Origin: Deefgea tanakiae
GTDB taxonomy: Bacteria; Pseudomonadota; Gammaproteobacteria; Burkholderiales; Chitinibacteraceae
Assembly (NCBI RefSeq): GCF_019665765.1
Contig: NZ_CP081150.1
Span: 992,001-1,056,000 of the forward strand
Reading direction: 5' to 3'
Length of the DNA: 64,000 nucleotides
This document shows positions 1 through 64,000 of the stretch, in pieces (positions within the stretch are counted from its first letter, which is position 1; each line of letters opens with the position of its first letter). The notes under the pieces are model-generated. The model was not told where the DNA came from. It ran no database searches and saw only the letters and a program-made list of their open reading frames with translations. The translations under genes were made by a program, and so were the position numbers.

Positions 1-514
1 CTTGGCCGTTAATCATTTCAAAACCGGTTGGCGTTTGCATCCAAGAATTCAATACGATAATCCAGAACGCTGACAAGGTCGTTCCGCCCGCGACCAGCAG
101 GGTGGCGAAAGTATGGACGCGGTTGCTGACCTTTTTTTGCCCAAACAGCATGATGCCCAGAAAAGTCGCTTCTAAGAAAAACGCGGTTAACACTTCATAA
201 GCGAGCAAGGGGCCAGCGATATTGCCGACGGTTTGCATGTAACCAGGCCAGTTGGTACCAAACTGGAAACTCATCGTAATGCCGCTGACTACGCCGAGCG
301 CAAACGTCAGCGCAAAAATCTTCACCCAAAAGCCATACGCTTCTTGCCATTTTTGATCGCCAGTAGCGTTAAAGCGCAGTTTGAAAAACAGCAAAATCCA
401 ACCCATAGCGATGCTGATGGTTGGAAATAAAATGTGGAAGGTAATATTGGCGGCAAATTGGATACGCGCCAAAACAATGGGATCGAGCAGGGAAGAGGCA
501 ACATCGGGCGACAT
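1..514 (-). CDS. cydA: Cytochrome bd-type quinol oxidase subunit I (N-terminal part)
   Basis: Partial gene; the window shows the first 171 residues and the rest lies beyond base 1. This inner-membrane subunit oxidises quinol and carries the hemes that reduce oxygen. His27 in the first membrane helix (FHILFP) lines up with the conserved heme ligand His19 of E. coli CydA. The FGTNWPGYM segment and the two conserved glutamates in AYEVLTAFFLEATFLG are also present. The HILFPTISIAMGW wording is closer to the CioA-like (cyanide-insensitive) branch than to E. coli CydA. It starts 5 bases after the regulator stop codon at 520, so the two are probably co-transcribed. The family is clear; the CydA versus CioA subtype is uncertain. 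Confidence 0.9.
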   Translation of the reverse strand, partial: MSPDVASSLLDPIVLARIQFAANITFHILFPTISIAMGWILLFFKLRFNATGDQKWQEAYGFWVKIFALTFALGVVSGITMSFQFGTNWPGYMQTVGNIAGPLLAYEVLTAFFLEATFLGIMLFGQKKVSNRVHTFATLLVAGGTTLSAFWIIVLNSWMQTPTGFEMINGQ

Positions 515-519
515 GATGA

Positions 520-1089
520 TTATTCCTTCGTGATTTCACTGCCACCCATAAAGGTTGGCAATTTTTGTTTGAATTCTAGAAATTTTTGCACTTGCGAGCC
601 CAGCTTCATCAGTGTTTTTAAGGTGTCCACATCCAAGCGCTGCATATCGGTGAACCAACTGGTAGTTAGGTCAATCAAATCGTGCATTTCTGCCATGCGC
701 GCTTGTGCGTGCTGGTCGGCATCGTTACTCGGCTTTTCAAGCAGCGCACCGCGCAGCATTGTCAGCGTTGGGTCGACTTCACGTTTTTTGCGCTCTTCAG
801 CCAGCGTTTGAAAAATCGCCCACACGTCTTCCGGCGTTGAATAGTATTCGCGGCGATCGCCGGGCAAATGTTGCAGCTTCACCAAACGCCATGAGGTCAG
901 CTCTTTGAGCCCCATGCTGACATTCGAGCGCGAAAAACCCAGCGCCTCGGCCATTTCATCGGCGTTCAGCGGTTTTTCGCTCACATAAAGCAGGGCGTAC
1001 ATCTGGCCGACTGTGCGATTAATGCCCCAATGGCTGCCCATTTCGCCAAAGTGCAGCACGAAAGATTGAACGAGTGGAGTGAGGTTCAT
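520..1089 (-). CDS. GbsR/MarR-family winged-helix transcriptional regulator
   Basis: A 189-residue DNA-binding protein. A winged helix-turn-helix occupies roughly residues 25-90: MYALLYVSEKPLNADEM, then a recognition helix near SRSNVSMGLKEL, then a wing around GDRREYY. The C-terminal half is helical and probably dimerises. This layout fits the GbsR-type subgroup of MarR regulators. The gene sits immediately upstream of the bd oxidase gene with a 5-base gap, so it may control that oxidase and itself. Two inverted repeats just upstream (1100-1139) are candidate operators. The ligand or signal is not visible from sequence. Confidence 0.85.
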   Translation of the reverse strand: MNLTPLVQSFVLHFGEMGSHWGINRTVGQMYALLYVSEKPLNADEMAEALGFSRSNVSMGLKELTSWRLVKLQHLPGDRREYYSTPEDVWAIFQTLAEERKKREVDPTLTMLRGALLEKPSNDADQHAQARMAEMHDLIDLTTSWFTDMQRLDVDTLKTLMKLGSQVQKFLEFKQKLPTFMGGSEITKE

Positions 1090-1099
1090 GTATGTTTTG

Positions 1100-1139
1100 A
1101 ATTTTCAGTAATTTGTGAAATTTGATATGGATCATATTC
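1100..1139 (-). promoter_or_regulatory. Candidate operator for the GbsR-type regulator
   Basis: Two short inverted repeats lie directly upstream of the regulator start. One is AATTTTCA (1100-1107) facing TGAAATTT (1116-1123), with 7 of 8 bases paired. The other is ATATG-GAT-CATAT (1125-1137), a perfect 5-3-5 repeat. Their position suggests autoregulation of the regulator-oxidase operon; this is inference. Confidence 0.4.
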
Positions 1140-1291
1140 TTACTGGGCGTTGGCTGCAATTGTGGATGAATGTTTGCGGTGATTGTATTTTTCTATGTGA
1201 TCGATAAAGAATGCCTAATTACGTGGCTTTGATGCGCTAGTCATATTCAAGACAGGTAAGTAAAAACACTTTCGGCTACAATGCGCGCCAT

Positions 1292-1594
1292 TCAAGGTGA
1301 TTTGCCGTGTGAGCGGCGAATTTAAACGGGAAACAGGTTCAAATCCTGTACTGCCCCTGCAACGGTTTTTCAGTGTGGGTTGATCACAAAAAATAAGTTT
1401 AAAAATGCTGTGCATCCCGCTATAGCGGTTCGCGCGGTGCTCGGAGTCCTCATGTACCTGCGTACATTCCGGCTTCTGTGCTCCGGGCTCTCCGCTCTAT
1501 CGGGCGCTCGCTATTTTTAATTCTTATTTTTAGCCACTGTCCATTTGAGATGGGAAGGCGATCAATCAAGTCTGATCAGTCCGGAGACCGGCCT
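1292..1594 (+). ncRNA. Cobalamin riboswitch with an inserted hairpin
   Basis: The conserved B12 aptamer blocks are present in order: AAGGTG near 1294, GGGAAACAGGT at 1328-1338, the CCTGTACTGCCCCTGCAACGGT stretch near 1344-1366, the B12 box GCCACTG at 1533-1539, GGGAAGGCG at 1552-1560, and GTCCGGAGACCGGCC ending near 1593. The RNA lies about 150 bases upstream of btuB and presumably represses btuB and the cob genes behind it when adenosylcobalamin is abundant. The segment between CAACGGT and the B12 box, normally short and variable, holds a 118-base palindrome (1401-1518), which makes the aptamer unusually long. Confidence 0.92.
1401..1518. repeat. Long palindrome inside the cobalamin riboswitch
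   Basis: An imperfect 118-base hairpin. It begins AAAAAT (1401-1406) and ends ATTTTT (1513-1518). Its mid-stem pairs CCCG and TATAGCGG with CCGCTCTATCGGG, and its tip is ATGTAC-CTGC-GTACAT at 1452-1467. The exact centre of the ends and the centre of the tip coincide near 1459-1460. A second palindrome with the same plan is inside cobB (7498-7636). Confidence 0.7.
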
Positions 1595-1743
1595 TGTGTC
1601 AACTCGCGCGTCGAGTTGAATTTTTACGCATGGCAGGGAGGCCGTGGCGGAATACTCTGTATCGTTTTTTACGATGTCGATTTGTTCTGCGCGGTTTCCA
1701 GCTTTAATCGCAATACGCAACGGGCGTATTGCTGGGGAACCTA

Positions 1744-3627
1744 ATGAATATCAGTTTTACCAAATCATACCTACTTGTTTTATCTGCACTCTCAACAATG
1801 CCTGTATTGGCTGAAGTCACGCAACTGGAAGATGTTGTCGTTACGGCGACGCGCATTGCGCAACCCGCCCGTGAAGTGATTGGCGATGTGACGGTGCTCG
1901 ATCGTGAAGCGATTGCTGCGCAAGGTGTGTCGAGTTTGCCAGAAGTCTTGGCTCGTCAGCCAGGGATTCAAATGAGCAGCTCGGGTGGTCCAGGCAAAGC
2001 GACTTCGGTATTTATGCGCGGTACCAACAATGGTCAAACCTTAGTGCTGATTGACGGCATTGTGTATGGTTCGGCGACTTTGGGTAGCGCTTCACTGCAA
2101 AATATTCCAGTGAATCAAATTGAAAGAATTGAGATTTTGCGCGGCCCAGCAGCCAGTCTATATGGCGGTGGTGCAATTGGTGGTGTGATTCAGATTTTCA
2201 CCCGCCAAGGTTCGGCTGGGTTTAAGCCGAGCGTAGAAGTCGGTTACGGCAATTACAATACCATCGACGCTAAAGCATCAGTGGGTGGCGGTAATGACAG
2301 TACGACTTATTCGATGACGGTGGCGCATTTTCAAACCGATGGCACCAATGCGATTGTTAATCCAAAACATACTAGTTTTTACGCAGATGATGATGGTTAT
2401 ACCAACAGCAGTTTATCGTTCTCAGCGCAGCATAAAATCAATCAAGATCATCAAGTCGGCTTAAGCGCTTTGGGCGCTTGGGGTGAAAATCATTACGATG
2501 GCAGTTTTTTGACCAAGTCATACAAAAATGTCGCGCAAAGCTATGACTACCGTGATGAAAGCTTTAACGGTAGCGGTAATGTTTGGCTCAAAACCCAATT
2601 TACACCGAACTGGCAAAGCAAATTGCAAGCGGGCGCTAGTGTGGACGATAGCAAGAGCTACACACCTGTTTCAGAGAAAAACTATGCCGATGTAACGGCC
2701 AAAATTAAAACCCAACAAAACCAACTTTCTTGGATGAACGACGTCAAGATGTTGGGCGGCAATGTGCAATTGGGCTTGGAAACGCTAGAGCAAGAAGTCA
2801 GCGGCGATACGCAATTTGCAGTCGATCATCGCCGCGTCAATAGCGCCTTGGCGGGTTATTTGGCGCATTACGCTGATTTTACGGTGCAATTAAATGGCCG
2901 CAGCGATGACAATTCTCAGTATGGTCGCCAAAACACAGGTACGGTTGGCTTGTCTTACCAAATCAATGATGACTGGGTGATTGGCTCGACGATGGGCACG
3001 GCATTTAAAGCGCCATCGTTTAATGATTTGTATTGGCCAAAGCAAGGCAATCCAAACTTGAAGCCTGAAGATTCAAATAGTAAAGAAGCCTTTATTCGTT
3101 TTGCGACCAACAATTTGAATGCCTCGGTGACCGCTTATTACAACAAAGTGAATAACCTCATCGCTTGGGCGCCAACCTCAACTGGCGTGTGGCTGCCGAG
3201 CAATATTGGTGAAGCTCAGCTCAAAGGCGTTACGCTCACGAGCGATTGGCAATCTGAAATGTATATCGCGGGCTTTAGCTACGATTATTTGAATGCCGAA
3301 GATGCAACTGCGGGCAGCCAAACGAAAGGCAAGCAATTAGCACGTCGCGCGAAAAATTCAGGTTTAGTGTATGCCGGTTTGCAAAGCAAAGTTTGGACTG
3401 CTCGCGTTGAAGTTCAGGCACAAGGTCAGCGCTATAACGATGCTGCCAATAAGCAATCATTGGCAGGTTATGGTTTGACCAATATCGCGGCAAGTTGGCA
3501 GTTTGCTAAAGACTGGTCGCTAAATGCGCGGATTAATAATGTGTTTGATAAAGAATATGAAACCAGTAAAGACTACGGCAATTTGGGCGTGAATGGTTTG
3601 CTCAGCGTGCGCTGGTCACCGAAGTAA
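1744..3627 (+). CDS. btuB: TonB-dependent vitamin B12 receptor BtuB
   Basis: A 627-residue outer-membrane receptor that takes up cobalamin using TonB energy. A signal peptide ends near VLAEV. A TonB box follows (DVVVTATR), then a plug domain with RIEILRGPAASLYGGGAIGGVI, then a barrel ending in the usual aromatic-rich strand (LLSVRWSPK). The ATG at 1744 is chosen because GGGGA stands 6-7 bases upstream; an upstream in-frame codon at 1729 would only add residues before the signal peptide. Placement behind the cobalamin riboswitch and in front of cbiB supports B12 or cobinamide as substrate. The cbiB frame follows with no gap. Confidence 0.93.
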   Translation: MNISFTKSYLLVLSALSTMPVLAEVTQLEDVVVTATRIAQPAREVIGDVTVLDREAIAAQGVSSLPEVLARQPGIQMSSSGGPGKATSVFMRGTNNGQTLVLIDGIVYGSATLGSASLQNIPVNQIERIEILRGPAASLYGGGAIGGVIQIFTRQGSAGFKPSVEVGYGNYNTIDAKASVGGGNDSTTYSMTVAHFQTDGTNAIVNPKHTSFYADDDGYTNSSLSFSAQHKINQDHQVGLSALGAWGENHYDGSFLTKSYKNVAQSYDYRDESFNGSGNVWLKTQFTPNWQSKLQAGASVDDSKSYTPVSEKNYADVTAKIKTQQNQLSWMNDVKMLGGNVQLGLETLEQEVSGDTQFAVDHRRVNSALAGYLAHYADFTVQLNGRSDDNSQYGRQNTGTVGLSYQINDDWVIGSTMGTAFKAPSFNDLYWPKQGNPNLKPEDSNSKEAFIRFATNNLNASVTAYYNKVNNLIAWAPTSTGVWLPSNIGEAQLKGVTLTSDWQSEMYIAGFSYDYLNAEDATAGSQTKGKQLARRAKNSGLVYAGLQSKVWTARVEVQAQGQRYNDAANKQSLAGYGLTNIAASWQFAKDWSLNARINNVFDKEYETSKDYGNLGVNGLLSVRWSPK

Positions 3628-4587
3628 TTGGTTATAAACGCCGTGTTCTTGCTTAATCCACTTACTTTTCTGGCCGCCTTGTTATTCGGGCTGGCCATCG
3701 AGTGGCTGTTCGGCGAGCCACGGCGTTGGCATTTGCTGGTGGGCTTTGGCCGACTCGCAAATGCCATTGAACGTGCAATGAATAAAGGAAGGATAGGTAT
3801 TGCGATGGGGGCTATTTCTGTAATGGTCTTGGTGGTAATACCTATTTTTGCTTTTATGGTGTTGCGAACGTATGCTCAGAGTTGGGCATGGGTTTTAGAT
3901 GGTTTGGCGCTGTGGTTTGCACTCGGCGCAAAAAGTCTGTTTGCGCATGTGCGAGCGATTGCGCAGCCTTTGATGCACGGTGATTTATCAGCGGCTCGAG
4001 TGGCCTTGAGCATGATTGTGAGCCGAGATTGCGCGCAATTGACTGAAACCGAGGTTGCCAAAGGTGCAATCGAATCGAATTTAGAAAACGGCGCCGATGC
4101 GATTTTTGCCACGCTGTTTTGGTTTGCACTATTCGGCGGCGCGGGTGCGCTGCTGCATCGATTGAGCAATACGCTGGACGCAATGTGGGGTTACCGTACG
4201 CCACGCTTTAATGAATTTGGTCGTTTCGCGGCGAGGCTGGATGATGTACTCAATTACATTCCCGCCCGATTGGTAGCGATTTCTTATGCCTTCCTCGGTA
4301 ACACACGGCAAGCGGTGCGAGCTTGGCACACGCAAGCGCCGCTGTGGGACAGCCCGAACGCAGGCCCGGTGATGGCCGCTGGTGCTGGTGCGCTGAGTCT
4401 GACTTTGGGCGGCAATGCGATTTATCACGGCCAAGTCGAGGTGCGCACGCCACTTGGTTTTGGCCCCGCACCGCAAGCGATCGATATTGAGCGCAGCCTT
4501 CGCTTAGTGCAAAAAACACTGGCTCTGTGGCTACTTTCTTGCGTAGCCTTGCCGGTATTGATGTTGTTATTTCAGGAATGGCTATGA
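3628..4587 (+). CDS. cbiB: Adenosylcobinamide-phosphate synthase (CbiB/CobD)
   Basis: An inner-membrane enzyme that attaches aminopropanol (or its phosphate) to adenosylcobyric acid. The length of about 315-319 residues is normal. The N-terminal block NPLTFLAALLFGLAIEWLFG is typical, as are the ESNLENGADAIFATLFW segment and the MWGYRTPRFNEFGRFAARLDD motif. Several hydrophobic helices are present. The start is uncertain: a TTG at 3628 directly follows the btuB stop, and a GTG at 3643 lies closer to where family members usually begin; neither has a good ribosome site, so translation may be coupled to btuB. The 3' end overlaps cobC by ATGA. Confidence 0.92.
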   Translation: MVINAVFLLNPLTFLAALLFGLAIEWLFGEPRRWHLLVGFGRLANAIERAMNKGRIGIAMGAISVMVLVVIPIFAFMVLRTYAQSWAWVLDGLALWFALGAKSLFAHVRAIAQPLMHGDLSAARVALSMIVSRDCAQLTETEVAKGAIESNLENGADAIFATLFWFALFGGAGALLHRLSNTLDAMWGYRTPRFNEFGRFAARLDDVLNYIPARLVAISYAFLGNTRQAVRAWHTQAPLWDSPNAGPVMAAGAGALSLTLGGNAIYHGQVEVRTPLGFGPAPQAIDIERSLRLVQKTLALWLLSCVALPVLMLLFQEWL

Positions 4588-5603
4588 ATCAAGCACCGCG
4601 TCACGGTGGTAATCTGCAAAATTTGATGCGCAATTTTGGCGGTACGCTCGCCGATTGGATCGATTGCTCAACCGGCATCGCGCCGTATTCATTTCCGTTA
4701 CCGGCCATGCCGGTGGAAGTCGCGCAGCGTTTACCACATCCTAGTCCTGAGTTTTTAAGCATTGCCGCGAATTACTACGGCAGCGATCAATTTCTAACAG
4801 TCGCTGGTTCGCAAGCGGCGATTGCGGCATTGCCGCTATTGCGTCCGCGCTGCAAAGTCGGCGTATTGCGCGCTGCGTATGCTGAGCATGCTTGGCGTTG
4901 GCAGTTGGCAGGGCACACCGTGGTGGTGCTGGATGTGAGCGAAGTTGAGTCAGCAGCAACGCAGCTCGATGTGCTGATTCTGGTCAATCCCAATAATCCA
5001 ACGGGTTTACTGTGGTCGCGGGAACAATTGCTGGTGCTGCACCAATCGTTGGCGCAACGCGGAGGCTGGTTGATTGTTGATGAAGCGTTTATCGATGTTG
5101 AGCCTAGCCAAAGTCTGTGCGCTGAGGTGGGCGTTGCGGGTTTGATTGTTCTGCGCTCAGTGGGTAAATTTTTTGGCTTAGCCGGTGTGCGTTTGGGCTT
5201 TGTATTTGCAGAACTGGCTGTGCGTGAGCAACTGGCAAAAATCATCGGCCCGTGGGCAGTGAGTGGCCCTGCGCTGTGGGCAGGGGAGTTGGCACTGGCT
5301 GATATAGCTTGGCAAAACGAGCAGCGTAAACGCTTGGCGAAAGATGCATTGTGGTTGACCGCTTTGCTAACCGACGTTGGTTTGCCGCCTACGGGCATTC
5401 ATCCCCTGATGCAGTTTTGCCCGACTGAACAGATCGATCAATGGGGGTATGCATTGGCAAGCAATCGTATTTATAGTCGCCCATTTAATACCCAAGATAT
5501 CGGCATCGATGCGATTCGTTTTGGCGCGGTGGCGGTGTCGCAGCGCGATGAGTTTGAGCGTCGATTGCGCAGTGCTGCGCAGCAAGTGAATCCAAAAGCA
5601 TAA
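4584..5603 (+). CDS. cobC: Threonine-phosphate decarboxylase (CobC; Salmonella CobD type)
   Basis: A 339-residue PLP-dependent class I aminotransferase-fold enzyme that decarboxylates L-threonine-O-3-phosphate to the aminopropanol phosphate used by CbiB. It opens with APRHGGNL, typical of this family. It has LVNPNNPTG, VDEAFIDVEP, and the PLP lysine in SVGKFFGLAGVRLGF. The ATG at 4584 overlaps the cbiB stop (ATGA), which implies translational coupling and matches the functional link between the two enzymes. An in-frame codon at 4527 would put 19 extra residues inside cbiB and is less likely. Confidence 0.92.
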   Translation: MNQAPRHGGNLQNLMRNFGGTLADWIDCSTGIAPYSFPLPAMPVEVAQRLPHPSPEFLSIAANYYGSDQFLTVAGSQAAIAALPLLRPRCKVGVLRAAYAEHAWRWQLAGHTVVVLDVSEVESAATQLDVLILVNPNNPTGLLWSREQLLVLHQSLAQRGGWLIVDEAFIDVEPSQSLCAEVGVAGLIVLRSVGKFFGLAGVRLGFVFAELAVREQLAKIIGPWAVSGPALWAGELALADIAWQNEQRKRLAKDALWLTALLTDVGLPPTGIHPLMQFCPTEQIDQWGYALASNRIYSRPFNTQDIGIDAIRFGAVAVSQRDEFERRLRSAAQQVNPKA

Positions 5604-5619
5604 TTTACGAGGGTTGGTG

Positions 5620-6408
5620 ATGAAAGGGCCGCAGCGAATTGCTTGCTTAAGTAGTGAAACGGTTGAAGTGCTCTATGCATTGGGGCAAGAACATCGCATC
5701 GTGGGGATTACCGCGTTTGCGCGCCACCCTGCGGGCGTCACCAAAAAACACCCGATTATTTCAGGCTTTTCTACCGCCAAAGCCGACAAGATTTTTGCGG
5801 TTGAGCCTGATTTGATTTTGGCTTATTCCAGCTTGCAGGGTGAAATCGTCAAGGAATGCATTTTGGCGGGTTATGAAGTGCATTTTTTCAATCAGCGCAG
5901 CATCGCAGGCATTTTTAAGATGATTGAAACCTTGGGTTTGCTGCTGAAATGCACTGAGCGTGCCAACGCTTTGATCGCTCAATTGCAAGCGGAAATCGAT
6001 GCAGCCAAGTTGGAGGCCACCCGGTTTGCGATACGCCCCAAAGTTTATTTTGAAGAGTGGCATACACCGCTCTACACCGGCATTCATTGGGTGTCTGAGC
6101 TGATCAATATTGCTGGTGGCGACGATGTGTTTGCAACGATCGCCCAGCAGGTGAGCGCCAAAAATCGAACTGTCTTACCCGAACAAGTCATTGCCGCCGC
6201 GCCGGATTTGATTTTGGGTAGCTGGTGCGGGCAGAAATTTGAAACTGAAGTCGTCAAAGCGCGTGCCGATTGGCAAACTATCCCTGCCGTACAGCACAAT
6301 CAAGTCCATGAAATCGCCAGCGAAGATTTGCTGGTGCCCGGCATTACCGCCATCACGCGCGGCCTGCCGCTGATTCAATCTTATATTCGGAGTTTTCAAT
6401 CATTATGA
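5620..6408 (+). CDS. BtuF-like corrinoid-binding protein without a signal peptide
   Basis: A 262-residue periplasmic-binding-protein fold (helical-backbone metal-receptor family, as in BtuF). It starts directly with the first strand (RIACLSSETVEVLYALGQEHRIVG) and shows no hydrophobic leader or lipobox. The ATG at 5620 has GAGGG a few bases upstream; the TTG six bases earlier is less likely. It overlaps cobO by ATGA and follows cobC by 16 bases, so it belongs to the cob operon. Similar leaderless proteins are often annotated as cobalamin-binding. A cytoplasmic role such as holding a corrinoid intermediate is possible but unproven. A true exported BtuF is encoded at 8672. Confidence 0.8.
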   Translation: MKGPQRIACLSSETVEVLYALGQEHRIVGITAFARHPAGVTKKHPIISGFSTAKADKIFAVEPDLILAYSSLQGEIVKECILAGYEVHFFNQRSIAGIFKMIETLGLLLKCTERANALIAQLQAEIDAAKLEATRFAIRPKVYFEEWHTPLYTGIHWVSELINIAGGDDVFATIAQQVSAKNRTVLPEQVIAAAPDLILGSWCGQKFETEVVKARADWQTIPAVQHNQVHEIASEDLLVPGITAITRGLPLIQSYIRSFQSL

Positions 6409-7001
6409 ACGCAGAAAAAAACGCCCGTCACGCCGCGCGCATGGCGCGTAAAAAAGCCATTATCGACGCCCACATTGCTGAAGCGAATATCGACACTGGC
6501 ATCATGATTTTGCTGACAGGCAACGGTAAAGGTAAATCATCATCAGCCTTTGGTATGGTCGCGCGCGCTATTGGTCATGGTTTGAAAGTCGGCGTGGTGC
6601 AATTTATCAAAAACCGTACCGACACCGGCGAAGAAGCATTTTTGGGCAAGCATTGCGAATGGCATGTAATGGGAGATGGTTTTACTTGGGAAACGCAAAA
6701 CTTTGAAGCGGACAAAGCCCGCTCAGAAAACGCATGGGCGATGGCGGCACTGATGCTAAATGATCCAAGTTACGACGTGGTGGTGCTCGACGAGCTTACG
6801 TATTGCTTGTCATACAAATACCTCGATAAAGAAACAGTTTTGCACGATTTGGAATCACGCCCCGAGATGCAACACGTCGTCGTCACCGGCCGCGCCGCGA
6901 TTGCCGAGTTGCATGAAATTGCGGATACGGTGACGGTGTTGGGTGATGAAAAACACGCCTACAAGTCGGGTATCAGAGCTCAAAAGGGTTTGGAGTGGTG
7001 A
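6405..7001 (+). CDS. cobO: Cob(I)yrinic acid a,c-diamide adenosyltransferase (CobO/BtuR)
   Basis: A 198-residue cytoplasmic enzyme that transfers the adenosyl group from ATP to the corrinoid cobalt, in both synthesis and salvage. It contains the P-loop TGNGKGKSSSAFG near residue 38 and the VVLDELTYCLSYKYLD motif. The C terminus, IRAQKGLEW, is typical of BtuR/CobO. Length is normal for the family. It overlaps the upstream BtuF-like gene (ATGA) and the downstream cobB gene, so it sits in the middle of a tightly coupled operon. Confidence 0.95.
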   Translation: MNAEKNARHAARMARKKAIIDAHIAEANIDTGIMILLTGNGKGKSSSAFGMVARAIGHGLKVGVVQFIKNRTDTGEEAFLGKHCEWHVMGDGFTWETQNFEADKARSENAWAMAALMLNDPSYDVVVLDELTYCLSYKYLDKETVLHDLESRPEMQHVVVTGRAAIAELHEIADTVTVLGDEKHAYKSGIRAQKGLEW

Positions 7002-8422
7002 GCTGCGCACAGGTATTACTCGTTGCCGCGCCTTCTTCAGGCTCAGGCAAAACCACCATCACTGCGGGCCTCGCTTGGTTGTATCGTCGCCAAGGAAAAC
7101 GCGTCAAAGTCTTTAAATGTGGCCCCGATTTTCTTGATCCCTTGATGCTGGGTTTTGCCAGCGGCGCGCGGGTGGATAATTTGGATTTATGGTTGGTTGG
7201 CGAAGGTTTATGCCGCCAAATGCTCGCCGAGGCTGCGCGCGATTTTGATGTGATTTTGATCGAATCGGTGATGGGTTTATTTGACGGCGAGCCGAGTACG
7301 GCAGACTTGGCGGTGAAATTTGGCTTACCCGTGTTGGCGGTGATTGATGCCGGTGCAATGGCGCAGACCTTTGGCGCGTTGGCGTTTGGCTTGGCACATT
7401 ACCGTGCAGATTTGCCATTTTATGGCGTGCTCGCTAATAAAGTGGCGGGCGAGCGGCATGCGCAGATGCTGCAGGAATCAGTACAATTCCTGAGCAAGGA
7501 GCGCGAGAGTGCGTCGCGAGCCATTTGCGGGCAAGAAAAATCCGCAGCGAAAACTGAGATAGTACAAGAAGTACAGCGAAGTTTGAGCGAGGATTTGACG
7601 CAGCCAGCGAATGGCGCAGTAGCTCTATCGCGCTCCGTTTGGATGGGGTGGGTGGGTAAAGTCGAACCACTGCCCGAGCGGCATTTGGGCTTGGCGCTGC
7701 CTGAAGAAATTCCTGATTTAGCCGCCAAACTCGATGCGGTGGCTGATGCGCTGGCTAGCCAGCCGATTGCGCACTTGCAATCAAATGTTGAATTTTCCGC
7801 GCCGATTTCGAACGACATTCAGCCATTGCTGGCGGGTAAACGAATTGCGATTGCGCGTGATGCGGCGTTTTGCTTTATTTATCCGGCTAATTTAGCGTGT
7901 TTAACCGCCTTGGGTGCGGAACTGAAATTTTTCTCGCCGCTGGCGCATGAGTCTTTGCCCGAGTGCGATGCGTTGTGGTTGCCCGGTGGCTATCCTGAAC
8001 TCCACGCTGACTCGCTGGCCGCGCATCCGACTATTTGCGCGGAACTGGCGCAGCATGTGGCAGTGGGTAAGCCGATCTGGGCTGAGTGCGGTGGCATGCT
8101 GGCGCTGTGCGAGAGCCTGACTTTAGTGGATGGTTCTGTCAAACCGATGTGGGGTTTGTTGCCTGCGCAAGCGGCGATGCAAACGCGCTTGGCCGCGCTG
8201 GGTGCGCAAAGTTTTAATCTAGGGGAAGGAGACGTTCGTGGCCATACTTTCCATTACTCCAAGCTCAGTACGACATTGACGCCAGTTGGGTATGGCTCGC
8301 CATGCCGCTTAGGCTCTAGTGGTGAAGCACTATACAAGCATGGGTATATTAAGGCCTCTTATATTCACGGCTGGTTTATGAGCCATCCTGCGGCGACGGC
8401 TGCTTTGTTTGGTGCGGTTTAA
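6995..8422 (+). CDS. cobB: Cobyrinic acid a,c-diamide synthase (CobB/CbiA) with in-frame repeat insertion
   Basis: A glutamine-dependent amidotransferase that amidates the a and c carboxylates of cobyrinate. The N-terminal P-loop domain has APSSGSGKTTITAGL and FKCGPDFLDP. The C-terminal class I glutaminase domain has LPGGYPELH and the nucleophile cysteine in WAECGGMLALCE. It starts at GTG 6995 or GTG 6998; the latter gives a GTGA overlap with cobO. At 475 residues it is somewhat longer than usual. About 50 extra residues between MLQESV and WVGKVEPLPERHLGL coincide with a 139-base palindrome (7498-7636), so the extra peptide is probably repeat-encoded. Confidence 0.93.
   Translation: MVSCAQVLLVAAPSSGSGKTTITAGLAWLYRRQGKRVKVFKCGPDFLDPLMLGFASGARVDNLDLWLVGEGLCRQMLAEAARDFDVILIESVMGLFDGEPSTADLAVKFGLPVLAVIDAGAMAQTFGALAFGLAHYRADLPFYGVLANKVAGERHAQMLQESVQFLSKERESASRAICGQEKSAAKTEIVQEVQRSLSEDLTQPANGAVALSRSVWMGWVGKVEPLPERHLGLALPEEIPDLAAKLDAVADALASQPIAHLQSNVEFSAPISNDIQPLLAGKRIAIARDAAFCFIYPANLACLTALGAELKFFSPLAHESLPECDALWLPGGYPELHADSLAAHPTICAELAQHVAVGKPIWAECGGMLALCESLTLVDGSVKPMWGLLPAQAAMQTRLAALGAQSFNLGEGDVRGHTFHYSKLSTTLTPVGYGSPCRLGSSGEALYKHGYIKASYIHGWFMSHPAATAALFGAV
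7498..7636. repeat. Palindromic element inserted in frame within cobB
   Basis: The ends GGAGCGCGA (7498-7506) and TCGCGCTCC (7628-7636) are a perfect 9-base inverted repeat. Further pairing runs inward (GCCATTTGC against GCGAATGGC, AAATCC against GGATTT, AAACT against AGTTT). The tip is GTAC-AAGAA-GTAC at 7562-7574, symmetric with the ends. The plan matches the hairpin inside the riboswitch (GTAC-4-GTAC tip, CTCTATCG near one end). Confidence 0.75.
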
Positions 8423-8470
8423 TTCAATTCGGCTCGGGTTTTGATATGGCTTGTTAGGGGAGCTGATGAA

Positions 8471-8581
8471 CTCCTTCCCCATTGACGGGGGACGGTTGGG
8501 ATGGGGGTGGAATGGCTGATTTAAGGATAGACTTAATATTTCACCCTCACCCTAGCCCTCTCCCGTCAAGGGAGAGGGGAC
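8471..8581. repeat. Composite inverted repeat between cobB and btuF
   Basis: Two related arms of about 38-40 bases face each other. The left arm (8471-8508) carries TTGACGGGGGA and GGGATGGGGGTG. The right arm (8542-8581) carries CACCCTCACCCTAGCCC and CTCTCCCGTCAAGGGAGAG, which is itself a hairpin. This resembles widespread intergenic palindromes of the CCCTCACCC...GGGAGAGGG type. The rest of the 249-base gap holds no gene that I can support. Confidence 0.7.
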
Positions 8582-8671
8582 AAAAACATCAAGACAACAC
8601 GCTGATTACGATTAACTGAAAACGACTTGTTGCGATGGCTTTTGCCAAAGATTTACTAATTTGGAAATGAA

Positions 8672-9553
8672 ATGCGTTTGATATTGCAATTGAAATTGAC
8701 CGTTGCTGCTTTTGTCTTGTGTGCAGGAGGAGCAAGCGCGGCCGTGAGCGTCAAAGACGACGTCGGCACGACAATTACGCTGGCGCAGCCCGCAAAGCGC
8801 ATCATCAGCCTTGCCCCGCATGTGACTGAAGATTTATTCGCCATTGGCGCGGGTAAATTGATTGTGGGGGCGGTCAATTACAGTGATTATCCACCCGAAG
8901 CCAATCAAATCGAGCGCATTGGTGGTTATAACGGCTTTGATTTGGAGCGAATTCGTGCGCTCAAGCCTGATTTAATAATTGGCTGGGCCACGGGTAATCC
9001 GCAGCGCCAACTTGATCAAATCAAATCACTGGGTATTCCCGTGTTTTTGACGTTCTCCAAAAAAATGAGCGATGTGCCAGGCGTTTTAGAGCGTTTGGGT
9101 GAATTGACCGCCAATCAGGCTGGCGCAGCGGTGGCGGCGAAGCAATTTCGTGATCAATTGGCGCTTTTGGAGAAAACCTACGCAGGGCGCAAGCCGGTGC
9201 GCGTGTTTTATCAAATCTGGGATAGGCCGCTAATGACCATCAACAACACGCAGATTATTTCGGACGCGATGCGGGTGTGCGGTGCGGTGAATGTGTTTGG
9301 GCATTTGCCCGATTTAACGCCTAAAGTCGATGTTGAGGCGGTCTTGGCGGCCAATCCGGATGCCATCATGACCAGCGGCGAGCCTGGCGTAAAAACCGAT
9401 TGGCTGGCGTCTTGGCAAAAATGGAAAAATCTAAAAGCGACTAAAAATAATCATTTCTTTGTATTGCCCAAAGACAGCGTCAATCGCATGGGGCCGCGAT
9501 TGGTGGATGGCGCGCGCGCGATGTGTGAAGCGGTTGAAAAGGCGCGGCAATGA
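8672..9553 (+). CDS. btuF: Cobalamin ABC transporter periplasmic binding protein BtuF
   Basis: A 293-residue exported protein that delivers B12 from BtuB to the BtuCD importer. A Sec signal peptide (residues 1-24, VAAFVLCAGGASAA) precedes a helical-backbone binding fold with RIISLAPHVTEDLFAIGAG at the first lobe and VFYQIWDRPLMTIN at the second. No lipobox is seen, so it is likely soluble. It overlaps btuC by four bases (ATGA), making btuFCD a coupled operon. No second riboswitch is visible upstream; the 249-base upstream gap carries a composite inverted repeat instead. Confidence 0.92.
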   Translation: MRLILQLKLTVAAFVLCAGGASAAVSVKDDVGTTITLAQPAKRIISLAPHVTEDLFAIGAGKLIVGAVNYSDYPPEANQIERIGGYNGFDLERIRALKPDLIIGWATGNPQRQLDQIKSLGIPVFLTFSKKMSDVPGVLERLGELTANQAGAAVAAKQFRDQLALLEKTYAGRKPVRVFYQIWDRPLMTINNTQIISDAMRVCGAVNVFGHLPDLTPKVDVEAVLAANPDAIMTSGEPGVKTDWLASWQKWKNLKATKNNHFFVLPKDSVNRMGPRLVDGARAMCEAVEKARQ

Positions 9554-10560
9554 CTGCTGGTCAAACATCCGCTCGGACATCTGCCCGCCTGACGCCCAAA
9601 AAAGCCGCCGCGACGCTGAGTATTTTGGGACTGTTCATGTTGCTCACGGTCGCGGCCAGCCTCTGTTTTGGTTCGACAACCTATCGGCCGTGGCAATTGT
9701 GGGGTGGGGCAGATGAAGCGGCGCTGGCGCGCGATGTAGTGTTGGAATTACGCTTGCCCCGCACATTGGCGGCGCTGGCGGTTGGCGGCTTGCTCGCCTT
9801 GGCGGGCACATTGCAACAAGTGTTGCTCAGGAATCCCTTGGCCGATCCATATATCTTGGGTACTTCTGGCGGGGCGAGTGTGGGTGCGTTGTTGGCGCTA
9901 TTACTGGGGGTGGGTACTTTGGGCGTGAATGCGGCGGCGGGAACCGGTGCTTTGCTCAGTATTCTGATTGTGTTTTTGTTGGCGGGGCGCGATCACTCGG
10001 CGACGCAAACCCGACTGCTATTAACTGGTGTGGCGCTGGCTGCATTTTGTGGTGCGCTCTCGTCCTTGCTACTGAGCATGGCGCCCGATGGTTTGCTGCG
10101 CGGGATGATTTTTTGGCTGATGGGCGACTTGGCTGGGGCGCATTGGCAGTCGGCCACTGCGGTACTGCTCGTCTTGCTGCTACTGATTTGGCCTTTGGCG
10201 CGTGAGTTAAATATTATGGGTATGAGCTCAGAAGCATCCTTTTCTCTAGGCTTGAATCATATACATCTAAGGTGGATTTTGTATTTTGCTGCCGCATTGG
10301 CCAGCGCCTTAGCGGTGACTACCGCTGGCATGATCGGCTTTGTTGGTCTCATCGTACCGCATGCATTGCGCTTGGTAATTGGCCAAGATTTGCGGCTTTT
10401 ATTGCCCGCAGCGGCCATTGCAGGCGGCATTGTGCTGTTGATTGCCGATATTCTGGCGCGTACCTTGATCGCGCCACAGCAATTGCCGGTCGGTGTCGTG
10501 ATGGCTTTGCTCGGTGTGCCGGTATTTTTGTTTTTGCTCAGTAAAAGGGCGCAGCGATGA
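9550..10560 (+). CDS. btuC: Cobalamin ABC transporter permease BtuC
   Basis: A 336-residue FecCD-family inner-membrane permease with about ten hydrophobic helices. Family landmarks are LRLPRTLAALAVGG, the LLRNPLADPYILGTSGGASVG loop, TTAGMIGFVGLIVPHALRL (the coupling region that contacts the ATPase) and a C-terminal LPVGVVMALLGVPVFLFLL. It dimerises and pairs with BtuD. It overlaps btuF upstream and btuD downstream by four bases each (ATGA), so stoichiometric coupled translation is expected. Confidence 0.94.
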   Translation: MTAGQTSARTSARLTPKKAAATLSILGLFMLLTVAASLCFGSTTYRPWQLWGGADEAALARDVVLELRLPRTLAALAVGGLLALAGTLQQVLLRNPLADPYILGTSGGASVGALLALLLGVGTLGVNAAAGTGALLSILIVFLLAGRDHSATQTRLLLTGVALAAFCGALSSLLLSMAPDGLLRGMIFWLMGDLAGAHWQSATAVLLVLLLLIWPLARELNIMGMSSEASFSLGLNHIHLRWILYFAAALASALAVTTAGMIGFVGLIVPHALRLVIGQDLRLLLPAAAIAGGIVLLIADILARTLIAPQQLPVGVVMALLGVPVFLFLLSKRAQR

Positions 10561-11324
10561 GTTTGCTACAAACCCAAAATTTGAGCCTAAAACAAGGCGA
10601 GCGCATACTAATTGCGGGTCTGAATTTGACGATCGGCACGGGTGAAGCGTGGATTGTTTTGGGCGAAAATGGCTGCGGCAAAAGTACGTTGTTATCCGCC
10701 TTGGCCGGCTGGTTTAAGCCTTATGGCGGGGCTGTTATGCTAGGCGGTCAAGCCATCACACAGGTCGTTCCCGCGCAGCGCGCGCTAGCGATGGCTTGGC
10801 AAACACAGCAAGACGAATGCCCGTTTCCGTTGACCACACTCGAAAAAACATTAACTGGTCGCCACCCGCATCTAAGCCGTTGGGAGTGGGAGAGCGATGC
10901 TGATTTAGTGCTGGCGCAGCAGCAATTGGCGCGGCTGGATTTGGCCGATTTCGGTGCGCGTGATTTGGCGAGTTTATCGGGTGGTGAGCGCCGTCGCGTG
11001 TCGCTTGCCACCGTGCTTACGCAGCAAGCGCCGTTGTTGTTGCTTGACGAGCCCCTGTCGCAACTCGACTTGCGCCATCAGCAACAAGCTCTGGGTGTAC
11101 TGCGCGAAGAAGTGCAAGAAGGCCGCAGCATTGTTATGGTCAGTCATGACCCCAATCATGCGGCCCAGTTTGCGACTCATGCTTTGTTGTTATTTGGTAA
11201 TGGAGAATGGCAAGCAGGGGTATTGGCTGATGTACTCAACGCAGAAATGCTCAGCAAGCTATACCACCATCCTGTATTTGAAATGCAGCAGGATGGGAAA
11301 AGCTGGTTTGTGCCTATTGCTTAA
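10557..11324 (+). CDS. btuD: Cobalamin ABC transporter ATP-binding protein BtuD
   Basis: A 255-residue cytoplasmic ATPase that powers BtuC. It has Walker A GENGCGKSTLL near residue 38, a Q-loop near MAWQTQQDE, the signature LSGGERRRVSLA, Walker B LLLLDEPLSQLD and the switch histidine in MVSHDPNHA. It is the last gene of the btuFCD operon, with an ATGA overlap to btuC. Function is assigned from the adjacent btuF and btuC and from the surrounding cob genes. Confidence 0.93.
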   Translation: MSLLQTQNLSLKQGERILIAGLNLTIGTGEAWIVLGENGCGKSTLLSALAGWFKPYGGAVMLGGQAITQVVPAQRALAMAWQTQQDECPFPLTTLEKTLTGRHPHLSRWEWESDADLVLAQQQLARLDLADFGARDLASLSGGERRRVSLATVLTQQAPLLLLDEPLSQLDLRHQQQALGVLREEVQEGRSIVMVSHDPNHAAQFATHALLLFGNGEWQAGVLADVLNAEMLSKLYHHPVFEMQQDGKSWFVPIA

Positions 11325-11461
11325 GTAATCAACAGTAGATTTATTCAGGAAATAATTGAAGATACCTTCGAGAAAAATTGATATTTATTTAAGTTTTGTC
11401 CGCCTAAACTCCCTAAGTACACGGTTAATTTAGAAAAAGAAAATTAAATACGGGATCAAAG

Positions 11462-11773
11462 GTGGATAAAGTGAATGAAAATATGATCGATATCGGCGGT
11501 ATTCGTTTTAATGGATTGGATATTAAAAAATATTGGGTAGATTCTGAGTCAGCCGAAGAAAAGAAGATTAGATATTACTATCAAGATAATCACTACTTAG
11601 GTAGTGTTTTTTCTTTACTGATTGCTGGATTGGTCAGCACATTCCTTTCGCGAAGAAAAAACAAACCGCCACGAAAAAAATATCTCCATATCAGAACCCG
11701 TCAAAATGTGGCATACAGCTTTTCTGAAGATGAAATTAATATCAATGATACCGTTTTGAAATTAAAGACGTAG
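11462..11773 (+). CDS. Small hypothetical protein with one membrane segment
   Basis: A possible 103-residue protein that I do not recognise. It has a polar N-terminal part, one hydrophobic stretch (SVFSLLIAGLVSTFLS, near residues 49-64), a lysine/arginine-rich patch after it (RRKNKPPRKK) and a polar tail. It would be a single-pass membrane protein with the basic patch on the cytoplasmic side. The start is uncertain: GTG 11462, GTG 11471 or ATG 11483. It is more AT-rich than its neighbours, and nothing about its context suggests a B12 role. It may be a recent or orphan gene. Confidence 0.5.
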   Translation: MDKVNENMIDIGGIRFNGLDIKKYWVDSESAEEKKIRYYYQDNHYLGSVFSLLIAGLVSTFLSRRKNKPPRKKYLHIRTRQNVAYSFSEDEININDTVLKLKT

Positions 11774-11788
11774 CCAACTCAATCAGTC

Positions 11789-11817
11789 GCGAAAATCTTT
11801 CGTATGTAGATTTTCGC
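11789..11817. repeat. Perfect short hairpin downstream of the small ORF
   Basis: GCGAAAATC (11789-11797) and GATTTTCGC (11809-11817) form a perfect 9-base stem with an 11-base loop. No T-run follows, so it is not a standard terminator. It may protect the 3' end of the upstream transcript. Confidence 0.45.
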
Positions 11818-11976
11818 TGTGTTGGCAGTCGCATTGCTTTCAGCATTCACCCCCAATTGCCATTATCTGCGGCAGGCATGAATAATTTTGTGACTATATG
11901 CCCATTGCATCAAGGCGAGATTGATCGTAAATGGCGTAGAATGTCGCCTTCCTTTGGGTCTCTTTGCTATTTATCC

Positions 11977-13545
11977 ATGCCTGCTCTGACTATTCGTAAG
12001 AAATTAATGACTTTGCTTTCGTCTTGGCAAGCGTATTGCCAAGCTCCCAATGAAGAGCATTTCGTCGAATTTGCTTTGGGTGTCAATACTTTAGCCGAGT
12101 TGCTGCGCGCAGGCCCAAGCTTGGGTTTGGCGCGGATGAGTCATGATTTAGAGCAAGATGCACTGGCTTTGTTTAATACGCCCGATAGCCACCCGATTTC
12201 GTTTGAAGCGCAGGCGCGCTTGGCGGAGCAGATTGAAAACTTGTCACAATTGATCAAAGGTGATGTGCTGGCCACACAGCCCGAGCGTCGTCAGCAGGCT
12301 GATGCTGCGTGCTATGAGGCGAAGAAAGCGTCGATTGTTTTACTGTCGGATCAGCCCTCGCAATGGCAGGATTTGATTGCACAGTTGGGTTATTTTGGCT
12401 TGGCAATTGATGTACTGAGTTGGTCATCTGCACCGCAGCAATCGCAGGCTTTGTTGTTGCTTGATTTAAAATTTACCAATGATTGGCCTGCGCGGCTTAG
12501 TGTCTTGCGCGCCGCCAATCCGGCTAGCCAGATGATCGCCTTGGGGCTGAATTCTGAATTTAATTTGCTGCACCAAGCGCTGCAATTGGGTTGTGATCAT
12601 TGTTTTGTGCAAGACATGAGCTTGCCAGCAATGGTGGCGCATATTTTGGAGTTGCAAAGCTGCCAAAATGAAGAGCCGTATCGGGTATTGATTGTCGACG
12701 ATTCCTTGACCGCGCACGCGATGATACGCCGCGCTTTGGCTGATCAAGGTATCGAAACACAGGCCATCATCGACCCGCGCTTGGTGATCGAGCGCATGCA
12801 CGAATTTCAGCCTGATTTGTTGCTGCTTGATATGTATATGCCCGATTGCACTGGCGTTGAGGCGGCGCGGATTATTCGTCAACATCCAGAATTTTTGTCG
12901 ATACCGATTGTGTATTTATCGGGAGAAACCGATTTGGGTTTACAGGTTGAGGCGCTGCGCTTGGGCGGCGATCACTTTTTAACCAAGCCCTTCAATCCGG
13001 TGTTTTTGAATGCGATTGTGAATAGCAAAATCGAGCGTTATCGCACTTTGCGGCGCTCGATGTATCACGATAGTTTGACGGGTTTGCTCAATCATACAAC
13101 GAGTAAATCGCATTTAGATTTGATGCTCGAGCAATGCCGTGCGCAGCAACGGCCACTGTGCGTGGCCATGCTCGATTTGGATCATTTTAAGCAAGTTAAT
13201 GATAGCTACGGCCATCCGATTGGCGATCAAATCATTCGCAGCTTGGCATGGTTGCTCAAGCAGCGAGTGCGGCAAGGCGATATTTTGGGGCGTTATGGTG
13301 GCGAAGAATTTATTCTGGCCTTGCCCGGCGCCAGTTTGGCTGTCGGGCATAGTATTTTGGAGCAAATTCGCCAAGACTTTGCGGCGATTCGTCACCCCTT
13401 TGGTGATGGCTATTTCCAGCTGTCGTTTTCTTGCGGCATGGCGGCATATCCAGCGATTGAACACAGCGATCAATTGATTGAGGCCGCCGACCAAGCACTC
13501 TATCGCGCCAAACGGGCAGGGCGTAATCGAATTGAGTGTGCTTAA
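11977..13545 (+). CDS. Diguanylate cyclase with receiver and GGDEF domains
   Basis: An approximately 522-residue cytoplasmic signalling protein that should make cyclic di-GMP. The order is: a helical N-terminal segment (residues 10-100, Hpt-like but without a clear phospho-histidine motif), a degenerate receiver-like domain (about 115-230), a true receiver domain with IVDDS, phospho-Asp285 in LLLLDMYMP and lysine in TKPF, and a C-terminal GGDEF domain. The active site is GGEEF near residue 441. An inhibitory RxxD site (RQGD, 432-435) lies exactly five residues before it, so product inhibition is expected. The start is uncertain (ATG 11977 or 12007; an in-frame ATG at 11857 is less likely). 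Confidence 0.88.
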   Translation: MPALTIRKKLMTLLSSWQAYCQAPNEEHFVEFALGVNTLAELLRAGPSLGLARMSHDLEQDALALFNTPDSHPISFEAQARLAEQIENLSQLIKGDVLATQPERRQQADAACYEAKKASIVLLSDQPSQWQDLIAQLGYFGLAIDVLSWSSAPQQSQALLLLDLKFTNDWPARLSVLRAANPASQMIALGLNSEFNLLHQALQLGCDHCFVQDMSLPAMVAHILELQSCQNEEPYRVLIVDDSLTAHAMIRRALADQGIETQAIIDPRLVIERMHEFQPDLLLLDMYMPDCTGVEAARIIRQHPEFLSIPIVYLSGETDLGLQVEALRLGGDHFLTKPFNPVFLNAIVNSKIERYRTLRRSMYHDSLTGLLNHTTSKSHLDLMLEQCRAQQRPLCVAMLDLDHFKQVNDSYGHPIGDQIIRSLAWLLKQRVRQGDILGRYGGEEFILALPGASLAVGHSILEQIRQDFAAIRHPFGDGYFQLSFSCGMAAYPAIEHSDQLIEAADQALYRAKRAGRNRIECA

Positions 13546-13572
13546 CTTGATCTAGTTTTGAGTTTTTTATCG

Positions 13573-13630
13573 GGGTATTTTAGTCAGGCTATTTATTATA
13601 AAAGGCTAGGCTGAAATACCCTTTATTGTT
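13573..13630 (+). terminator. Intrinsic terminator after the diguanylate cyclase gene
   Basis: The stem pairs GGGTATTTTAGTC (13573-13585) with GGCTGAAATACCC (13609-13621), allowing G-U pairs, and is followed by TTTATTGTTT. It separates the cyclase from cobQ, so cobQ probably has its own promoter or depends on readthrough. Confidence 0.6.
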
Positions 13631-13644
13631 TATGGAAGGGCTAT

Positions 13645-15102
13645 ATGCCAACGTTGATGATTCAAGGCTGTACCTCGGATGCGGGTAAGTCCACGCTCAC
13701 CGCCGCGCTGTGTCGTTTGTTGCAACGGCGTGGGATTTCGGTTGCGCCATTCAAGCCGCAAAACATGGCGCTCAATTCAGCGGTAACGCAAGACGGTGGT
13801 GAGATCGGCCGTGCGCAAGCCGTGCAGGCCTTTGCCTGCGGACTCGCGCCGCATACCGATATGAATCCGGTCTTGCTCAAACCATCGAGTGATTGCCGCG
13901 CGCAAGTGATCATTCAAGGGAAATCAATCGGCAATCTGGATGCAGTGGATTATCACGACTACAAAAAGACCGCCAAAGCCGCGGTGTTTGATTCATGGCA
14001 TCGTTTGGCGAGTCAATATGATTGGGTGCTAGTCGAAGGGGCGGGTAGCCCCGCCGAAGTGAATCTAAGGGCGGGCGATATCGCCAATATGGGTTTTGCC
14101 GAAGAAGCGGATTGCCCGGTGTGGCTGGTGGCCGATATTGATCGTGGCGGCGTTTTTGCGCACTTTGTCGGTACGCTGGCGTGCTTGAGCGAGTCGGAGC
14201 AAGCGCGAATTAAAGGCTTTATCATTAATCGCTTTCGCGGTGATATCGCGCTGCTGCAGCCGGGCTGCGATTGGCTGGAGTCGAAAACGGGTAAGCCGGT
14301 ACTCGCCGTTGTGCCGTATCTGCATGGCTTAGACATTGCCGCGGAAGACGCGGTACCGAGGACGGCCAGTGGCAAGGAGGGCGACTTCAGTATTGTGATT
14401 GCCACTCTACCGCATATTTCGAATCACACCGACTTTGACCCGTTGCGGCGCATTACAGGCGTCAATTGCCGATTCGCCAATCCGAATCAACCGCTGCCCA
14501 AGTGTGATTTATTGATTTTGCCCGGCAGCAAAAATACCCAAGGCGATTTGGTATGGCTGCGCGAGCAGGGTTGGGATGCGCAAATCGCACAGCATTTACG
14601 CTATGGTGGCAAATTGCTCGGCGTCTGCGGCGGCTATCAAATGCTGGGTGAGACAATTATTGATAGTGAATGTATTGAGTCGCAGCAATTATCAAGCAAT
14701 GGCTTGGCTTATATACCCATGAGTACTCGTTTAGAGCCAGAAAAACAACTCCGCAATGTAGTTGGGCAATTTATTTCAAATGGCACGGCTGTGGCGGGTT
14801 ATGAAATCCACTTAGGGCAAAGTGAAATTTGCAGTTCTGAATTTACGCCACTATTTCAACTGAGCGATGGCCGTAGCGATGGTGTCATCTCACCCGACGG
14901 ACAAATCATCGGCACTTACTTGCACGGACTATTCGATCAACCAGAAGCCTTAGCGCATTTAATGCAATGGGCTGGCTGGCACGGGGCAGGGGTGGATCTA
15001 CCCGATGCCGATGTCATCTTAAATCGTGAAATTGATCGACTTAGCGATGCGATTGATGCGGCAATGGATTGGCGGAAGGCGGGCGAGGCAGGTTGGCTGT
15101 GA
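13645..15102 (+). CDS. cobQ: Cobyric acid synthase CobQ
   Basis: A 485-residue glutamine-dependent amidotransferase that amidates four side chains of adenosylcobyrinic acid a,c-diamide. The N-terminal P-loop-like domain begins [19 protein letters not shown] and includes [12 protein letters not shown]. The C-terminal glutaminase domain has [11 protein letters not shown], the nucleophile cysteine in [11 protein letters not shown] and a histidine in GTYLHGLFD. Length is normal. It is separated from the main cob operon by btuFCD and the cyclase gene, and follows a terminator by about 15 bases. Confidence 0.95.
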
Positions 15103-15151
15103 TGTGTTGTTTAATTTAAAACACGGTAGCGTAGCATTTGCTATGAGCGCG

Positions 15152-15182
15152 TTTCAAAGGAGAAAGTTTTTCTCCTTTGAAA
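15152..15182. repeat. Perfect 13-base hairpin downstream of cobQ
   Basis: TTTCAAAGGAGAAA (15152-15165) faces TTCTCCTTTGAAA (15170-15182) across a four-base loop. It may act as a 3' end structure for the cobQ transcript, though no clear T-run follows. Confidence 0.5.
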
Positions 15183-15236
15183 TCAATGTGTAGACAGGCT
15201 TGAGAGAAAATAGTTGAAATATTTTAAACAAACCCC

Positions 15237-15265
15237 TTGCAAGCCGCAGAAACGCTAGGTATTAT
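15237..15265 (+). promoter_or_regulatory. Sigma-70 promoter of tRNA-Thr
   Basis: The -35 element is TTGCAA (15237-15242) and the -10 element is TATTAT (15260-15265), with a 17-base spacer. Transcription would begin a few bases before the tRNA at 15277. Confidence 0.75.
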
Positions 15266-15276
15266 GCACGCCTGTT

Positions 15277-15352
15277 GCCGATGTAGCTCAGTTGGTAGAG
15301 CACCTGACTTGTAATCAGGGGGTCGCGAGTTCGATTCCTGCCGTCGGCACCA
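15277..15352 (+). tRNA. tRNA-Thr (anticodon TGT)
   Basis: A 76-base tRNA with CCA encoded. The acceptor stem pairs GCCGATG with CGTCGGC (one G-U pair). The D-arm is GCTCAGTTGGTAGAGC, the anticodon stem CCTGA/TCAGG carries loop CTTGTAA, and the T-arm contains GTTCGATTC. Confidence 0.97.
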
Positions 15353-15361
15353 ACAAATTCA

Positions 15362-15397
15362 ACGACCTAGCGCGAAAGCGCTAGGTCGTTTTATTTT
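15362..15397 (+). terminator. Terminator of tRNA-Thr
   Basis: ACGACCTAGCGC (15362-15373), loop GAAA, GCGCTAGGTCGT (15378-15389), then TTTATTTT. It is a perfect 12-base stem with a stable tetraloop. Confidence 0.92.
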
Positions 15398-15570
15398 GTC
15401 CAACGCACTCCCAGCATTCTGCCAAACAACTCCCTGCAATACATCCCAACACTCACTTCAAAACATGCCATGTCACCAACATCATGATGATGTCTTGGCG
15501 TAGCTTTTTGCATCAACGCGACGGGCCATTTTGTTGTCAATTATGGTCGATTATTGTCGGTAATCGGTCA

Positions 15571-15715
15571 GTGAATCGCCCCGATTTTCTAGCCCCTGCC
15601 AAAGCGTTTGAAATACTGCTTTTCATACTCCACTGGTTATAGCCCATTATTGAAACTATGGCGGCGCTTGGGGTAGCGGTCTGGCATTGCTGCGATTGCT
15701 TTCGTCGGGCTTGAG
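15571..15715 (-). pseudogene. Remnant of an IS3-family element (right end and transposase C terminus)
   Basis: Read on the minus strand, the segment encodes RRHSFNNGL, a stop codon, then PVEYEKQYFKR. This matches the usual end of IS3-family orfB (RRHS.. then SPVEYEK). On the plus strand TGAATCGCCCCGATTTTC at 15571 looks like the terminal inverted repeat of the same family and resembles the ends of the intact element at 37721. No other part of the element is seen, so this is a truncated, dead end. The flanking 15398-15570 bases hold nothing that I recognise. Confidence 0.5.
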
Positions 15716-15760
15716 ATTTGAAAAATAAAATTTATCCGCATTAAAATTAATGAATATCTT

Positions 15761-16699
15761 TTATTGCGTAGATAAAAATCTGCGCACGTCTTTTGGTAAT
15801 TGGCCAAATTGGCGTTTAAATGCCGTCGCAAAGTTAGCGGGGTTATTGTAGCCAGCAATCATCGCAGCATCGGTTACGTTTAGCCCTTGTAATAATTGCT
15901 GGCGTGCGAGTTCTAGTTTGTAATGCCGCAAATAAGCGAAAATACTCGTTCCAGTTTTTAATTGAAACTGTTTTTGTAATGTGGTCGTGTTGCTGCCGAC
16001 GGCTTGCGCCATTTGCCGTAGCGACCATTGATCCGCCTCTCCGCTGCGTAACATTTCTAGCAGCGTATGAATACGTTGCTCGGCACGATAATCTAGTTGT
16101 GCTGGCAATTGGTTCGCAATCGGCTCAAGACCTAGCATTAATAGTTGTAATGCATCTGATTCTCTTTGCAATTTGTGTAAATGATCGTTTTTACCCATGC
16201 ACATGAGTAAATTGTTACTCAAATGCTGAAGTCGAGGGTTAGCGGCCCACTGGTGATGTGCCAGATGTTGCTGGCAAAATTTTTCAGTGGTTTTAAAGCT
16301 GGGTATTTGGCTGTAACCACCGTCTTCAAACCATTCTGAGCTAATACTTAGCACGATTTGTTTTTGCTTTCCTAGTGCGAGCATCGCCCGGCTGTAGGGT
16401 TCTGGTTCTTGAGTGGCGAGTAAGAAGCAACCATTTTGTCGGGCATAAACACCTTGGATTATGTCGCCTGTATTCATGGCAATGTCCCCTTGCAACATAA
16501 TGATTAATTTAATGCCCGGCATAAACTGTGCGTGACTTTGCACTTGCTGTGTTAGCTCGATGTCGCTGCAATGCAGGGTGAGTGTGTTATGAAATTCTTC
16601 ATAAAAAACGCGCCCCGCTAACACGGGCTTGGGCTGCTCTGCCCAGAGTTGCACGTGGTTGCCGTCACGTTGTGATTTGAGGCTGGCCATTTCAAGCAT
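15761..16699 (-). CDS. AraC-family transcriptional regulator of the siderophore locus
   Basis: A 312-residue regulator. The N-terminal two thirds are a sensing domain of no clear subfamily. The C-terminal 100 residues hold the two AraC helix-turn-helix motifs: the first around WSLRQMAQAVGSNTTTLQKQFQLKTG, the second around VTDAAMIAGYNNPANFATAFKRQFG. It is divergent from the TonB receptor gene at 16946. This arrangement is typical of regulators (PchR/AlcR-like) that sense a ferric siderophore and activate the receptor; this role is inferred from position. The ATG at 16699 or the one at residue 4 could be used. Confidence 0.88.
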   Translation of the reverse strand: MLEMASLKSQRDGNHVQLWAEQPKPVLAGRVFYEEFHNTLTLHCSDIELTQQVQSHAQFMPGIKLIIMLQGDIAMNTGDIIQGVYARQNGCFLLATQEPEPYSRAMLALGKQKQIVLSISSEWFEDGGYSQIPSFKTTEKFCQQHLAHHQWAANPRLQHLSNNLLMCMGKNDHLHKLQRESDALQLLMLGLEPIANQLPAQLDYRAEQRIHTLLEMLRSGEADQWSLRQMAQAVGSNTTTLQKQFQLKTGTSIFAYLRHYKLELARQQLLQGLNVTDAAMIAGYNNPANFATAFKRQFGQLPKDVRRFLSTQ

Positions 16700-16891
16700 G
16701 GATAAAATCCCATCGTATTTTCATATTTAAACTTCCATTTGATCGCGCTCTTTTTGTAAATCAACGCTCGTTCGGCACGCATACCACTTCATGCAAACAG
16801 ATCCAAAAAAACAACTCAAATGACATTTTCCGCAAAGAAATGATTGCCGCGCGCAAAGGTTTGTTTACGAGGTTTCTGGCACAATTCCCAT

Positions 16892-16910
16892 TGTAATGAT
16901 ATTCATTCTC
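16892..16910 (+). promoter_or_regulatory. Fur box upstream of the siderophore receptor
   Basis: TGTAATGATATTCATTCTC matches 15 of 19 positions of the consensus GATAATGATAATCATTATC and lies 36 bases before the receptor start. It is in the divergent region, so it could also affect the AraC gene. Confidence 0.85.
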
Positions 16911-16945
16911 ACTTGGTAGTGCCATTTATTGCAAAGGAACACGTT

Positions 16946-19024
16946 ATGACTTCGCGGCCAACATTCATCCATTTTACTTTACGGCCAATTCCATTATTGC
17001 TAGGGGCCTTGTTGGTCGCTCCTGCGACGACTTACGCTGACGACATCGCAGTTTTAAATCCAGTGGTCGTCACTGCAGCAGGTTTTGAGCAGCAAATTCG
17101 CGAAGCGCCAGCCAGTATTTCTGTGATTACAGGCGAAGAATTACGGACAAGGCCATTTAACAATCTGGCCGATGCGGTACGAAATATTGAAGGGATTAGC
17201 GTTACGGGCTATACGCCCAACGATAAAGACATCCAAATTCGCGGTTTGCCAGGCGAGTACACGCTTATCTTGGTCGATGGTAAACGCCAAAATACGCGCG
17301 AGACGACCAATCGTGGCTCGGGCGGGGTGCAGGCATCATTGATCCCACCGTTGGCGGCGATTGAACGGGTTGAGGTTATTCGTGGCCCGATGTCGTCCTT
17401 GTATGGAGCAGATGCAATGGGCGGTGTGATTAATATTATTACGCGCAAAGTCGGTAAAGAATGGCAAGGCACAGTCGGCGTCAATGGCACGCTGCAAGAA
17501 GATTCTGCCTACGGCAATACGGCAGCGGGTGATTTTTGGTTAAGTGGGCCGTTGAAGGAAGGTTTGTTGGGCTTACAAATTTTTGGTAACTATAGCGATC
17601 GTGCTGAAGATTCGATTTATTACCCGAGCAATGGCACGACAGGTGCTTTTGGCACTAAAAACACCAATGTCGGTATCAAGCTAACGCTAACGCCAACTGA
17701 AAACCAAGATTTTATTTTAGAGGCGGGGCGCAACGAGCTGACCTACGACAGCACGGTAGGCAAAACGAGTACCAAGGCGCTGGGGAATTTAGAAAATGTC
17801 AATTCACGTGACAATATCAGCCTGACGCACAATGGTCGCTGGGGTTGGGGCTTAACGTCGATGGCCTTGTATCAAGAAAAAGGGACCGAAACCAATACTA
17901 AAAATGGCGTTGATGAGCGTGCGCCGCGCGAGATTACCAACACCACTTTTGATGGTTTCGTGACCTTACCATTTGATCGGCATGTTTTGAAGTTCGGAAC
18001 GCAACTTATTCGCAATGAGTTATCCGGTTTGGCCAATGAGTTTCCTGTGGCAGGCCATGCCGTCAGTCCCAATGATGCCAGCGCGAAATCATGGGCATTA
18101 TTCTTAGAGGATGAATACGCCTTAACCAATCAACTGTCGTTGACCGGCGGTTTGCGGATGGATGATTCTGACTTGTATGGCTCGCATTGGAGCCCACGTT
18201 TATATGCCGTATATAAATTGAATGACTTTTGGACTGTGCGCGGCGGTGCAGCGACGGGGTTTAAAGCGCCTACGCTACGGCAAACCACAGCGGGTTATTG
18301 CATGACCACGGGGCGAGCTAATACAGGATTGCGGCCGGGCTCATTGTGCGGCAATCCGAATTTGAAGCCAGAAGAAAGTACGACGCAGGAACTCGGCGTT
18401 CGTTATGACGGTAGCCAAGGCGAATCATTCTCGCTGACCATCTTTAACAATGACTTTGAGAATAAAGTTGTTAGTTATGACACCGGGAAAAAAGACCCGC
18501 GTAATAAAAATTACAATATTTATGTTTACGACAACCTCGATGAAGCGGTGATTCGTGGTGCTGAGTTAGCCGGAAATTGGCCAATTAACCGTCAATGGGC
18601 CGTTTCGGGTAATTACACCTATACGTACTCCAGTCGCGAAGGCGGTAAAGAGCCAGCGTATAACGGCAGCTCTCTCGATGGTCAGCCGCTCAGCCGAACG
18701 CCTAAGCATATGCTCAATGCGCATGTGGATTGGACTCCGACGGAAAAATGGTCAAATTACTTGCATGCCAAGTACTCCGGTGAGGAGGTGTTTGCGGGTT
18801 TCCGTAATGGTGCAATGAATACCCGAACCCGCCCTGGCTCCCTCACGTTTGATTTGGGTGCGCGCTACACCGTCAACAAGCAACTGAGTGTGAGCCTGGC
18901 GGTGTTGAATTTGACCGACAAAATCGTCGATGTGGATACGCGAACTCGCGAAAAAGGTTTGGATGGTAATTGGATGGTCGATGAAGGTCGTCGTTACTGG
19001 ATGAAAGTGGATACAAACTTTTAA
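16946..19024 (+). CDS. TonB-dependent catecholate siderophore receptor (FepA-like)
   Basis: A 692-residue outer-membrane receptor. The signal peptide ends near TTYADD. The TonB box region is NPVVVTAAGFEQ. The plug domain has RGLPGEYTLILVDGKRQNTR and RVEVIRGPMSSLYGADAMGGVINIITRK, typical of the FepA/BfrB/PfeA group. The barrel finishes with RRYWMKVDTNF, ending in the terminal phenylalanine. The ATG at 16946 has AAAGGAAC upstream; an in-frame codon at 16844 would precede the Fur box and is rejected. Iron control is supported by the Fur box and possible AraC activation. The ligand is presumably the compound made by the genes that follow. Confidence 0.92.
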   Translation: MTSRPTFIHFTLRPIPLLLGALLVAPATTYADDIAVLNPVVVTAAGFEQQIREAPASISVITGEELRTRPFNNLADAVRNIEGISVTGYTPNDKDIQIRGLPGEYTLILVDGKRQNTRETTNRGSGGVQASLIPPLAAIERVEVIRGPMSSLYGADAMGGVINIITRKVGKEWQGTVGVNGTLQEDSAYGNTAAGDFWLSGPLKEGLLGLQIFGNYSDRAEDSIYYPSNGTTGAFGTKNTNVGIKLTLTPTENQDFILEAGRNELTYDSTVGKTSTKALGNLENVNSRDNISLTHNGRWGWGLTSMALYQEKGTETNTKNGVDERAPREITNTTFDGFVTLPFDRHVLKFGTQLIRNELSGLANEFPVAGHAVSPNDASAKSWALFLEDEYALTNQLSLTGGLRMDDSDLYGSHWSPRLYAVYKLNDFWTVRGGAATGFKAPTLRQTTAGYCMTTGRANTGLRPGSLCGNPNLKPEESTTQELGVRYDGSQGESFSLTIFNNDFENKVVSYDTGKKDPRNKNYNIYVYDNLDEAVIRGAELAGNWPINRQWAVSGNYTYTYSSREGGKEPAYNGSSLDGQPLSRTPKHMLNAHVDWTPTEKWSNYLHAKYSGEEVFAGFRNGAMNTRTRPGSLTFDLGARYTVNKQLSVSLAVLNLTDKIVDVDTRTREKGLDGNWMVDEGRRYWMKVDTNF

Positions 19025-19071
19025 TTTCTTAGCTGTTTGAAGGCCTACATCGTCAACGAACTCTAGGTGGC

Positions 19072-19096
19072 GGCGATCAAGAAAAACTTGATCGCC
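19072..19096. repeat. Perfect hairpin between receptor and exporter genes
   Basis: GGCGATCAAG (19072-19081), loop AAAAA, CTTGATCGCC (19087-19096). There is no T-run on the plus strand. It may be a processing or mRNA-stability hairpin that lets the receptor be expressed above the biosynthetic genes. Confidence 0.5.
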
Positions 19097-19186
19097 ATCA
19101 TTGAGTAAAGCTTGCTTGGCATCGGCTAGAGAATTGTTTGTGTTTTTTGCCTCACCTTCTACAAACGCCTACAGGGCCGTTAATCA

Positions 19187-20482
19187 ATGAGTTTGCAACC
19201 GTCCATGCCGTCAACGCCACATCAAGAGCGAATCTTGTTATTGATACTGGCGGGAATTCAATTTGCGCATATTCTCGATTTTATGGTGCTAATGCCGCTT
19301 GCTCCGCTGTTAATGAAAAATTTAAGTATCAGCACGCAGCAGTTTGCATTACTAGTGTCGATTTATACGCTGGCCGCTGCGTTTAGCGGGATTTTTGCCG
19401 CAACGTTTGTCGATCTGTTTGAGCGAAAACGAGTCTTGTTGGTGTTTTTTAGTTTATTTGGCTTATCGACTTTTTGGTGCGCATTAGCGGGTAGTTTTGA
19501 AACGCTGTTATTGGCGCGAGCTTTGGCGGGCGCTTTTGGTGGTGTGCTCGCAGCAATGGTGCAAACGATGGTCGCCGATCTGATTCCGTTTGAGCGGCGC
19601 GGCAAAGCTAGCGGTTCGGTGATGTCGGCAACTGCGGTGGCTTCGGTAGTGGGGGTGCCATTGGCGTTGTTGCTGAGTAATCTGTTTGGTTGGCGAGTGC
19701 CTTTTGCCGCCATTGGCCTATTGACCTTGGGATTTTTTGTTTTGGCGGTGTTGCGCTTGCCGACTTTGCGCACTCACCTGTCTGCAGCAGAGCAGAGCGC
19801 TTGGCGTCAGCCATTTGCCAAAATGACAGCAGTATTGAAAGAGCGTAATCATCGTATCGCCATCTTATTTATGGCTTTGGGTGGTGGGTCGACCTTTATC
19901 GTGATTCCCTATGTCGCGCTGTATTTAAGCAGCACGGCGGGTCTGGATGAATCGCAGATTCCACTGGTTTATGCCATTGGTGGTATAGCGAGTTTTTTTA
20001 GCGCGCGGCGCATTGGCAGGTTGGCCGACGAGTGGGGCAAAGTGCGCAGCTACCGTATCGTCGCCTTGCTGTCGATTATTCCTATTTTCATTTTAACGCA
20101 TTTGCCCGTCGTGGCACTGGGCTGGGTATTGCTGGTCACGACAGTGTTTTTTGGTCTCGGGCCCGGTCGTGCGGTGAGTGCAATGGCGATTACGATTTCA
20201 GCCGTCAAGCCTCCGCTACGCGGCACGTTTATGTCGCTCAATGCGGCGATTCAACAGTTGGCCTGCGGTGTTGCCGCCTATCTGGGCAGCTTGCTGATCA
20301 GCCAGCAAGACAATGGTGTAATGGTCGGTTTTGGTCATGCGGGTTGGGCCGCGATTGCGATTACTGGTTTAACCATTTATTTGTCGGGTCAAATTCAAAT
20401 GCATCAAATCCCAACGCTTGCGGTGAGTACGCAAGCGGCGTCGCCAGACGCTGAGTTATTGGTCGTGAAGGCAAATCAATAA
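19187..20482 (+). CDS. MFS transporter, probable siderophore exporter
   Basis: A 431-residue major facilitator protein with about twelve hydrophobic helices. It opens with LILAGIQFAHILDFMVLMPLAPLL, and the loop between helices 2 and 3 is LFERKRVLLVFF. It lies between the siderophore receptor and entC, the position often taken by an exporter of the newly made catechol siderophore (EntS or CsbX role). It is assigned by context; it is not clearly EntS by sequence and could export another compound. The ATG at 19187 is preceded by a weak ribosome site. Confidence 0.82.
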   Translation: MSLQPSMPSTPHQERILLLILAGIQFAHILDFMVLMPLAPLLMKNLSISTQQFALLVSIYTLAAAFSGIFAATFVDLFERKRVLLVFFSLFGLSTFWCALAGSFETLLLARALAGAFGGVLAAMVQTMVADLIPFERRGKASGSVMSATAVASVVGVPLALLLSNLFGWRVPFAAIGLLTLGFFVLAVLRLPTLRTHLSAAEQSAWRQPFAKMTAVLKERNHRIAILFMALGGGSTFIVIPYVALYLSSTAGLDESQIPLVYAIGGIASFFSARRIGRLADEWGKVRSYRIVALLSIIPIFILTHLPVVALGWVLLVTTVFFGLGPGRAVSAMAITISAVKPPLRGTFMSLNAAIQQLACGVAAYLGSLLISQQDNGVMVGFGHAGWAAIAITGLTIYLSGQIQMHQIPTLAVSTQAASPDAELLVVKANQ

Positions 20483-20534
20483 TCATGTTTTCAAACGTAT
20501 ACCACAGAGAGGCTACGCCCTTCTGCGGGTTCGG

Positions 20535-20609
20535 AAGGAGGAACAGCATGCCCTGTACTTTCTAGTCATGATGACATTCACCGACAGGCGGGACTTATCC
20601 CATGAATAA
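20535..20609 (+). promoter_or_regulatory. entC leader with a strong Shine-Dalgarno and short open frames
   Basis: AAGGAGG (20535-20541) precedes an ATG at 20548 that reads Met-Pro-Cys-Thr-Phe and stops at TAG 20563. A second frame, ATG 20568 to TAA 20609, overlaps the entC ATG at 20602. entC itself has no comparable ribosome site. A leader-peptide or translational-coupling control is possible but unproven. Confidence 0.35.
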
Positions 20610-21807
20610 TTTTGTAGCAATTTCAACGCCAACAGCGCGTGAGTTACTGGCGGACTATCACCACCAGCATCCATTTTTCTTTGCGACCCCCGAGCGTACC
20701 TTGCTGGCACAAGGCCATTACGCAACAGTTCCGCAGGCTAATAATCTTCAGGCACTCAGCCAATTAGTGGATACCGCGCTCAAAGCGGCACTGGATGCAG
20801 GTCACCCTAATCCGATTGTGGTGGGGGCGATTCCATTTGATGCCGATCAGATGGCGTGTTTGATGATTCCGCAGTATTTGCATCAAGCGGGGCCATTGCA
20901 AATGCAGGGCGAACATAGCTCGTCGACAGCGCAAGGCTTGGTCCCTAACGCGCATTACCACATCGAAGCAGAGCCAGCGCCGCAGGTCTATTTTGATAGC
21001 GTCGCCGAAGCAGTTTCGCGTTTGAAAGAGAAGCAGCTTAGCAAGGTCGTTTTGGCGCGTACCCTCAATTTATGCTGCGAAGACAATATAGACATAGGGT
21101 ATTTGCTCGAACGCCTTGCTAGTAAAAATTCCAGTGGCTATACCTTTGCCGTTAATTTGAATGGTAGCGATGAAGGTACCTTAATTGGTGCCAGCCCAGA
21201 ATTATTGCTTAGTCGTAATGGGCAGCAGATTCGCTCTCATCCATTGGCTGGTTCCGCTGCGCGCGTGCCGCAAGATGACGAAGAAAACGCCCGCCGCTGC
21301 GCGGTGCTGCTCAGTTCCCTCAAGGATTTGCACGAACACCAAGTCGTCGCCGATGCGGTGACTGCCGGATTGCGCCAGTTTTGCACCACGCTCGATGTGC
21401 CAGAGCACCCATCGATCGTTAGTACCGCAACGATGTGGCATTTAGCGAGCGATATACGCGGGGTACTGAATGACAGCAACGCCAGCTCACTCTTGCTCGC
21501 TGCGCATTTGCATCCAACGCCAGCGGTCTGCGGTTATCCCAATCAAGCTGCCCGCGATTTAATTCGGGAGCTTGAGCCGTTTGAGCGTGGATTTTACACC
21601 GGCATGGTCGGCTGGTGCGACGCGCAAGGTAATGGCGAATGGGTTGTGACAATCCGCTGCGCCAAAGTGAAAGATAAACAATTGCGCCTCTTTGCCGGCG
21701 CAGGTGTGGTGGCCGATTCATCGCCGCAAAGCGAGCTGGCTGAAACGGCGGCGAAATTTAAAACCATGCTCAATGCTTTGGGTTTGGCGCATGAAGGAGT
21801 GGTTTAA
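20602..21807 (+). CDS. entC: Isochorismate synthase EntC
   Basis: A 401-residue chorismate-utilising enzyme that converts chorismate to isochorismate, the first committed step to 2,3-dihydroxybenzoate. Family marks are [52 protein letters not shown] and the C-terminal [12 protein letters not shown] and [15 protein letters not shown]. Length matches EntC/DhbC rather than the longer MenF. The stop overlaps the entE start (TAATG). It is the first gene of an entC-entE-entB order. Confidence 0.94.
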
Positions 21808-23420
21808 TGATGGTATCGGATTACACGCCTTGGCCTGATAAGCTTGCTGAGGTATACCGTGCAGAGGGATGTTGGCTGGGTGAAACATTTTCGGGCGTAC
21901 TGGCTGAGCGGGTCATGCAATTTGGTGATAGGGACGCCATCGTTAGTAATACCCAGCGTTGGACTTATGCGCAATTGAGTGAGCAAGTAACGCGTCTAGC
22001 GAAAGGATTCACCGCGCTAGGAATCAAACCGAAAGATCGCATTATCGTGCAGTTACCCAATTGTGCCGAGTTTTTTGCGGTGATTTACGCGCTGTTTCGC
22101 CTCGGTGCGCTGCCGATTTTTGCTTTGCCACCGCATCGTCGGTTTGAAATCAAGCATTTTTGCCAACACGCCGAAGCGGTTGCCTACATCATTGCTGATA
22201 CGCACGCTAACTTTGACTATCGCCAATTGGCGCGCGAGGTGCTGCCCGACTCGCCCACTTTGCAGCACGTCATCGTACTGGGCGACGCTGCGGAATTTGT
22301 TTCATTGCACGCATTACCAGAGTTAGAAAGCGAACTGCCTGCGCCGCCGTTGGCCAGTGATGTTGCATTTTTTCAATTATCAGGCGGCAGTACTGGCACG
22401 CCTAAGCTGATTCCGCGCACGCACGACGACTATATCTACAGCCTGCGCGGCAGTGTTGAGATCTGCCAGTTAACGCCAGACAGCGTGTACCTGAGCGTGA
22501 TTCCGGCCGGGCACAATTTCGCACTGAGCTCTCCCGGCTCGCTCGGTGTTTTCTATGCTGGCGGCAAAGTGGTGATGTGCGCTCACCCCAGCCCCGATGT
22601 CGCGTTGAACTGGATCGCCAAAGAAGGCGTCACGATCACCGCACTGGTGCCGCCATTGGTGCCGGTGTGGCTTGATGCCGCGAAGAGTCTCAAGCCTGAT
22701 TTGAGTAGCTTGAAAGTGGTGCAAGTCGGTGGTGCGCGTTTTAGCCCCGAATTGGCGCGTCGTTTAACGAGCGAACTCAATATCACATTGCAGCAAGTGT
22801 TTGGCATGGCCGAAGGCTTGGTTAATTACACGCGCCTCGATGATGGTCTGGACGTGACGTGCTATAGCCAAGGTCGCCCGATCTCCAAGCACGATGAGAT
22901 TCGCATTGTTGATGATGAAGATCAGCCCGTCGCTGCCGGCGAAGTCGGCCATTTGCTCACCCGTGGTCCGTACACGATTCATGGCTATTACCGCGCCGAT
23001 GAACACAACGCCAAAGCGTTTACGTCCGATGGTTTTTACCGTACTGGTGATCGCGTTCGCTTAACGGCAGCAGGTAATTTAGTTGTTGAAGGCCGCGCGA
23101 AAGATCAGATTAATCGTGGTGGCGAGAAAATTTCGGCCGAAGAAGTCGAAAACCAGCTACTGGAGCATGAAAACGTGATCGACGCCGCAATTGTCGCGAT
23201 GCCAGACGCGTATCTGGGGGAGAAAAGCTGTGCATTTGTCATTCGTAATAACGACGTAGTACGTAGCGTTGATTTGATTCGCTTCCTGCGCGAGCGCGGT
23301 TTGGCGACGTACAAAATTCCAGATCGCATCGAGTTCGTGAGCCAGTTCCCCAAAACCGGCGTCGGCAAAGTGAGTAAAAAACATTTGCGTGCATGGATTG
23401 AAGCGCAGCTGAGTAACTAA
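21807..23420 (+). CDS. entE: 2,3-dihydroxybenzoate-AMP ligase EntE
   Basis: A 537-residue stand-alone adenylating enzyme that activates 2,3-dihydroxybenzoate and loads it on the aryl carrier domain of EntB. It has the P-loop-like [19 protein letters not shown], the aryl-acid pocket region [34 protein letters not shown] and the catalytic lysine region [12 protein letters not shown]. These match EntE/DhbE/VibE. It overlaps entC by one base (TAATG) and is followed by entB after 42 bases. Confidence 0.95.
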
Positions 23421-23462
23421 ATTGTCGCCTAAATAATAATTTAAATACAGAGAGTTGAAGCA

Positions 23463-24347
23463 ATGGCTATTCCAAAAATACCGACTTATGTTATGCCGAC
23501 GCAAGCGCTTGATAACCGCGTTGATTGGCAAGTCGCTGCCGACCGCGCGGTGCTGCTGGTGCACGATATGCAGGATTATTTTATCGATTTTTATGATCGT
23601 AATGCCGCACCGATCCCTGAGTTGATTACCAATACGCGCCGCTTACTGGATCTGGCGCACGAGCAAGGTATTCCTGTCGTGTACACCGCCCAATTGCCAG
23701 AGCAATCGGCGGCGCATCGTGGTTTGTTGCAAGACATGTGGGGCCCTGGGCTGACTGCGCAGCCGCAGCGCAAGTCGATTGTGAGCGAATTGGCGCCGAT
23801 CGACGGTGATACGGTGTTGGATAAGTGGCGTTATAGCGCGTTTCAGAAGTCCGATTTGCTGCAGCGCATGCAAGCGCAGGGGCGTGATCAGCTGATTATT
23901 TGCGGCGTTTACGCGCACATCGGCTGCATGATGACGGCGTGCGAAGCGTTTATGAATGACATTCAGGCGTTTTTTGTTTGCGATGCACTGGCCGATTTTT
24001 CGCTGCAAGAGCATGAAATGGCGCTGCGCTATGTCGCGCAACGTTGCGGTAGCACGCAAACTACAGATGCACTGATCAATAGCGTTGCTGTGGTTTTGCC
24101 TGCGTCAGTGAACGAGTTACGCGCGCTGATTGCTGGCCATTTGCAAGTGGTCGCCAGTGAAATTCGTGATGAAGACAATTTGCTCGATTGGGGCTTAGAT
24201 TCAATCCGCATGATGACTTTGTTGGAAAGCTGGCGTCGTGCTGGGCGTGAACTCACGTTTTTGGCGCTGGCCGAGCAGCCAACACTGGCCGCGTGGTGGA
24301 ATCTGCTCACCGATGAAACCCAAAAGACAGAGTCCGTTCTAGCCTAA
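23463..24347 (+). CDS. entB: Isochorismatase with aryl carrier domain EntB
   Basis: A 294-residue bifunctional protein. Residues 1-205 are an isochorismatase (LLVHDMQDYFIDFY, LDKWRYSAFQKSDL, ICGVYAHIGCMMTA) that makes 2,3-dihydro-2,3-dihydroxybenzoate. Residues 215-285 are an aryl carrier protein with the phosphopantetheine serine at Ser247 in DWGLDSIRMM. The carrier is charged by EntE and donates to the NRPS at 25866. It needs a phosphopantetheinyl transferase, which is not encoded in this window. The ribosome site AGAG precedes ATG 23463. Confidence 0.95.
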   Translation: MAIPKIPTYVMPTQALDNRVDWQVAADRAVLLVHDMQDYFIDFYDRNAAPIPELITNTRRLLDLAHEQGIPVVYTAQLPEQSAAHRGLLQDMWGPGLTAQPQRKSIVSELAPIDGDTVLDKWRYSAFQKSDLLQRMQAQGRDQLIICGVYAHIGCMMTACEAFMNDIQAFFVCDALADFSLQEHEMALRYVAQRCGSTQTTDALINSVAVVLPASVNELRALIAGHLQVVASEIRDEDNLLDWGLDSIRMMTLLESWRRAGRELTFLALAEQPTLAAWWNLLTDETQKTESVLA

Positions 24348-24356
24348 GCCACAGCG

Positions 24357-24385
24357 CAATGCCTTGCTATGCGAGTGAGGCATTG
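24357..24385. repeat. Short hairpin between entB and the DUF2218 gene
   Basis: CAATGCCT (24357-24364) and AGGCATTG (24378-24385) form a perfect 8-base stem. Only a weak T-tract (ATTTTG) follows, so partial termination is possible. Confidence 0.4.
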
Positions 24386-24412
24386 GGATTTTGATGAAGA
24401 AAAGGATAAGCC

Positions 24413-24703
24413 ATGCTCACTAGCCAAGCCACTTTAAGCGCAGAACACGCCGATAAAGTTTTGTACAAATTATGCAAGCACTTCGCACTGAAAATCCCGG
24501 TCGATTTCGACACAGAGCAAGCGCATATCAAATTTCCGTACGGCGAATGCTGTATCCAGCGCCGCAATGAAGTGTTGGCGATGTTCTGTGTGGCCGCCGA
24601 TGAAGCATTGCTGGCGAAAGTGGAGTGGGTGATTAACGACCATTTGGGGCTCATGGTCAAAAACTCAGCATTGCAGCTAGAGTGGCAGCGCGTCACTGCA
24701 TAA
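24413..24703 (+). CDS. DUF2218 family protein
   Basis: A 96-residue soluble protein. The layout HADKVLYKLCKHFALKIPVDFD, then HIKFPYGECCIQR, then a helix ending in INDHLGLM and the final LEWQRV is characteristic of DUF2218. This family has no established activity and is frequently found in siderophore or iron-uptake loci. Here it lies between entB and the esterase gene, transcribed in the same direction, so a small accessory role in siderophore handling is likely but unproven. It is not an MbtH-like protein: the usual MbtH tryptophan pattern is absent. Confidence 0.8.
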   Translation: MLTSQATLSAEHADKVLYKLCKHFALKIPVDFDTEQAHIKFPYGECCIQRRNEVLAMFCVAADEALLAKVEWVINDHLGLMVKNSALQLEWQRVTA

Positions 24704-24766
24704 AGCTTCGGTGTTATTGGTTTAATCGTCTTAGTATCTATTCTAAGTCTAATTGGAGTAAGGCTT

Positions 24767-25759
24767 TTGGCCGTATACCACCGAGTAGTATCGATATGGA
24801 TTGGAACACAAATGCTTTTTAATCAAGCTAGTATGGCGGTGGAGCCTACCGCGCAGGTGGAACGAGTCACGCCAGTAACTGCGACTTGGCCAGCGGACTG
24901 GCAAACGGCGCAGCGTGATCGCACGCTCAGTTTCGAAATTAGCTCGCAGCATACTGGCCAGCGTTACCGCATTTTGTTGGGCTTGCCTGCATGCGCTGCA
25001 CCGAAAGATGGTTATCCAACGGTGTGGGCGTTAGATGGTATGGCGAGTTTTCCGATAATGGAAGCGGTGCGCCCGCAGTCGGTTTCTTGCGGTGAGCATA
25101 AAGCGTGGCGAAATAAGCCGCGCCCTCGTGATGGGTTGATCGTGGCGATTGCGCATGTTAGCGGCAAACCGTTTGACGTCGATGCGCGTGCGCTCGATTA
25201 CACCCCGTTCACAACGGCTAAGACGGGCGATTTCTTGTCTAGTCAACACGGTGGTGCCGATCAATTTTTGCGCTTTGTCACTGAAGAGTTGCGCCCGTTG
25301 ATTGCGCAGCATTTCGCGCTCAATTTGCAGCAGCAAACGCTGTTTGGTTTCTCTTACGGCGGGCTATTTACGCTGTATGCGCTCAGCACACAGCCGCAGC
25401 ATTTTCAGCGTTATTGGGCGGCGAGTCCGTCGCTGTGGTTTGGTGAGCATCAAACGATTAAATACTTGCCACAGCAATTAGAGAAAATCGATTGGTCAGG
25501 GTATGACGCCAAGGTATTTATTACTGTTGGGCTTGATGAGCAATACCCTGATAGTTTTTCATCGCCAGAAGTGGAAACGAAATTAGGCGCACGAACAATG
25601 GTCGACAATGCAGAGCAATTTGCGCAGCTATTGCGTGATTTTAATCGGTGCGAAAGCAAGCCGTTTGACGTGAGTTTTCATAGCCTGCCTGCGCACGATC
25701 ATCACGATATGTTGATGCACGGCGCGCGCCGCGTCATTGATTTTGCTTTTGCACAATAA
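24767..25759 (+). CDS. IroE/Fes-like siderophore esterase (alpha/beta hydrolase)
   Basis: An approximately 330-residue hydrolase of the esterase-D type. The nucleophile serine lies in GFSYGGLFTLYALS and the catalytic histidine is probably in LPAHDHHDML. ALDGMASFP near residue 92 is typical of IroE-like enzymes. A hydrophobic N-terminal segment (VVSIWIGTQMLF) could be a poor signal anchor, as in periplasmic IroE. It starts at TTG 24767 with GGAGTAAGG upstream; ATG 24812 is an alternative. It would hydrolyse the ferric or apo siderophore, or an ester precursor. If the product is an amide-linked DHB-lysine as the NRPS suggests, its true substrate is unclear. Confidence 0.8.
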   Translation: MAVYHRVVSIWIGTQMLFNQASMAVEPTAQVERVTPVTATWPADWQTAQRDRTLSFEISSQHTGQRYRILLGLPACAAPKDGYPTVWALDGMASFPIMEAVRPQSVSCGEHKAWRNKPRPRDGLIVAIAHVSGKPFDVDARALDYTPFTTAKTGDFLSSQHGGADQFLRFVTEELRPLIAQHFALNLQQQTLFGFSYGGLFTLYALSTQPQHFQRYWAASPSLWFGEHQTIKYLPQQLEKIDWSGYDAKVFITVGLDEQYPDSFSSPEVETKLGARTMVDNAEQFAQLLRDFNRCESKPFDVSFHSLPAHDHHDMLMHGARRVIDFAFAQ

Positions 25760-25865
25760 GGCTAGGGCGATTACGACAGAGTGAAATCCATGATGATGAC
25801 AAGTTTTATCGACTGTACTGGGGCAGCTTATACGCTTGCCCAACTGATCGACATTTAGGATAAAT

Positions 25866-28800
25866 ATGACTGCAAATTCTGCTCGTTTACCCGCCACTTC
25901 AGCCCAGTTCGGGATTTGGATGGGCCAGCAAATGGCGCCGCTCAGCCCGTGTTATTTAACTGCCGAAGCGATAGAGCTGACTGGCGTGCTCGACTTGGCG
26001 GCGTTGAGCGCCACGGTGCGCGATGTGCTTAATCACAGCGCCACTTTGCATATACGTTTTGAGATGAACGATGAAGGCCTGTGGCTGTGGCCGCAAACGC
26101 CTAGCGCCCAGCTTGAATACATCGATTTTCGTGGTGAGGCTGACCCAGATGCCGCAGCGCAGCAATGGATTAAGCAGTCCTTGTCGGTGCTGTGCGATCC
26201 AACCAAAGATACACTGTATCGCAGTGCGGTGCTGCAAACTGCCGACGATCAGCAGCGATGGTATTTGCAAGTACACCATATCGCGATCGATGGTTTTGGC
26301 TATGGCTTGATTTGTCAGGCAGTGGCGGCGCGCTATAGCGCAATCGTGCAAAACCAGACCTTACCCGTGCTGCCCGACTGGTCGTTGGATAAAGTGCTGC
26401 AGGCGGAAAAAACGTATCAAGAAAACGGCAAGTTGGCGCAGGATAAAGCATTTTGGATTGCACATATGCAGCAAGCGCCGGGCGCGGCGACCATTGATGC
26501 GGCGCAGGAATTGTCTGATGATGTGCTGCGCCACAGTACGCGCTTAAGCCGCAATGAGTTGGGCGTGTTGCAGCGCGCCGCCCAGCTGGCGGGGCAAGAT
26601 TGGGGGAGCTGGATGCTGGCGGCAATTAGTGGCTGGCTGGTCAAACAATCGGGCCAGCGGCAGCTGACGTTTGGTTTGCCAGTCATGAATCGGCTTGGCA
26701 CACCGGCGATTAATATCCCGTGTATGGCGATGAATATCGTACCGATGAGCGTGAATGTCGATCCGGCCAATACGATGCAAGCGCTGAGCGCGCAGCTGGC
26801 GGGCAGCGTGCGCATGATACGGCCGCATTTGTATTATCGCTATGGCTGGATACGCGCGGATTTAGGTTTGCTCGAAATCGGCAAGCATTTGTTTAATCAA
26901 GCGGTCAATATTATGCCGTTTGATCGTCACGCTCCGTTTGCTGGTTTGACCAGCGTCATTCACCCGATTACCGCTGGCCCGGTTAAAGATTTAAACATCA
27001 GCGTGTCGGTGCTCAATGCCGAATGGCGTGTGTGCATGGAGGCTAATCCCAATGCGTATAGCCTTGCGCGTTTGGCTGAGCTGCACAGCGATTTAATGGC
27101 TTGGTTGGCTGCACTGGCTAGTACGCCGCCGACTGAGCCGCTGAGCAAATTACTGCGCAATCTGCCGCCTTTGTCGCAAATGACGGGAGCCGCAGTTGAG
27201 CGGCCCGTCAGCCCCGTGATTACGCAATTGATCGCAATGGGCGAGCAATTTGGCGATAAAAACGCGATTGAATTTGTACCTGATAATGGCTTGGCGAGCG
27301 ATGCGCTAACTTATGCGCAATTGCTTGCGCGGGTGCAGCAGCTAGCGACACGACTGGTCACCAACGGTTTGCAAGCCAACGATAAAGTCGTGATTTTAAT
27401 GCCGCGCAGTCCAGACGCAATTATCGCGATTTTGGCGACGCTGTGGGCTGGCGGCTGCTATGTGCCGCTCGATCCATTGGGGCCAACGATGCGCTTAGAG
27501 CGCGTTTTGCTTGATGCGAATGCGCAGCAGATTATGACGTTGAAGTGCTGGGCGGACAAAGCGGGTGGTGTGGCTCATTTAGTGTTGCTCGATCAGAATG
27601 ATGAAAATCAAGCGACTTCACTAATCCCCGCATACACCACGCCAGCAGTCAGTGATCCAGCGTATTTGTTATATACATCGGGCTCAACGGGGGCTCCGAA
27701 TGGCGTGTTGTTGGGGCATGGCGCTTTGTCGCAGTTTGTCGCCAGCTCCGCTCAGTTATATCAAATCAAAAGTAGTGATCGCGTATTGCAATTTGCGCCG
27801 CTGCATTTTGACGCCAGTATTGAAGAAATTTTCCTTGCGCTATGCAATGGTGCCACGCTGGTGTTGCGCACCGATGCGATGCTCGATTCCGGTGCGGCCT
27901 TTAGCCAATTTATCGCGGCAAAGCGCATTTCAGTGCTCGATTTGCCAACGGCATACTGGCATGAATTAGCGCATGCGTTGACCGATGAGCAAGCTCAGCT
28001 TTTTAGCTCCGTGCGTTTAACGATTATTGGCGGCGAAGCCGCTTTGCCCGAGCGAGCTCGTCGTTGGCAAAACTTGTTTGCAGAGCAAACGCTGCTCAAT
28101 AGTTATGGGCCGACCGAAGCATCAATTATCGCGACGACCGCTGCATTGAGCGGGCCGAACTGCGTGTGGGATGGTAGCGATAGCGTGCCAATTGGCGCGC
28201 CGCGCCCGGGCGTGACTGCGCAAATCGTGGATGAACATTTGTACCCGGTTCCGCTAGGCCAGGCCGGTGAATTGCTATTGTGCGGCGAGGCGTTGGCGCT
28301 GCACTATCACGGCCAACCCGAGCTGACTGCGCGTCGCTTTGTTACGTTATCTAAGCAAGTCCCGGAACTGCGTGCGTATCGCACTGGCGATAGGGCGTGT
28401 CTGCAAGATGGTCAGCTGCGCTTTTTAGGGCGGCTGGATAATGAAATTAAAATCAGCGGTTTGCGGATTGATCCCAGCGAAATTGAAAATGCACTACTGA
28501 GCAATACGGCATTGAGCGAAGTCGCTGTAGTCGCGGTGCCGCGCCATCATTGCGGTTATGCGCTTGCCGCATTTGTTGTGTGTGCGGAGCAAGCTAATTC
28601 AGATAATCGATTGTCATCTGCGCAATTGCGCGCGTTTTTGACCGAGCTATTACCTGCGCCAGCGATTCCAAATCATTGGCACTTTTTGGCTAACTTGCCG
28701 CGTAATGTGAACGGCAAAATCGACCGTAAACACCTCGCCGGTTTGGTCAGCCAGCGCGAAGTGGGCGAGCTGCCCGATGCCAGTCCTTTAGAGCAGCAAA

Positions 28801-29804
28801 TTATGCAGGTTTGGTTTGACGTCCTTGGCGAAATGCCGGTTGGCGTGCAAGCCAATTTTTTTGATCTGGGCGGAAAGTCGCTACAAGCGATACAGGTCTC
28901 CAGCCAGCTCAGCCGTGCTTTGCAGCGCGAAGTCGCAGCATCGGCGCTGTTTAATCACGCCACCGTGCAAGCGTTAGCCAAAGCATTGAGTGCGCCGGTT
29001 GCGCATAGACCGCCAGTGCCAATGGATGGTCAAACGAATCTCGAGCAAAACGCCGCGTTTGCGCCGCTGCTCACCATTCAGCAAGGTACATTGCCTGCGC
29101 TGTTCTGCCTGCATCCGGCCGAAGGTTTGTCGTGGTGCTATTTAAGCTTGGCCAAGCATTTACCGGACGTCACGATTTATGGTTTACAGGCCGATCATCA
29201 GCGGCTTGCCAGTAGTTTTGACGCACAGGTTGAAAGCTATGTAGAACGCATTGTGCGGCAACAGCCGCAAGGTCCGTATCGTATGCTGGGTTGGTCGCTG
29301 GGCGGAGCGCTGGCGCACGAGATTGCTGCGCGTTTGCAAGCGCGCGGCGAGCATGTGGAGCTGGTCGCTATGATGGATAGTTACCCGGCAGCGGCATTTG
29401 TAGATTGGCGTGAACCGACTTTGCACGATGCGCTGATTACCGTGCTCAGTGTGAACGGTGAAATTGCCAGCGATGCATTAAGCGTTGACGATATTTATCA
29501 GCGCTTGATGCGCCCGAGTAGTCCTTTTTCCGCTTTAGGGCGCGGGGCTTTGGAGCGGCTAGGGCAGGGGGTTTGGCATAGCATGAAGCTATTCCGCGAA
29601 AGCCAGACGGCGACATTTGCGGGTGATGTACTGCTGTTTCGTGCTGGGCGCGATAACAAAGATACGCCAGTGCCTGCGACTTGGCTGCCGTATTTAAGCG
29701 GGAAAATTGAATGTGTTGAGCTCGATTGCAATCACTTTGGCATGAGCGATCCGGCGCCGATGCGCGTGATTGGGCAAGCATTGGCTGCGCGTTTAGCTTT
29801 ATAA
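25866..29804 (+). CDS. Single-module NRPS, EntF-like C-A-PCP-TE
   Basis: 1312 residues, close to EntF in length. The condensation domain (about 1-430) has HHIAIDG with the catalytic histidine at 138. The adenylation domain (about 450-960) has YTSGSTGAPNGV at 603 (Asn replaces the usual Lys), NSYGPTE at 745 and the A10 lysine at 951. The carrier serine is Ser1005 in GGKSLQ and the thioesterase serine is Ser1144 in GWSLGG. Aligning to the GrsA pocket gives D649, A650, E653, D692, I720, G722, S746, I754, I755, K951. This is not the serine code of EntF (D-V-W-H-F-S-L-V-D-K) and its acidic residues suggest a basic amino acid, most like lysine codes. The upstream EntB carrier would supply dihydroxybenzoate. 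Confidence 0.9.
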   Translation: MTANSARLPATSAQFGIWMGQQMAPLSPCYLTAEAIELTGVLDLAALSATVRDVLNHSATLHIRFEMNDEGLWLWPQTPSAQLEYIDFRGEADPDAAAQQWIKQSLSVLCDPTKDTLYRSAVLQTADDQQRWYLQVHHIAIDGFGYGLICQAVAARYSAIVQNQTLPVLPDWSLDKVLQAEKTYQENGKLAQDKAFWIAHMQQAPGAATIDAAQELSDDVLRHSTRLSRNELGVLQRAAQLAGQDWGSWMLAAISGWLVKQSGQRQLTFGLPVMNRLGTPAINIPCMAMNIVPMSVNVDPANTMQALSAQLAGSVRMIRPHLYYRYGWIRADLGLLEIGKHLFNQAVNIMPFDRHAPFAGLTSVIHPITAGPVKDLNISVSVLNAEWRVCMEANPNAYSLARLAELHSDLMAWLAALASTPPTEPLSKLLRNLPPLSQMTGAAVERPVSPVITQLIAMGEQFGDKNAIEFVPDNGLASDALTYAQLLARVQQLATRLVTNGLQANDKVVILMPRSPDAIIAILATLWAGGCYVPLDPLGPTMRLERVLLDANAQQIMTLKCWADKAGGVAHLVLLDQNDENQATSLIPAYTTPAVSDPAYLLYTSGSTGAPNGVLLGHGALSQFVASSAQLYQIKSSDRVLQFAPLHFDASIEEIFLALCNGATLVLRTDAMLDSGAAFSQFIAAKRISVLDLPTAYWHELAHALTDEQAQLFSSVRLTIIGGEAALPERARRWQNLFAEQTLLNSYGPTEASIIATTAALSGPNCVWDGSDSVPIGAPRPGVTAQIVDEHLYPVPLGQAGELLLCGEALALHYHGQPELTARRFVTLSKQVPELRAYRTGDRACLQDGQLRFLGRLDNEIKISGLRIDPSEIENALLSNTALSEVAVVAVPRHHCGYALAAFVVCAEQANSDNRLSSAQLRAFLTELLPAPAIPNHWHFLANLPRNVNGKIDRKHLAGLVSQREVGELPDASPLEQQIMQVWFDVLGEMPVGVQANFFDLGGKSLQAIQVSSQLSRALQREVAASALFNHATVQALAKALSAPVAHRPPVPMDGQTNLEQNAAFAPLLTIQQGTLPALFCLHPAEGLSWCYLSLAKHLPDVTIYGLQADHQRLASSFDAQVESYVERIVRQQPQGPYRMLGWSLGGALAHEIAARLQARGEHVELVAMMDSYPAAAFVDWREPTLHDALITVLSVNGEIASDALSVDDIYQRLMRPSSPFSALGRGALERLGQGVWHSMKLFRESQTATFAGDVLLFRAGRDNKDTPVPATWLPYLSGKIECVELDCNHFGMSDPAPMRVIGQALAARLAL

Positions 29805-29907
29805 ATGGGTAGGTATATTGATATAGGCTATTCTTTTTAAGAACTAAATTGGTATACCTATTAATAATTATTCTTTGCTTGTGCGGTATTCTGTTTAGTG
29901 ATAAAAG

Positions 29908-29926
29908 ATAAATAATAATCATTATC
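29908..29926 (+). promoter_or_regulatory. Fur box upstream of the siderophore ABC importer
   Basis: The segment ending AATAATCATTATC matches 15 of 19 consensus positions and sits 58 bases before the binding-protein start, in the gap after the NRPS. It implies an iron-repressed promoter for the importer genes and entA. Confidence 0.88.
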
Positions 29927-29984
29927 GTTAATGTTGTCTGTGATTTGATCCCCATTCAATGTCAATAATCAATTTAGGTTGAAT

Positions 29985-30986
29985 ATGAATAAAAAATTAG
30001 TGTGGCGTAGCGTGGTTTTGGCCGTTTTGTTAGCGATTGCGGTGTATTTTATTGTGGCTTCGCGTGCGCCAAGCACTTCAAATGCAGCAGAAGGCGCAGC
30101 CGCTGCGAGCCATCAAGTGATTGACTCCGCTGGCCGCAAGGTGAATGTGCCGCTAAAACCATTGCGGGTGCTGGCCTTGGGCGAATTTGATTTAGATGCG
30201 CTGCTGTCACTGGGGTTGCGGCCTGTGGGGGCGACCAATGGCCGCGGTCAAGCAGGTGTGCCAAATTATTTGCAGACCAAAGCAAAAAATATCACCAGTG
30301 TTGGTGCGTTTGCTCAGCCAAATATGGACAAAATCATCGCTGCGCAGCCGGATTTAATTGTGACGAGTGTGATTCGGGATCCGCAAATCATCGCGCAGTT
30401 AGAGCGCATTGCGCCAGTGCTCATTACAACTCAAGCGGGTGCTGATTGGAAAACCGCGTTTAATCAAATGGCGGCATTATTGGGTAAAAACGCGCAGGCT
30501 CAGCATTTTTTGGCGCAATACCAAACGCGGGTAGCTCAACTGCGAACGCAAATTAAACCCGCTCAAACGATTAGCATTGTCCGCTGGGACCCCAAAGGTC
30601 CAGGTTTTATGTTGAAAGATGCTTTTGCCAGCTTGGTTGTGCAAGATCTTGGTTTGACTCGCCCTGCTGGACAGATGCAGCCGGGCGCAAATCACTCCAA
30701 GCCATTAAGTCTCGAAGCGCTGACCGAAATCGATGCCGATTGGTTGTTTATTGGTACTTTATCACCGGAAGGTGATGCGGCGGCAACGCTAAAAACGGTG
30801 CAAACCGCGCCCGCGTTTAGAAATCTGCACGTGGTGAAAAATCAGCAAGTACGCATTATTGATGGCTCTTTATGGACTAGCACGGGTGGACCATTGGCGG
30901 CATTGGCGGTGCTAGATGACGTTGAAAAAAACCTTCGTACGGTGCAGATTGCGCAAGTGACGCAAACTGCTAATTCAGCGCAGTGA
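29985..30986 (+). CDS. Ferric-siderophore ABC transporter substrate-binding protein
   Basis: A 333-residue FepB/FecB-type binding protein. A membrane-spanning N terminus (SVVLAVLLAIAVYFIVASRA) serves as a signal anchor or uncleaved signal; no lipobox is evident. The mature part begins HQVIDSAGRKVNVPLKPLRVLALG, followed by the two-lobe fold. The start is ATG 29985 with AGG six bases upstream; the TTG six bases earlier is less likely. It is the first gene of a Fur-controlled import operon with two permeases and an ATPase. It should carry the ferric catecholate from the receptor to the inner membrane. Confidence 0.9.
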   Translation: MNKKLVWRSVVLAVLLAIAVYFIVASRAPSTSNAAEGAAAASHQVIDSAGRKVNVPLKPLRVLALGEFDLDALLSLGLRPVGATNGRGQAGVPNYLQTKAKNITSVGAFAQPNMDKIIAAQPDLIVTSVIRDPQIIAQLERIAPVLITTQAGADWKTAFNQMAALLGKNAQAQHFLAQYQTRVAQLRTQIKPAQTISIVRWDPKGPGFMLKDAFASLVVQDLGLTRPAGQMQPGANHSKPLSLEALTEIDADWLFIGTLSPEGDAAATLKTVQTAPAFRNLHVVKNQQVRIIDGSLWTSTGGPLAALAVLDDVEKNLRTVQIAQVTQTANSAQ

Positions 30987-30999
30987 ACTGTGTCGTTCA

Positions 31000-32040
31000 A
31001 TGAGTAATGCAATGACTTATACCTCTGATAGCGTTCAGCCCGTTCACTTAGGCGCGATACTGACGTTTACTCTATTGGCGATGATGCTTTTATCATTGCT
31101 GTCGGGTTCGGGCCATGTGGGAATGAGCGCGAGTTTTGATTTTCTACTGGGCAAAACCAGTGTCAATCAAGCGCAGCTGGACATGGTAATTCGCCAGTTG
31201 CGCCTGCCGCGCACGATGGCAGTCATCATGGTGGGTGCGAGTTTGGGGGTGGCTGGTGCTTTGCTGCAATCGGCGACGCGCAATCCGCTGGCTGATACCG
31301 GTCTACTTGGGGTGAATGCCGGAGCCGCTTTGAGTATCGTGATTGGTTTTAGCTTAGGCCTAGCCCATACCAGTGTGGATTATTTACTGTGGGCCTTGAT
31401 AGGTGCGCTGATTGCGAATGCCTTGGTGCTATTGATTGCGCAAACGGGCTTACAGTCGACAACACAATCGAGTTCGCCGCTGCGTTTGGTTTTGGCAGGT
31501 TTAGCCTTGGGAGCGACGTTTCAGGGCGCAACGTCGTATTTATTGCTGATGAACGCCAGTGCTTACGAGCAATATCGTTTCTGGATTTTGGGCTCTTTAG
31601 CAGGCAGCAGTGCTGAAATGATTTGGCCTTTGCTTCCGGCTTGTGTGCTGGGATTGATCGCGGCCTTCGTGATGGTGCGGCCATTGTCGGCGCTGCTGCT
31701 GGGAGACGATAGTGCGCGGGCGCTGGGTTATCGGCCGGGTTTGATTCGCGTTTTAGTTGCGCTGATTACGACTTTATTGAGCGGTTTGGCCGTTGCGCTG
31801 GCTGGGCCATTGGCTTTTTTGGGTTTGATTGCACCTTATCTGGCGCGAACTTTAATGGGGCCGCGTTTAATCAATCAGATGATTTTTTCGGCTTTGCTTG
31901 GTGCGATTGTGCTGCTTGGGGCTGATATTATCGCGCGGTTATTGAGCCAGCCGTATGACTCACCCGTCAGCATTATATTGGCATTTATCGGTGCTCCCTT
32001 GCTGATTATTCTGGTGCGATCTAATCGCTTGGTGGCTTAA
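31000..32040 (+). CDS. Siderophore ABC transporter permease, FecCD family (first)
   Basis: A 346-residue inner-membrane permease with about ten helices. FecCD landmarks are LRLPRTMAVIMVGASLGVAGALLQSATRNPLADTGLLGVNAGAAL and LAGPLAFLGLIAPYLAR. FepD-like by order. It begins 13 bases after the binding protein and ends 3 bases before the next permease, consistent with a heterodimeric permease as in FepDG. Confidence 0.92.
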   Translation: MSNAMTYTSDSVQPVHLGAILTFTLLAMMLLSLLSGSGHVGMSASFDFLLGKTSVNQAQLDMVIRQLRLPRTMAVIMVGASLGVAGALLQSATRNPLADTGLLGVNAGAALSIVIGFSLGLAHTSVDYLLWALIGALIANALVLLIAQTGLQSTTQSSSPLRLVLAGLALGATFQGATSYLLLMNASAYEQYRFWILGSLAGSSAEMIWPLLPACVLGLIAAFVMVRPLSALLLGDDSARALGYRPGLIRVLVALITTLLSGLAVALAGPLAFLGLIAPYLARTLMGPRLINQMIFSALLGAIVLLGADIIARLLSQPYDSPVSIILAFIGAPLLIILVRSNRLVA

Positions 32041-32043
32041 GCG

Positions 32044-33099
32044 ATGTCAACGGACTTTACTTCTCAAGCGGATTTCTCAAAGCCAAAAATATTCCAATAT
32101 AAATCAGTCTCTATTTTGTTTTCGATGGAATCTTTGCTTGGCACGCTCAATATCCTATTGATTTTACTCGGCGCGATTGTCGTCTCATTGATGCTCGGCA
32201 GCACAATGCTGTCGCCTGAAGCTGTGATTCAAGCTTTGCTGGGTGAGGGCAGTCGCGCCAGCCAGATTTTGGTCGTTGAAATCCGTTTGCCGCGCATTAT
32301 TGCCGGCTTGGTTGCAGGCGCGGCGCTAGGCTTATCCGGCTGCTTAATCCAAACGATGGCACGTAATCCGCTGGCATCGCCAGATTTGTTAGGTATTTCA
32401 CAGGGCGCAACGTTGGCGGTGGTTTTGGGCTTATTGCTAGGCAGTAGCGGTTTGCTGGGCGATTGGACGCTTGCTGTTTTTGGTGCTGCGCTGGCGGCTT
32501 TGTTAGTGATGTTGGCGGCAGGGCGCACTGGGCATCAAGGTTACCGTGTGCTGATTGTGGGCTTAGGGATTGCAACTTTGCTGCGTGCGGCGGCGGAATT
32601 ATTGCTGTCGACAATTAATTTGCAGCACGCCAGCGAGCTATATGCATGGAGTATCGGCAGCTTAATTGGCCGTGGCTATACGGCATCGCTGCCAACGGCG
32701 CTCGGTTTACTGTTCTTATTGCCGTGCGCGGTTTTGCTGTCGCGACAATTGGCTGTGCTGCGGTTTGAGCCTGATTTAGCGAGCAGCTTGGGGCTGAACG
32801 TCAAACGCGTACAGTTGTGGACATTATTGCTTTCGATTGCACTAGCAGCTTTAGGCGTGTCGATCGGTGGGCCGATTGCATTTATTTCGCTGACTGCGCC
32901 GATTTTAGCGCGGCACTTTAGTGCGGCCAATCAAGTGCCATTGACGCGCTCTGCCTTAATCGGTGCGCTGATTGTTGTTTGCGCCGATACATTTGGTCGT
33001 AGTGCAGGCGGCAGTACCGAAGTGCCGGTAGGTGTGATTACATGCCTGATGGGCGGGCCATTTTTGCTGTGGATTTTGCTGCGTAGAGAGCGTGATTAG
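32044..33099 (+). CDS. Siderophore ABC transporter permease, FecCD family (second)
   Basis: A 351-residue FepG-like permease. It has a polar N-terminal extension of about 30 residues, then IRLPRIIAGLVAGAALGLSGCLIQTMARNPLASPDLLGISQGATLAVVLG, and ISIGGPIAFISLTAPILARH-like coupling sequence near residue 280. It pairs with the preceding permease. ATG 32044 follows the upstream stop by three bases. An internal ATG at 32128 would remove the polar extension, so the start is moderately certain. Confidence 0.9.
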   Translation: MSTDFTSQADFSKPKIFQYKSVSILFSMESLLGTLNILLILLGAIVVSLMLGSTMLSPEAVIQALLGEGSRASQILVVEIRLPRIIAGLVAGAALGLSGCLIQTMARNPLASPDLLGISQGATLAVVLGLLLGSSGLLGDWTLAVFGAALAALLVMLAAGRTGHQGYRVLIVGLGIATLLRAAAELLLSTINLQHASELYAWSIGSLIGRGYTASLPTALGLLFLLPCAVLLSRQLAVLRFEPDLASSLGLNVKRVQLWTLLLSIALAALGVSIGGPIAFISLTAPILARHFSAANQVPLTRSALIGALIVVCADTFGRSAGGSTEVPVGVITCLMGGPFLLWILLRRERD

Positions 33100-33216
33100 T
33101 ACGTATGTCTCTGAATGAATTTTTCATATTGGCTTGTGTGGCAATACCCTTGTACCGTAGTGCTCTAATTTAGCGCTAGTATTGATAGTAGTAGCAAGTA
33201 TTGAAATGAGATAAGC

Positions 33217-34011
33217 ATGCGATTAATGGTTGAAAATTTGAGCGTTCGTTACGAGAGCAAAACCGATAGCCATACCGCGGTGAAAGGCGTAAGTTTGAAC
33301 GTGGGGGCGGGACAACTGGTGGTTATCGTGGGGCCCAATGGTTGCGGTAAATCGACGCTGTTGCGTGCAATTGCACGCTTGCAAAAGCCGCAGGCCGGCC
33401 GCGTTCAAGTGGATGGCAAAGACGTTTGGCAATTAAGTGCGCGTCAGGCGGCGCATGCGATTGCCTTGCTGCCGCAATCACCACTCGCGCCTGAAGGCAT
33501 TAGCGTTGTCGATTTGGTGCGCTATGGTCGCCATCCGCATCAAAGCTTGTTTCAGCAATGGTCTGCATACGATCAGGATGTGGTTGAGCGTGCAATGGCT
33601 GCGTGCAATGTCAGCGATCTGGCATACAGGCGGCTTGATCGCTTGTCGGGTGGGCAGCGCCAACGCTGCTGGTTGGCGATGATTTTGGCGCAAGAGGCGC
33701 CGCTGATGCTGCTCGATGAGCCGATTAGCATGCTCGATTTGGGGCATCAGCTTGAAGTGCTGTCGCTGGCAAAAAATCTGGCGCGTACGGGCGCTAGCGT
33801 TGTCATTGTGCTGCATGATCTGATCGCCGCCGCGCGCTATGCCGATGTGCTGGTCGCGATGCAAGATGGTCATATTGTCGCACAAGGTGCGCCAAGCGAT
33901 ATCGTTACGCCAGCCTTGGTAAAAACGCTGTATGGCGTTGATGCTGACATTTTAAGTGCGCCCATTGATGGTAGTCCGGTCGTAGTGCCATCGGCGTCGC
34001 AAACAGTTTAA
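33217..34011 (+). CDS. Siderophore ABC transporter ATP-binding protein (FepC/FecE-like)
   Basis: A 264-residue ATPase with Walker A GPNGCGKSTLL near residue 40, Q-loop LLPQSPLAPEG, signature LSGGQRQRCWLA, Walker B LMLLDEPISMLD and switch histidine VIVLHDLIAAARYAD. It energises the two FecCD permeases upstream. The 117-base gap before it is longer than others in the operon and contains nothing that I can identify as a gene or terminator. Confidence 0.92.
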   Translation: MRLMVENLSVRYESKTDSHTAVKGVSLNVGAGQLVVIVGPNGCGKSTLLRAIARLQKPQAGRVQVDGKDVWQLSARQAAHAIALLPQSPLAPEGISVVDLVRYGRHPHQSLFQQWSAYDQDVVERAMAACNVSDLAYRRLDRLSGGQRQRCWLAMILAQEAPLMLLDEPISMLDLGHQLEVLSLAKNLARTGASVVIVLHDLIAAARYADVLVAMQDGHIVAQGAPSDIVTPALVKTLYGVDADILSAPIDGSPVVVPSASQTV

Positions 34012-34072
34012 ACCGTATAGATGTTTTAATCGCGCTGTTTTCTATTTTGGAATCAACCCCTTAAGGATTTGT

Positions 34073-34831
34073 ATGCAAGGCAAAATCGCCATCGTTTCGG
34101 GAGCGGCGCAAGGCATCGGTGCGTCGATTGTTGAAGCACTCAGCGCGCAAGGCGTCACCGTTGCTGCGCTCGATGTGCAAGTCGATGCGCTGGCGGCGCT
34201 GGCACAAACTAGCGCCAATATTCATGCCTATCCGGTCGATGTGCGCTCCAGTCAGGCTGTACGCGATGTGGTTGCCCAAATCGAAGCTGAGCTGGGCGCA
34301 ATTGATATTTTGGTTAATGTCGCTGGCGTACTGCGCCTTGGTGCTGTTTGCGATTTAAGTTTTGATGACTGGGAACTGACTTTTTCGGTCAATACGCATG
34401 GCGTATTTTATCTATCGCAAGCGGTGGCGCAGCGCATGAAAACACGCCGTGCGGGTAATATCGTGACTGTGGGCTCAAATGCTGCCGCTGTACCGCGCAT
34501 GCAAATGGCGGCGTACGCCGCGTCAAAAGCCGCGTCTAGTCATTTCACCAAATGTCTGGGGCTGGAGCTGGCCGAATACGGTATCCGCTGTAATATCGTG
34601 TCGCCAGGCTCGACCGACACCGCGATGCAGCGCCAATTGTGGACAAGCGAAAGTGACGCGCAAAAAGTGATCGATGGCGCTTTACCCAGCTTCCGCACCG
34701 GCATTCCCCTACGGCGCATCGCCGCGACCACAGATATTGTAGCTCCAGTATTGTTTTTGCTATCAGACGCAGCTAAACACATCACAATGCATAATTTATG
34801 CGTCGATGGTGGGGCGACTTTAGGTGTTTAA
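34073..34831 (+). CDS. entA: 2,3-dihydro-2,3-dihydroxybenzoate dehydrogenase EntA
   Basis: A 252-residue short-chain dehydrogenase that oxidises the EntB product to 2,3-dihydroxybenzoate with NAD. It has the glycine motif SGAAQGIGASI at the N terminus, NVAGVLRLG, and the catalytic Tyr-x3-Lys in AAYAASKAASSHFTK, plus EYGIRCNIVSPGSTDTAMQ, which is typical of EntA/DhbA. AAGGA precedes the ATG at 34073. It is separated from entCEB by the NRPS and importer genes but completes the dihydroxybenzoate pathway. Confidence 0.94.
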   Translation: MQGKIAIVSGAAQGIGASIVEALSAQGVTVAALDVQVDALAALAQTSANIHAYPVDVRSSQAVRDVVAQIEAELGAIDILVNVAGVLRLGAVCDLSFDDWELTFSVNTHGVFYLSQAVAQRMKTRRAGNIVTVGSNAAAVPRMQMAAYAASKAASSHFTKCLGLELAEYGIRCNIVSPGSTDTAMQRQLWTSESDAQKVIDGALPSFRTGIPLRRIAATTDIVAPVLFLLSDAAKHITMHNLCVDGGATLGV

Positions 34832-35095
34832 ATCAAGTCAGTTAAGTGCTGGCCGTTGATTGAATGGCGACATCTGGCTGATAAATATCGATATCAACGT
34901 TAGAGATAAAATCTACCTGAAAATGGTACTTGAGATGCGCCCGGCTTGGCCGATGTGTCGAAGTTCATTGTGGCTAATTGAGCGCCCGCTTCAATTTCCT
35001 TACCAGTCACTCACGGCGTGAATGGCTTAGAGTCCGTTGTGGGTCCAGACTGCCTTTGTTGCATAAATCAGCACAGTGCGATTGATGCCTCTAGA
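34832..35095. other. Gene-free gap with an orphan IS5-type end
   Basis: This 264-base stretch between entA and the convergent TPM gene has no supportable gene. TGCCTTTGTTGCATAAATC at 35051-35069 resembles the terminal repeat of IS903/IS5-type elements; no partner end or transposase is next to it. Confidence 0.35.
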
Positions 35096-36244
35096 CTAAC
35101 GATCTCCACGAATAACTAGTGGCCTATTGTCACCATCTTGGATACGCCGATAACCTTTAAGCGTTACTAGTAAATCACTAAAAGCATACGTGTATTTATC
35201 TTGGTCGCCGTAATATGCCCACGTATATTCGCCACCGCTATGCTCATGGGTATTACGTACCTCAGCCATTAAGTCCATATGCCACTCGCCATTTGTTTTT
35301 ATAAAGAAGTGAGGGGATACGAAAGGCGTATTGGTGAAGTAAAGCAATGCCAAGTCGCCACGCTCAACAACTTTAAACTGCTTGCCGTACTCACCGAATA
35401 AAATGAACTCAGCATAAGCAGGGCTACTGGGCAACGAAGCTAAATATTGACGAGACTCAGTTGTAAAAAATTCTGCGTTTAGATTCATTGGCCAATGTGC
35501 CAGCCAATCTAGATAAGTATGATATGCACTAGCTGGAGATTTACCAGCGGGAAAGGCCAGATTCCTTTCCGGCTGGGCTGTTGGTTTGCTGCCGTCCTTT
35601 GTACCAAGTGCAAGCACCGAATTAACCCCTGCACCACCAGAAAGGTATTCCAACTCTCTAACTTTACTGATAGTACGCGGGTCGAAATCATTACCAATAA
35701 CGGCTTCACGTATCCGATGTTGCAATAGACGCAACATTAAACGCAAACCTAACGATGCATCTCCAGAAGCAAAGAATGTTTTTACGTGATCTTGCACTAG
35801 GTAGTTTACAAATACATCAGGAAAAACTTCCTCTAAACCATAACCCACTTCAACTTTAAGTCGTTGCTCTTTCATGTCGTATAACAACAAAATGCCACGC
35901 TGTTGGCCTGTTTGCTTGCCAATCTGCAATTGTGACATCAAATCTACGGCCTGGGTCTCAATGGATTTATTGCTCACACTAGGTAAAAACACGATACGCA
36001 CATCAATACCTGATTCACGCAAAATCCAGCCCATGTACTGATCAAAGCGCGGGATGTCGCCAGAGGGGATGATGCCTGCATGGTCAATGAGGTGAGAATT
36101 TACGGGCAGTCGTACTTGCGCTGATATTGGTTCAGACGCAGACACTTGGGTGACTAGATTAGATTCATGTGGATCATGCCAAAACCACAATGCAGACAGT
36201 GAAATGGCACATAACAACACACCAAATGTCGTGCTGCGAGTCAT
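35096..36244 (-). CDS. TPM-domain protein, membrane anchored
   Basis: A 382-residue protein. A hydrophobic N terminus (TTFGVLLCAISLSALWFW) directs it to the inner membrane or periplasm. Residues about 50-185 are a TPM domain: HLIDHAGIIPSGDIPRFDQYM, DVRIVFLPSV, GILLLYDMKEQRLKVEVGYGLEEVFPD. The C-terminal half is unassigned and could bind a partner. TPM proteins occur in photosystem repair, membrane respiratory maturation and stress systems, so function cannot be fixed here. The start overlaps the Sel1 gene stop (TAATG), so the two are co-translated. Confidence 0.8.
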   Translation of the reverse strand: MTRSTTFGVLLCAISLSALWFWHDPHESNLVTQVSASEPISAQVRLPVNSHLIDHAGIIPSGDIPRFDQYMGWILRESGIDVRIVFLPSVSNKSIETQAVDLMSQLQIGKQTGQQRGILLLYDMKEQRLKVEVGYGLEEVFPDVFVNYLVQDHVKTFFASGDASLGLRLMLRLLQHRIREAVIGNDFDPRTISKVRELEYLSGGAGVNSVLALGTKDGSKPTAQPERNLAFPAGKSPASAYHTYLDWLAHWPMNLNAEFFTTESRQYLASLPSSPAYAEFILFGEYGKQFKVVERGDLALLYFTNTPFVSPHFFIKTNGEWHMDLMAEVRNTHEHSGGEYTWAYYGDQDKYTYAFSDLLVTLKGYRRIQDGDNRPLVIRGDR

Positions 36245-36864
36245 TATTTATTTTTCGCTAAGTATTTTAACGCACGTTCTTCACCTTGCGCTGCCGCTTT
36301 TTTAATCAAAGCCTCCCCCACAGCAGAGTTGACTTCGATCCCTTGTCCCGTCAAGTAATGAAACCCCAGTGCACTTTGCGCATGCATATTTCCTTGCTCC
36401 GCCGCTTTACGGTACAAATTTAATGCTTGAGCTAAGTCTTGCTGGACACCTTTTCCACTCTTATACATAGTTCCTAAATTGTACTGAGCCTTGTCGTAGC
36501 CTTGTGCTACCGACTTGCGATACCAAGCTGCAGCCTCGGTGTAGTTAATTGCGGTGCCAAATCCATTGTAATAACAGAGTCCCATATTGTATTGAGCATT
36601 GGCATAACCTTGATCGGCCGATTTGCGATACCAAGCCATTGCGGCAGCATTATCGTATCCTCGCGCTAAATTGCCGATTTTGTTTTGAGCATAGACATCA
36701 CCGCTCTTCGCCTCGGCTAGCAGGGTGTCAAATGAGCTTTTGTCACCTGTTTGCGCTTTGTCATACAAACTATTGGCTTGCTGCTCGGTTAGTTTGGCAC
36801 TAGCGATTTGAGCAATAAATAAGGTACTTGCTACTAGCAAAAGAAATGATGCTGACCGATTCAT
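36244..36864 (-). CDS. Sel1-repeat protein, exported
   Basis: A 206-residue protein with a signal peptide (residues 1-23, ending IASAK) and about four Sel1-like repeats of 36 residues, seen as AMAWYRKSADQGYANAQYNMGLCYYNG, AAAWYRKSVAQGYDKAQYNLGTMY and ALNLYRKAAEQGNMHAQSALGFHY. Sel1 repeats form an alpha-solenoid for protein binding. It is translationally coupled to the TPM gene, so the two probably act together in the periplasm. The specific partner is unknown. Confidence 0.85.
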   Translation of the reverse strand: MNRSASFLLLVASTLFIAQIASAKLTEQQANSLYDKAQTGDKSSFDTLLAEAKSGDVYAQNKIGNLARGYDNAAAMAWYRKSADQGYANAQYNMGLCYYNGFGTAINYTEAAAWYRKSVAQGYDKAQYNLGTMYKSGKGVQQDLAQALNLYRKAAEQGNMHAQSALGFHYLTGQGIEVNSAVGEALIKKAAAQGEERALKYLAKNK

Positions 36865-37263
36865 GATTTACTGTAAGCAAAAGTTATAAAGCAACAGCGT
36901 ATTACAAGCTTGTTTGCGATGCATTAATAAGCATCGCTCTGTTGTTAAACTGTTTCTCTCGAAGTGGAGGCATATGAGTGGCGGGTTGCCGAATAGCACT
37001 GGCGCAAATTCACAATAATGAAGGCAGCTCCTGATGGTGGCTGTGTAAAAAAATCCTAATTTAAAAAGTGGGGTGTAGCTGCCCAAAAAAGCATTTGTTT
37101 GCTACTAATGTGGGAGGTATTGCTGACTAATGATATAAATACCCGTTCTTGGTGGGGGTATGCGATAACATCATTTTTCAGCGTTTTTACACCGCCTGGA
37201 TGTTTGCGGCCTTTGATATTTTAAGCCAGGATATCGACTCCTCGGCCTAAGCAGATATCATGG
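36865..37263. other. Gene-free gap
   Basis: About 400 bases upstream of the Sel1 gene with no supportable gene, RNA or terminator. It probably contains the promoter of the Sel1-TPM pair, which I could not place with confidence. Confidence 0.4.
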
Positions 37264-37720
37264 CTATAAGCCAAGCTCACTCAGACTCGGGTGATTATCA
37301 GGTCGCCGACCTTGTGGCCAATGAAAGAGTCGCTCGGATTCGGCGATGGCTAAATCGTTGATACTGGCAAAGCGGCGATGCATCAGGCCTTGGGTGTCAA
37401 ATTCCCAATTTTCATTGCCGTATGAGCGATACCACTGGCCGTCTTGATCTAGCCACTCGTAGGCAAAACGCACTGCAATTCGATTGGCGTCAAACGCCCA
37501 GAGCTCTTTGATCAGGCGATATTCCACCTCGCGTTCCCACTTGCGAGTGAGAAATTCAATTACCTGTTCACGACCACGCGGAAATTGATCACGATTGCGC
37601 CAAATCGTATCGGGCGTATAGGCCAATGCGACGCGTTGTGGGTCGCGTGAATTCCAGCCATCTTCAGCCAGGCGTACTTTTTGTGCAGCCGTTTCGCGGC
37701 TGAATGGGGGGAGTGGTGGT
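37264..37720 (-). pseudogene. DUF1348 (NTF2-like) gene beheaded by an IS3 element
   Basis: The reading frame encodes [20 protein letters not shown], then [22 protein letters not shown] and the rest of a DUF1348 protein ([15 protein letters not shown]-like core, [21 protein letters not shown]). The family normally begins only a few residues before PPLPPF. Here the frame enters the IS terminal repeat at 37720 with no ATG, GTG or TTG before a stop, so the native start codon and promoter are gone. The first possible start inside is TTG 37626, which would drop about 35 residues of the fold. It is most likely inactive, and recently so because the rest of the frame is intact. Confidence 0.75.
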
Positions 37721-37770
37721 TGAATCGCACCGGGTTTCGCGGCGGCTCCAATTCTTGAGAGAATGGCGCT

Positions 37771-38091
37771 ATGAAGAAATCAACTCACTTTTCCCCCGAA
37801 GTCCGCGAACGGGCTGTTCGCATGGTCATTGAGCACCTTGCCGAATATCCATCTGAATGGGCAACCCTCGTTTCAATTGCCAGCAAAATAGGCTGCACGC
37901 CAGAAACGCTGCGCACATGGTGCCGTCGGCAAGGTGGCGATACCGTTCAAGCCAACAAAAATTCAGCAGAGAACGAACGCATTAAAGCGCTAGAACGCGA
38001 AGTGCGCGAACTTAAAAAAGCCAACGAAATTCTGCGACTGGCCAGCGCGTATTTCGCACAGGCGGAGCTCGACCGCCGCTTGAAATCGTAA
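37771..38091 (+). CDS. IS3-family transposase OrfA
   Basis: A 106-residue protein of the IS3 OrfA type. An N-terminal helix-turn-helix ([36 protein letters not shown]) for end binding is followed by a leucine-zipper-like helix ([34 protein letters not shown]). It ends in the region overlapping the start of the orfB frame, which is one base behind. A run of six A then G at 38014-38020 is present, though its phase with orfA is not the classic slippery heptamer, so the exact frameshift site is unclear. Confidence 0.92.
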
Positions 38092-38093
38092 GA

Positions 38094-38990
38094 GGATTCA
38101 TCGATACCCACCGTGAGCAGCACGGGGTCGAGCCGATCTGCAAGCTATTACAGGTCGCCCCGTCAGCCTATCGACGTTATGTCGCTCGGCTGCGCAATCC
38201 AGCGTTGCGTTGTCAGCGTACCATTCGTGATGAGCAACTGAGCGGTGAAATTGAGCGTGTCTGGCAATTGAATCATCAGGTGTACGGGGCGGTAAAAGTA
38301 TGGCGGCAGCTCAAGCGAGATGGACATACTGTGGCGCGCTGTACCGTTGAACGCTTGATGCGAAGCCTCGGTTTACGCGGCGTATCGCGTGGCAAAGCGG
38401 TGCGAACGACACGTCCCGATCCTGCCGTTGCTTGCCCACGCGATCATGTGAATCGTCAATTCGTAGCCGAACGACCGAATCAACTCTGGGTGTCGGATTT
38501 TACCTACGTGTCGACTTGGCAAGGCTTTGTCTATGTAGCTTTTGTGATCGATGTTTTTGCTCGTTATATCGTGGGCTGGCGAGTGAGTCGCAGCATGCAC
38601 ACTGAGTTTGTGCTGGATGCGTTGGAGCAAGCCCTTTGGGCGCGGCAACCAGAGCGTGAGGCCTTGATTCATCACAGCGACCGAGGTTCGCAATATGTTT
38701 CGATTCGCTACACCGAACGATTGACTGAAGCTGGCATCGAGCCATCCGTTGGCACGACCGGTGATAGTTACGACAATGCATTAGCAGAGACGATTAACGG
38801 GCTCTACAAAACAGAAGTGACTCACCGTTTGGGACCTTGGAAAAGTCTAGAATCCGTGGAACTAGCGACATTGGAATGGGTTTCGTGGTTCAATCAGCAT
38901 CGTTTGCTGGGGTCGATTGGCCACATTCCACCCGCGGAAGCAGAGGCAAACTATTATCGTAATCAAAGCGAGCAGGCCGTGTTGGTCTGA
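38094..38990 (+). CDS. IS3-family transposase OrfB (DDE integrase)
   Basis: The catalytic part of the IS3 transposase, in the -1 frame relative to orfA and expected to be made as an OrfAB fusion by programmed frameshifting. The start given is only where the frame clears orfA; there is no in-frame ATG nearby. It reads FIDTHREQHGVEPICKLLQV, then YGAVKVWRQLKRDG. The DDE core has the acidic residues in LWVSDFTYV, LIHHSDRGSQYV and NALAETINGLYKTE. It ends HIPPAEAEANYY just inside the right terminal repeat. Confidence 0.92.
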   Translation, partial: GFIDTHREQHGVEPICKLLQVAPSAYRRYVARLRNPALRCQRTIRDEQLSGEIERVWQLNHQVYGAVKVWRQLKRDGHTVARCTVERLMRSLGLRGVSRGKAVRTTRPDPAVACPRDHVNRQFVAERPNQLWVSDFTYVSTWQGFVYVAFVIDVFARYIVGWRVSRSMHTEFVLDALEQALWARQPEREALIHHSDRGSQYVSIRYTERLTEAGIEPSVGTTGDSYDNALAETINGLYKTEVTHRLGPWKSLESVELATLEWVSWFNQHRLLGSIGHIPPAEAEANYYRNQSEQAVLV

Positions 38991-39029
38991 CTCAAACCAA
39001 ACAGCCTCCGCGAAACTCGGTGCGATTCA

Positions 39030-39280
39030 GTCGCTGTTCGCACCGACAATTTTTAAACGCATCTGCCGAGATTTGCGTGACCCACGGCATTACGCAGCAA
39101 GCTATTTAACCTTATTGAAAAAGACAATTTTGCTTGGGTCAGTTGAGTGTCGACAGATGGGTCAAAAAAGCATCGGCGACAACAAAATAGCAGATTTATT
39201 TTTTTCACATATATTTGATGACTTTATGTGCTGAATTTGTGGCGAAAATTCTTCGAATTAATTCATTTAGGAAACGGTCC
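39030..39280. other. Gene-free segment after the IS element
   Basis: About 250 bases with no supportable gene. The segment does not look like the missing 5' end of the DUF1348 gene, so the flanks of the IS may no longer be original neighbours. Confidence 0.35.
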
Positions 39281-39606
39281 ATGAAGAAAGTTTGGTAGCA
39301 GTTATCCATTTGAGTGCAGATTTTACTGTTGACGGTCGTCTTGATGCTGCCAATTGCCGCAGTTTTGGGCTGGTTTTTACATGAAAATCTGCGCCAGAAG
39401 CGGGAGGAGGCGCAAACAAAATTAAAGCTAGACGTTGAGCATGCCTCGCTAAGCATTGAGCAATTGTTTGGGTTTATTGAGAGTGATTTAAAGCTAATCG
39501 CACAGCGTCGCCAAATCATGACAATGGATCGCAATAAGTGTGATTCTATCTTGAATGACTATATGAGTATCAGAGGCGACGTTTTCATGGGTATTAGCCG
39601 AAAATG
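39281..39606 (+). pseudogene. Fragment of a membrane sensor gene
   Basis: The frame from ATG 39281 (with AGGAAAC upstream) reads MKKVW, stop (TAG 39296), QLSI, stop (TGA 39311), then a long frame with a membrane helix (ILLLTVVLMLPIAAVLGWFL) and an extracytoplasmic start of a sensing domain (LDVEHASLSIEQLFGFIESDLKLIAQRRQIM). This looks like the beginning of a two-component or GGDEF-type sensor. It has two early nonsense mutations and is cut off at about residue 108 where transposase-derived sequence starts. It is a dead fragment; the output domain is lost, so its class cannot be told. Confidence 0.6.
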
Positions 39607-39940
39607 AATTGGCGGAGCGGGCGCAAGAGGCGTTGAGTAAATCCCTGCTGGGCGAGTAGCTGATTGGGTTCATTAGCTGCGATGGTATGGCGATTGAAGT
39701 CCGCGAGCGCACGGTTAAAACGAAAGTGGCCGCTACTGAGTTCGCTGTTGACAAGCCTAAGAAAACGCGGGCGACCACACAAAGGTTAGGTACAACCCGC
39801 CGCCAAAGCATCGCCGCTTGAGCGGCAAAAAGGGCATGATATGGGCATGATGTTAGGGAGTTGCCCACTAACTATGATCGTGCCTGTAAGTGCAATTCAC
39901 AGGGGCATTATTTGGTGGAGCGTTTTGCAAGAGGCTCGGT
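39605..39940 (+). pseudogene. Degenerate DDE transposase fragment
   Basis: In one frame the DNA reads NELAERAQEALSKSLLGE, stop, LIGFISCDGMAIEVRERTVKTK, a basic stretch with KKTRATTQRL, two more stops, then ELPTNYDRACKCNSQGHYLV. This is the order of blocks in IS4/IS1182-like transposases (GHISRDSTAIEARE, lysine-rich linker, ELPTxCDxGxKxNSKGH). With three internal stops and both ends missing it is inactive. It abuts the truncated sensor gene and lies about 260 bases from tRNA-Arg. Confidence 0.6.
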
Positions 39941-40198
39941 GAAGAACTTGTTTTTCGACAGAAAGGAATTAGTGGATTTGTCTTTAATGTTGTTGGAGCT
40001 GGTGTGTTTGTTGAGTATTCATGAAATTAGACGTAACTTCATGCCTATATTGTTGTAGAAATAATTGGTGCTTGGAAATGTTTATTTTAGGTGGGACAAT
40101 GCTGAAGTGTTTTTGAAAGTGGTACTATAGCTGGGACTATTATAAAGACTATACTCGATGATGTTGAAGTTTTTCTTGAGCTAAGTCTTTGATTTTAT

Positions 40199-40275
40199 TG
40201 GTGCACCCGACAGGAATCGAACCTGTGACCCTCAGTTTCGGAAACTGATACTCTATCCAACTGAGCTACGGGTGC
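40199..40275 (-). tRNA. tRNA-Arg (anticodon CCG)
   Basis: A 77-base tRNA with CCA encoded at 40199-40201. On the minus strand the acceptor stem is GCACCCG/CGGGTGC, the D-arm GCTCAGTTGGATAGAG, the anticodon loop TTCCGAA within stem TCAGT/ACTGA, and the T-arm GGTTCGATTCC. The 260 bases downstream of its 3' end (39941-40198) contain nothing that I recognise. Confidence 0.96.
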
Positions 40276-40341
40276 ATTTGATTAGGTGTGCGATGATAGC
40301 TGCTTATGACTCACTCGTCTAGTCGATAGGTGAATTGTGTT

Positions 40342-40368
40342 TTGTTGTTGCTGTGTTGTCGGTATAAT
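40342..40368 (+). promoter_or_regulatory. Promoter of the cytochrome c gene
   Basis: A perfect -10 TATAAT at 40363-40368 lies about 66 bases before the start codon. The -35 is weak (TTGTTG at 40342 with a 15-base spacer). Confidence 0.55.
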
Positions 40369-40434
40369 TGCTAACGATAAGGGCTTTTTAAGGCTCATTT
40401 TAATAATACGCACAACTTCAAAAGGGATGACAGC

Positions 40435-41184
40435 ATGGGCGGTTCCAGCGCATCGGCGTTTAAAAGCGCAATCGGTATTATTCTTACGGCATTGATTGGA
40501 GTGCCTTTGTTTGCATATCTTGCCATTAAATTGGCGACTTCAGGTATGTCGACAGATGTAACAAGTTCCACAATGACTAAGGAAGCCGTGGCGGCTCGTT
40601 TGCAGCCTGTTGCTGTAGTCAAAATTGTTGATGGTGGACCTCCTGGATCAAAATCTGGCAAGGCAGTTTACGAGTCGGTCTGTATGTCCTGTCATGACGC
40701 CGGCCTTGCTGGCGCGCCAAAGTTTGCTGATGCAGGCGCTTGGGCTGGACGAATCGGTCAAGGTTTTGAAACTTTGGTAAAACACGCCATTGGTGGTTTT
40801 AATGCGATGCCTGCTAAGGGCGGCGCTGCTGATTTGACCGATGATGAAGTCAAGCGTGCTGTTGCTTATATGGGTAATGCCGCTGGTGCTAAATTTGAAG
40901 AGCCAAAAGTGGCTGGCGCGGCAGCCGGCGGTGCAATTGATCCTGCCGTTAAGGGTAAAGAGATTTACGCGAGTGTGTGCATGGCCTGTCATGACTCGGG
41001 TGTTGCAGGTGCACCTAAATTTGGTGACAAAGCGGCTTGGGCGCCACGCTTGAAAGATGGCGTAGATAGTGCGATTGCGATTGCAGTGAAAGGTATCGGT
41101 GCCATGCCAGCAAAAGGTGGCTACAGTGGTTCTGATGAGGAATTCAAAGCTGCAGCACTTTATCTGATCAATGCTTCTAAATAA
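40435..41184 (+). CDS. Diheme cytochrome c5 family protein
   Basis: A 249-residue protein anchored by an N-terminal helix (AIGIILTALIGVPLFAYLAIKL) with two class I cytochrome c domains in the periplasm. Heme sites are CMSCH (near residue 83) and CMACH (near 183); axial methionines are in FNAMPAKGG and IGAMPAKGG. The two domains are duplicated and similar (AGAPKF in both). Small membrane-bound cytochromes of this kind carry electrons between the bc1 complex and terminal oxidases in Neisseriales relatives. The gene stands alone with its own promoter and terminator. Confidence 0.92.
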   Translation: MGGSSASAFKSAIGIILTALIGVPLFAYLAIKLATSGMSTDVTSSTMTKEAVAARLQPVAVVKIVDGGPPGSKSGKAVYESVCMSCHDAGLAGAPKFADAGAWAGRIGQGFETLVKHAIGGFNAMPAKGGAADLTDDEVKRAVAYMGNAAGAKFEEPKVAGAAAGGAIDPAVKGKEIYASVCMACHDSGVAGAPKFGDKAAWAPRLKDGVDSAIAIAVKGIGAMPAKGGYSGSDEEFKAAALYLINASK

Positions 41185-41205
41185 TTGAAACTTTGAATTC
41201 CAGTT

Positions 41206-41235
41206 AAAAGCCACATCGCGAGATGTGGCTTTTTT
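41206..41235. terminator. Bidirectional terminator between cytochrome c and the GlmS-like gene
   Basis: AAAAGCCACATC (41206-41217), loop GCGA, GATGTGGCTTTTTT (41222-41235). T-runs on both strands allow it to stop both convergent transcripts. Confidence 0.93.
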
Positions 41236-41258
41236 GTTGGGTGGTGTTCGTGAGTGAC

Positions 41259-43010
41259 TTATTCGGTCGTTACTGTCTTGCTGATATTTCGTGGTGCATC
41301 GATCGTATTGCCACGATGTATTGCGGTGTAATAAGACAAGAGCTGCAGCGCGATGGCATACAAAATAGGGTTGAGGTGGGCGAGTTTCTCTGGCATTCGA
41401 ATCGTGTTGAAGCCTGCAATTTGTGGTAAGGCAATGTCACTCAGTGCAAAAATCTCGCCGTGCTTGTTGCGAACGTCGTGGAGATTAGCCAACAGTTGAT
41501 CGGCCAACATGTCCCATGGCAAGCAAGCGATGACAGGTAGGTTGTTTCCAACTAGTGCTAATGTACCGTGTTTGAGTTCGCCGCTGGGGCATGCTTCTGC
41601 ATGTAAATATGCGACTTCTTTGAGTTTAAGAGCTCCTTCTTGCGCGATGGGGTAGTAACTTTGTCTAGCGGTAACAATTAAATTGGGTTTTTTGCTCAGG
41701 TAAAGCCCCCACTCTTTGAGTTTAGGGCTGAGTGCTAGTACTGCTGCAATCGCTGAGGGTAGCTTGCGAAGTTCCGCATCAAGCTGTGCGGGTAGATTTT
41801 GATGGCGTGCTTTGGCAAGTGTCGTTGCGACTAAAAACAAGCAAAGTAACTGTGCGGTAAAGGTTTTGGTTGAGGTTGCGCCGAACTCTTCGCCAGCGCG
41901 CAGCTGGAATTGTAAATCGGCTTGGCGCATTAATGCGCTATTGGCTTGATTGCTGATTGCAAGAGTAACTTGGGCGCCTCGTTGTTTGGCGTGTTGCAGC
42001 GCTGCAACGGTATCGATGGTCTCTCCTGATTGGGAGATGACTACAATCAGTGTATTGGGTGTGATGGTTCTGTCTTGGTAGCGAAAATCACTGGCTAATT
42101 CGACTTGTGTAGGCATTTTGGCTAGATTTTCTAGCCAAAAGCGAGCGGTTTGCGCAGCATGATGGCTTGAGCCGCTGGCTATTAATAGTGTGTTATCAAT
42201 ATGACTGAATAGCTCTGGTGTGTTGAGCCAGTTTTCTAGCTGCTGTTCTTGTGCGTGATGAATGAACTCTGCGGCGTTGCTGGCTTGAGCGTGTATTTCA
42301 CGCACCATGAAGTGCGGTAGTTGCCCTGCGCTATGCACTGGACTTGGATCTCTCAGTGCGATGGTGCCATTTGCGTCAAAAATGCATATTTTGTGTTCTG
42401 TGAGCTCCGCAACATCGCCGTGATGCAATTGAGTGATCAGTGCGGCACGCTCTTGCAGTAAATTGGGTTCGGATGAAAACACACTCATGCCATTGCCGTG
42501 GGCAACAAATAATGGGCCGCCAGTGGTAGTGCAATAGATGGTGCCTGGCTTTTCTTTGCTGAATGCCGCGAGGGAGTAATAGCCTTGCAGTGTTTTACAA
42601 ACGCTTTGGATGGCGCGCAATAAATCACGGTGTTGTTGCCAGTGCCAGTCAATCAGGCAGGCTATTTGGTGCTCAAGTCGTTTTTCTTTGCTGAGGTGAT
42701 CGGTTTCCATCAATCGCTCTGCAACTTGTTCAATATTCTCAATAACGCCTGATATCGTGATGCATAGATGGTTTTTATAGAGATAGGGAGCTGTAGCGAT
42801 TGCTCCAAATTCGCTGCTACGTAGTATAGCCAGTCGACACTCTGGCGTGTCGGCGGCATCTGGAACGATTTTGCCAACCCATAAGCTACAACCATCTTCA
42901 CTGGCGTAGCTTAGTGCAAGATAGGGGTGTTGCTGAGGGTTTCGTTGTAGTGCCCGCATTAATTGCGGCCCGATATTGTGATTTGAAATCCCGCCGAGCA
43001 AAGTGTCCAT
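41259..43010 (-). CDS. GlmS paralogue with degenerate glutaminase domain
   Basis: A 583-residue homologue of glucosamine-6-phosphate synthase. The C-terminal isomerase half is well kept: LIASGSSHHAA and VISQSGETIDT for sugar-phosphate binding, FGATSTKTFTAQL, EGALKLKEVAYLHAEACPSGELKHG holding the catalytic glutamate and histidine, and the final PRNISKTVTTE with the conserved lysine. The N-terminal half is still alignable, but MCGIVG is replaced by MDTLLGG, so the nucleophile Cys1 is absent. The HTRWATHG and HNGIIEN motifs have also become AILRSSEFG and ISGVIEN. It cannot use glutamine by the known mechanism. It follows a glycosyltransferase gene after 56 bases. The start is limited by an in-frame stop 11 codons upstream. 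Confidence 0.88.
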   Translation of the reverse strand: MDTLLGGISNHNIGPQLMRALQRNPQQHPYLALSYASEDGCSLWVGKIVPDAADTPECRLAILRSSEFGAIATAPYLYKNHLCITISGVIENIEQVAERLMETDHLSKEKRLEHQIACLIDWHWQQHRDLLRAIQSVCKTLQGYYSLAAFSKEKPGTIYCTTTGGPLFVAHGNGMSVFSSEPNLLQERAALITQLHHGDVAELTEHKICIFDANGTIALRDPSPVHSAGQLPHFMVREIHAQASNAAEFIHHAQEQQLENWLNTPELFSHIDNTLLIASGSSHHAAQTARFWLENLAKMPTQVELASDFRYQDRTITPNTLIVVISQSGETIDTVAALQHAKQRGAQVTLAISNQANSALMRQADLQFQLRAGEEFGATSTKTFTAQLLCLFLVATTLAKARHQNLPAQLDAELRKLPSAIAAVLALSPKLKEWGLYLSKKPNLIVTARQSYYPIAQEGALKLKEVAYLHAEACPSGELKHGTLALVGNNLPVIACLPWDMLADQLLANLHDVRNKHGEIFALSDIALPQIAGFNTIRMPEKLAHLNPILYAIALQLLSYYTAIHRGNTIDAPRNISKTVTTE

Positions 43011-43066
43011 GAGTCTTCTGTCGATAACGTGGCTGATAAGTCATCGTAGACTGCTCAAGCGCCAGC

Positions 43067-43975
43067 TTAAAGGTGTGTGCTCTTTTTTTGTTGTTGATGC
43101 AACAAGTCCAATGCATGCTCAGTTGCGACATCAGCACTAAATTTACGCGCAAATAATTCAGGTCGATTGTTGAGTGTTTTTATTTCATCAGCTTGAAATG
43201 TTTTAGGTGACCATGCGCCTTTATTCCATTCGAGATGGCGCATAGATTTGGGGTTGAGTTTGTTCGCCAAACCGGTGTGCATCAGCACAGTTTGAAAAAA
43301 CATTTCATCGGGCACGAGCGTGCGCTTAAAGAACGCAGTGACGTTTGGATTGATTTCTAACCAACTTAACATTGTTTTGCAGGCGCGCTCACTGAGTATC
43401 CACCATTGAGACCCAGCGTGAATCGCTTGTAATGGGCTGGGCAGCTGACGTTGAATGCCGCAGGCATTAGCCCAGCGTTGAATTTTTTGCAGTGCTTTAC
43501 CACTGGCTTTGCCATTTAGCGCTTCAAAGTGCCAAGCGCGGTAGCGATAGGCTACATCAAATTCGGCGGCGGGTTTTAATTCGATAAAGCCAGCCTCTTG
43601 GCTGGAATTCAAGAACTCTGTTATGTATTCATTGCTATGAATTGGGTAGTCTTGTCCAGAGAGTAATACCCCCCAGTCGAATCCATCTTGTATTGCGGCT
43701 TTGATTAGCCTTAAACTGGCATCCACTAATGAAAAGCCGCCCCAGCGACACGGTTGGCGGCCGATGAAGGTTGCATTGCAGTGGATATTTTTTACCGCAG
43801 CCTTCATGGACGTATATGTCTCAGTCGGCGTATTGGCATCGATGTGAATATAAAAGTGCGTGTTGGCCGTATTGAGTTGAGTGACGAGACGCGCTAGTTG
43901 CTCGGCTTGAGCGTGCGCAAGAATAAAATAAGCGATGCGGGGCATGATGGAGCGGATGGGCGATTCAAAGTGCAT
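43067..43975 (-). CDS. GT14-like beta-1,6-N-acetylglucosaminyltransferase (Branch family)
   Basis: A protein of about 292-302 residues resembling the core-2/I-branching enzyme family. Marks are RIAYFILAHAQAEQLARLVTQL at the N terminus, FYIHIDANT, WGGFSLVDASLRLIKAAI, WGVLLSGQDYPI, SQWWILSERAC and VPDEMFFQTVLMHTG. It should transfer a sugar from a UDP donor to a surface glycan in the cytoplasm. The start is uncertain: ATG 43975, or ATG 43945 where homologues usually begin (MPRIAYF). It is probably co-transcribed with the GlmS paralogue downstream, which hints at an amino-sugar donor supplied locally. Confidence 0.82.
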   Translation of the reverse strand: MHFESPIRSIMPRIAYFILAHAQAEQLARLVTQLNTANTHFYIHIDANTPTETYTSMKAAVKNIHCNATFIGRQPCRWGGFSLVDASLRLIKAAIQDGFDWGVLLSGQDYPIHSNEYITEFLNSSQEAGFIELKPAAEFDVAYRYRAWHFEALNGKASGKALQKIQRWANACGIQRQLPSPLQAIHAGSQWWILSERACKTMLSWLEINPNVTAFFKRTLVPDEMFFQTVLMHTGLANKLNPKSMRHLEWNKGAWSPKTFQADEIKTLNNRPELFARKFSADVATEHALDLLHQQQKKSTHL

Positions 43976-44292
43976 CTATTCTAGCAGTCTGCCTGTGTAA
44001 GAGCGTGTTTTATGCTGCGCTGTATGTTTGTGCAGAAAGGTCAAATGCCGCTCAAATCCTTGTAGGGGGACGTGTTCGCTACGGTTGCTGTGTGTTGGGT
44101 GGTTCGTTTTGATGGTAGTGGTCATTTTAAACTTCGTGCGAAGACGTAGTTCGCAATGCGTAAATAACAGAATTGCTGTTTTCAACGAGGCGGCAAGGGT
44201 ACAATGGCTTCCTTTTTACCCTTCGCGGCTGGCTTGACGGCTACGCGGTGGGTCGTTATCGTTCCACGACTTTTCATTTTAGGCCCAGGATA
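43976..44292. other. Divergent intergenic region
   Basis: 317 bases between the glycosyltransferase gene (minus) and xseB (plus). I see no gene. It must hold both promoters, which I could not place with confidence. Confidence 0.4.
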
Positions 44293-44532
44293 ATGGCGAA
44301 AGCAGCAAAATCGGTGGCGTTGCCAGAGAATTTCGAACAAGGCTTGGCCGAATTAGAGGGTTTGATTGCTCAGATGGAAGGCGGCAATCAGCCGCTCGAA
44401 GCGAGTTTGCTCGCTTTTCAGCGCGGGACTGAGTTGCTGCGCTTTTGCGAAGGCAAATTGTCGGCCGCCGAACAGCAGGTTCGTGTGCTGGAAGCGGGCG
44501 AGCTGCAAGCTTTACCGACTGCTGGAGTTTAA
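44293..44532 (+). CDS. xseB: Exodeoxyribonuclease VII small subunit XseB
   Basis: A 79-residue cytoplasmic protein that partners XseA in single-strand DNA degradation. The conserved FEQGLAELEGLIAQMEGGNQPLEASLLAFQRGTELLRFCEGKLSAAEQQV block spans almost the whole protein. ATG 44293 is preceded by AGGA; in-frame codons upstream lack family similarity. ispA starts 4 bases after its stop, the common xseB-ispA-dxs order. Confidence 0.95.
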   Translation: MAKAAKSVALPENFEQGLAELEGLIAQMEGGNQPLEASLLAFQRGTELLRFCEGKLSAAEQQVRVLEAGELQALPTAGV

Positions 44533-44536
44533 GTCG

Positions 44537-45439
44537 ATGTCTTTTAATACAACAAATTTCAAAGCTTGGATGAGTGAAGTTCAAGCGCAAATGGAAAAAA
44601 CACTGTCTAGCGTGCTGCCATCAAGCACGCACCTGCCAGAACGTCTGCATGACGCGATGCGTTATAGCGTGCTCGACGGTGGGAAGCGAGTGCGGCCTTT
44701 GCTGGCATTCGCGGCGGGCGCGGTGGTCGATGCGCCGGTTGAGCGCTTGCAGTATGCGGGTTGTGCAGTCGAATTGATTCATGCCTATTCTCTGGTGCAC
44801 GATGATATGCCGGCGATGGATAATGATGTGCTGCGCCGTGGTAAGCCGACGGTGCATGTGGCCTACGGTGAAGCAACGGCTTTACTGGCAGGGGACGCCT
44901 TGCAAACCGCAGCTTTTGAAGTGCTGTCGAATCGTACTTTGGCGGATAACGCGCAAGATCAACTGCAAATGATTCGGATTTTGGCGAACGCCTCGGGCAG
45001 CTTGGGCATGTGCGGCGGGCAGGGCGTTGATTTATATAGCGTTGGGCAAGAATTGACGCTGCCGCAACTGGAAATGATGCATATTTTGAAAACTGGCGCG
45101 CTGATTCGCGCTTCGGTTTTGTTGGCCTCGTATTGCGGTACGCCACTGGCTGCTGATCAGCGCGAAGCACTCGACCATTACGCCAAATGCATAGGACTCG
45201 CGTTTCAAGTGGTGGATGATATTCTTGACTGCGAAGCCGATTCGGCAACGCTGGGCAAAACGGCAGGTAAAGATGTTGCCAATAATAAGCCGACCTATGT
45301 CGCTTTATTGGGCATGAAAGGTGCCAAAGAAAAAGCCTCCGAACTCAAAGCATCGGCGTTGGCCTCGCTCGCGCCATTTGGTGAAAAAGCAAATATGCTT
45401 AATGCCCTTGCTGGGTATATTGTTGATAGAAAATATTAA
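44537..45439 (+). CDS. ispA: Farnesyl diphosphate synthase IspA
   Basis: A 300-residue prenyltransferase that condenses IPP with DMAPP and GPP to farnesyl diphosphate. It has the first aspartate-rich motif DDMPAMDND, the second motif [19 protein letters not shown], and CGGQGVDL. The ATG at 44537 follows the xseB stop by 4 bases. It is in a run with dxs (41 bases downstream), joining the two isoprenoid steps. Confidence 0.96.
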
Positions 45440-45480
45440 TAAGGCTTGTAGGGGTATACCCCGTGCAAGGCAAGGTAGAC

Positions 45481-47349
45481 ATGAAATACCCATTGCTTGA
45501 TACCATTCAAATTCCTGCTGATTTACGCCAGATTGAGCGCAAAGATTTGCCAGCGGTTGCGCAGCAATTACGTAGTTATCTGCTCGACTCCGTCAGTCAA
45601 ACCGGTGGCCACTTCGCGTCGAATTTAGGCGCGGTCGAGTTAACCGTCGCGCTCCATTATGTCTTTGACACGCCGCATGACCGCTTGGTGTGGGATGTGG
45701 GCCACCAAAGCTACCCGCATAAAATCCTTACTGGTCGCAAAGACCGCATGGGAACGATGCGCCAAAAAGGCGGTTTGGCGGGTTTTCCTAAGCGCGAAGA
45801 ATCTGAATACGACACCTTTGGTGTTGGCCATTCTTCGACGTCGATTGGTGCGGCGCTGGGCATGGCCGAAGCTGCGCTGATTAAGGGCGAAGCGCGCAAG
45901 GCAATCGCAGTGATTGGTGATGGCTCGATGACGGCAGGGCAGGCGATTGAAGCTTTGTTTAATGCCGGGCATCGCGATGAAATCGATTTGTTGGTGATTT
46001 TGAACGACAACGAAATGTCGATTTCGCCGAATGTCGGTGCTTTTAATAATTACCTCGCCAAGTTATTGTCGGGCAAGTTTTATAACGGCATTCGTAATGC
46101 ATCAGGCAAAGTGCTTGATGCAGTGCCGCCACTGAAAGAGCTAGCGAAAAAAGGCGAAGAAAGTGTCAAAGGCTTTTTGACTCCGGGTACGCTGTTTGAA
46201 GAGATTGGCTTTAACTATATCGGCCCAATTGATGGGCACGATATGGAAACACTGGTGGCGACTTTATCGAATATTAAAGAATTAAAAGGCCCGCAGTTTT
46301 TGCATGTGGTTACCAAAAAAGGCAATGGGTATAAGCTCGCAGTCGCTGATCCTGTTAAGTACCATGCAGTTACCCCATTTAATCAAGAGGCAGGTGTTTG
46401 CGGTAGCAAAGGCGGCAAGCCGAACTTTACGCAAGTGTTTGGCGAATGGCTCTGTGATATGGCTGCTCGTGATGAGAAGTTGGTTGGTATTACGCCGGCG
46501 ATGCGTGAAGGTTCTGGCATGGTGCGCTTTCATGCTGAATATCCAACGCGCTATTTTGACGTGGGTATCGCTGAACAGCACGCGGTCACGTTTGCGGCGG
46601 GCTTGGCCTGTGAGGGTTTAAAACCCGTCGTTGCAATCTATTCGACCTTCTTGCAGCGCGCCTACGATCAATTGGTGCATGACGTGGCTTTGCAAAATCT
46701 AGATGTGACCTTTGCGATTGATCGCGCGGGTTTGGTTGGCGCTGATGGCCCAACGCATGCAGGCAGTTTTGATTTATCGTTTATGCGCTGCATCCCGAAT
46801 TTGGCGATTTTAGCGCCGGGCGACGAAAACGAATGTCGCCAAATGCTCTACACCGCATATCAATATAATGGCCCCGCAGCAGTGCGTTATCCTCGCGGCT
46901 GTGGTTTGGGTGCTGCGGTACAAAGCGAAATGAGCTTGTTGCCTTGGGGTAAGGGCGAGATTCGTCGCCAGGGCATCCAATTTAACGGTAAGAAAGTCGC
47001 CATTTTAGCCTTTGGTACCGTGCTCGAGCCTGCTATGGCTGCGGCAGAGGGCTGTAATGCGACGGTGGCGAATATGCGCTTCATTAAGCCGCTCGATACT
47101 GCGCTGGTGCTGGAGTTGGCCGCAACGCATGACCTGCTGGTGACGGTGGAAGATAACGCCATTATGGGTGGGGCAGGTAGTGCTGTGCTGGAAGCGTTGA
47201 TGCTGGCGGGCGTGATGAAACCGGTATTACAATTGGGCTTGCCTGATAGCTACGTTGAGCATGGCGAACAAAAGCAAATCTTAGCTGACTGTGGCCTAGA
47301 TGCGGCGGGGATTGCTGCGAGTATAGAAGCCAAGCTGGCGTTTTTATAG
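45481..47349 (+). CDS. dxs: 1-deoxy-D-xylulose-5-phosphate synthase
   Basis: A 622-residue thiamine-diphosphate enzyme that joins pyruvate and glyceraldehyde-3-phosphate, the first step of the MEP pathway. It has [36 protein letters not shown], the cofactor motif [18 protein letters not shown]...NDN, and the transketolase-like [18 protein letters not shown] and [21 protein letters not shown] 45481 has AAGGTAG upstream; a GTG at 45463 is less likely. It is the last gene of xseB-ispA-dxs and is followed by a strong terminator. Confidence 0.97.
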
Positions 47350-47372
47350 TGCGCATTTCTGTTTTAAAGAAT

Positions 47373-47398
47373 AAGCCCTGCGATGCAGGGCTTTTTTA
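47373..47398. terminator. Terminator after dxs
   Basis: AAGCCCTGC (47373-47381), loop GAT, GCAGGGCTTTTTTATT. It lies between dxs and the convergent cupin gene and can serve dxs. Confidence 0.92.
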
Positions 47399-47402
47399 TT
47401 GC

Positions 47403-47678
47403 TTAGCTGAAGTTGTAGTGCTTGCGTAGATTCTGCGTGATCTGCCATGTGCAACTCATTCCCGTTGGGAAGATCGCTAAATCGCCAGCACTAATCGTTA
47501 CCGGCTCGCCGCCGTCAGGTGTTACCGTCACTTCGCCGGCAATCAGAAAACACGTTTCGCTTGAATCGTAAGTCCATGGGAATGTGGAGGTGTTTTTTTC
47601 CCAAATCGGCCAGTGTGCTATTTTGAGTTCGGCTTGGCGAGCAGTAGAAATTTGGCGTTCGATGTGGATTTGCTGCAT
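47403..47678 (-). CDS. Small cupin-fold protein (DUF861/EutQ-like)
   Basis: A 91-residue single cupin domain. The core CFLIAGEVTVTPDGGEPVTISAGDLAIFPTGMSCTW gives the jelly-roll with the usual turn before GDLAIFPTG, followed by WQITQNLRKHYNF. This matches small cupins of the (S)-ureidoglycine aminohydrolase-like group with no known substrate. The ATG at 47678 has GGAAG upstream. It is divergent from bfd, sharing a 126-base region that contains Fur-like half-sites. Confidence 0.85.
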   Translation of the reverse strand: MQQIHIERQISTARQAELKIAHWPIWEKNTSTFPWTYDSSETCFLIAGEVTVTPDGGEPVTISAGDLAIFPTGMSCTWQITQNLRKHYNFS

Positions 47679-47770
47679 GGTACTTCCTTGGTGGATTCGA
47701 TGTGCTGATTTTACGCCGACCGTTTGTCGTTGCTGCAAAAAATCCACTTGGCAAAACAGAATAATTTTAT

Positions 47771-47806
47771 GATAATGAGAATAGTTGCTAATAAGGTTCT
47801 CATTAT
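47771..47806 (+). promoter_or_regulatory. Fur-like operator overlapping the bfd start
   Basis: ATAATGAGAA (47772-47781) and TTCTCATTAT (47797-47806) form a perfect 10-base inverted repeat separated by 15 bases. Each arm resembles a Fur half-site (GATAATGA). The right arm includes the bfd ATG at 47805. Iron repression of bfd is the usual pattern. Confidence 0.7.
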
Positions 47807-48020
47807 GATTGTTTGTGTTTGCAATAATGTCAGCGATAAAGCCATCCGCAAAGCCGTCGAGCAATCCGGCGTGCGCACCTATATCCAATTGCAGCGTGTG
47901 ACCAGCGCGGGGACTTGCTGTGGTAAATGCGGCAGCTGCGCCAAGCAAGTACTCAATGAATCCGTTGAGCAATACGAAGCAGCCATGCTTGCTGATTTGC
48001 AGGATGTTGCATTCGCTTAA
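47805..48020 (+). CDS. bfd: Bacterioferritin-associated ferredoxin Bfd
   Basis: A 71-residue [2Fe-2S] protein that reduces and releases iron stored in bacterioferritin. It begins MIVCVCNNVSDKAIRKAVEQSG and has the second cysteine cluster TCCGKCGSCAKQV, so the CxC...CxxC ligands are present with two extra cysteines. ATG 47805 is chosen because the protein begins there in the family; in-frame codons upstream are in the operator. Iron control is implied by the Fur-like inverted repeat. Confidence 0.93.
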   Translation: MIVCVCNNVSDKAIRKAVEQSGVRTYIQLQRVTSAGTCCGKCGSCAKQVLNESVEQYEAAMLADLQDVAFA

Positions 48021-48048
48021 ACGTACACAGCTACCCCTGAATTCCAAT

Positions 48049-48076
48049 AAAACCGAGCCCTTGTGCTCGGTTTTTT
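48049..48076 (+). terminator. Terminator after bfd
   Basis: AAAACCGAGC (48049-48058), loop CCTTGT, GCTCGGTTTTTT (48065-48076). Confidence 0.93.
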
Positions 48077-48493
48077 CTTATCCACCGTTCGATTTGTCGT
48101 TTTCCCCATTCATTATGCTTAAGTCTGTTAGTGAGCTGTGAATAAGTGATCTAGTGCCTTGTTTCAGTTTAATAAAATGCCGCTGGTCAAGATTTAGGCA
48201 GGTGCAAGGTCTAATTCACATCACAAAGGGATAGTCGTGTGAGTAGGCTGTGGATAGGTCGCTTAAGCGACTGTTTTAATGTGGTTTTAATGGTTTGATT
48301 AAAATATAGGCGGCAAACGGTCAATTTTGCCTTGAAATCCATATTTTATGAACTAAGGCAGGGCTTGGGATAATTTGCTGATTTATCCCAGAAAAAATTA
48401 GTTAGGGTGTGAGTTGCTTGTGGGTAAAACAATCAAGTAACTGATTTATATCATTTTTTATTGTCTGACTGTTTTTTGTGCAGGCTTGTGCGG
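48077..48493. other. Long AT-rich intergenic region upstream of trhP
   Basis: About 410 bases with no supportable gene. GGGATAA near 48369 and TTATCCC near 48383 can form a short hairpin. Otherwise I see only the promoter described next. Confidence 0.4.
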
Positions 48494-48499
48494 TATAAT
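48494..48499 (+). promoter_or_regulatory. -10 element of trhP
   Basis: TATAAT in TGCGGTATAATCGCC lies 34 bases before the ATG at 48534. The -35 region is a T-rich stretch (GTTTTTTG) without a clear match. Confidence 0.6.
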
Positions 48500-48533
48500 C
48501 GCCGCCTTTCCTGTTTTCAGTATGCGACACACA

Positions 48534-49904
48534 ATGACCCTCAAAGCCCCTGAACTCTTATTGCCCGCCGGTACGCTCGATAAAATGAGCGCCGCTTATG
48601 ATTTTGGCGCCGATGCCGTTTACGCCGGTCAGCCGCGATACAGCCTGCGTGCGCGCAATAATGAATTCAAGCTAGAGCAAATTGGTCAAGGTATCGAAGA
48701 AGCCCACGCGCGTGGCAAAAAATTCTTTGTCGCCAGCAATATCTTGCCGCACAACGCCAAAGTGAAAACGTATCTGGCGGATATGGAGCCAGTCATCGCG
48801 ATGAAGCCGGATGCACTGATTATGGCCGACCCGGGCTTGATTATGATGGTGCGTGAAAAGTGGCCAGAGCAAGTGATTCACTTGTCAGTCCAAGCCAATA
48901 CGGTCAATTACGCTGGCGTGAAATTCTGGAAATCAATGGGGCTGGAACGCGTGATTTTGTCGCGCGAATTGTCGCTCGATGAAATCGAAGAAATTCGCCA
49001 ATTGTGCCCAGATATGGAGCTTGAAGTATTCGTGCACGGCGCGCTGTGTATTGCGTACTCTGGCCGATGCCTATTGTCGGGGTATTTCAATCACCGCGAC
49101 CCAAATCAAGGTACCTGTACCAATGCCTGCCGTTGGGACTACAAAACGCACGACACTGTGGAAGACGACGCGGGTGATGTGCAACAGAAAGAGCAAGTAA
49201 TTCAGTTTGACTTCCAAAAAGCGATAAACGAAGCGAATCAGGCATTTGCTCCGACATCGGCTTGTGGCGGTCAAGAGCGCCATCCGCTAGCGGATAAAAC
49301 GTATTTAATCGAAGAAGGTAATCGCCCGGGCGAGTTGATGCCGATTATCGAAGACGAACACGGCACTTACATCATGAACAGTAAAGACCTGCGCGCGGTG
49401 CAGCACATCGAGCGTTTGGTCAAAATGGGCGTGGATTCGCTGAAAATCGAAGGACGCACTAAATCGTTGTACTACGTGGCGCGTACCGCGCAAGTCTATC
49501 GCCAAGCGATTGACGACGCCGTTGCCGGCCGCCCATTTAATCCTGCCTTGCTCGCCGATTTGGATGGCTTGGCTAATCGCGGTTATACCGATGGCTTCTA
49601 TCAGCGTCACACCACGCACGAAGCGCAAAACTACCTCGATGGTCACTCTAAAGCCAAACGCAGCCAATACGTTGGCGAAGTACTCAATATACAAGACGGC
49701 TGGGCTGAAATTGAAGTGAAAAACAAATTTTCAGTCGGCGATTCGCTGGAAATCATCCATCCAAGCGGCAATATCATTGTGAAGTTGGAACAAATTCGCG
49801 GTAAGAGTGGCGCATTGGTTGAGTCGGCATTAGGAAGCGGCGCAAAAGCCGCAATTCCGCTGGATGCTAAGTACGAAAATGCATTGCTGGCAAGATTGTT
49901 TTAA
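48534..49904 (+). CDS. trhP: tRNA 5-hydroxyuridine modification protein TrhP (YegQ), peptidase U32 family
   Basis: A 456-residue protein of the U32 family, needed for 5-hydroxylation of U34 in certain tRNAs. It opens with KAPELLLPAGTLDKMSAAYDFGADAVYAG. The U32 signature is ELEVFVHGALCIAYSGRCLLSGYF, and QGTCTNACRW supplies further conserved cysteines. Length fits E. coli YegQ. ATG 48534 is chosen because the -10 element lies at 48494; longer in-frame versions start inside the promoter. ATG 48522 is also possible. Confidence 0.92.
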   Translation: MTLKAPELLLPAGTLDKMSAAYDFGADAVYAGQPRYSLRARNNEFKLEQIGQGIEEAHARGKKFFVASNILPHNAKVKTYLADMEPVIAMKPDALIMADPGLIMMVREKWPEQVIHLSVQANTVNYAGVKFWKSMGLERVILSRELSLDEIEEIRQLCPDMELEVFVHGALCIAYSGRCLLSGYFNHRDPNQGTCTNACRWDYKTHDTVEDDAGDVQQKEQVIQFDFQKAINEANQAFAPTSACGGQERHPLADKTYLIEEGNRPGELMPIIEDEHGTYIMNSKDLRAVQHIERLVKMGVDSLKIEGRTKSLYYVARTAQVYRQAIDDAVAGRPFNPALLADLDGLANRGYTDGFYQRHTTHEAQNYLDGHSKAKRSQYVGEVLNIQDGWAEIEVKNKFSVGDSLEIIHPSGNIIVKLEQIRGKSGALVESALGSGAKAAIPLDAKYENALLARLF

Positions 49905-49918
49905 TTGCTGATGACTGT

Positions 49919-49945
49919 AAAAAAGCCGCTGAAAAGCGGCTTTTT
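49919..49945 (+). terminator. Terminator after trhP
   Basis: AAAAAAGCCGCT (49919-49930), loop GAA, AGCGGCTTTTT (49934-49945 region). Confidence 0.92.
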
Positions 49946-49999
49946 GTTTGAAATGATCGGCTATCGACCCAGAGCGGTCACTACAATGCAACCGAAAGT

Positions 50000-50029
50000 A
50001 TAAAACTGCTCAGGCTAGAGCAGTTTTAT
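50000..50029 (-). terminator. Terminator of the large Sel1-repeat gene
   Basis: ATAAAACTGCTC (50000-50011) pairs with GAGCAGTTTTAT (50018-50029). On the minus strand the stem is followed by a T-rich tail (TTTTATACTTTC). Confidence 0.75.
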
Positions 50030-50040
50030 ATTGTAAGAAT

Positions 50041-51294
50041 TTACTGTTTATTTTTTAGGTAAACTGCGATGGCTCTGTTCAAATTATTTGGCTTAGCCAT
50101 TTCACTGCTTAATCGCTGACTTGCTTTAACTTGTGCGGGTGACATCTTTGACAAGGCAACATCTTTATTATTAGCAGCTATCTTATCTACCGTAGCAAGA
50201 TGAAACAGCGCATATGCCACGACCCAGTCCTGCGGCACTCCTTGACCGTCGGCGTACATCGTCCCAAGGTTAGAGAGCGCATCGGGGTCGCCTTGCTCAG
50301 CGGCCTTACGATACCAACTCACGGCTTGGGCATTGTCTTGCGTTACACCTTGACCGTTGTCGTACATCACACCGAGGTTGAATTGTGCAATAGCATTCCC
50401 TTGCTCAGCTGCCTTACGAAACCAAGTCAAGGCTTGGGTGTAGTCTAGAGTTGCACCTCTACCGCTGTAATACATCACGCCAAGGCTGTATTGCGCTGTT
50501 GCATCGCCTTGCTCTGCGGCCTTGCGATACCAATTCACGGCTTGGGCGTAGTCTTGAGGTGCGCCTTGACCGATGTCATACAGCTGTCCGATGTTGAATT
50601 GCGCACTGGCATTGCCTTGCTCAGCGGCTTTACGATACCAACTCACGGCTTGAGCCTCATCTTGCGCTACACCTTGGCCTTTGGCGTGCATCGCACCGAG
50701 GTTGTATTGTGCATCGGCAACGCCTTGCTCAGCGGCCTTAAGATACCAACTCACGGCTTGAGCCTCGTCTTGTGCTATACCTTGGCCTTTGGCGTACATA
50801 ACGGCGAGATTGAATTGTGCATCGGCAACGCCTTGCTCAGCGGCCTTACGATACCAACCTCCAGCTTGAGCGTAGTCTTGCGGTACGCCTCGACCTTTAC
50901 CGTACATCACACCGAGGTTGAATTGCGCATCGGCATTGCCTTGCTCAGTGGCCTTACGATACCAAATCACCGCTTGGGCATAGTCTTGCGTTACGCCTTC
51001 ACCGATGTCATACATCACACCGAGGTTGAATTGCGCAATTGCATCGCCTTGCTCCGCGGCCTTGCGATACCAATTCACGGCTTGGGCGTAGTCTTGAGGT
51101 GCGCCTTGACCGAGGTCGTACATATAGCCGAGGTATTGTTGCGCACTTGCATTGCCTTGCTCAGCGAGCGTTGAAAACTCTTTGAACGCTATTGTGTAAT
51201 TTTTAGCATTGTAAGCAGCGATGCCTTCGTTGATTCCAGCGTGTGAACTTGTAATGCAACTTGCTAACAGCGCGGCGTGAATGATTTTTTTCAT
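50041..51294 (-). CDS. Exported Sel1-repeat protein with about ten repeats
   Basis: A 417-residue protein with a signal peptide (residues 1-19, ending SSHAG). It then carries about ten nearly identical 36-residue Sel1 repeats of the form DYAQAVNWYRKAAEQGDAIAQFNLGVMYDIGEGVTQ, and a non-repeat C-terminal helix region (VVAYALFHLATVDKIAANN). The repeats build an alpha-solenoid for protein contacts, presumably in the periplasm. High similarity between repeats at the DNA level suggests recent expansion or gene conversion. It is related to, but longer than, the Sel1 protein at 36244. Function is unknown. Confidence 0.9.
   Translation of the reverse strand: MKKIIHAALLASCITSSHAGINEGIAAYNAKNYTIAFKEFSTLAEQGNASAQQYLGYMYDLGQGAPQDYAQAVNWYRKAAEQGDAIAQFNLGVMYDIGEGVTQDYAQAVIWYRKATEQGNADAQFNLGVMYGKGRGVPQDYAQAGGWYRKAAEQGVADAQFNLAVMYAKGQGIAQDEAQAVSWYLKAAEQGVADAQYNLGAMHAKGQGVAQDEAQAVSWYRKAAEQGNASAQFNIGQLYDIGQGAPQDYAQAVNWYRKAAEQGDATAQYSLGVMYYSGRGATLDYTQALTWFRKAAEQGNAIAQFNLGVMYDNGQGVTQDNAQAVSWYRKAAEQGDPDALSNLGTMYADGQGVPQDWVVAYALFHLATVDKIAANNKDVALSKMSPAQVKASQRLSSEMAKPNNLNRAIAVYLKNKQ
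50270..51180. repeat. 108-base tandem repeats within the Sel1 gene
   Basis: The phrases GCCTTGCTCAGCGGCCTTACGATACC and variants recur every 108 bases about eight to nine times. Repeat number may vary by slippage or recombination. Confidence 0.8.
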
Positions 51295-51305
51295 TGGTTA
51301 AGTTC

Positions 51306-51315
51306 AAAAAAAAAA
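51306..51315. repeat. Ten-A homopolymer upstream of the Sel1 gene
   Basis: A run of ten A (ten T on the coding strand) about 12 bases before the Sel1 start codon. Runs of this length can slip. Confidence 0.8.
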
Positions 51316-51437
51316 TTTGATTGGGATTTACATGCTGATTCGTGATGAGCCAAATACGGATTTCTTAGTTTTTCAATTAATCCGCCTTTGACCGACTTAA
51401 GCTACTGCGCTCGACCCAAAGCAGACCCCGCACACCG

Positions 51438-51857
51438 TTACGATTCAGGTAGCCCATCCGATTCTACCCATAAATAAATACTGTTTTCTTCGGTCTCTGG
51501 GTTGCCAAAGGAGGAATGCAAGTTAAGCAGAAAACCAGCTAAATCCATCGGGTTAATGTTGAGTTCACTCCACAGAGGAAATTGCGCCCATCGAGCTCCC
51601 GCATCCAATAATTCTTCTTCTGTAGAATTGCGAATTGCGGTAGTAAGCCTCTTATCTAGGATGTAAAAAGACTCATTTGATAGAAGAATCCGTTCAGCTG
51701 AACACGCATTAGAACCTGTAAGTATCTCACTCAGTAACGTCAATGCGCCCCAGTCGGGAATTGATAGGCCAGTGCAAAAGAATCGCTCGCATGCATCTTC
51801 CCAGCTACAAGTCACTATTTGCTCTTCTTTGCATACAAAGAAGTCGATTGAAATCAT
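51438..51857 (-). CDS. Hypothetical protein
   Basis: A 139-residue acidic, soluble protein that I do not recognise. It begins MISIDFFVCKEEQIVTCSWED and has a predicted helix-rich middle (DWGALTLLSEILTG) and two tryptophan-containing turns (RWAQFPLWSELNINP). There is no signal peptide or membrane segment. The composition recalls small immunity or regulatory proteins, but nothing adjacent supports that. It lies on the same strand as its neighbours with gaps over 130 bases on both sides. Confidence 0.55.
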   Translation of the reverse strand: MISIDFFVCKEEQIVTCSWEDACERFFCTGLSIPDWGALTLLSEILTGSNACSAERILLSNESFYILDKRLTTAIRNSTEEELLDAGARWAQFPLWSELNINPMDLAGFLLNLHSSFGNPETEENSIYLWVESDGLPES

Positions 51858-51991
51858 ATTTCAACTGCCTTTAGGCGTTACGGAGTGAAATTAACTCTGC
51901 CTAATAATTATGAGTCCGCTGTTGGCCGAAAGCGGCTGCATTGGTATATTGTCAAAGGCAATGATTTTGTTGCTCTCTATCCACATACATC

Positions 51992-52342
51992 TCATTTTTT
52001 ATTGAGTAATGCTTGATAGATTTCCGGTTTAAAGCCTACTTGGGTGTGCTGCTCGGTCGCTAGTACTGGGCGTTTAATGACTGAGGGGTTGGCGATCATC
52101 ACGGCCAACGCGCTGTTGGCATCAGTGACGCTGGATTTGGTCGCGTCATCGAGTTTGCGCCATGTTGTGCCTTGTTTGTTGATTAAAGGCTCCCAGCCAA
52201 TCGCGGTTATCCAAGCTTGGACTTGCTCGGTGCTGAGGCCTTGCTTCTTGAAATCATGCCATTCGTAGTTAAAGCCATTCTCGGTGAGCCAGGTGCGGGC
52301 TTTTTTTACGGTGTCACAATTAGGGATGCCAAATAATTTCAT
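51992..52342 (-). CDS. ArsC/Spx-family thioredoxin-like protein (YffB)
   Basis: A 116-residue protein of the arsenate-reductase-like family. It has MKLFGIPNCDTVKKARTWL with a single redox cysteine at position 9, WEPLINKQGTTWRKL and the conserved NPSVIKRPVL. This pattern matches YffB-type proteins, which are not confirmed arsenate reductases. It is followed on the minus strand direction by a 130-base gap and preceded by pilU, whose stop lies 47 bases upstream. Confidence 0.88.
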   Translation of the reverse strand: MKLFGIPNCDTVKKARTWLTENGFNYEWHDFKKQGLSTEQVQAWITAIGWEPLINKQGTTWRKLDDATKSSVTDANSALAVMIANPSVIKRPVLATEQHTQVGFKPEIYQALLNKK

Positions 52343-52389
52343 ACGTTTTCCAAAATAAAAAAGGCCGCCAAGGCGACCATCTGGGTCTG

Positions 52390-53535
52390 TTAGTGTAGCG
52401 ATAAATCGAAAGAAATGTCGGGTTCGGCGGGTTTGTTGTTGGCGGCTTTGCGACTGGCTTCTTGTTCTTGCACCGATTGCGCGTTATTGACCATCCATGA
52501 CAAGTTGGTGGCTGAATCGGCGTTGCGTAGTGCCTCGTCGAGTTCGACTTCGCCATCACGATACATTTTGTACAGTGATTGCTCGAAGGTTTGTGAGCCC
52601 TCGGATAGTGATTGCTCCATCGCTTCTTTGATTTCAGAAAGCTCGCCATTTTTGATGAGTTCGGCGATGCGATTGGTGTTGAGCATTACTTCCACGGCGG
52701 GTTTGAGCTTGCCGGTGGATTTGCAGCGCACTAAACGTTGCGAAATAATTGCTTTCAGTGATGTGGATAGATCGTAAAGCAATGATTCGCGTGCTTCTTG
52801 CGGATAAAAATTTACAATCCGGCTCAGTGAGTGGTAGCTGTTGTTGGCGTGTAGCGTCGAAATGCACAAATGGCCCGCTTGCGCATATTGCATCGCATAA
52901 GTCATCGTGGCGCGGTCGCGGATTTCTCCGATCATCAAAACATTGGGGGCTTCACGCATCGCATTGCGAAGAGCGTCGTCGTAGCTGTGGGTGTCTGTGC
53001 CGACTTCGCGCTGATTAACGAGTGATTTTTTGTGTTGGTATATGAACTCAATCGGGTCTTCCATCGTGAGGATATGACCGCTGTGGTTCTCGTTGCGGTG
53101 CTCCAGCATCGCTGAAACAGTGGATGATTTGCCCGAGCCCGTTGCACCGACAACGAGAATAATTCCGCGTTTTTCCATGACCAAATCCTTGAGGATTTCG
53201 GGCATGAACAGCTCTTCGAGTGTGTCGGCTTTGGGTTTAATAAAACGTGCTACTAATGCAACACTGCCACGGCTTTTGAATACATTAACCCGAAAATTGC
53301 CAATCCCACTGACGGGAAAGGCAAAGTTCATTTCAAGGTCGCGTTCAAAAGTCGCTACTCGAGCTTCGCCCATCAGTTGATAAGCGAGTTGCTTGACGTG
53401 CTCAGCACTGAGGACTTGATTGTTGACGGGGTGGCAAGCGCCTTGAATTTTAATGACTATTGCCGAATCGGCGGCTAAAAACAGATCAGATGCACTGCGT
53501 TCGGCCATAAGTTTAAAAAACGGCAATAGATTCAT
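52390..53535 (-). CDS. pilU: Type IV pilus retraction ATPase PilU
   Basis: A 381-residue secretion-type ATPase that assists PilT in retracting type IV pili. It has Walker A GATGSGKSS, the Asp box ILTMEDPIEFIYQHK, Walker B NVLMIGEIRDRATM and the His box GHLCISTLHANN. The N-terminal LLPFFKLMAERSASDLFLAADSAIVIKI and the long polar C-terminal tail fit PilU rather than PilT. It is alone here; pilT is not seen next to it. It is 24 bases downstream of the fadD stop. Confidence 0.9.
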   Translation of the reverse strand: MNLLPFFKLMAERSASDLFLAADSAIVIKIQGACHPVNNQVLSAEHVKQLAYQLMGEARVATFERDLEMNFAFPVSGIGNFRVNVFKSRGSVALVARFIKPKADTLEELFMPEILKDLVMEKRGIILVVGATGSGKSSTVSAMLEHRNENHSGHILTMEDPIEFIYQHKKSLVNQREVGTDTHSYDDALRNAMREAPNVLMIGEIRDRATMTYAMQYAQAGHLCISTLHANNSYHSLSRIVNFYPQEARESLLYDLSTSLKAIISQRLVRCKSTGKLKPAVEVMLNTNRIAELIKNGELSEIKEAMEQSLSEGSQTFEQSLYKMYRDGEVELDEALRNADSATNLSWMVNNAQSVQEQEASRKAANNKPAEPDISFDLSLH

Positions 53536-53559
53536 TTTGTTTCCTTGGTGCGAATGTAT

Positions 53560-55218
53560 TTAATTGCGAAGCTCTCGGCGCAAAATTTTACCTACATTCG
53601 ATTTAGGTAGGCTATCTCTAAATTCAATGACGCGCGGAATTTTGTAGTTGGTGAGCTGGCCACGGCAAAATTCGATGATTTCTTCGCTGGTCAATTGTGG
53701 GTCTTTTTTGACCACAACGAGTTTGACGGCTTCTCCTGTTTTATCATCGGCAATGCCAATGCAGGCGACTTCAAGAATGCCTGGATGATTGGCGACTACA
53801 TCCTCGATTTCATTCGGGTAAACGTTAAAGCCAGACACCAAAATCATGTCTTTCTTGCGGTCAACGATTTGGAAAAAGCCGCTCGGTTTCATAATTGCAA
53901 TGTCGCCCGTTGCCAAAAAGCCGTCTTCACCCAGAATTTGCGCAGTGTCTTCGGGGCGATTCCAGTAGCCTTTCATCACTTGAGGGCCGCGAATAAAGAG
54001 TTCTCCACGCTCGCCTGCGGGAAGGACTTGGCCGGCATCGTCACGGATCTCGCCGGTCGTGAGCGGAATCGGCAGACCAATCATGCCGTTAAATTCCGTG
54101 GTGTTCATCGGATTCATCATCGCGGCGGGGGAGGTTTCGGTGAGTCCGTAGGCTTCAACCAAAGGAATGTGCGTGATTTTTTTCCATTTATCGGCTACTG
54201 CGTGCTGAACGGCCATGCCGCCACCGAGGGCGAGTTTCCATTTGGAAAAGTCTAACTTTGCAAAGTCTGAATTGTTGAGTAGTGCGTTAAAAAGTGTGTT
54301 TACGCCGGTGAGGCAGGTGACTGGGTATTTCTCGAGTGTTTTAACAAAGTCAGGAATGTCGCGTGGATTGGTAATCAATAAGTTTGTCGCGCCGATTTTG
54401 GTGAAGACCATGCAGTTCGCAGTGAGTGAAAAGATGTGGTAGAGCGGCAATGCGGTCACAATCATTTCTTTGCCATCAGTAACGACAGGGCTAATCCATG
54501 CGTGCGCTTGCTGCATATTCGCGACGATATTACCGTGCGTGAGCATGGCGCCTTTGGCGACACCAGTGGTGCCGCCTGTGTATTGCAAGAAAGCGATGTC
54601 TTGATGGTTGAGTTGTGGTTCTTTAAGGGTATTGTCCTGACCTTTTTCAAGCGCGGAGCTTAGGGTTGTATGCCCTGGTAGGGTATATGTAGGGACGAGT
54701 TTCTTAATGTAACGAACAACGCTGTTGACGAGTAGCTTTTTTGGAAAGCCAAATAAATCACCTAATTCCGTCACAATGGTGTGTTTTATTTGGGTGTTCT
54801 GAATAATTGCTTCGAGTGTGTGAGCAAAGTTGGCCAAAATAAGGATGGCTTCTGCGCCAGAATCATTAAGTTGATGTTCTAGCTCGCGTGGTGTGTACAG
54901 TGGATTGACATTGACAACGACATAACCCGCGCGAAGGATGCCAAAAATAGCCACGGGGTACTGCAATACATTGGGCATCATCACCGCAACACGTGAGCCT
55001 GTAGGTAGTTTCAGTGTTTGTTGTAGATAGGTTGCAAACTGTATTGATAATCGATCTAAATCACCGTAGGTGATGCTTTTGCCCATGTTGATGAAGGCAT
55101 CACGATCGCGGTATTTGGCTAGGCTTTGTGCGAAAACTTCGGGGATTGAACTGAATTTTTCAAGGTTTACTGTGTGTGGTACGCCGCTTTGATAGTTGGC
55201 TAGCCAAGGCTGGGTCAT
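53560..55218 (-). CDS. fadD: Long-chain fatty acid-CoA ligase FadD
   Basis: A 552-residue acyl-CoA synthetase. It begins QPWLANYQSGVPHTVNLEKFSSIPEVFAQSLAKY, with the ATP motif LQYTGGTTGVAKGAMLTHGN, EAYGLTETSP, GWLATGD-like FLATGDIAIM, VDRKKDMILVSGFNVYP and the C-terminal SNVGKILRRELR. It activates fatty acids for beta-oxidation at the inner membrane. The start is ATG 55218 with GGAGA upstream; a longer in-frame version from 55260 lacks family similarity. Confidence 0.93.
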   Translation of the reverse strand: MTQPWLANYQSGVPHTVNLEKFSSIPEVFAQSLAKYRDRDAFINMGKSITYGDLDRLSIQFATYLQQTLKLPTGSRVAVMMPNVLQYPVAIFGILRAGYVVVNVNPLYTPRELEHQLNDSGAEAILILANFAHTLEAIIQNTQIKHTIVTELGDLFGFPKKLLVNSVVRYIKKLVPTYTLPGHTTLSSALEKGQDNTLKEPQLNHQDIAFLQYTGGTTGVAKGAMLTHGNIVANMQQAHAWISPVVTDGKEMIVTALPLYHIFSLTANCMVFTKIGATNLLITNPRDIPDFVKTLEKYPVTCLTGVNTLFNALLNNSDFAKLDFSKWKLALGGGMAVQHAVADKWKKITHIPLVEAYGLTETSPAAMMNPMNTTEFNGMIGLPIPLTTGEIRDDAGQVLPAGERGELFIRGPQVMKGYWNRPEDTAQILGEDGFLATGDIAIMKPSGFFQIVDRKKDMILVSGFNVYPNEIEDVVANHPGILEVACIGIADDKTGEAVKLVVVKKDPQLTSEEIIEFCRGQLTNYKIPRVIEFRDSLPKSNVGKILRRELRN

Positions 55219-55315
55219 GATTTGTCTCCAATCGTTGATGTACTTTATGAGCAAAAGCACCCGTGAGACAAGTGCATCTTTATCAAGGAGTATTTCGCCA
55301 GCTTATCTTTTCTGT

Positions 55316-55321
55316 TAGAAT
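55316..55321 (+). promoter_or_regulatory. Candidate promoter of the rimP-nusA-infB operon
   Basis: An extended -10 (TGTTAGAAT) lies about 110 bases upstream of rimP. No clear -35 accompanies it. Confidence 0.4.
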
Positions 55322-55372
55322 CGGGAAAATCCCGTAAAAAATCATGCGGGAGTGCTTTCAGTGGGTTTTATG

Positions 55373-55405
55373 AATGGGCGCGCAATAGTTTGCAGCCCAT
55401 TTTTT
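55373..55405 (+). terminator. Terminator-like hairpin in the rimP leader
   Basis: AATGGGC (55373-55379) pairs with GCCCATT (55395-55401), followed by TTTTG, 26 bases before the rimP ATG. It could act as an attenuator of the operon. Confidence 0.55.
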
Positions 55406-55430
55406 GTTTGTGGTTTTTGAGAAGGGAAGT

Positions 55431-55865
55431 ATGGCGGTCAATCTGCAATCCGTGTTGGACAGTACCTTACCAGGTCTAGGGTACGAATTAGTCGATTTTG
55501 AAATGGGCGAGAAGGGCTTGCTGCGCATTTTTATCGATAAAGAAGGCGGCGTCACCATTGACGACTGTGTGTTGGTGAGCAATCACTTATTACGCTTGTT
55601 TATGGTTGAAAATATTCCCCATGAGCGCCTTGAGGTGTCCTCACCGGGATTAGATCGCTTAATCAAAAAACCGGCGGATTTTGAGCGATTTGCCGGAGAG
55701 ATGGTGAAGGTGAAGCTGCGTTTGCCCTTGCCTGATCGTCGCCGGAATTTAGTCGGCAAGTTGTTGGGCTTGGTGGATGATCATGTGGTGATTGATGTGG
55801 CTGGCGAAGAGCTGAAGTTGGCTTTGTCGAGCATTGATCGGGTACGGATCGAACCGCAGTTTTAA
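55431..55865 (+). CDS. rimP: Ribosome maturation factor RimP
   Basis: A 144-residue protein required for 30S subunit maturation. It has VLDSTLPGLGYELVDFEMGEKGLLRIFIDKEGGVTIDDC and ERLEVSSPGLDRLIKKPADFERF, followed by the C-terminal SH3-like domain. ATG 55431 is preceded by GAAGGGAAG. It heads the rimP-nusA-infB block, as in most proteobacteria. Confidence 0.96.
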   Translation: MAVNLQSVLDSTLPGLGYELVDFEMGEKGLLRIFIDKEGGVTIDDCVLVSNHLLRLFMVENIPHERLEVSSPGLDRLIKKPADFERFAGEMVKVKLRLPLPDRRRNLVGKLLGLVDDHVVIDVAGEELKLALSSIDRVRIEPQF

Positions 55866-55929
55866 GCTGTGTCACCTATTTGGCAAATACTGTTAATTTG
55901 GCTTTTGTTTGATGCCGGAGGACTAATTT

Positions 55930-57402
55930 ATGAATCGTGAAATTCTAGTGCTGGTCGAAGCACTTGCGCACGAAAAAAATGTAGAAAAAGAAGTTGTGTT
56001 TGGTGCTTTGGAGTCTGCACTCGCTTCTGCCACTAAAAAACGCTACGAAGATGAAGTCGAAATTCGTGTTTCGATTGATCGCCACAATGGTGCGTATCGC
56101 AGTTTCCGTGTTTGGGACGTGGTTGAAGACAATGACCACGAAGAGCCATCACGCCAAATCGCGATTACTGATGCGCCGGACTACAGCGCTGATTTGAAAG
56201 TCGGTGATGTTTGGGAAGTTGAGTTAGAGCCAATCGAATTTGGCCGCATCGGTGCGCAAGCAGCCAAGCAAGTGATTTTGCAAAAGATCCGTGATGCTGA
56301 GCGCGAACAAAACTTGAATGATTTCCTTGAGCGTCGTGAGCATATCGTTTCAGGCAGTATCAAACGTATCGAGCGTGGTAATGCCATTCTTGAGTTGGGC
56401 AAGCTAGAAGCAATTCTGCCGCGCGACCAAATGATCCCGAAAGAAAATTTACGTGTTGGCGATCGTGTTAAAGCCTTCTTGTTGCGCGTTGATCGTAATG
56501 GTCGTGGCCCGCAATTGGTCTTGTCGCGGATTGCGCCGGACTTTATGGCTAAATTGTTTGAGTTGGAAGTGCCTGAGATTGAAAACAATTTGATCGAATT
56601 GAAAGGTGTTGCACGTGATCCTGGCATGCGTGCCAAGATTGCCGTTAAGTCGAACGACCAGCGCGTTGACCCACAAGGCACTTGTATCGGTGTGCGCGGT
56701 ACGCGTGTTAATGCCGTGAGTAACGAACTTGCTGGTGAGCGTGTAGATATCGTATTGTGGTCGCCTGATGCGGCACAATTTGCGATCAATGCTTTGTCAC
56801 CTGCTGAAGTGAGCTCCATCATTTTGGATGAAGATACGCACAGCATGGATGTGGTGGTGGATGAAGAAAATCTGGCGATGGCGATTGGTCGTGGTGGTCA
56901 GAATGTGAAATTGGCGGCTGAGTTGACAGGTTGGAAACTCAACATCATGACTGTTGATGAAGCTGAGGAAAAGCACGAAGAAGAATTCACTAAGATTCGC
57001 GCCTTGTTTATTCAAGCGTTGGATATTGATGAAGATGTGGCCAGTGTGTTGGTGCAAGAAGGCTTCAATACACTAGAAGAGGTGGCCTATGTGCCACTGA
57101 ATGAAATGCTGGAAATCGAAGCGTTTGATGAAGAAACCGTGAACGAACTGCGCTCTCGTGCTCGTGATGCCTTGTTAACTCAAGCCATCGCGCGTGAAGA
57201 AAGACTTGAGCATCAGTCCGAAGACCTGAAGACGCTTGAGGGTATGACCCCGGAGTTGGCTGCGCAATTGGCTGATAACGAGATACGTACCCGTGACGAT
57301 CTAGCAGATTTGGCGGTCGATGAATTAACCGAAATGACTGGTATCGACGCAGAAACCGCTAAACAACTGATCATGAAAGCGCGCGAACATTTGTTCGCCT
57401 AA
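55930..57402 (+). CDS. nusA: Transcription elongation/termination factor NusA
   Basis: A 490-residue RNA polymerase-binding protein acting in pausing, termination and antitermination. The N-terminal polymerase-binding domain is residues 1-125, the S1 domain about 135-200, and two KH domains about 230-345 (with VGACIG-like [18 protein letters not shown] and [22 protein letters not shown]). Two C-terminal acidic repeats follow ([20 protein letters not shown] and [22 protein letters not shown]). GCCGGAGGA precedes the ATG. Confidence 0.97.
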
Positions 57403-57420
57403 GGCGCGGGAGAGTAATCT

Positions 57421-60183
57421 ATGAGTGAACCCAAAGTCAGCCAGTTTGCTGCCGAATTAAAAATGCCAACCCAAGAGTTGCTTCAACAATTGAAAGCAGC
57501 TGGTGTTGATAAAAATAGTGCCGATGATGTTTTGAGCTCGGATGATAAGCAACGTTTGTTAGGTCATTTAAAGCAAAAACATGGTCAGGCGGGCGATAAG
57601 CCCAAAGTTACCTTGGCGCGTAAAGAAACAACTGAAATTCGCAAGACGGATGCCACAGGCAAATCGAAAACGATTCAAGTTGAAGTGCGTAAAAAGCGTG
57701 TATTTGAAGCGCCAGAAGCGCCGGTTGCTCGTGTTGTTGAGCCTGTTGCTGCCGTGGTTGCGCCAGCAGCGCCTGCAGCTGCCGTGCCACAAGCTCCTGC
57801 AGCACCTGCAATGGTGATTGATGAATCACAGCGCCTAACGCGTGAAGCTGAGTCTCGCCGTCAAAACGAGCTTTATGCTCGTCAAGCGGCAGAAATGGCT
57901 GCTAAGAAAAATCGTGACCAAAAACCAGTTGAGCAAGTGGCGCCTGTAGTTGAGGCTGCGCCTGTTGTTGCTGAAACCGTTGCGCCAGCAACATCTGCAC
58001 CAGCCAAGCAAGCCAATGCACAGCAAGCGAAGCCACAACAACCAGCGCAGCAAGCCAAGCCGCAACAGCAGGCAAAACCTGCTGAAGCTGCTAAGCCTGC
58101 CGTGAAACCACACTTGAAGCCAGGTCATGAGGCGCCACGCGTTGGTGCTCGCGTTGATTTCCGTCGTCCAAAAGAGACGCCAATTCACGCCCCAGAAAAA
58201 GCGGCTGCACCTGCACCTGTTGCTGCAAAACCAGCGGATAAAAAAGGTGTAACCACTGCACCTAAGAAAGATGAGAAAGGCGGCTGGAATGATGGTCGTC
58301 AGAAGAAAGGTATCAAAACCCGTGGTGGCGATACTGGTAATGATTGGAAGTCGAAGAAAGGCGGTAAACGCAATAATGCGGCTGCTCAGCAAGATAATGC
58401 CCATGCCTTTGTTGCACCGACAGAGCCGGTAGCGCGTGAAGTTGATGTGCCAGAAACCATTTCCGTAGCAGATTTGGCGCACAAAATGGCCGTTAAGGGC
58501 GTTGAAGTCGTTAAGGCGCTGATGAAAATGGGCATGATGGTCACGATTAATCAGGTTCTCGACCAAGAAACTGCAATGATTGTGGTTGAAGAAATGGGCC
58601 ACACACCTGTTGCTGCCAAGCTTGATGATCCCGATATTTATTTGGATGAAAGCGACAAAACTGAACACGCGATGACGTCACGTGCGCCAGTTGTAACGGT
58701 TATGGGTCACGTTGACCATGGTAAAACCTCTTTGCTCGACTATATTCGACGTGCGAAAGTAGCTTCGGGTGAGGCGGGTGGTATTACACAGCATATTGGC
58801 GCGTATCACGTTGAAACTGGCAAGGGTGTTGTTACATTCCTTGATACCCCTGGTCACGAAGCGTTTACATCTATGCGTGCTCGTGGTGCTCAATTGACCG
58901 ACATCGTGGTTCTGGTTGTGGCTGCCGATGATGGTGTGATGCCGCAAACGATTGAGGCGATTCACCATGCGAAAGCAGCGGGTGTGCCAATTGTGGTGGC
59001 GGTGAATAAGATTGATAAGCCAGAAGCGAACTTTGAACGTATCCGTCAAGAAATGGTTGCGCAAGAAGTGGTTCCAGAAGATTGGGGTGGCGATACTCAG
59101 TTTGTGCACGTTTCAGCGAAAAAAGGCTTGGGTATTGATGAGTTGCTTGATGCGATTCTGTTGCAAGCTGAGGTGCTTGAGCTGACTGCGCCAGTCGATG
59201 GTCCTGCGAAAGGGATTATTATCGAGGCACGTTTGGATAAAGGCCGTGGCCCTGTGGCTTCGATGTTGGTTCAGTCGGGTACCTTGCGTAAAGGCGATAC
59301 CGTGCTTGCAGGTCAAGTTTACGGTCGTATTCGTGCGATGTTGGACGAGAACGGCAAGCCAATTACTGAAGCTGGCCCATCAATGCCAGTTGAAATCTTG
59401 GGCTTGTCTGAAGTGCCGTCCGCTGGTGTCGATGCGATGGTGTTGGCTGATGAGAAAAAAGCGCGTGAAATCGCGATGTTCCGTCAAGGTAAATTCCGCG
59501 ATGTGAAATTTGCTCGTCAACAAGCGTCTAAACTCGAAAACATGTTTGCGCAAATGGCGGAAGGCAATGTTCAAAACTTGCCAATCATCATTAAGGCTGA
59601 CGTTCAGGGTTCTTCGGAAGCCTTGTCACAAAGCTTGCAAAAACTCTCAACCAGCGAAGTTCGTGTGCAGATCTTGCACAGCGCAGTGGGCGGTATTTCT
59701 GAGTCTGATGTGAACTTGGCATTGGCTTCTAAGGCAGTCATTATCGGCTTTAATACACGTGCGGATTCTGCAGCACGTAAATTGGCTGAGAATGAAGGCG
59801 TTGATCTACGTTACTACAACATCATTTATGATGCTGTGGATGACGTGAAAGCGGCCTTGTCGGGTATGTTGGCACCAGAGCGCCGTGAGTCAATCATCGG
59901 TATGGTTGAAATTCGTCAAGTCTTTGCTGTATCGAAAGTGGGTACGATTGCAGGTTGCTTGGTGATGGAAGGTCTTGTTAAGCGTTCGGCAGGTGTTCGT
60001 GTCTTGCGTAATAACTTGGTAATCCATCAAGGTGAGCTGGAAAATCTGAAACGCTTTAAAGATGAAGCTAAAGAAGTTAAAGCGGGTTTCGAATGCGGCT
60101 TGCAAATCAAAAACTTCAACGATATTCAATTGGGCGACCAGTTGGAAGTGTTCGAAGTGGTGGAAGTCGCTCGTACGCTGTAA
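57421..60183 (+). CDS. infB: Translation initiation factor IF-2
   Basis: A 920-residue GTPase that places initiator tRNA on the 30S subunit. The N terminus begins [28 protein letters not shown] (IF2_N). A long Ala/Pro/Gln/Lys-rich linker runs to about residue 330. A second IF2_N unit follows, then the G domain with [12 protein letters not shown] near residue 428, DTPGHE and NKID. The remaining domains bind initiator tRNA. The linker codes for the largest antisense open frame nearby, which I treat as a composition artefact. Confidence 0.97.
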
Positions 60184-60187
60184 TGAT

Positions 60188-60326
60188 GTGAGGTGTTCGG
60201 AGTGGGGTGTGAGGTGTTCTCGCTCCGACACAATAGCGCAGGCCCTCGATGGTGCTTGCGCTTTTTGCTTTTTAATTCAGGTGTCGAATGGGTATTCACC
60301 TCACTCCTCGCACCACACTCCTCACA
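60188..60326. repeat. Imperfect inverted repeat between infB and rbfA
   Basis: GTGAGGTGTTCGGAGTGGGG (from 60188) and its continuation GTGTGAGGTG face CACCTCACTCC and CACACTCCTCACA near 60297-60326. The arms are about 30 bases. An intrinsic terminator hairpin lies between them. Confidence 0.55.
60235..60273 (+). terminator. Terminator-like hairpin between infB and rbfA
   Basis: AGCGCAGGC (60235-60243) pairs with GCTTGCGCT (60254-60262, one G-U), followed by TTTTGCTTTTT. It may reduce transcription into rbfA-truB. Confidence 0.7.
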
Positions 60327-60332
60327 GAGATT

Positions 60333-60716
60333 ATGGCTAATAAACAATTTACTCGCGCTGACCGTGTTGCTCAGCAAATTCAACGAGATTTGGCGACGGT
60401 GATTCGGGCTGAGCTTGATCATCCGCATGCATCACTGATTACTGTCACTGATGTTGAAGTATCGCGTGATTATTCACATGCGAAAGTTTTTTACACTTTT
60501 TTGGGTGATGCAAGTCATCGCCCTGAAATCGCTCACTTGCTTGAGCGTGCAAAGGGTTTCCTGCGTGCGCAAATTGCACGTGGTTTTTCTTTGTACAAAA
60601 TGCCTGAGCTTCATTTTGAATACGACGAATCAATCGAATATGGTATGGATTTGACGCATAAAATTGAACAGGCCAACTCATTACCAAAAGCACCTGAAGA
60701 AGATGGCCAAGCGTAA
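60333..60716 (+). CDS. rbfA: Ribosome-binding factor A
   Basis: A 127-residue KH-like protein needed for late 30S maturation and cold adaptation. It begins ANKQFTRADRVAQQIQRDLATVIRAELDHP and has VTDVEVSRDYSHAKVFYTFLG, RAQIARGFSLYKMPELHFEYDESIEYG. ATG 60333 is chosen over an in-frame upstream codon at 60288 that lies within the inverted repeat. Its last 14 bases overlap truB. Confidence 0.95.
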   Translation: MANKQFTRADRVAQQIQRDLATVIRAELDHPHASLITVTDVEVSRDYSHAKVFYTFLGDASHRPEIAHLLERAKGFLRAQIARGFSLYKMPELHFEYDESIEYGMDLTHKIEQANSLPKAPEEDGQA

Positions 60717-61614
60717 AATCGATGGGGTTTTGTTGCTGGATAAGCCGTTTGGTTTTTCGAGTAATGGTGCGCTTTTAAAGTGCCGCTGGTTATTACAAGC
60801 GGAAAAGGGCGGTCATACCGGTGTGCTTGATCCATTTGCAACGGGGCTTTTGCCCTTGTGTTTTGGCGAGGCGACTAAATTTGCTCAGCGGATGTTGGAT
60901 GCTGATAAAGGTTATCGCGCCACGATTACTTTTGGACAGGTTTCGACGACTTTGGATGGTGAGGGTGAAATTACCGTTAGTGGTGTTGCGCCTAGTGGCC
61001 TTGATCAAATATTGCCAGTATTGCAGCAGTTTGTTGGTCCAATCATCCAAACTCCCCCTATGTATTCGGCGCTAAAGGTTGATGGTAAACCGTTGTATGA
61101 ATATGCCCGTGAGGGTGTTGTTTTAGAGCGGAAATCTCGGCCAGTCACAATCTATGAGATGACTGTGGTGTCTTATGAGGCACCGGTGCTAGTGGTTGAT
61201 GTATTGTGCTCGAAAGGGACTTATATTCGTGTTCTGGCAGAAGATATTGGCAATGCATTGGGTTGCGGTGGCTATTTATCGGGCTTGCGCCGCACATTAA
61301 CGGGTGGTTTTAAGTTAGAAGATGCAATCACTCTGGATGAATATATCGCGCTCGAAATGCCTGAACGAGAGGCTATGTTGTTGCCGGGTGAACAACTGAT
61401 TGCTGAGTTACCGAGCTTTGAGCTTAATTTGGCGCAAACGGCGTTGATGCGAAATGGGATGCCGATTCTGGACGCAATTAATGCCCCGCTTGGGGAGTTA
61501 AGGCTTTACGGGAACTCGGAAAAGTTAGATAATCCTATGTTCATTGGTTTGGGTGAAGTGGGCGCTGATGGCGTGCTGCGACCCAAACGACTGCTTTCTA
61601 CCCATGTGGCGTAG
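60703..61614 (+). CDS. truB: tRNA pseudouridine-55 synthase TruB
   Basis: A 303-residue enzyme that makes pseudouridine at position 55 of tRNA. It has GVLLLDKPFGFSSNGALLKCRWLL, the catalytic aspartate in GGHTGVLDPFATGLLPLCFGEATKF, TPPMYSALKVDGKPLYEYAREG and CSKGTYIRVLAEDIG. The C terminus carries a PUA-like part. ATG 60703 overlaps the end of rbfA by 14 bases, so translation is probably coupled. Confidence 0.96.
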   Translation: MAKRKIDGVLLLDKPFGFSSNGALLKCRWLLQAEKGGHTGVLDPFATGLLPLCFGEATKFAQRMLDADKGYRATITFGQVSTTLDGEGEITVSGVAPSGLDQILPVLQQFVGPIIQTPPMYSALKVDGKPLYEYAREGVVLERKSRPVTIYEMTVVSYEAPVLVVDVLCSKGTYIRVLAEDIGNALGCGGYLSGLRRTLTGGFKLEDAITLDEYIALEMPEREAMLLPGEQLIAELPSFELNLAQTALMRNGMPILDAINAPLGELRLYGNSEKLDNPMFIGLGEVGADGVLRPKRLLSTHVA

Positions 61615-61661
61615 AAAGTTAATGGAGCTAGAGTGGGTTTTTCGCTCAATCTAGCTTGTCT

Positions 61662-61684
61662 AATCACCATTTGGGTGATTTTTT
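61662..61684 (+). terminator. Terminator-like hairpin in the rpsO leader
   Basis: AATCACC (61662-61668), loop ATTTG, GGTGATT (61674-61680), then TTTT and immediately the rpsO ribosome site GGAG. A second hairpin (AGCTAGA/TCTAGCT) lies just upstream at 61627-61655. It may end truB transcripts or control rpsO. Confidence 0.6.
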
Positions 61685-61696
61685 GGAGAAGTTTGA

Positions 61697-61966
61697 ATGT
61701 CTGTTTCTGTTGCTCAAAAAGCTGAATTAGTAAAAAAATTCCAACACAAGGAAGGCGATACTGGTTCTTCTGAAGTACAAGTTGCTTTGTTGACTGCTCG
61801 CATCAATGATCTGACTGAACATTTTAAAGTAAACAAAAAAGACCACCACTCACGTCGTGGTTTGTTAGCAATGGTTTCTCGTCGTCGTCGTTTGTTGGAT
61901 TACCTCAAACGCACGAACAACGAAAGCTACCGCAGCTTGATCGCTGCGTTGGGTCTACGTAAATAA
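61697..61966 (+). CDS. rpsO: 30S ribosomal protein S15
   Basis: An 89-residue primary 16S rRNA-binding protein. The conserved [58 protein letters not shown] block covers most of the protein. GGAGAAG precedes ATG 61697. The order rpsO-pnp is standard. In other bacteria S15 represses its own translation through a leader structure; hairpins are present here, but the mechanism is not shown. Confidence 0.98.
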
Positions 61967-61976
61967 GACCCACGGC

Positions 61977-62011
61977 AAAAAAGTCGCAGTCTATCGATTG
62001 CGGCTTTTTTT
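61977..62011 (+). terminator. Terminator after rpsO
   Basis: AAAAAAGTCGCA (61977-61988), loop, TGCGGCTTTTTTT (61999-62011), with one G-U pair. Confidence 0.88.
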
Positions 62012-62059
62012 CTATATGGTCGCCTAATTTTAGTTTCAAACCTTTGCTCCGCCCAATAG

Positions 62060-62100
62060 CGATTCCGGCGGCAGGGTAAAGTTCGGATGTGCCGGAATCG
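62060..62100 (+). promoter_or_regulatory. Hairpin in the pnp leader
   Basis: CGATTCCGGC (62060-62069) and GCCGGAATCG (62091-62100) form a perfect 10-base stem about 90 bases before pnp. In E. coli a leader stem cut by RNase III allows PNPase to control its own mRNA; a similar role here is inference. Confidence 0.5.
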
Positions 62101-62190
62101 GCGATGTGCAAGCAATAGCTTGGCGATCCCATCGCAGCGGAAGCAACTTATCGCCATGGTCGTTGGCAAACATTGTGAAAAGGACAACGA

Positions 62191-64000
62191 GTGTTCAATA
62201 AATTTACTAAAACTTTTGCTTATGGCAAAAATACTGTCACTTTGGAAACAGGTGAAATTGCGCGCCAAGCTACAGGCGCCGTAATGGTTGATATTGATGG
62301 CACCTCTGTTTTGGTGACTGTCGTTGCAGCACGCTCGGTTAAGCCGGGCCAAGATTTCTTCCCATTGACTGTGGATTACCAAGAGCGTACTTACGCTGCG
62401 GGTAAAATTCCTGGTGGTTTCTTCAAGCGCGAAGGCAAGCCATCTGAGAAAGAAGTACTAACAAGCCGTTTGATCGATCGTCCGATTCGTCCATTGTTCC
62501 CTGAAGGTTTCTTTAACGACATCCAAATTATCGCTACTGTGATGTCAATTAACCCTGAAGTTGATTCTGATATTGCTGCAATGATCGGCGCCTCTGCAGC
62601 GCTAACATTGTCAGGCGTGCCTTTTGACGGCCCTATCGGCGCAGCGCGCGTGGGTTACATCAATGGCGAATACGTATTGTGCCCAGCTATGTCAGAAATG
62701 AAAGACAGCCAGATGGATTTGGTTGTTGCTGGTACTAGCCAAGCGGTATTGATGGTTGAGTCTGAAGCGAACGAATTGTCAGAAAGTATCATGTTGGGCG
62801 CTGTGGTCTTCGGTCACGAGCAAATGCAAGTGGCTATCAACGCGATTAATGAATTGGCTGATGAAGTTAATCCAGAATTGTTTGACTGGACAGCGCCTGT
62901 TGCCAATGAAGCTTTGATTGCTCAAGTACGCGGCATCGCTGCTGAAGGCTTGGCACAAGGTTTCAAGCTGCGCCAAAAACAAGCTCGTACACAGAAAATC
63001 AATGAAACTTGGGCTTTGGTAAAAGATGCGCTGATTACTGAAGAAACAGGTACTTTGGCTGCTAATGAAATCAAAGGCATCTTCAAAGGTTTGGAAGGCG
63101 AAATTGTTCGTGGCCAAATCTTGGCTGGTGAACCACGTATTGACGGTCGTGATACACGCACTGTACGCCCGATTTCAATTCGCACTGGCGTATTGCCACG
63201 CGCGCACGGTTCGGTGTTGTTTACGCGTGGTGAAACACAGGCCATTGCTGCTGCTACATTAGGTACTAAGCTCGACGAACAAAAAATTGATGCATTGCAC
63301 GGTGGCTACACTGATAGCTTCATGTTGCATTACAACTTCCCTCCGTATTCGACAGGTGAAACTGGCCGTGTAGGAGTGCCAAAACGTCGTGAAATCGGTC
63401 ATGGTCGTCTAGCTAAGCGTGCTTTGATTGCAATGCTGCCAAACAAAGAAGACTTCGCTTACTCAATGCGCGTGGTTTCTGAAATTACTGAATCAAATGG
63501 CTCTTCTTCAATGGCGTCAGTTTGCGGTGGTTGCTTGGCGTTGATGGATGCTGGCGTGCCGATGAAAAATCACGTTGCGGGTATCGCAATGGGTTTGATT
63601 AAAGAAGGTAATGCGTTTGCTGTATTGTCTGATATCTTGGGTGACGAAGATCATCTTGGCGATATGGACTTTAAAGTTGCAGGTACTGAAAACGGTATCA
63701 CTGCGCTGCAAATGGACATCAAGATCACTGGTATCACCAAAGAAATCATGCGTGTTGCGCTTGACCAAGCAAAAGAAGGTCGCGTTCACATCATCGGCAT
63801 TATGAAAGGCGCTCTCGATGGTGCGCGTGAAGAAGTGAGCGAGCACGCTCCACGTCTTTATACGATGAAAATCAACCCAGAAAAAATCCGTGATGTGATT
63901 GGTAAAGGCGGTGCGGTAATTCGAGCGTTGACCGAAGAAACCGGCACACAAATCGATATTACAGAAGACGGCACCATTACGATTGCTTCTGTGTCGGCTG
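62191..64000 (+). CDS. pnp: Polyribonucleotide nucleotidyltransferase (5' part)
   Basis: Partial; the first 603 residues are visible and the gene continues past the window end. PNPase degrades RNA 3' to 5' with phosphate. It has [25 protein letters not shown], the [15 protein letters not shown] motif, an all-helical linker, the second RNase PH core with [27 protein letters not shown] and [18 protein letters not shown], and the start of the KH domain ([12 protein letters not shown]). It starts at GTG 62191 with AAAGGA upstream. Confidence 0.97.

Follow-up and report, generated by a model that had tools for sequence, protein, structure and literature searches.

The cobB locus

The window analyzed here, i.e. 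the whole stretch of DNA at its full length of 64 kb, belongs to the complete genome of Deefgea tanakiae (3.56 Mb). The following features are of concern, with R1, R2 and R3 denoting covariance models that are described further below.

1278..1610, plus strand: cobalamin riboswitch (Rfam RF00174, 57.4 bits), which contains the element at 1399-1520
1399..1520, plus strand: member of the palindrome family, about 120 nt, matched by R1 (built with it), R2 and R3
6995..8422, plus strand: cobB (cobyrinic acid a,c-diamide synthase), an intact ORF of 475 aa with an in-frame insertion
7481..7639, plus strand: coding stretch unlike the orthologs (V...V between QES and WMGW), from alignments and a split match in congeners
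7498..7636, no strand assigned: imperfect palindrome of 139 nt, from its arms and from folding compared with shuffles
7507..7627, minus strand: stretch that matches R2 and R3 from their first to their last position

The CobB protein was recognized by the NCBIfam model NF002204 with 382 bits (cut-off 254) and harbors the Pfam domains CbiA (residues 9-168) and GATase_3 (residues 283-464). The closest relative of this protein, with 81% in its best segment, is that of Deefgea chitinilytica; other Deefgea and Chitinibacter species follow. Close relatives align as QES, five residues and W at the place of interest, and where relatives in Deefgea, Chitinibacter and Iodobacter have 5 codons the gene studied here has 53, so that the net excess from QES to WMGWVGK is 48 residues (144 bp). 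The match is interrupted at this insert in all six other Deefgea genomes, stopping at query residue 163 or 164 and restarting at 214 or 215, and the insert is absent from all 15 aligned relatives, a set that overlaps the six congeners. A few distant relatives have some ten additional residues of their own near the same place. Judging from these alignments, the insertion is private to D. tanakiae among the genomes compared. An earlier reading, made from the letters of the window only (the sequence-only reading), had described about 50 extra residues that coincide with a palindrome, had taken the frame to be intact on either side, and had placed the peptide between the P-loop domain and the linker that precedes the glutaminase domain. 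The net excess and the uninterrupted ORF bear out the extra residues and the intact frame.

The palindrome itself is present at 7498-7636 as that reading had described it, with perfect 9-nt ends (GGAGCGCGA/TCGCGCTCC) and the tip GTAC-AAGAA-GTAC. Its arms, 7498-7512 and 7622-7636, are 15 nt long and 87% complementary, and the stretch 7478-7656, i.e. the palindrome with 20 bases on each side, folds better than 200 out of 200 dinucleotide shuffles (z -3.8 as DNA and -3.6 as RNA). The modeled core at 7507-7627, the conserved orientation of which is antisense to the gene, leaves the outermost 9-bp stem just beyond its limits. An apical duplication (TCAAATCCTCGC beside TCAAACTTCGC) was considered and rejected, since the nearest copies align colinearly, with the extra bases elsewhere in the stem.

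Several observations at the site itself would agree with an alternative by which CobB of this species has expanded a loop that is palindromic by chance and unrelated to any repeat family, e.g. through quasi-palindrome-templated errors. BLAST of the palindrome against its own genome returned only the palindrome, with no second copy at E 0.001, and no direct repeat above chance was found at the junctions, the longest being 5 nt, which 78% of random pairs equal. At the left junction (window 7472-7492) there is, in addition, a short inverted repeat, CAGGAAT-7-ATTCCTG, of the kind left by templated errors; it is perhaps the trace of such an error during or after insertion. Because no direct repeat stands out and five original codons at the junction have been altered, the insertion step at cobB is one that we infer. 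The evidence that decides on this alternative comes from the comparison with other copies, given below.

A family of palindromes in Deefgea

The sequence-only reading had pointed to a further palindrome at 1401-1518, and covariance models show that this hairpin represents a genome-wide family to which the cobB palindrome can be connected by models built without it. With the E limit set at 10, a BLAST search with 1401-1518 against the genome gave 14 rows. All but one had E 1.6e-5 or lower, and among these 13 a single copy accounts for two, each being a piece of it. Nine of the 14 rows, 1399-1520 included, were used for alignment A3 and model R1. Free structure prediction on A3 yielded 43 pairs, with compensatory changes in 17, and R1 found copies in all seven Deefgea genomes, the own genome included. 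Consisting of nine riboswitch-type copies, R1 alone was too narrow, and broader models were needed to recognize the cobB copy. Alignment A5 and model R2 comprise 36 matches from 30 fetched loci, with cobB and the main-family loci having opposite-strand hits left out. In A5, 87.0% of the cells are paired, a share that falls to 62.4% on shuffling and to 48.1% or less on sliding, and both partners have changed in 39 out of 43 pairs; these figures come from an alignment that was fitted to the structure and therefore leans towards it. For alignment A7 and model R3, 40 loci supplied 44 matches; cobB and the two copies inside other genes (L202 and L262) that are treated below were excluded.

With R2 at E up to 1, the seven Deefgea genomes gave 92 rows, corresponding to at least 90 distinct places (two rows being opposite-strand repeats), weak ones such as G005:C1:897433 at E 0.144 included. 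Nineteen of these 90 places are in the D. tanakiae genome, and the number of R2 matches per Deefgea genome ranges from 6 to 23. R3 gave 88 rows in the Deefgea genomes at E up to 0.5. At the level of the class, at least 47 out of 143 sampled genomes, again including the own genome, have a family match at E 1e-6. As no more than 150 first-look candidates per genome were scored in the genus scan, and no more than 24 in the class scan, these counts may be low.

On the model strand the family core reads approximately ..GGCTGCG..AAATCCTCaTgTAC-N3-5-GTAcAtTcCGGTTT..CTCGCTA.., within a unit of about 120 nt that has terminal inverted repeats and becomes longer with its outer ends, e.g. AAGAGTGCG..CGCACTCTT in L115. 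Some loci deviate from the single unit. Tandem arrays of four, three and three palindromes occur in G002, G004 and G006, respectively (L153, L154 and L155, around 3640-4200), between what by eye are gspG-like and gspH-like genes and traversed by ORFs of 131-145 aa; the flank-matched counterparts are single in G000 (D. tanakiae), G001 (D. chitinilytica) and G005 and two in tandem in G003. In L118 of D. tanakiae (1501-1676), about 53 extra bases are found near the tip relative to L127 of D. chitinilytica (1501-1623), which has the same flanks, as if something had been inserted into the element. L194 of G000 (1505-1648) and L198 of G002 (1564-1705) have in common about 20 extra bases in mid-stem, GCTAGCT[G/A]TGCACTTGCT...

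The cobB palindrome was scored by all three models. R1 gave a marginal result (7.1 bits, E 0.22), its best match there having limits that held to within one base. R2 gave 24.0 bits, with E 2.5e-6 in the gene (filters off), 1.1e-4 in the window and 0.006 in the genome, and R3 gave 36.3 bits, with E 3.9e-7 in the window and 2.2e-5 in the genome, all of these being E-values that are rough for models of this kind. Using default filters and E up to 10, both R2 and R3 reported nothing in the 64-kb window except 1399-1520 and the cobB copy, which is the lowest scorer in this genome with either model. Any palindrome might gain from a base-paired model, and a comparison by sequence was therefore made as well. 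The mean of the five best Smith-Waterman scores against the A5 members was 60.8, a value reached by none of 400 pair-preserving shuffles (mean 36.3, sd 3.8, maximum 51.9). The opposite strand scored 35.2, so that the similarity is strand-specific, and 167 out of 168 fetched copies are closer to the minus strand of the cobB palindrome than to its plus strand. A sequence-only profile HMM responded weakly (1.3 bits, with 3 of 2000 shuffles as high), which can be added to the points in favor of a chance palindrome in an expanded loop. Against that alternative stand the end-to-end match on one strand by models built without cobB, the similarity above all shuffles, and the agreement on strand among nearly all copies; it is strongly disfavored, and we consider it very improbable. 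The cobB palindrome is established as a member of the Deefgea family.

Copies inside other genes

The clearest case of mobility is a glycosyltransferase gene in D. chitinilytica (L202, 1186-2430), the product of which has the domains Glyco_transf_4 and Glycos_transf_1. It contains 41 extra in-frame residues, at 116-156, that are missing in all six other Deefgea genomes. The inserted DNA, 123 bp long, has the 6-bp direct repeat CGGGTG at either end, where the relatives show one CGGGTG only (exact or with one substitution), i.e. an empty site. Among the loci, such a direct repeat was seen at this copy alone. The insertion at cobB would likewise have come about by transposition, the empty site together with a direct repeat having been observed at the glycosyltransferase copy only. 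A second parallel case is L262 (G059), where a copy lies in frame inside the conserved gene rlmKL and, between the two stretches that match, 51 residues are found versus 13 in the solved RlmL structure 3v8v, which we take to be the E. coli protein.

In total, copies in frame within conserved genes were found at 2 of the 90 Deefgea places, namely L202 and cobB. The count of copies inside genes that the sequence-only reading had called for thus shows that such copies exist and are a small minority. An insertion was counted only where the gene shows conservation both before and after the copy. The check for spanning ORFs covered 86 of the 90 places; the four outside it were cobB, which was counted separately, G006:C31:148, and one copy in each of two arrays (the third in G006, the fourth in G002). 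Several candidates were discarded: L150, L120 and L124 appear by eye to precede the likely start, the ORFs at L113/L145 and others were judged by eye to be spurious, and the array ORFs of L153-L155 fall between gene neighbors. Out of 82 copies from other families of the class, eight had a spanning ORF with at least 30 residues on each side; L262 was tested further and the other seven were judged by eye.

The model strand is antisense to the gene in all three in-gene copies (cobB, L202 and L262), which are too few for a claim. Stop-free frames number 79 in sense versus 49 in antisense for the 86 Deefgea copies, and 112 versus 65 for the 82 class copies.

Copies at cobalamin loci

The copy at 1399-1520 is located within a cobalamin riboswitch, downstream of which an ORF at 1729-3627 resembles, by eye, a TonB-dependent receptor. 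In place of this copy, the D. chitinilytica riboswitch (L173, 1617-2004) shows a far shorter sequence whose ends are similar, and it has a full copy of its own in another loop (near window 1541-1548), where the D. tanakiae riboswitch has none. It is still above the Rfam cut-off, at 52.6 bits versus the 57.4 bits of the riboswitch in the window. No clear direct repeat was found at the D. chitinilytica riboswitch copy.

In G003 and G005 (L167 1624-1753 and L168 1536-1665), a family copy adjoins the apparent end of cobO, as seen by eye, about 1 kb before cobB, so that cobalamin genes of Deefgea have been hit several times. Elsewhere in the window, at 38046-38162, there is an ALIL pseudoknot (RF01497, 110 bits), a frameshift signal of IS3-type insertion sequences.

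Consequences for the CobB protein

Outside the insert, the comparison of cobB with its D. chitinilytica ortholog gave a dN/dS of 0.08 over 423 codons. The gene as a whole is thus under purifying selection, by a measure that averages over time and does not distinguish the periods before and after the insertion. Lineage-specific residue changes amount to 11 in D. tanakiae versus 8 on the D. chitinilytica lineage. An AlphaFold2 model based on 31 sequences (mean pLDDT 87.6, pTM 0.84) has a helix at 153-179 and a second helix at 187-201, with the blocks of residues 181-210 at pLDDT 47-59, which fits a flexible excursion between two domains in the predicted structure. A sequence search of the PDB with CobB gave nothing at E 0.001.

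Insertions of some 50 residues are often harmful to enzymes, and since the whole-gene dN/dS also averages in the time before the insertion, the copy might have broken the enzyme, leaving a gene that is heading for loss. The ORF and its domains are intact, however, residues have changed little faster than on the D. chitinilytica lineage, and this is the sole cobB in the genome, amid neighboring cobalamin-type genes that by eye have open frames; the loss of function is for these reasons improbable. That CobB tolerates the insert is suggested, if indirectly, by the intact single-copy gene, by purifying selection and by the low confidence of the modeled region. The insert would lie on the surface of the protein, and the enzyme would still work.

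A third alternative goes further than tolerance and regards the insert as an adaptive, functional part of CobB that is kept by selection, as a regulatory or assembly peptide or as an mRNA hairpin that tunes translation. The frame has stayed open in a diverged copy, and the hairpin is still predicted in the mRNA (z -3.6). Furthermore, the copies at L202 and L262 have the peptide VHEDGEQR in common, and so use the same reading frame, a phase that also applies to the second arm of the tip in cobB. These points are countered by the hosts being unrelated proteins (CobB, the glycosyltransferase and RlmKL) with one case each, and by the low AlphaFold2 confidence across the insert. Moreover, an open frame is needed in any surviving gene and is thus no sign of adaptation. 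We give this alternative little credence.

In all probability, then, the cobB palindrome is a diverged copy of a MITE-like family that was inserted in frame in the lineage of this species and has been tolerated, with the gene being maintained. The element would be a non-autonomous, MITE-like palindrome with a core of about 120 nt and outer inverted ends, moved by a transposase acting in trans; its copies are dispersed through the Deefgea genomes and found widely across the class. Having entered cobB in the lineage of D. tanakiae, it would have preserved the frame through its length and small changes at the junctions. It would now encode some 50 mostly polar residues, which would extend a predicted helix located between the synthetase part and the glutaminase part, seemingly without stopping the gene from being maintained.

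Comparison with known systems

The sequence-only reading had likened the palindrome to the RPEs of Rickettsia, reportedly described by Ogata et al. 2000/2002, as a mobile hairpin that adds a peptide to an enzyme. This idea is supported by the models built without cobB and by the relatives with an empty place. RPEs are described, in passages of PMC2229807 and PMC10969869, as palindromes of about 105-150 nt with a long stem-loop, lying within and between genes, some of them in frame in conserved genes, and as being found also in tmRNA and M1 RNA. As far as these passages go, the Deefgea family is alike in being a palindrome of 100-150 nt with several dispersed copies and a long stem-loop, in its in-frame copies in unrelated conserved genes (cobB, the glycosyltransferase gene and rlmKL), and in its presence in a riboswitch where RPEs are found in RNA genes. 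It differs in belonging to another bacterial group and in having 2 of 90 copies inside conserved genes in Deefgea, whereas nearly half of the RPEs of R. conorii are in ORFs according to a passage of PMC10969869. On our best reading, the Deefgea family may be said to work like RPEs; the comparison is one of descriptions and makes no claim of membership in, or descent from, any of the ten described RPE families.

Bacterial MITEs such as Correia/NEMIS, ERIC and YPAL, as portrayed in parts of PMC2229807 and PMC10969869, are likewise short, with inverted ends, a stem-loop and some in-frame fusions. The Deefgea family adds to this likeness the 6-bp direct repeat, at one locus only, and differs in being without a known parent insertion sequence or shared ends. 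REPs, in the relevant parts of PMC3733652, are units of 20-40 bp with GTAG or CGTC tags, and outside Rickettsia intragenic REPs are located in genes for known proteins, e.g. in O. terrae and in uvrA of Thioalkalivibrio. REP/RAYT systems, thus characterized, resemble the Deefgea family in being palindromic repeats that sometimes lie within genes for known proteins, but the Deefgea unit is about 120 nt instead of 20-40 bp, and no constant tag, GTAG/CGTC or other, was seen by eye in the aligned copies. A search for Y1_Tnp (PF01797) gave no match in the own genome at E 0.001, the control being positive in 5 of 14 named genomes, which speaks against a RAYT route; mobilization by RAYTs is accordingly disfavored.

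Among Rfam families, sX9 (RF02228), a Xanthomonas sRNA, has a consensus that by eye corresponds to the tip and the 3' half of the Deefgea palindrome. Its cut-off of 44 was passed by L119 (47.3 bits), one of nine Deefgea loci, and by L232 (51.6 bits), one of 20 further loci, with weaker matches, below the cut-off, in L113, L109 and L110. No sX9 match was found in the window at the gathering cut-off, nor in L001, which has the cobB copy, at E up to 5. The difference is that sX9 is filed as a small RNA gene and that the other loci tested, as well as the cobB copy, are below its cut-off. Among annotated bacterial sRNAs, sX9 ranks with the most prevalent in one survey (PMC9029176), which is as expected of a repeat.

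Implications

A wider picture, possible although on balance somewhat doubtful, would be that of an ancient superfamily of palindromes of about 120 nt across beta- and gamma-proteobacteria, moved by a transposase, which decorates proteins and riboswitches and, preferentially in one gene orientation and one frame, gives polar inserts in biosynthetic and housekeeping enzymes. To our knowledge, such a superfamily is known in print only through the sRNA label sX9.

Among the papers listed in searches of the open-licence PMC literature, none was found to present the Deefgea family as a mobile palindrome. The palindrome family is new, while the kind of element, i.e. an in-frame palindromic insert, is already known; the Rickettsia cases are the most familiar, and shorter intragenic REPs have been reported from other bacteria (PMC3733652). 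What the cobB case provides is an element of about 120 nt, from a non-Rickettsia family, in a biosynthetic enzyme that the genome encodes once; the site is empty in sister species, and two other genes provide parallels. The pairs of enzymes with and without the insert (CobB, the glycosyltransferase and RlmKL), together with the riboswitches with and without it, offer tests of whether a hairpin is tolerated or put to use. Lastly, the findings suggest that sX9, an abundant 'sRNA' family of Rfam, is a mobile repeat at least in part, and its high prevalence may stem from this and not from an sRNA gene; if true, this would affect genome annotation.
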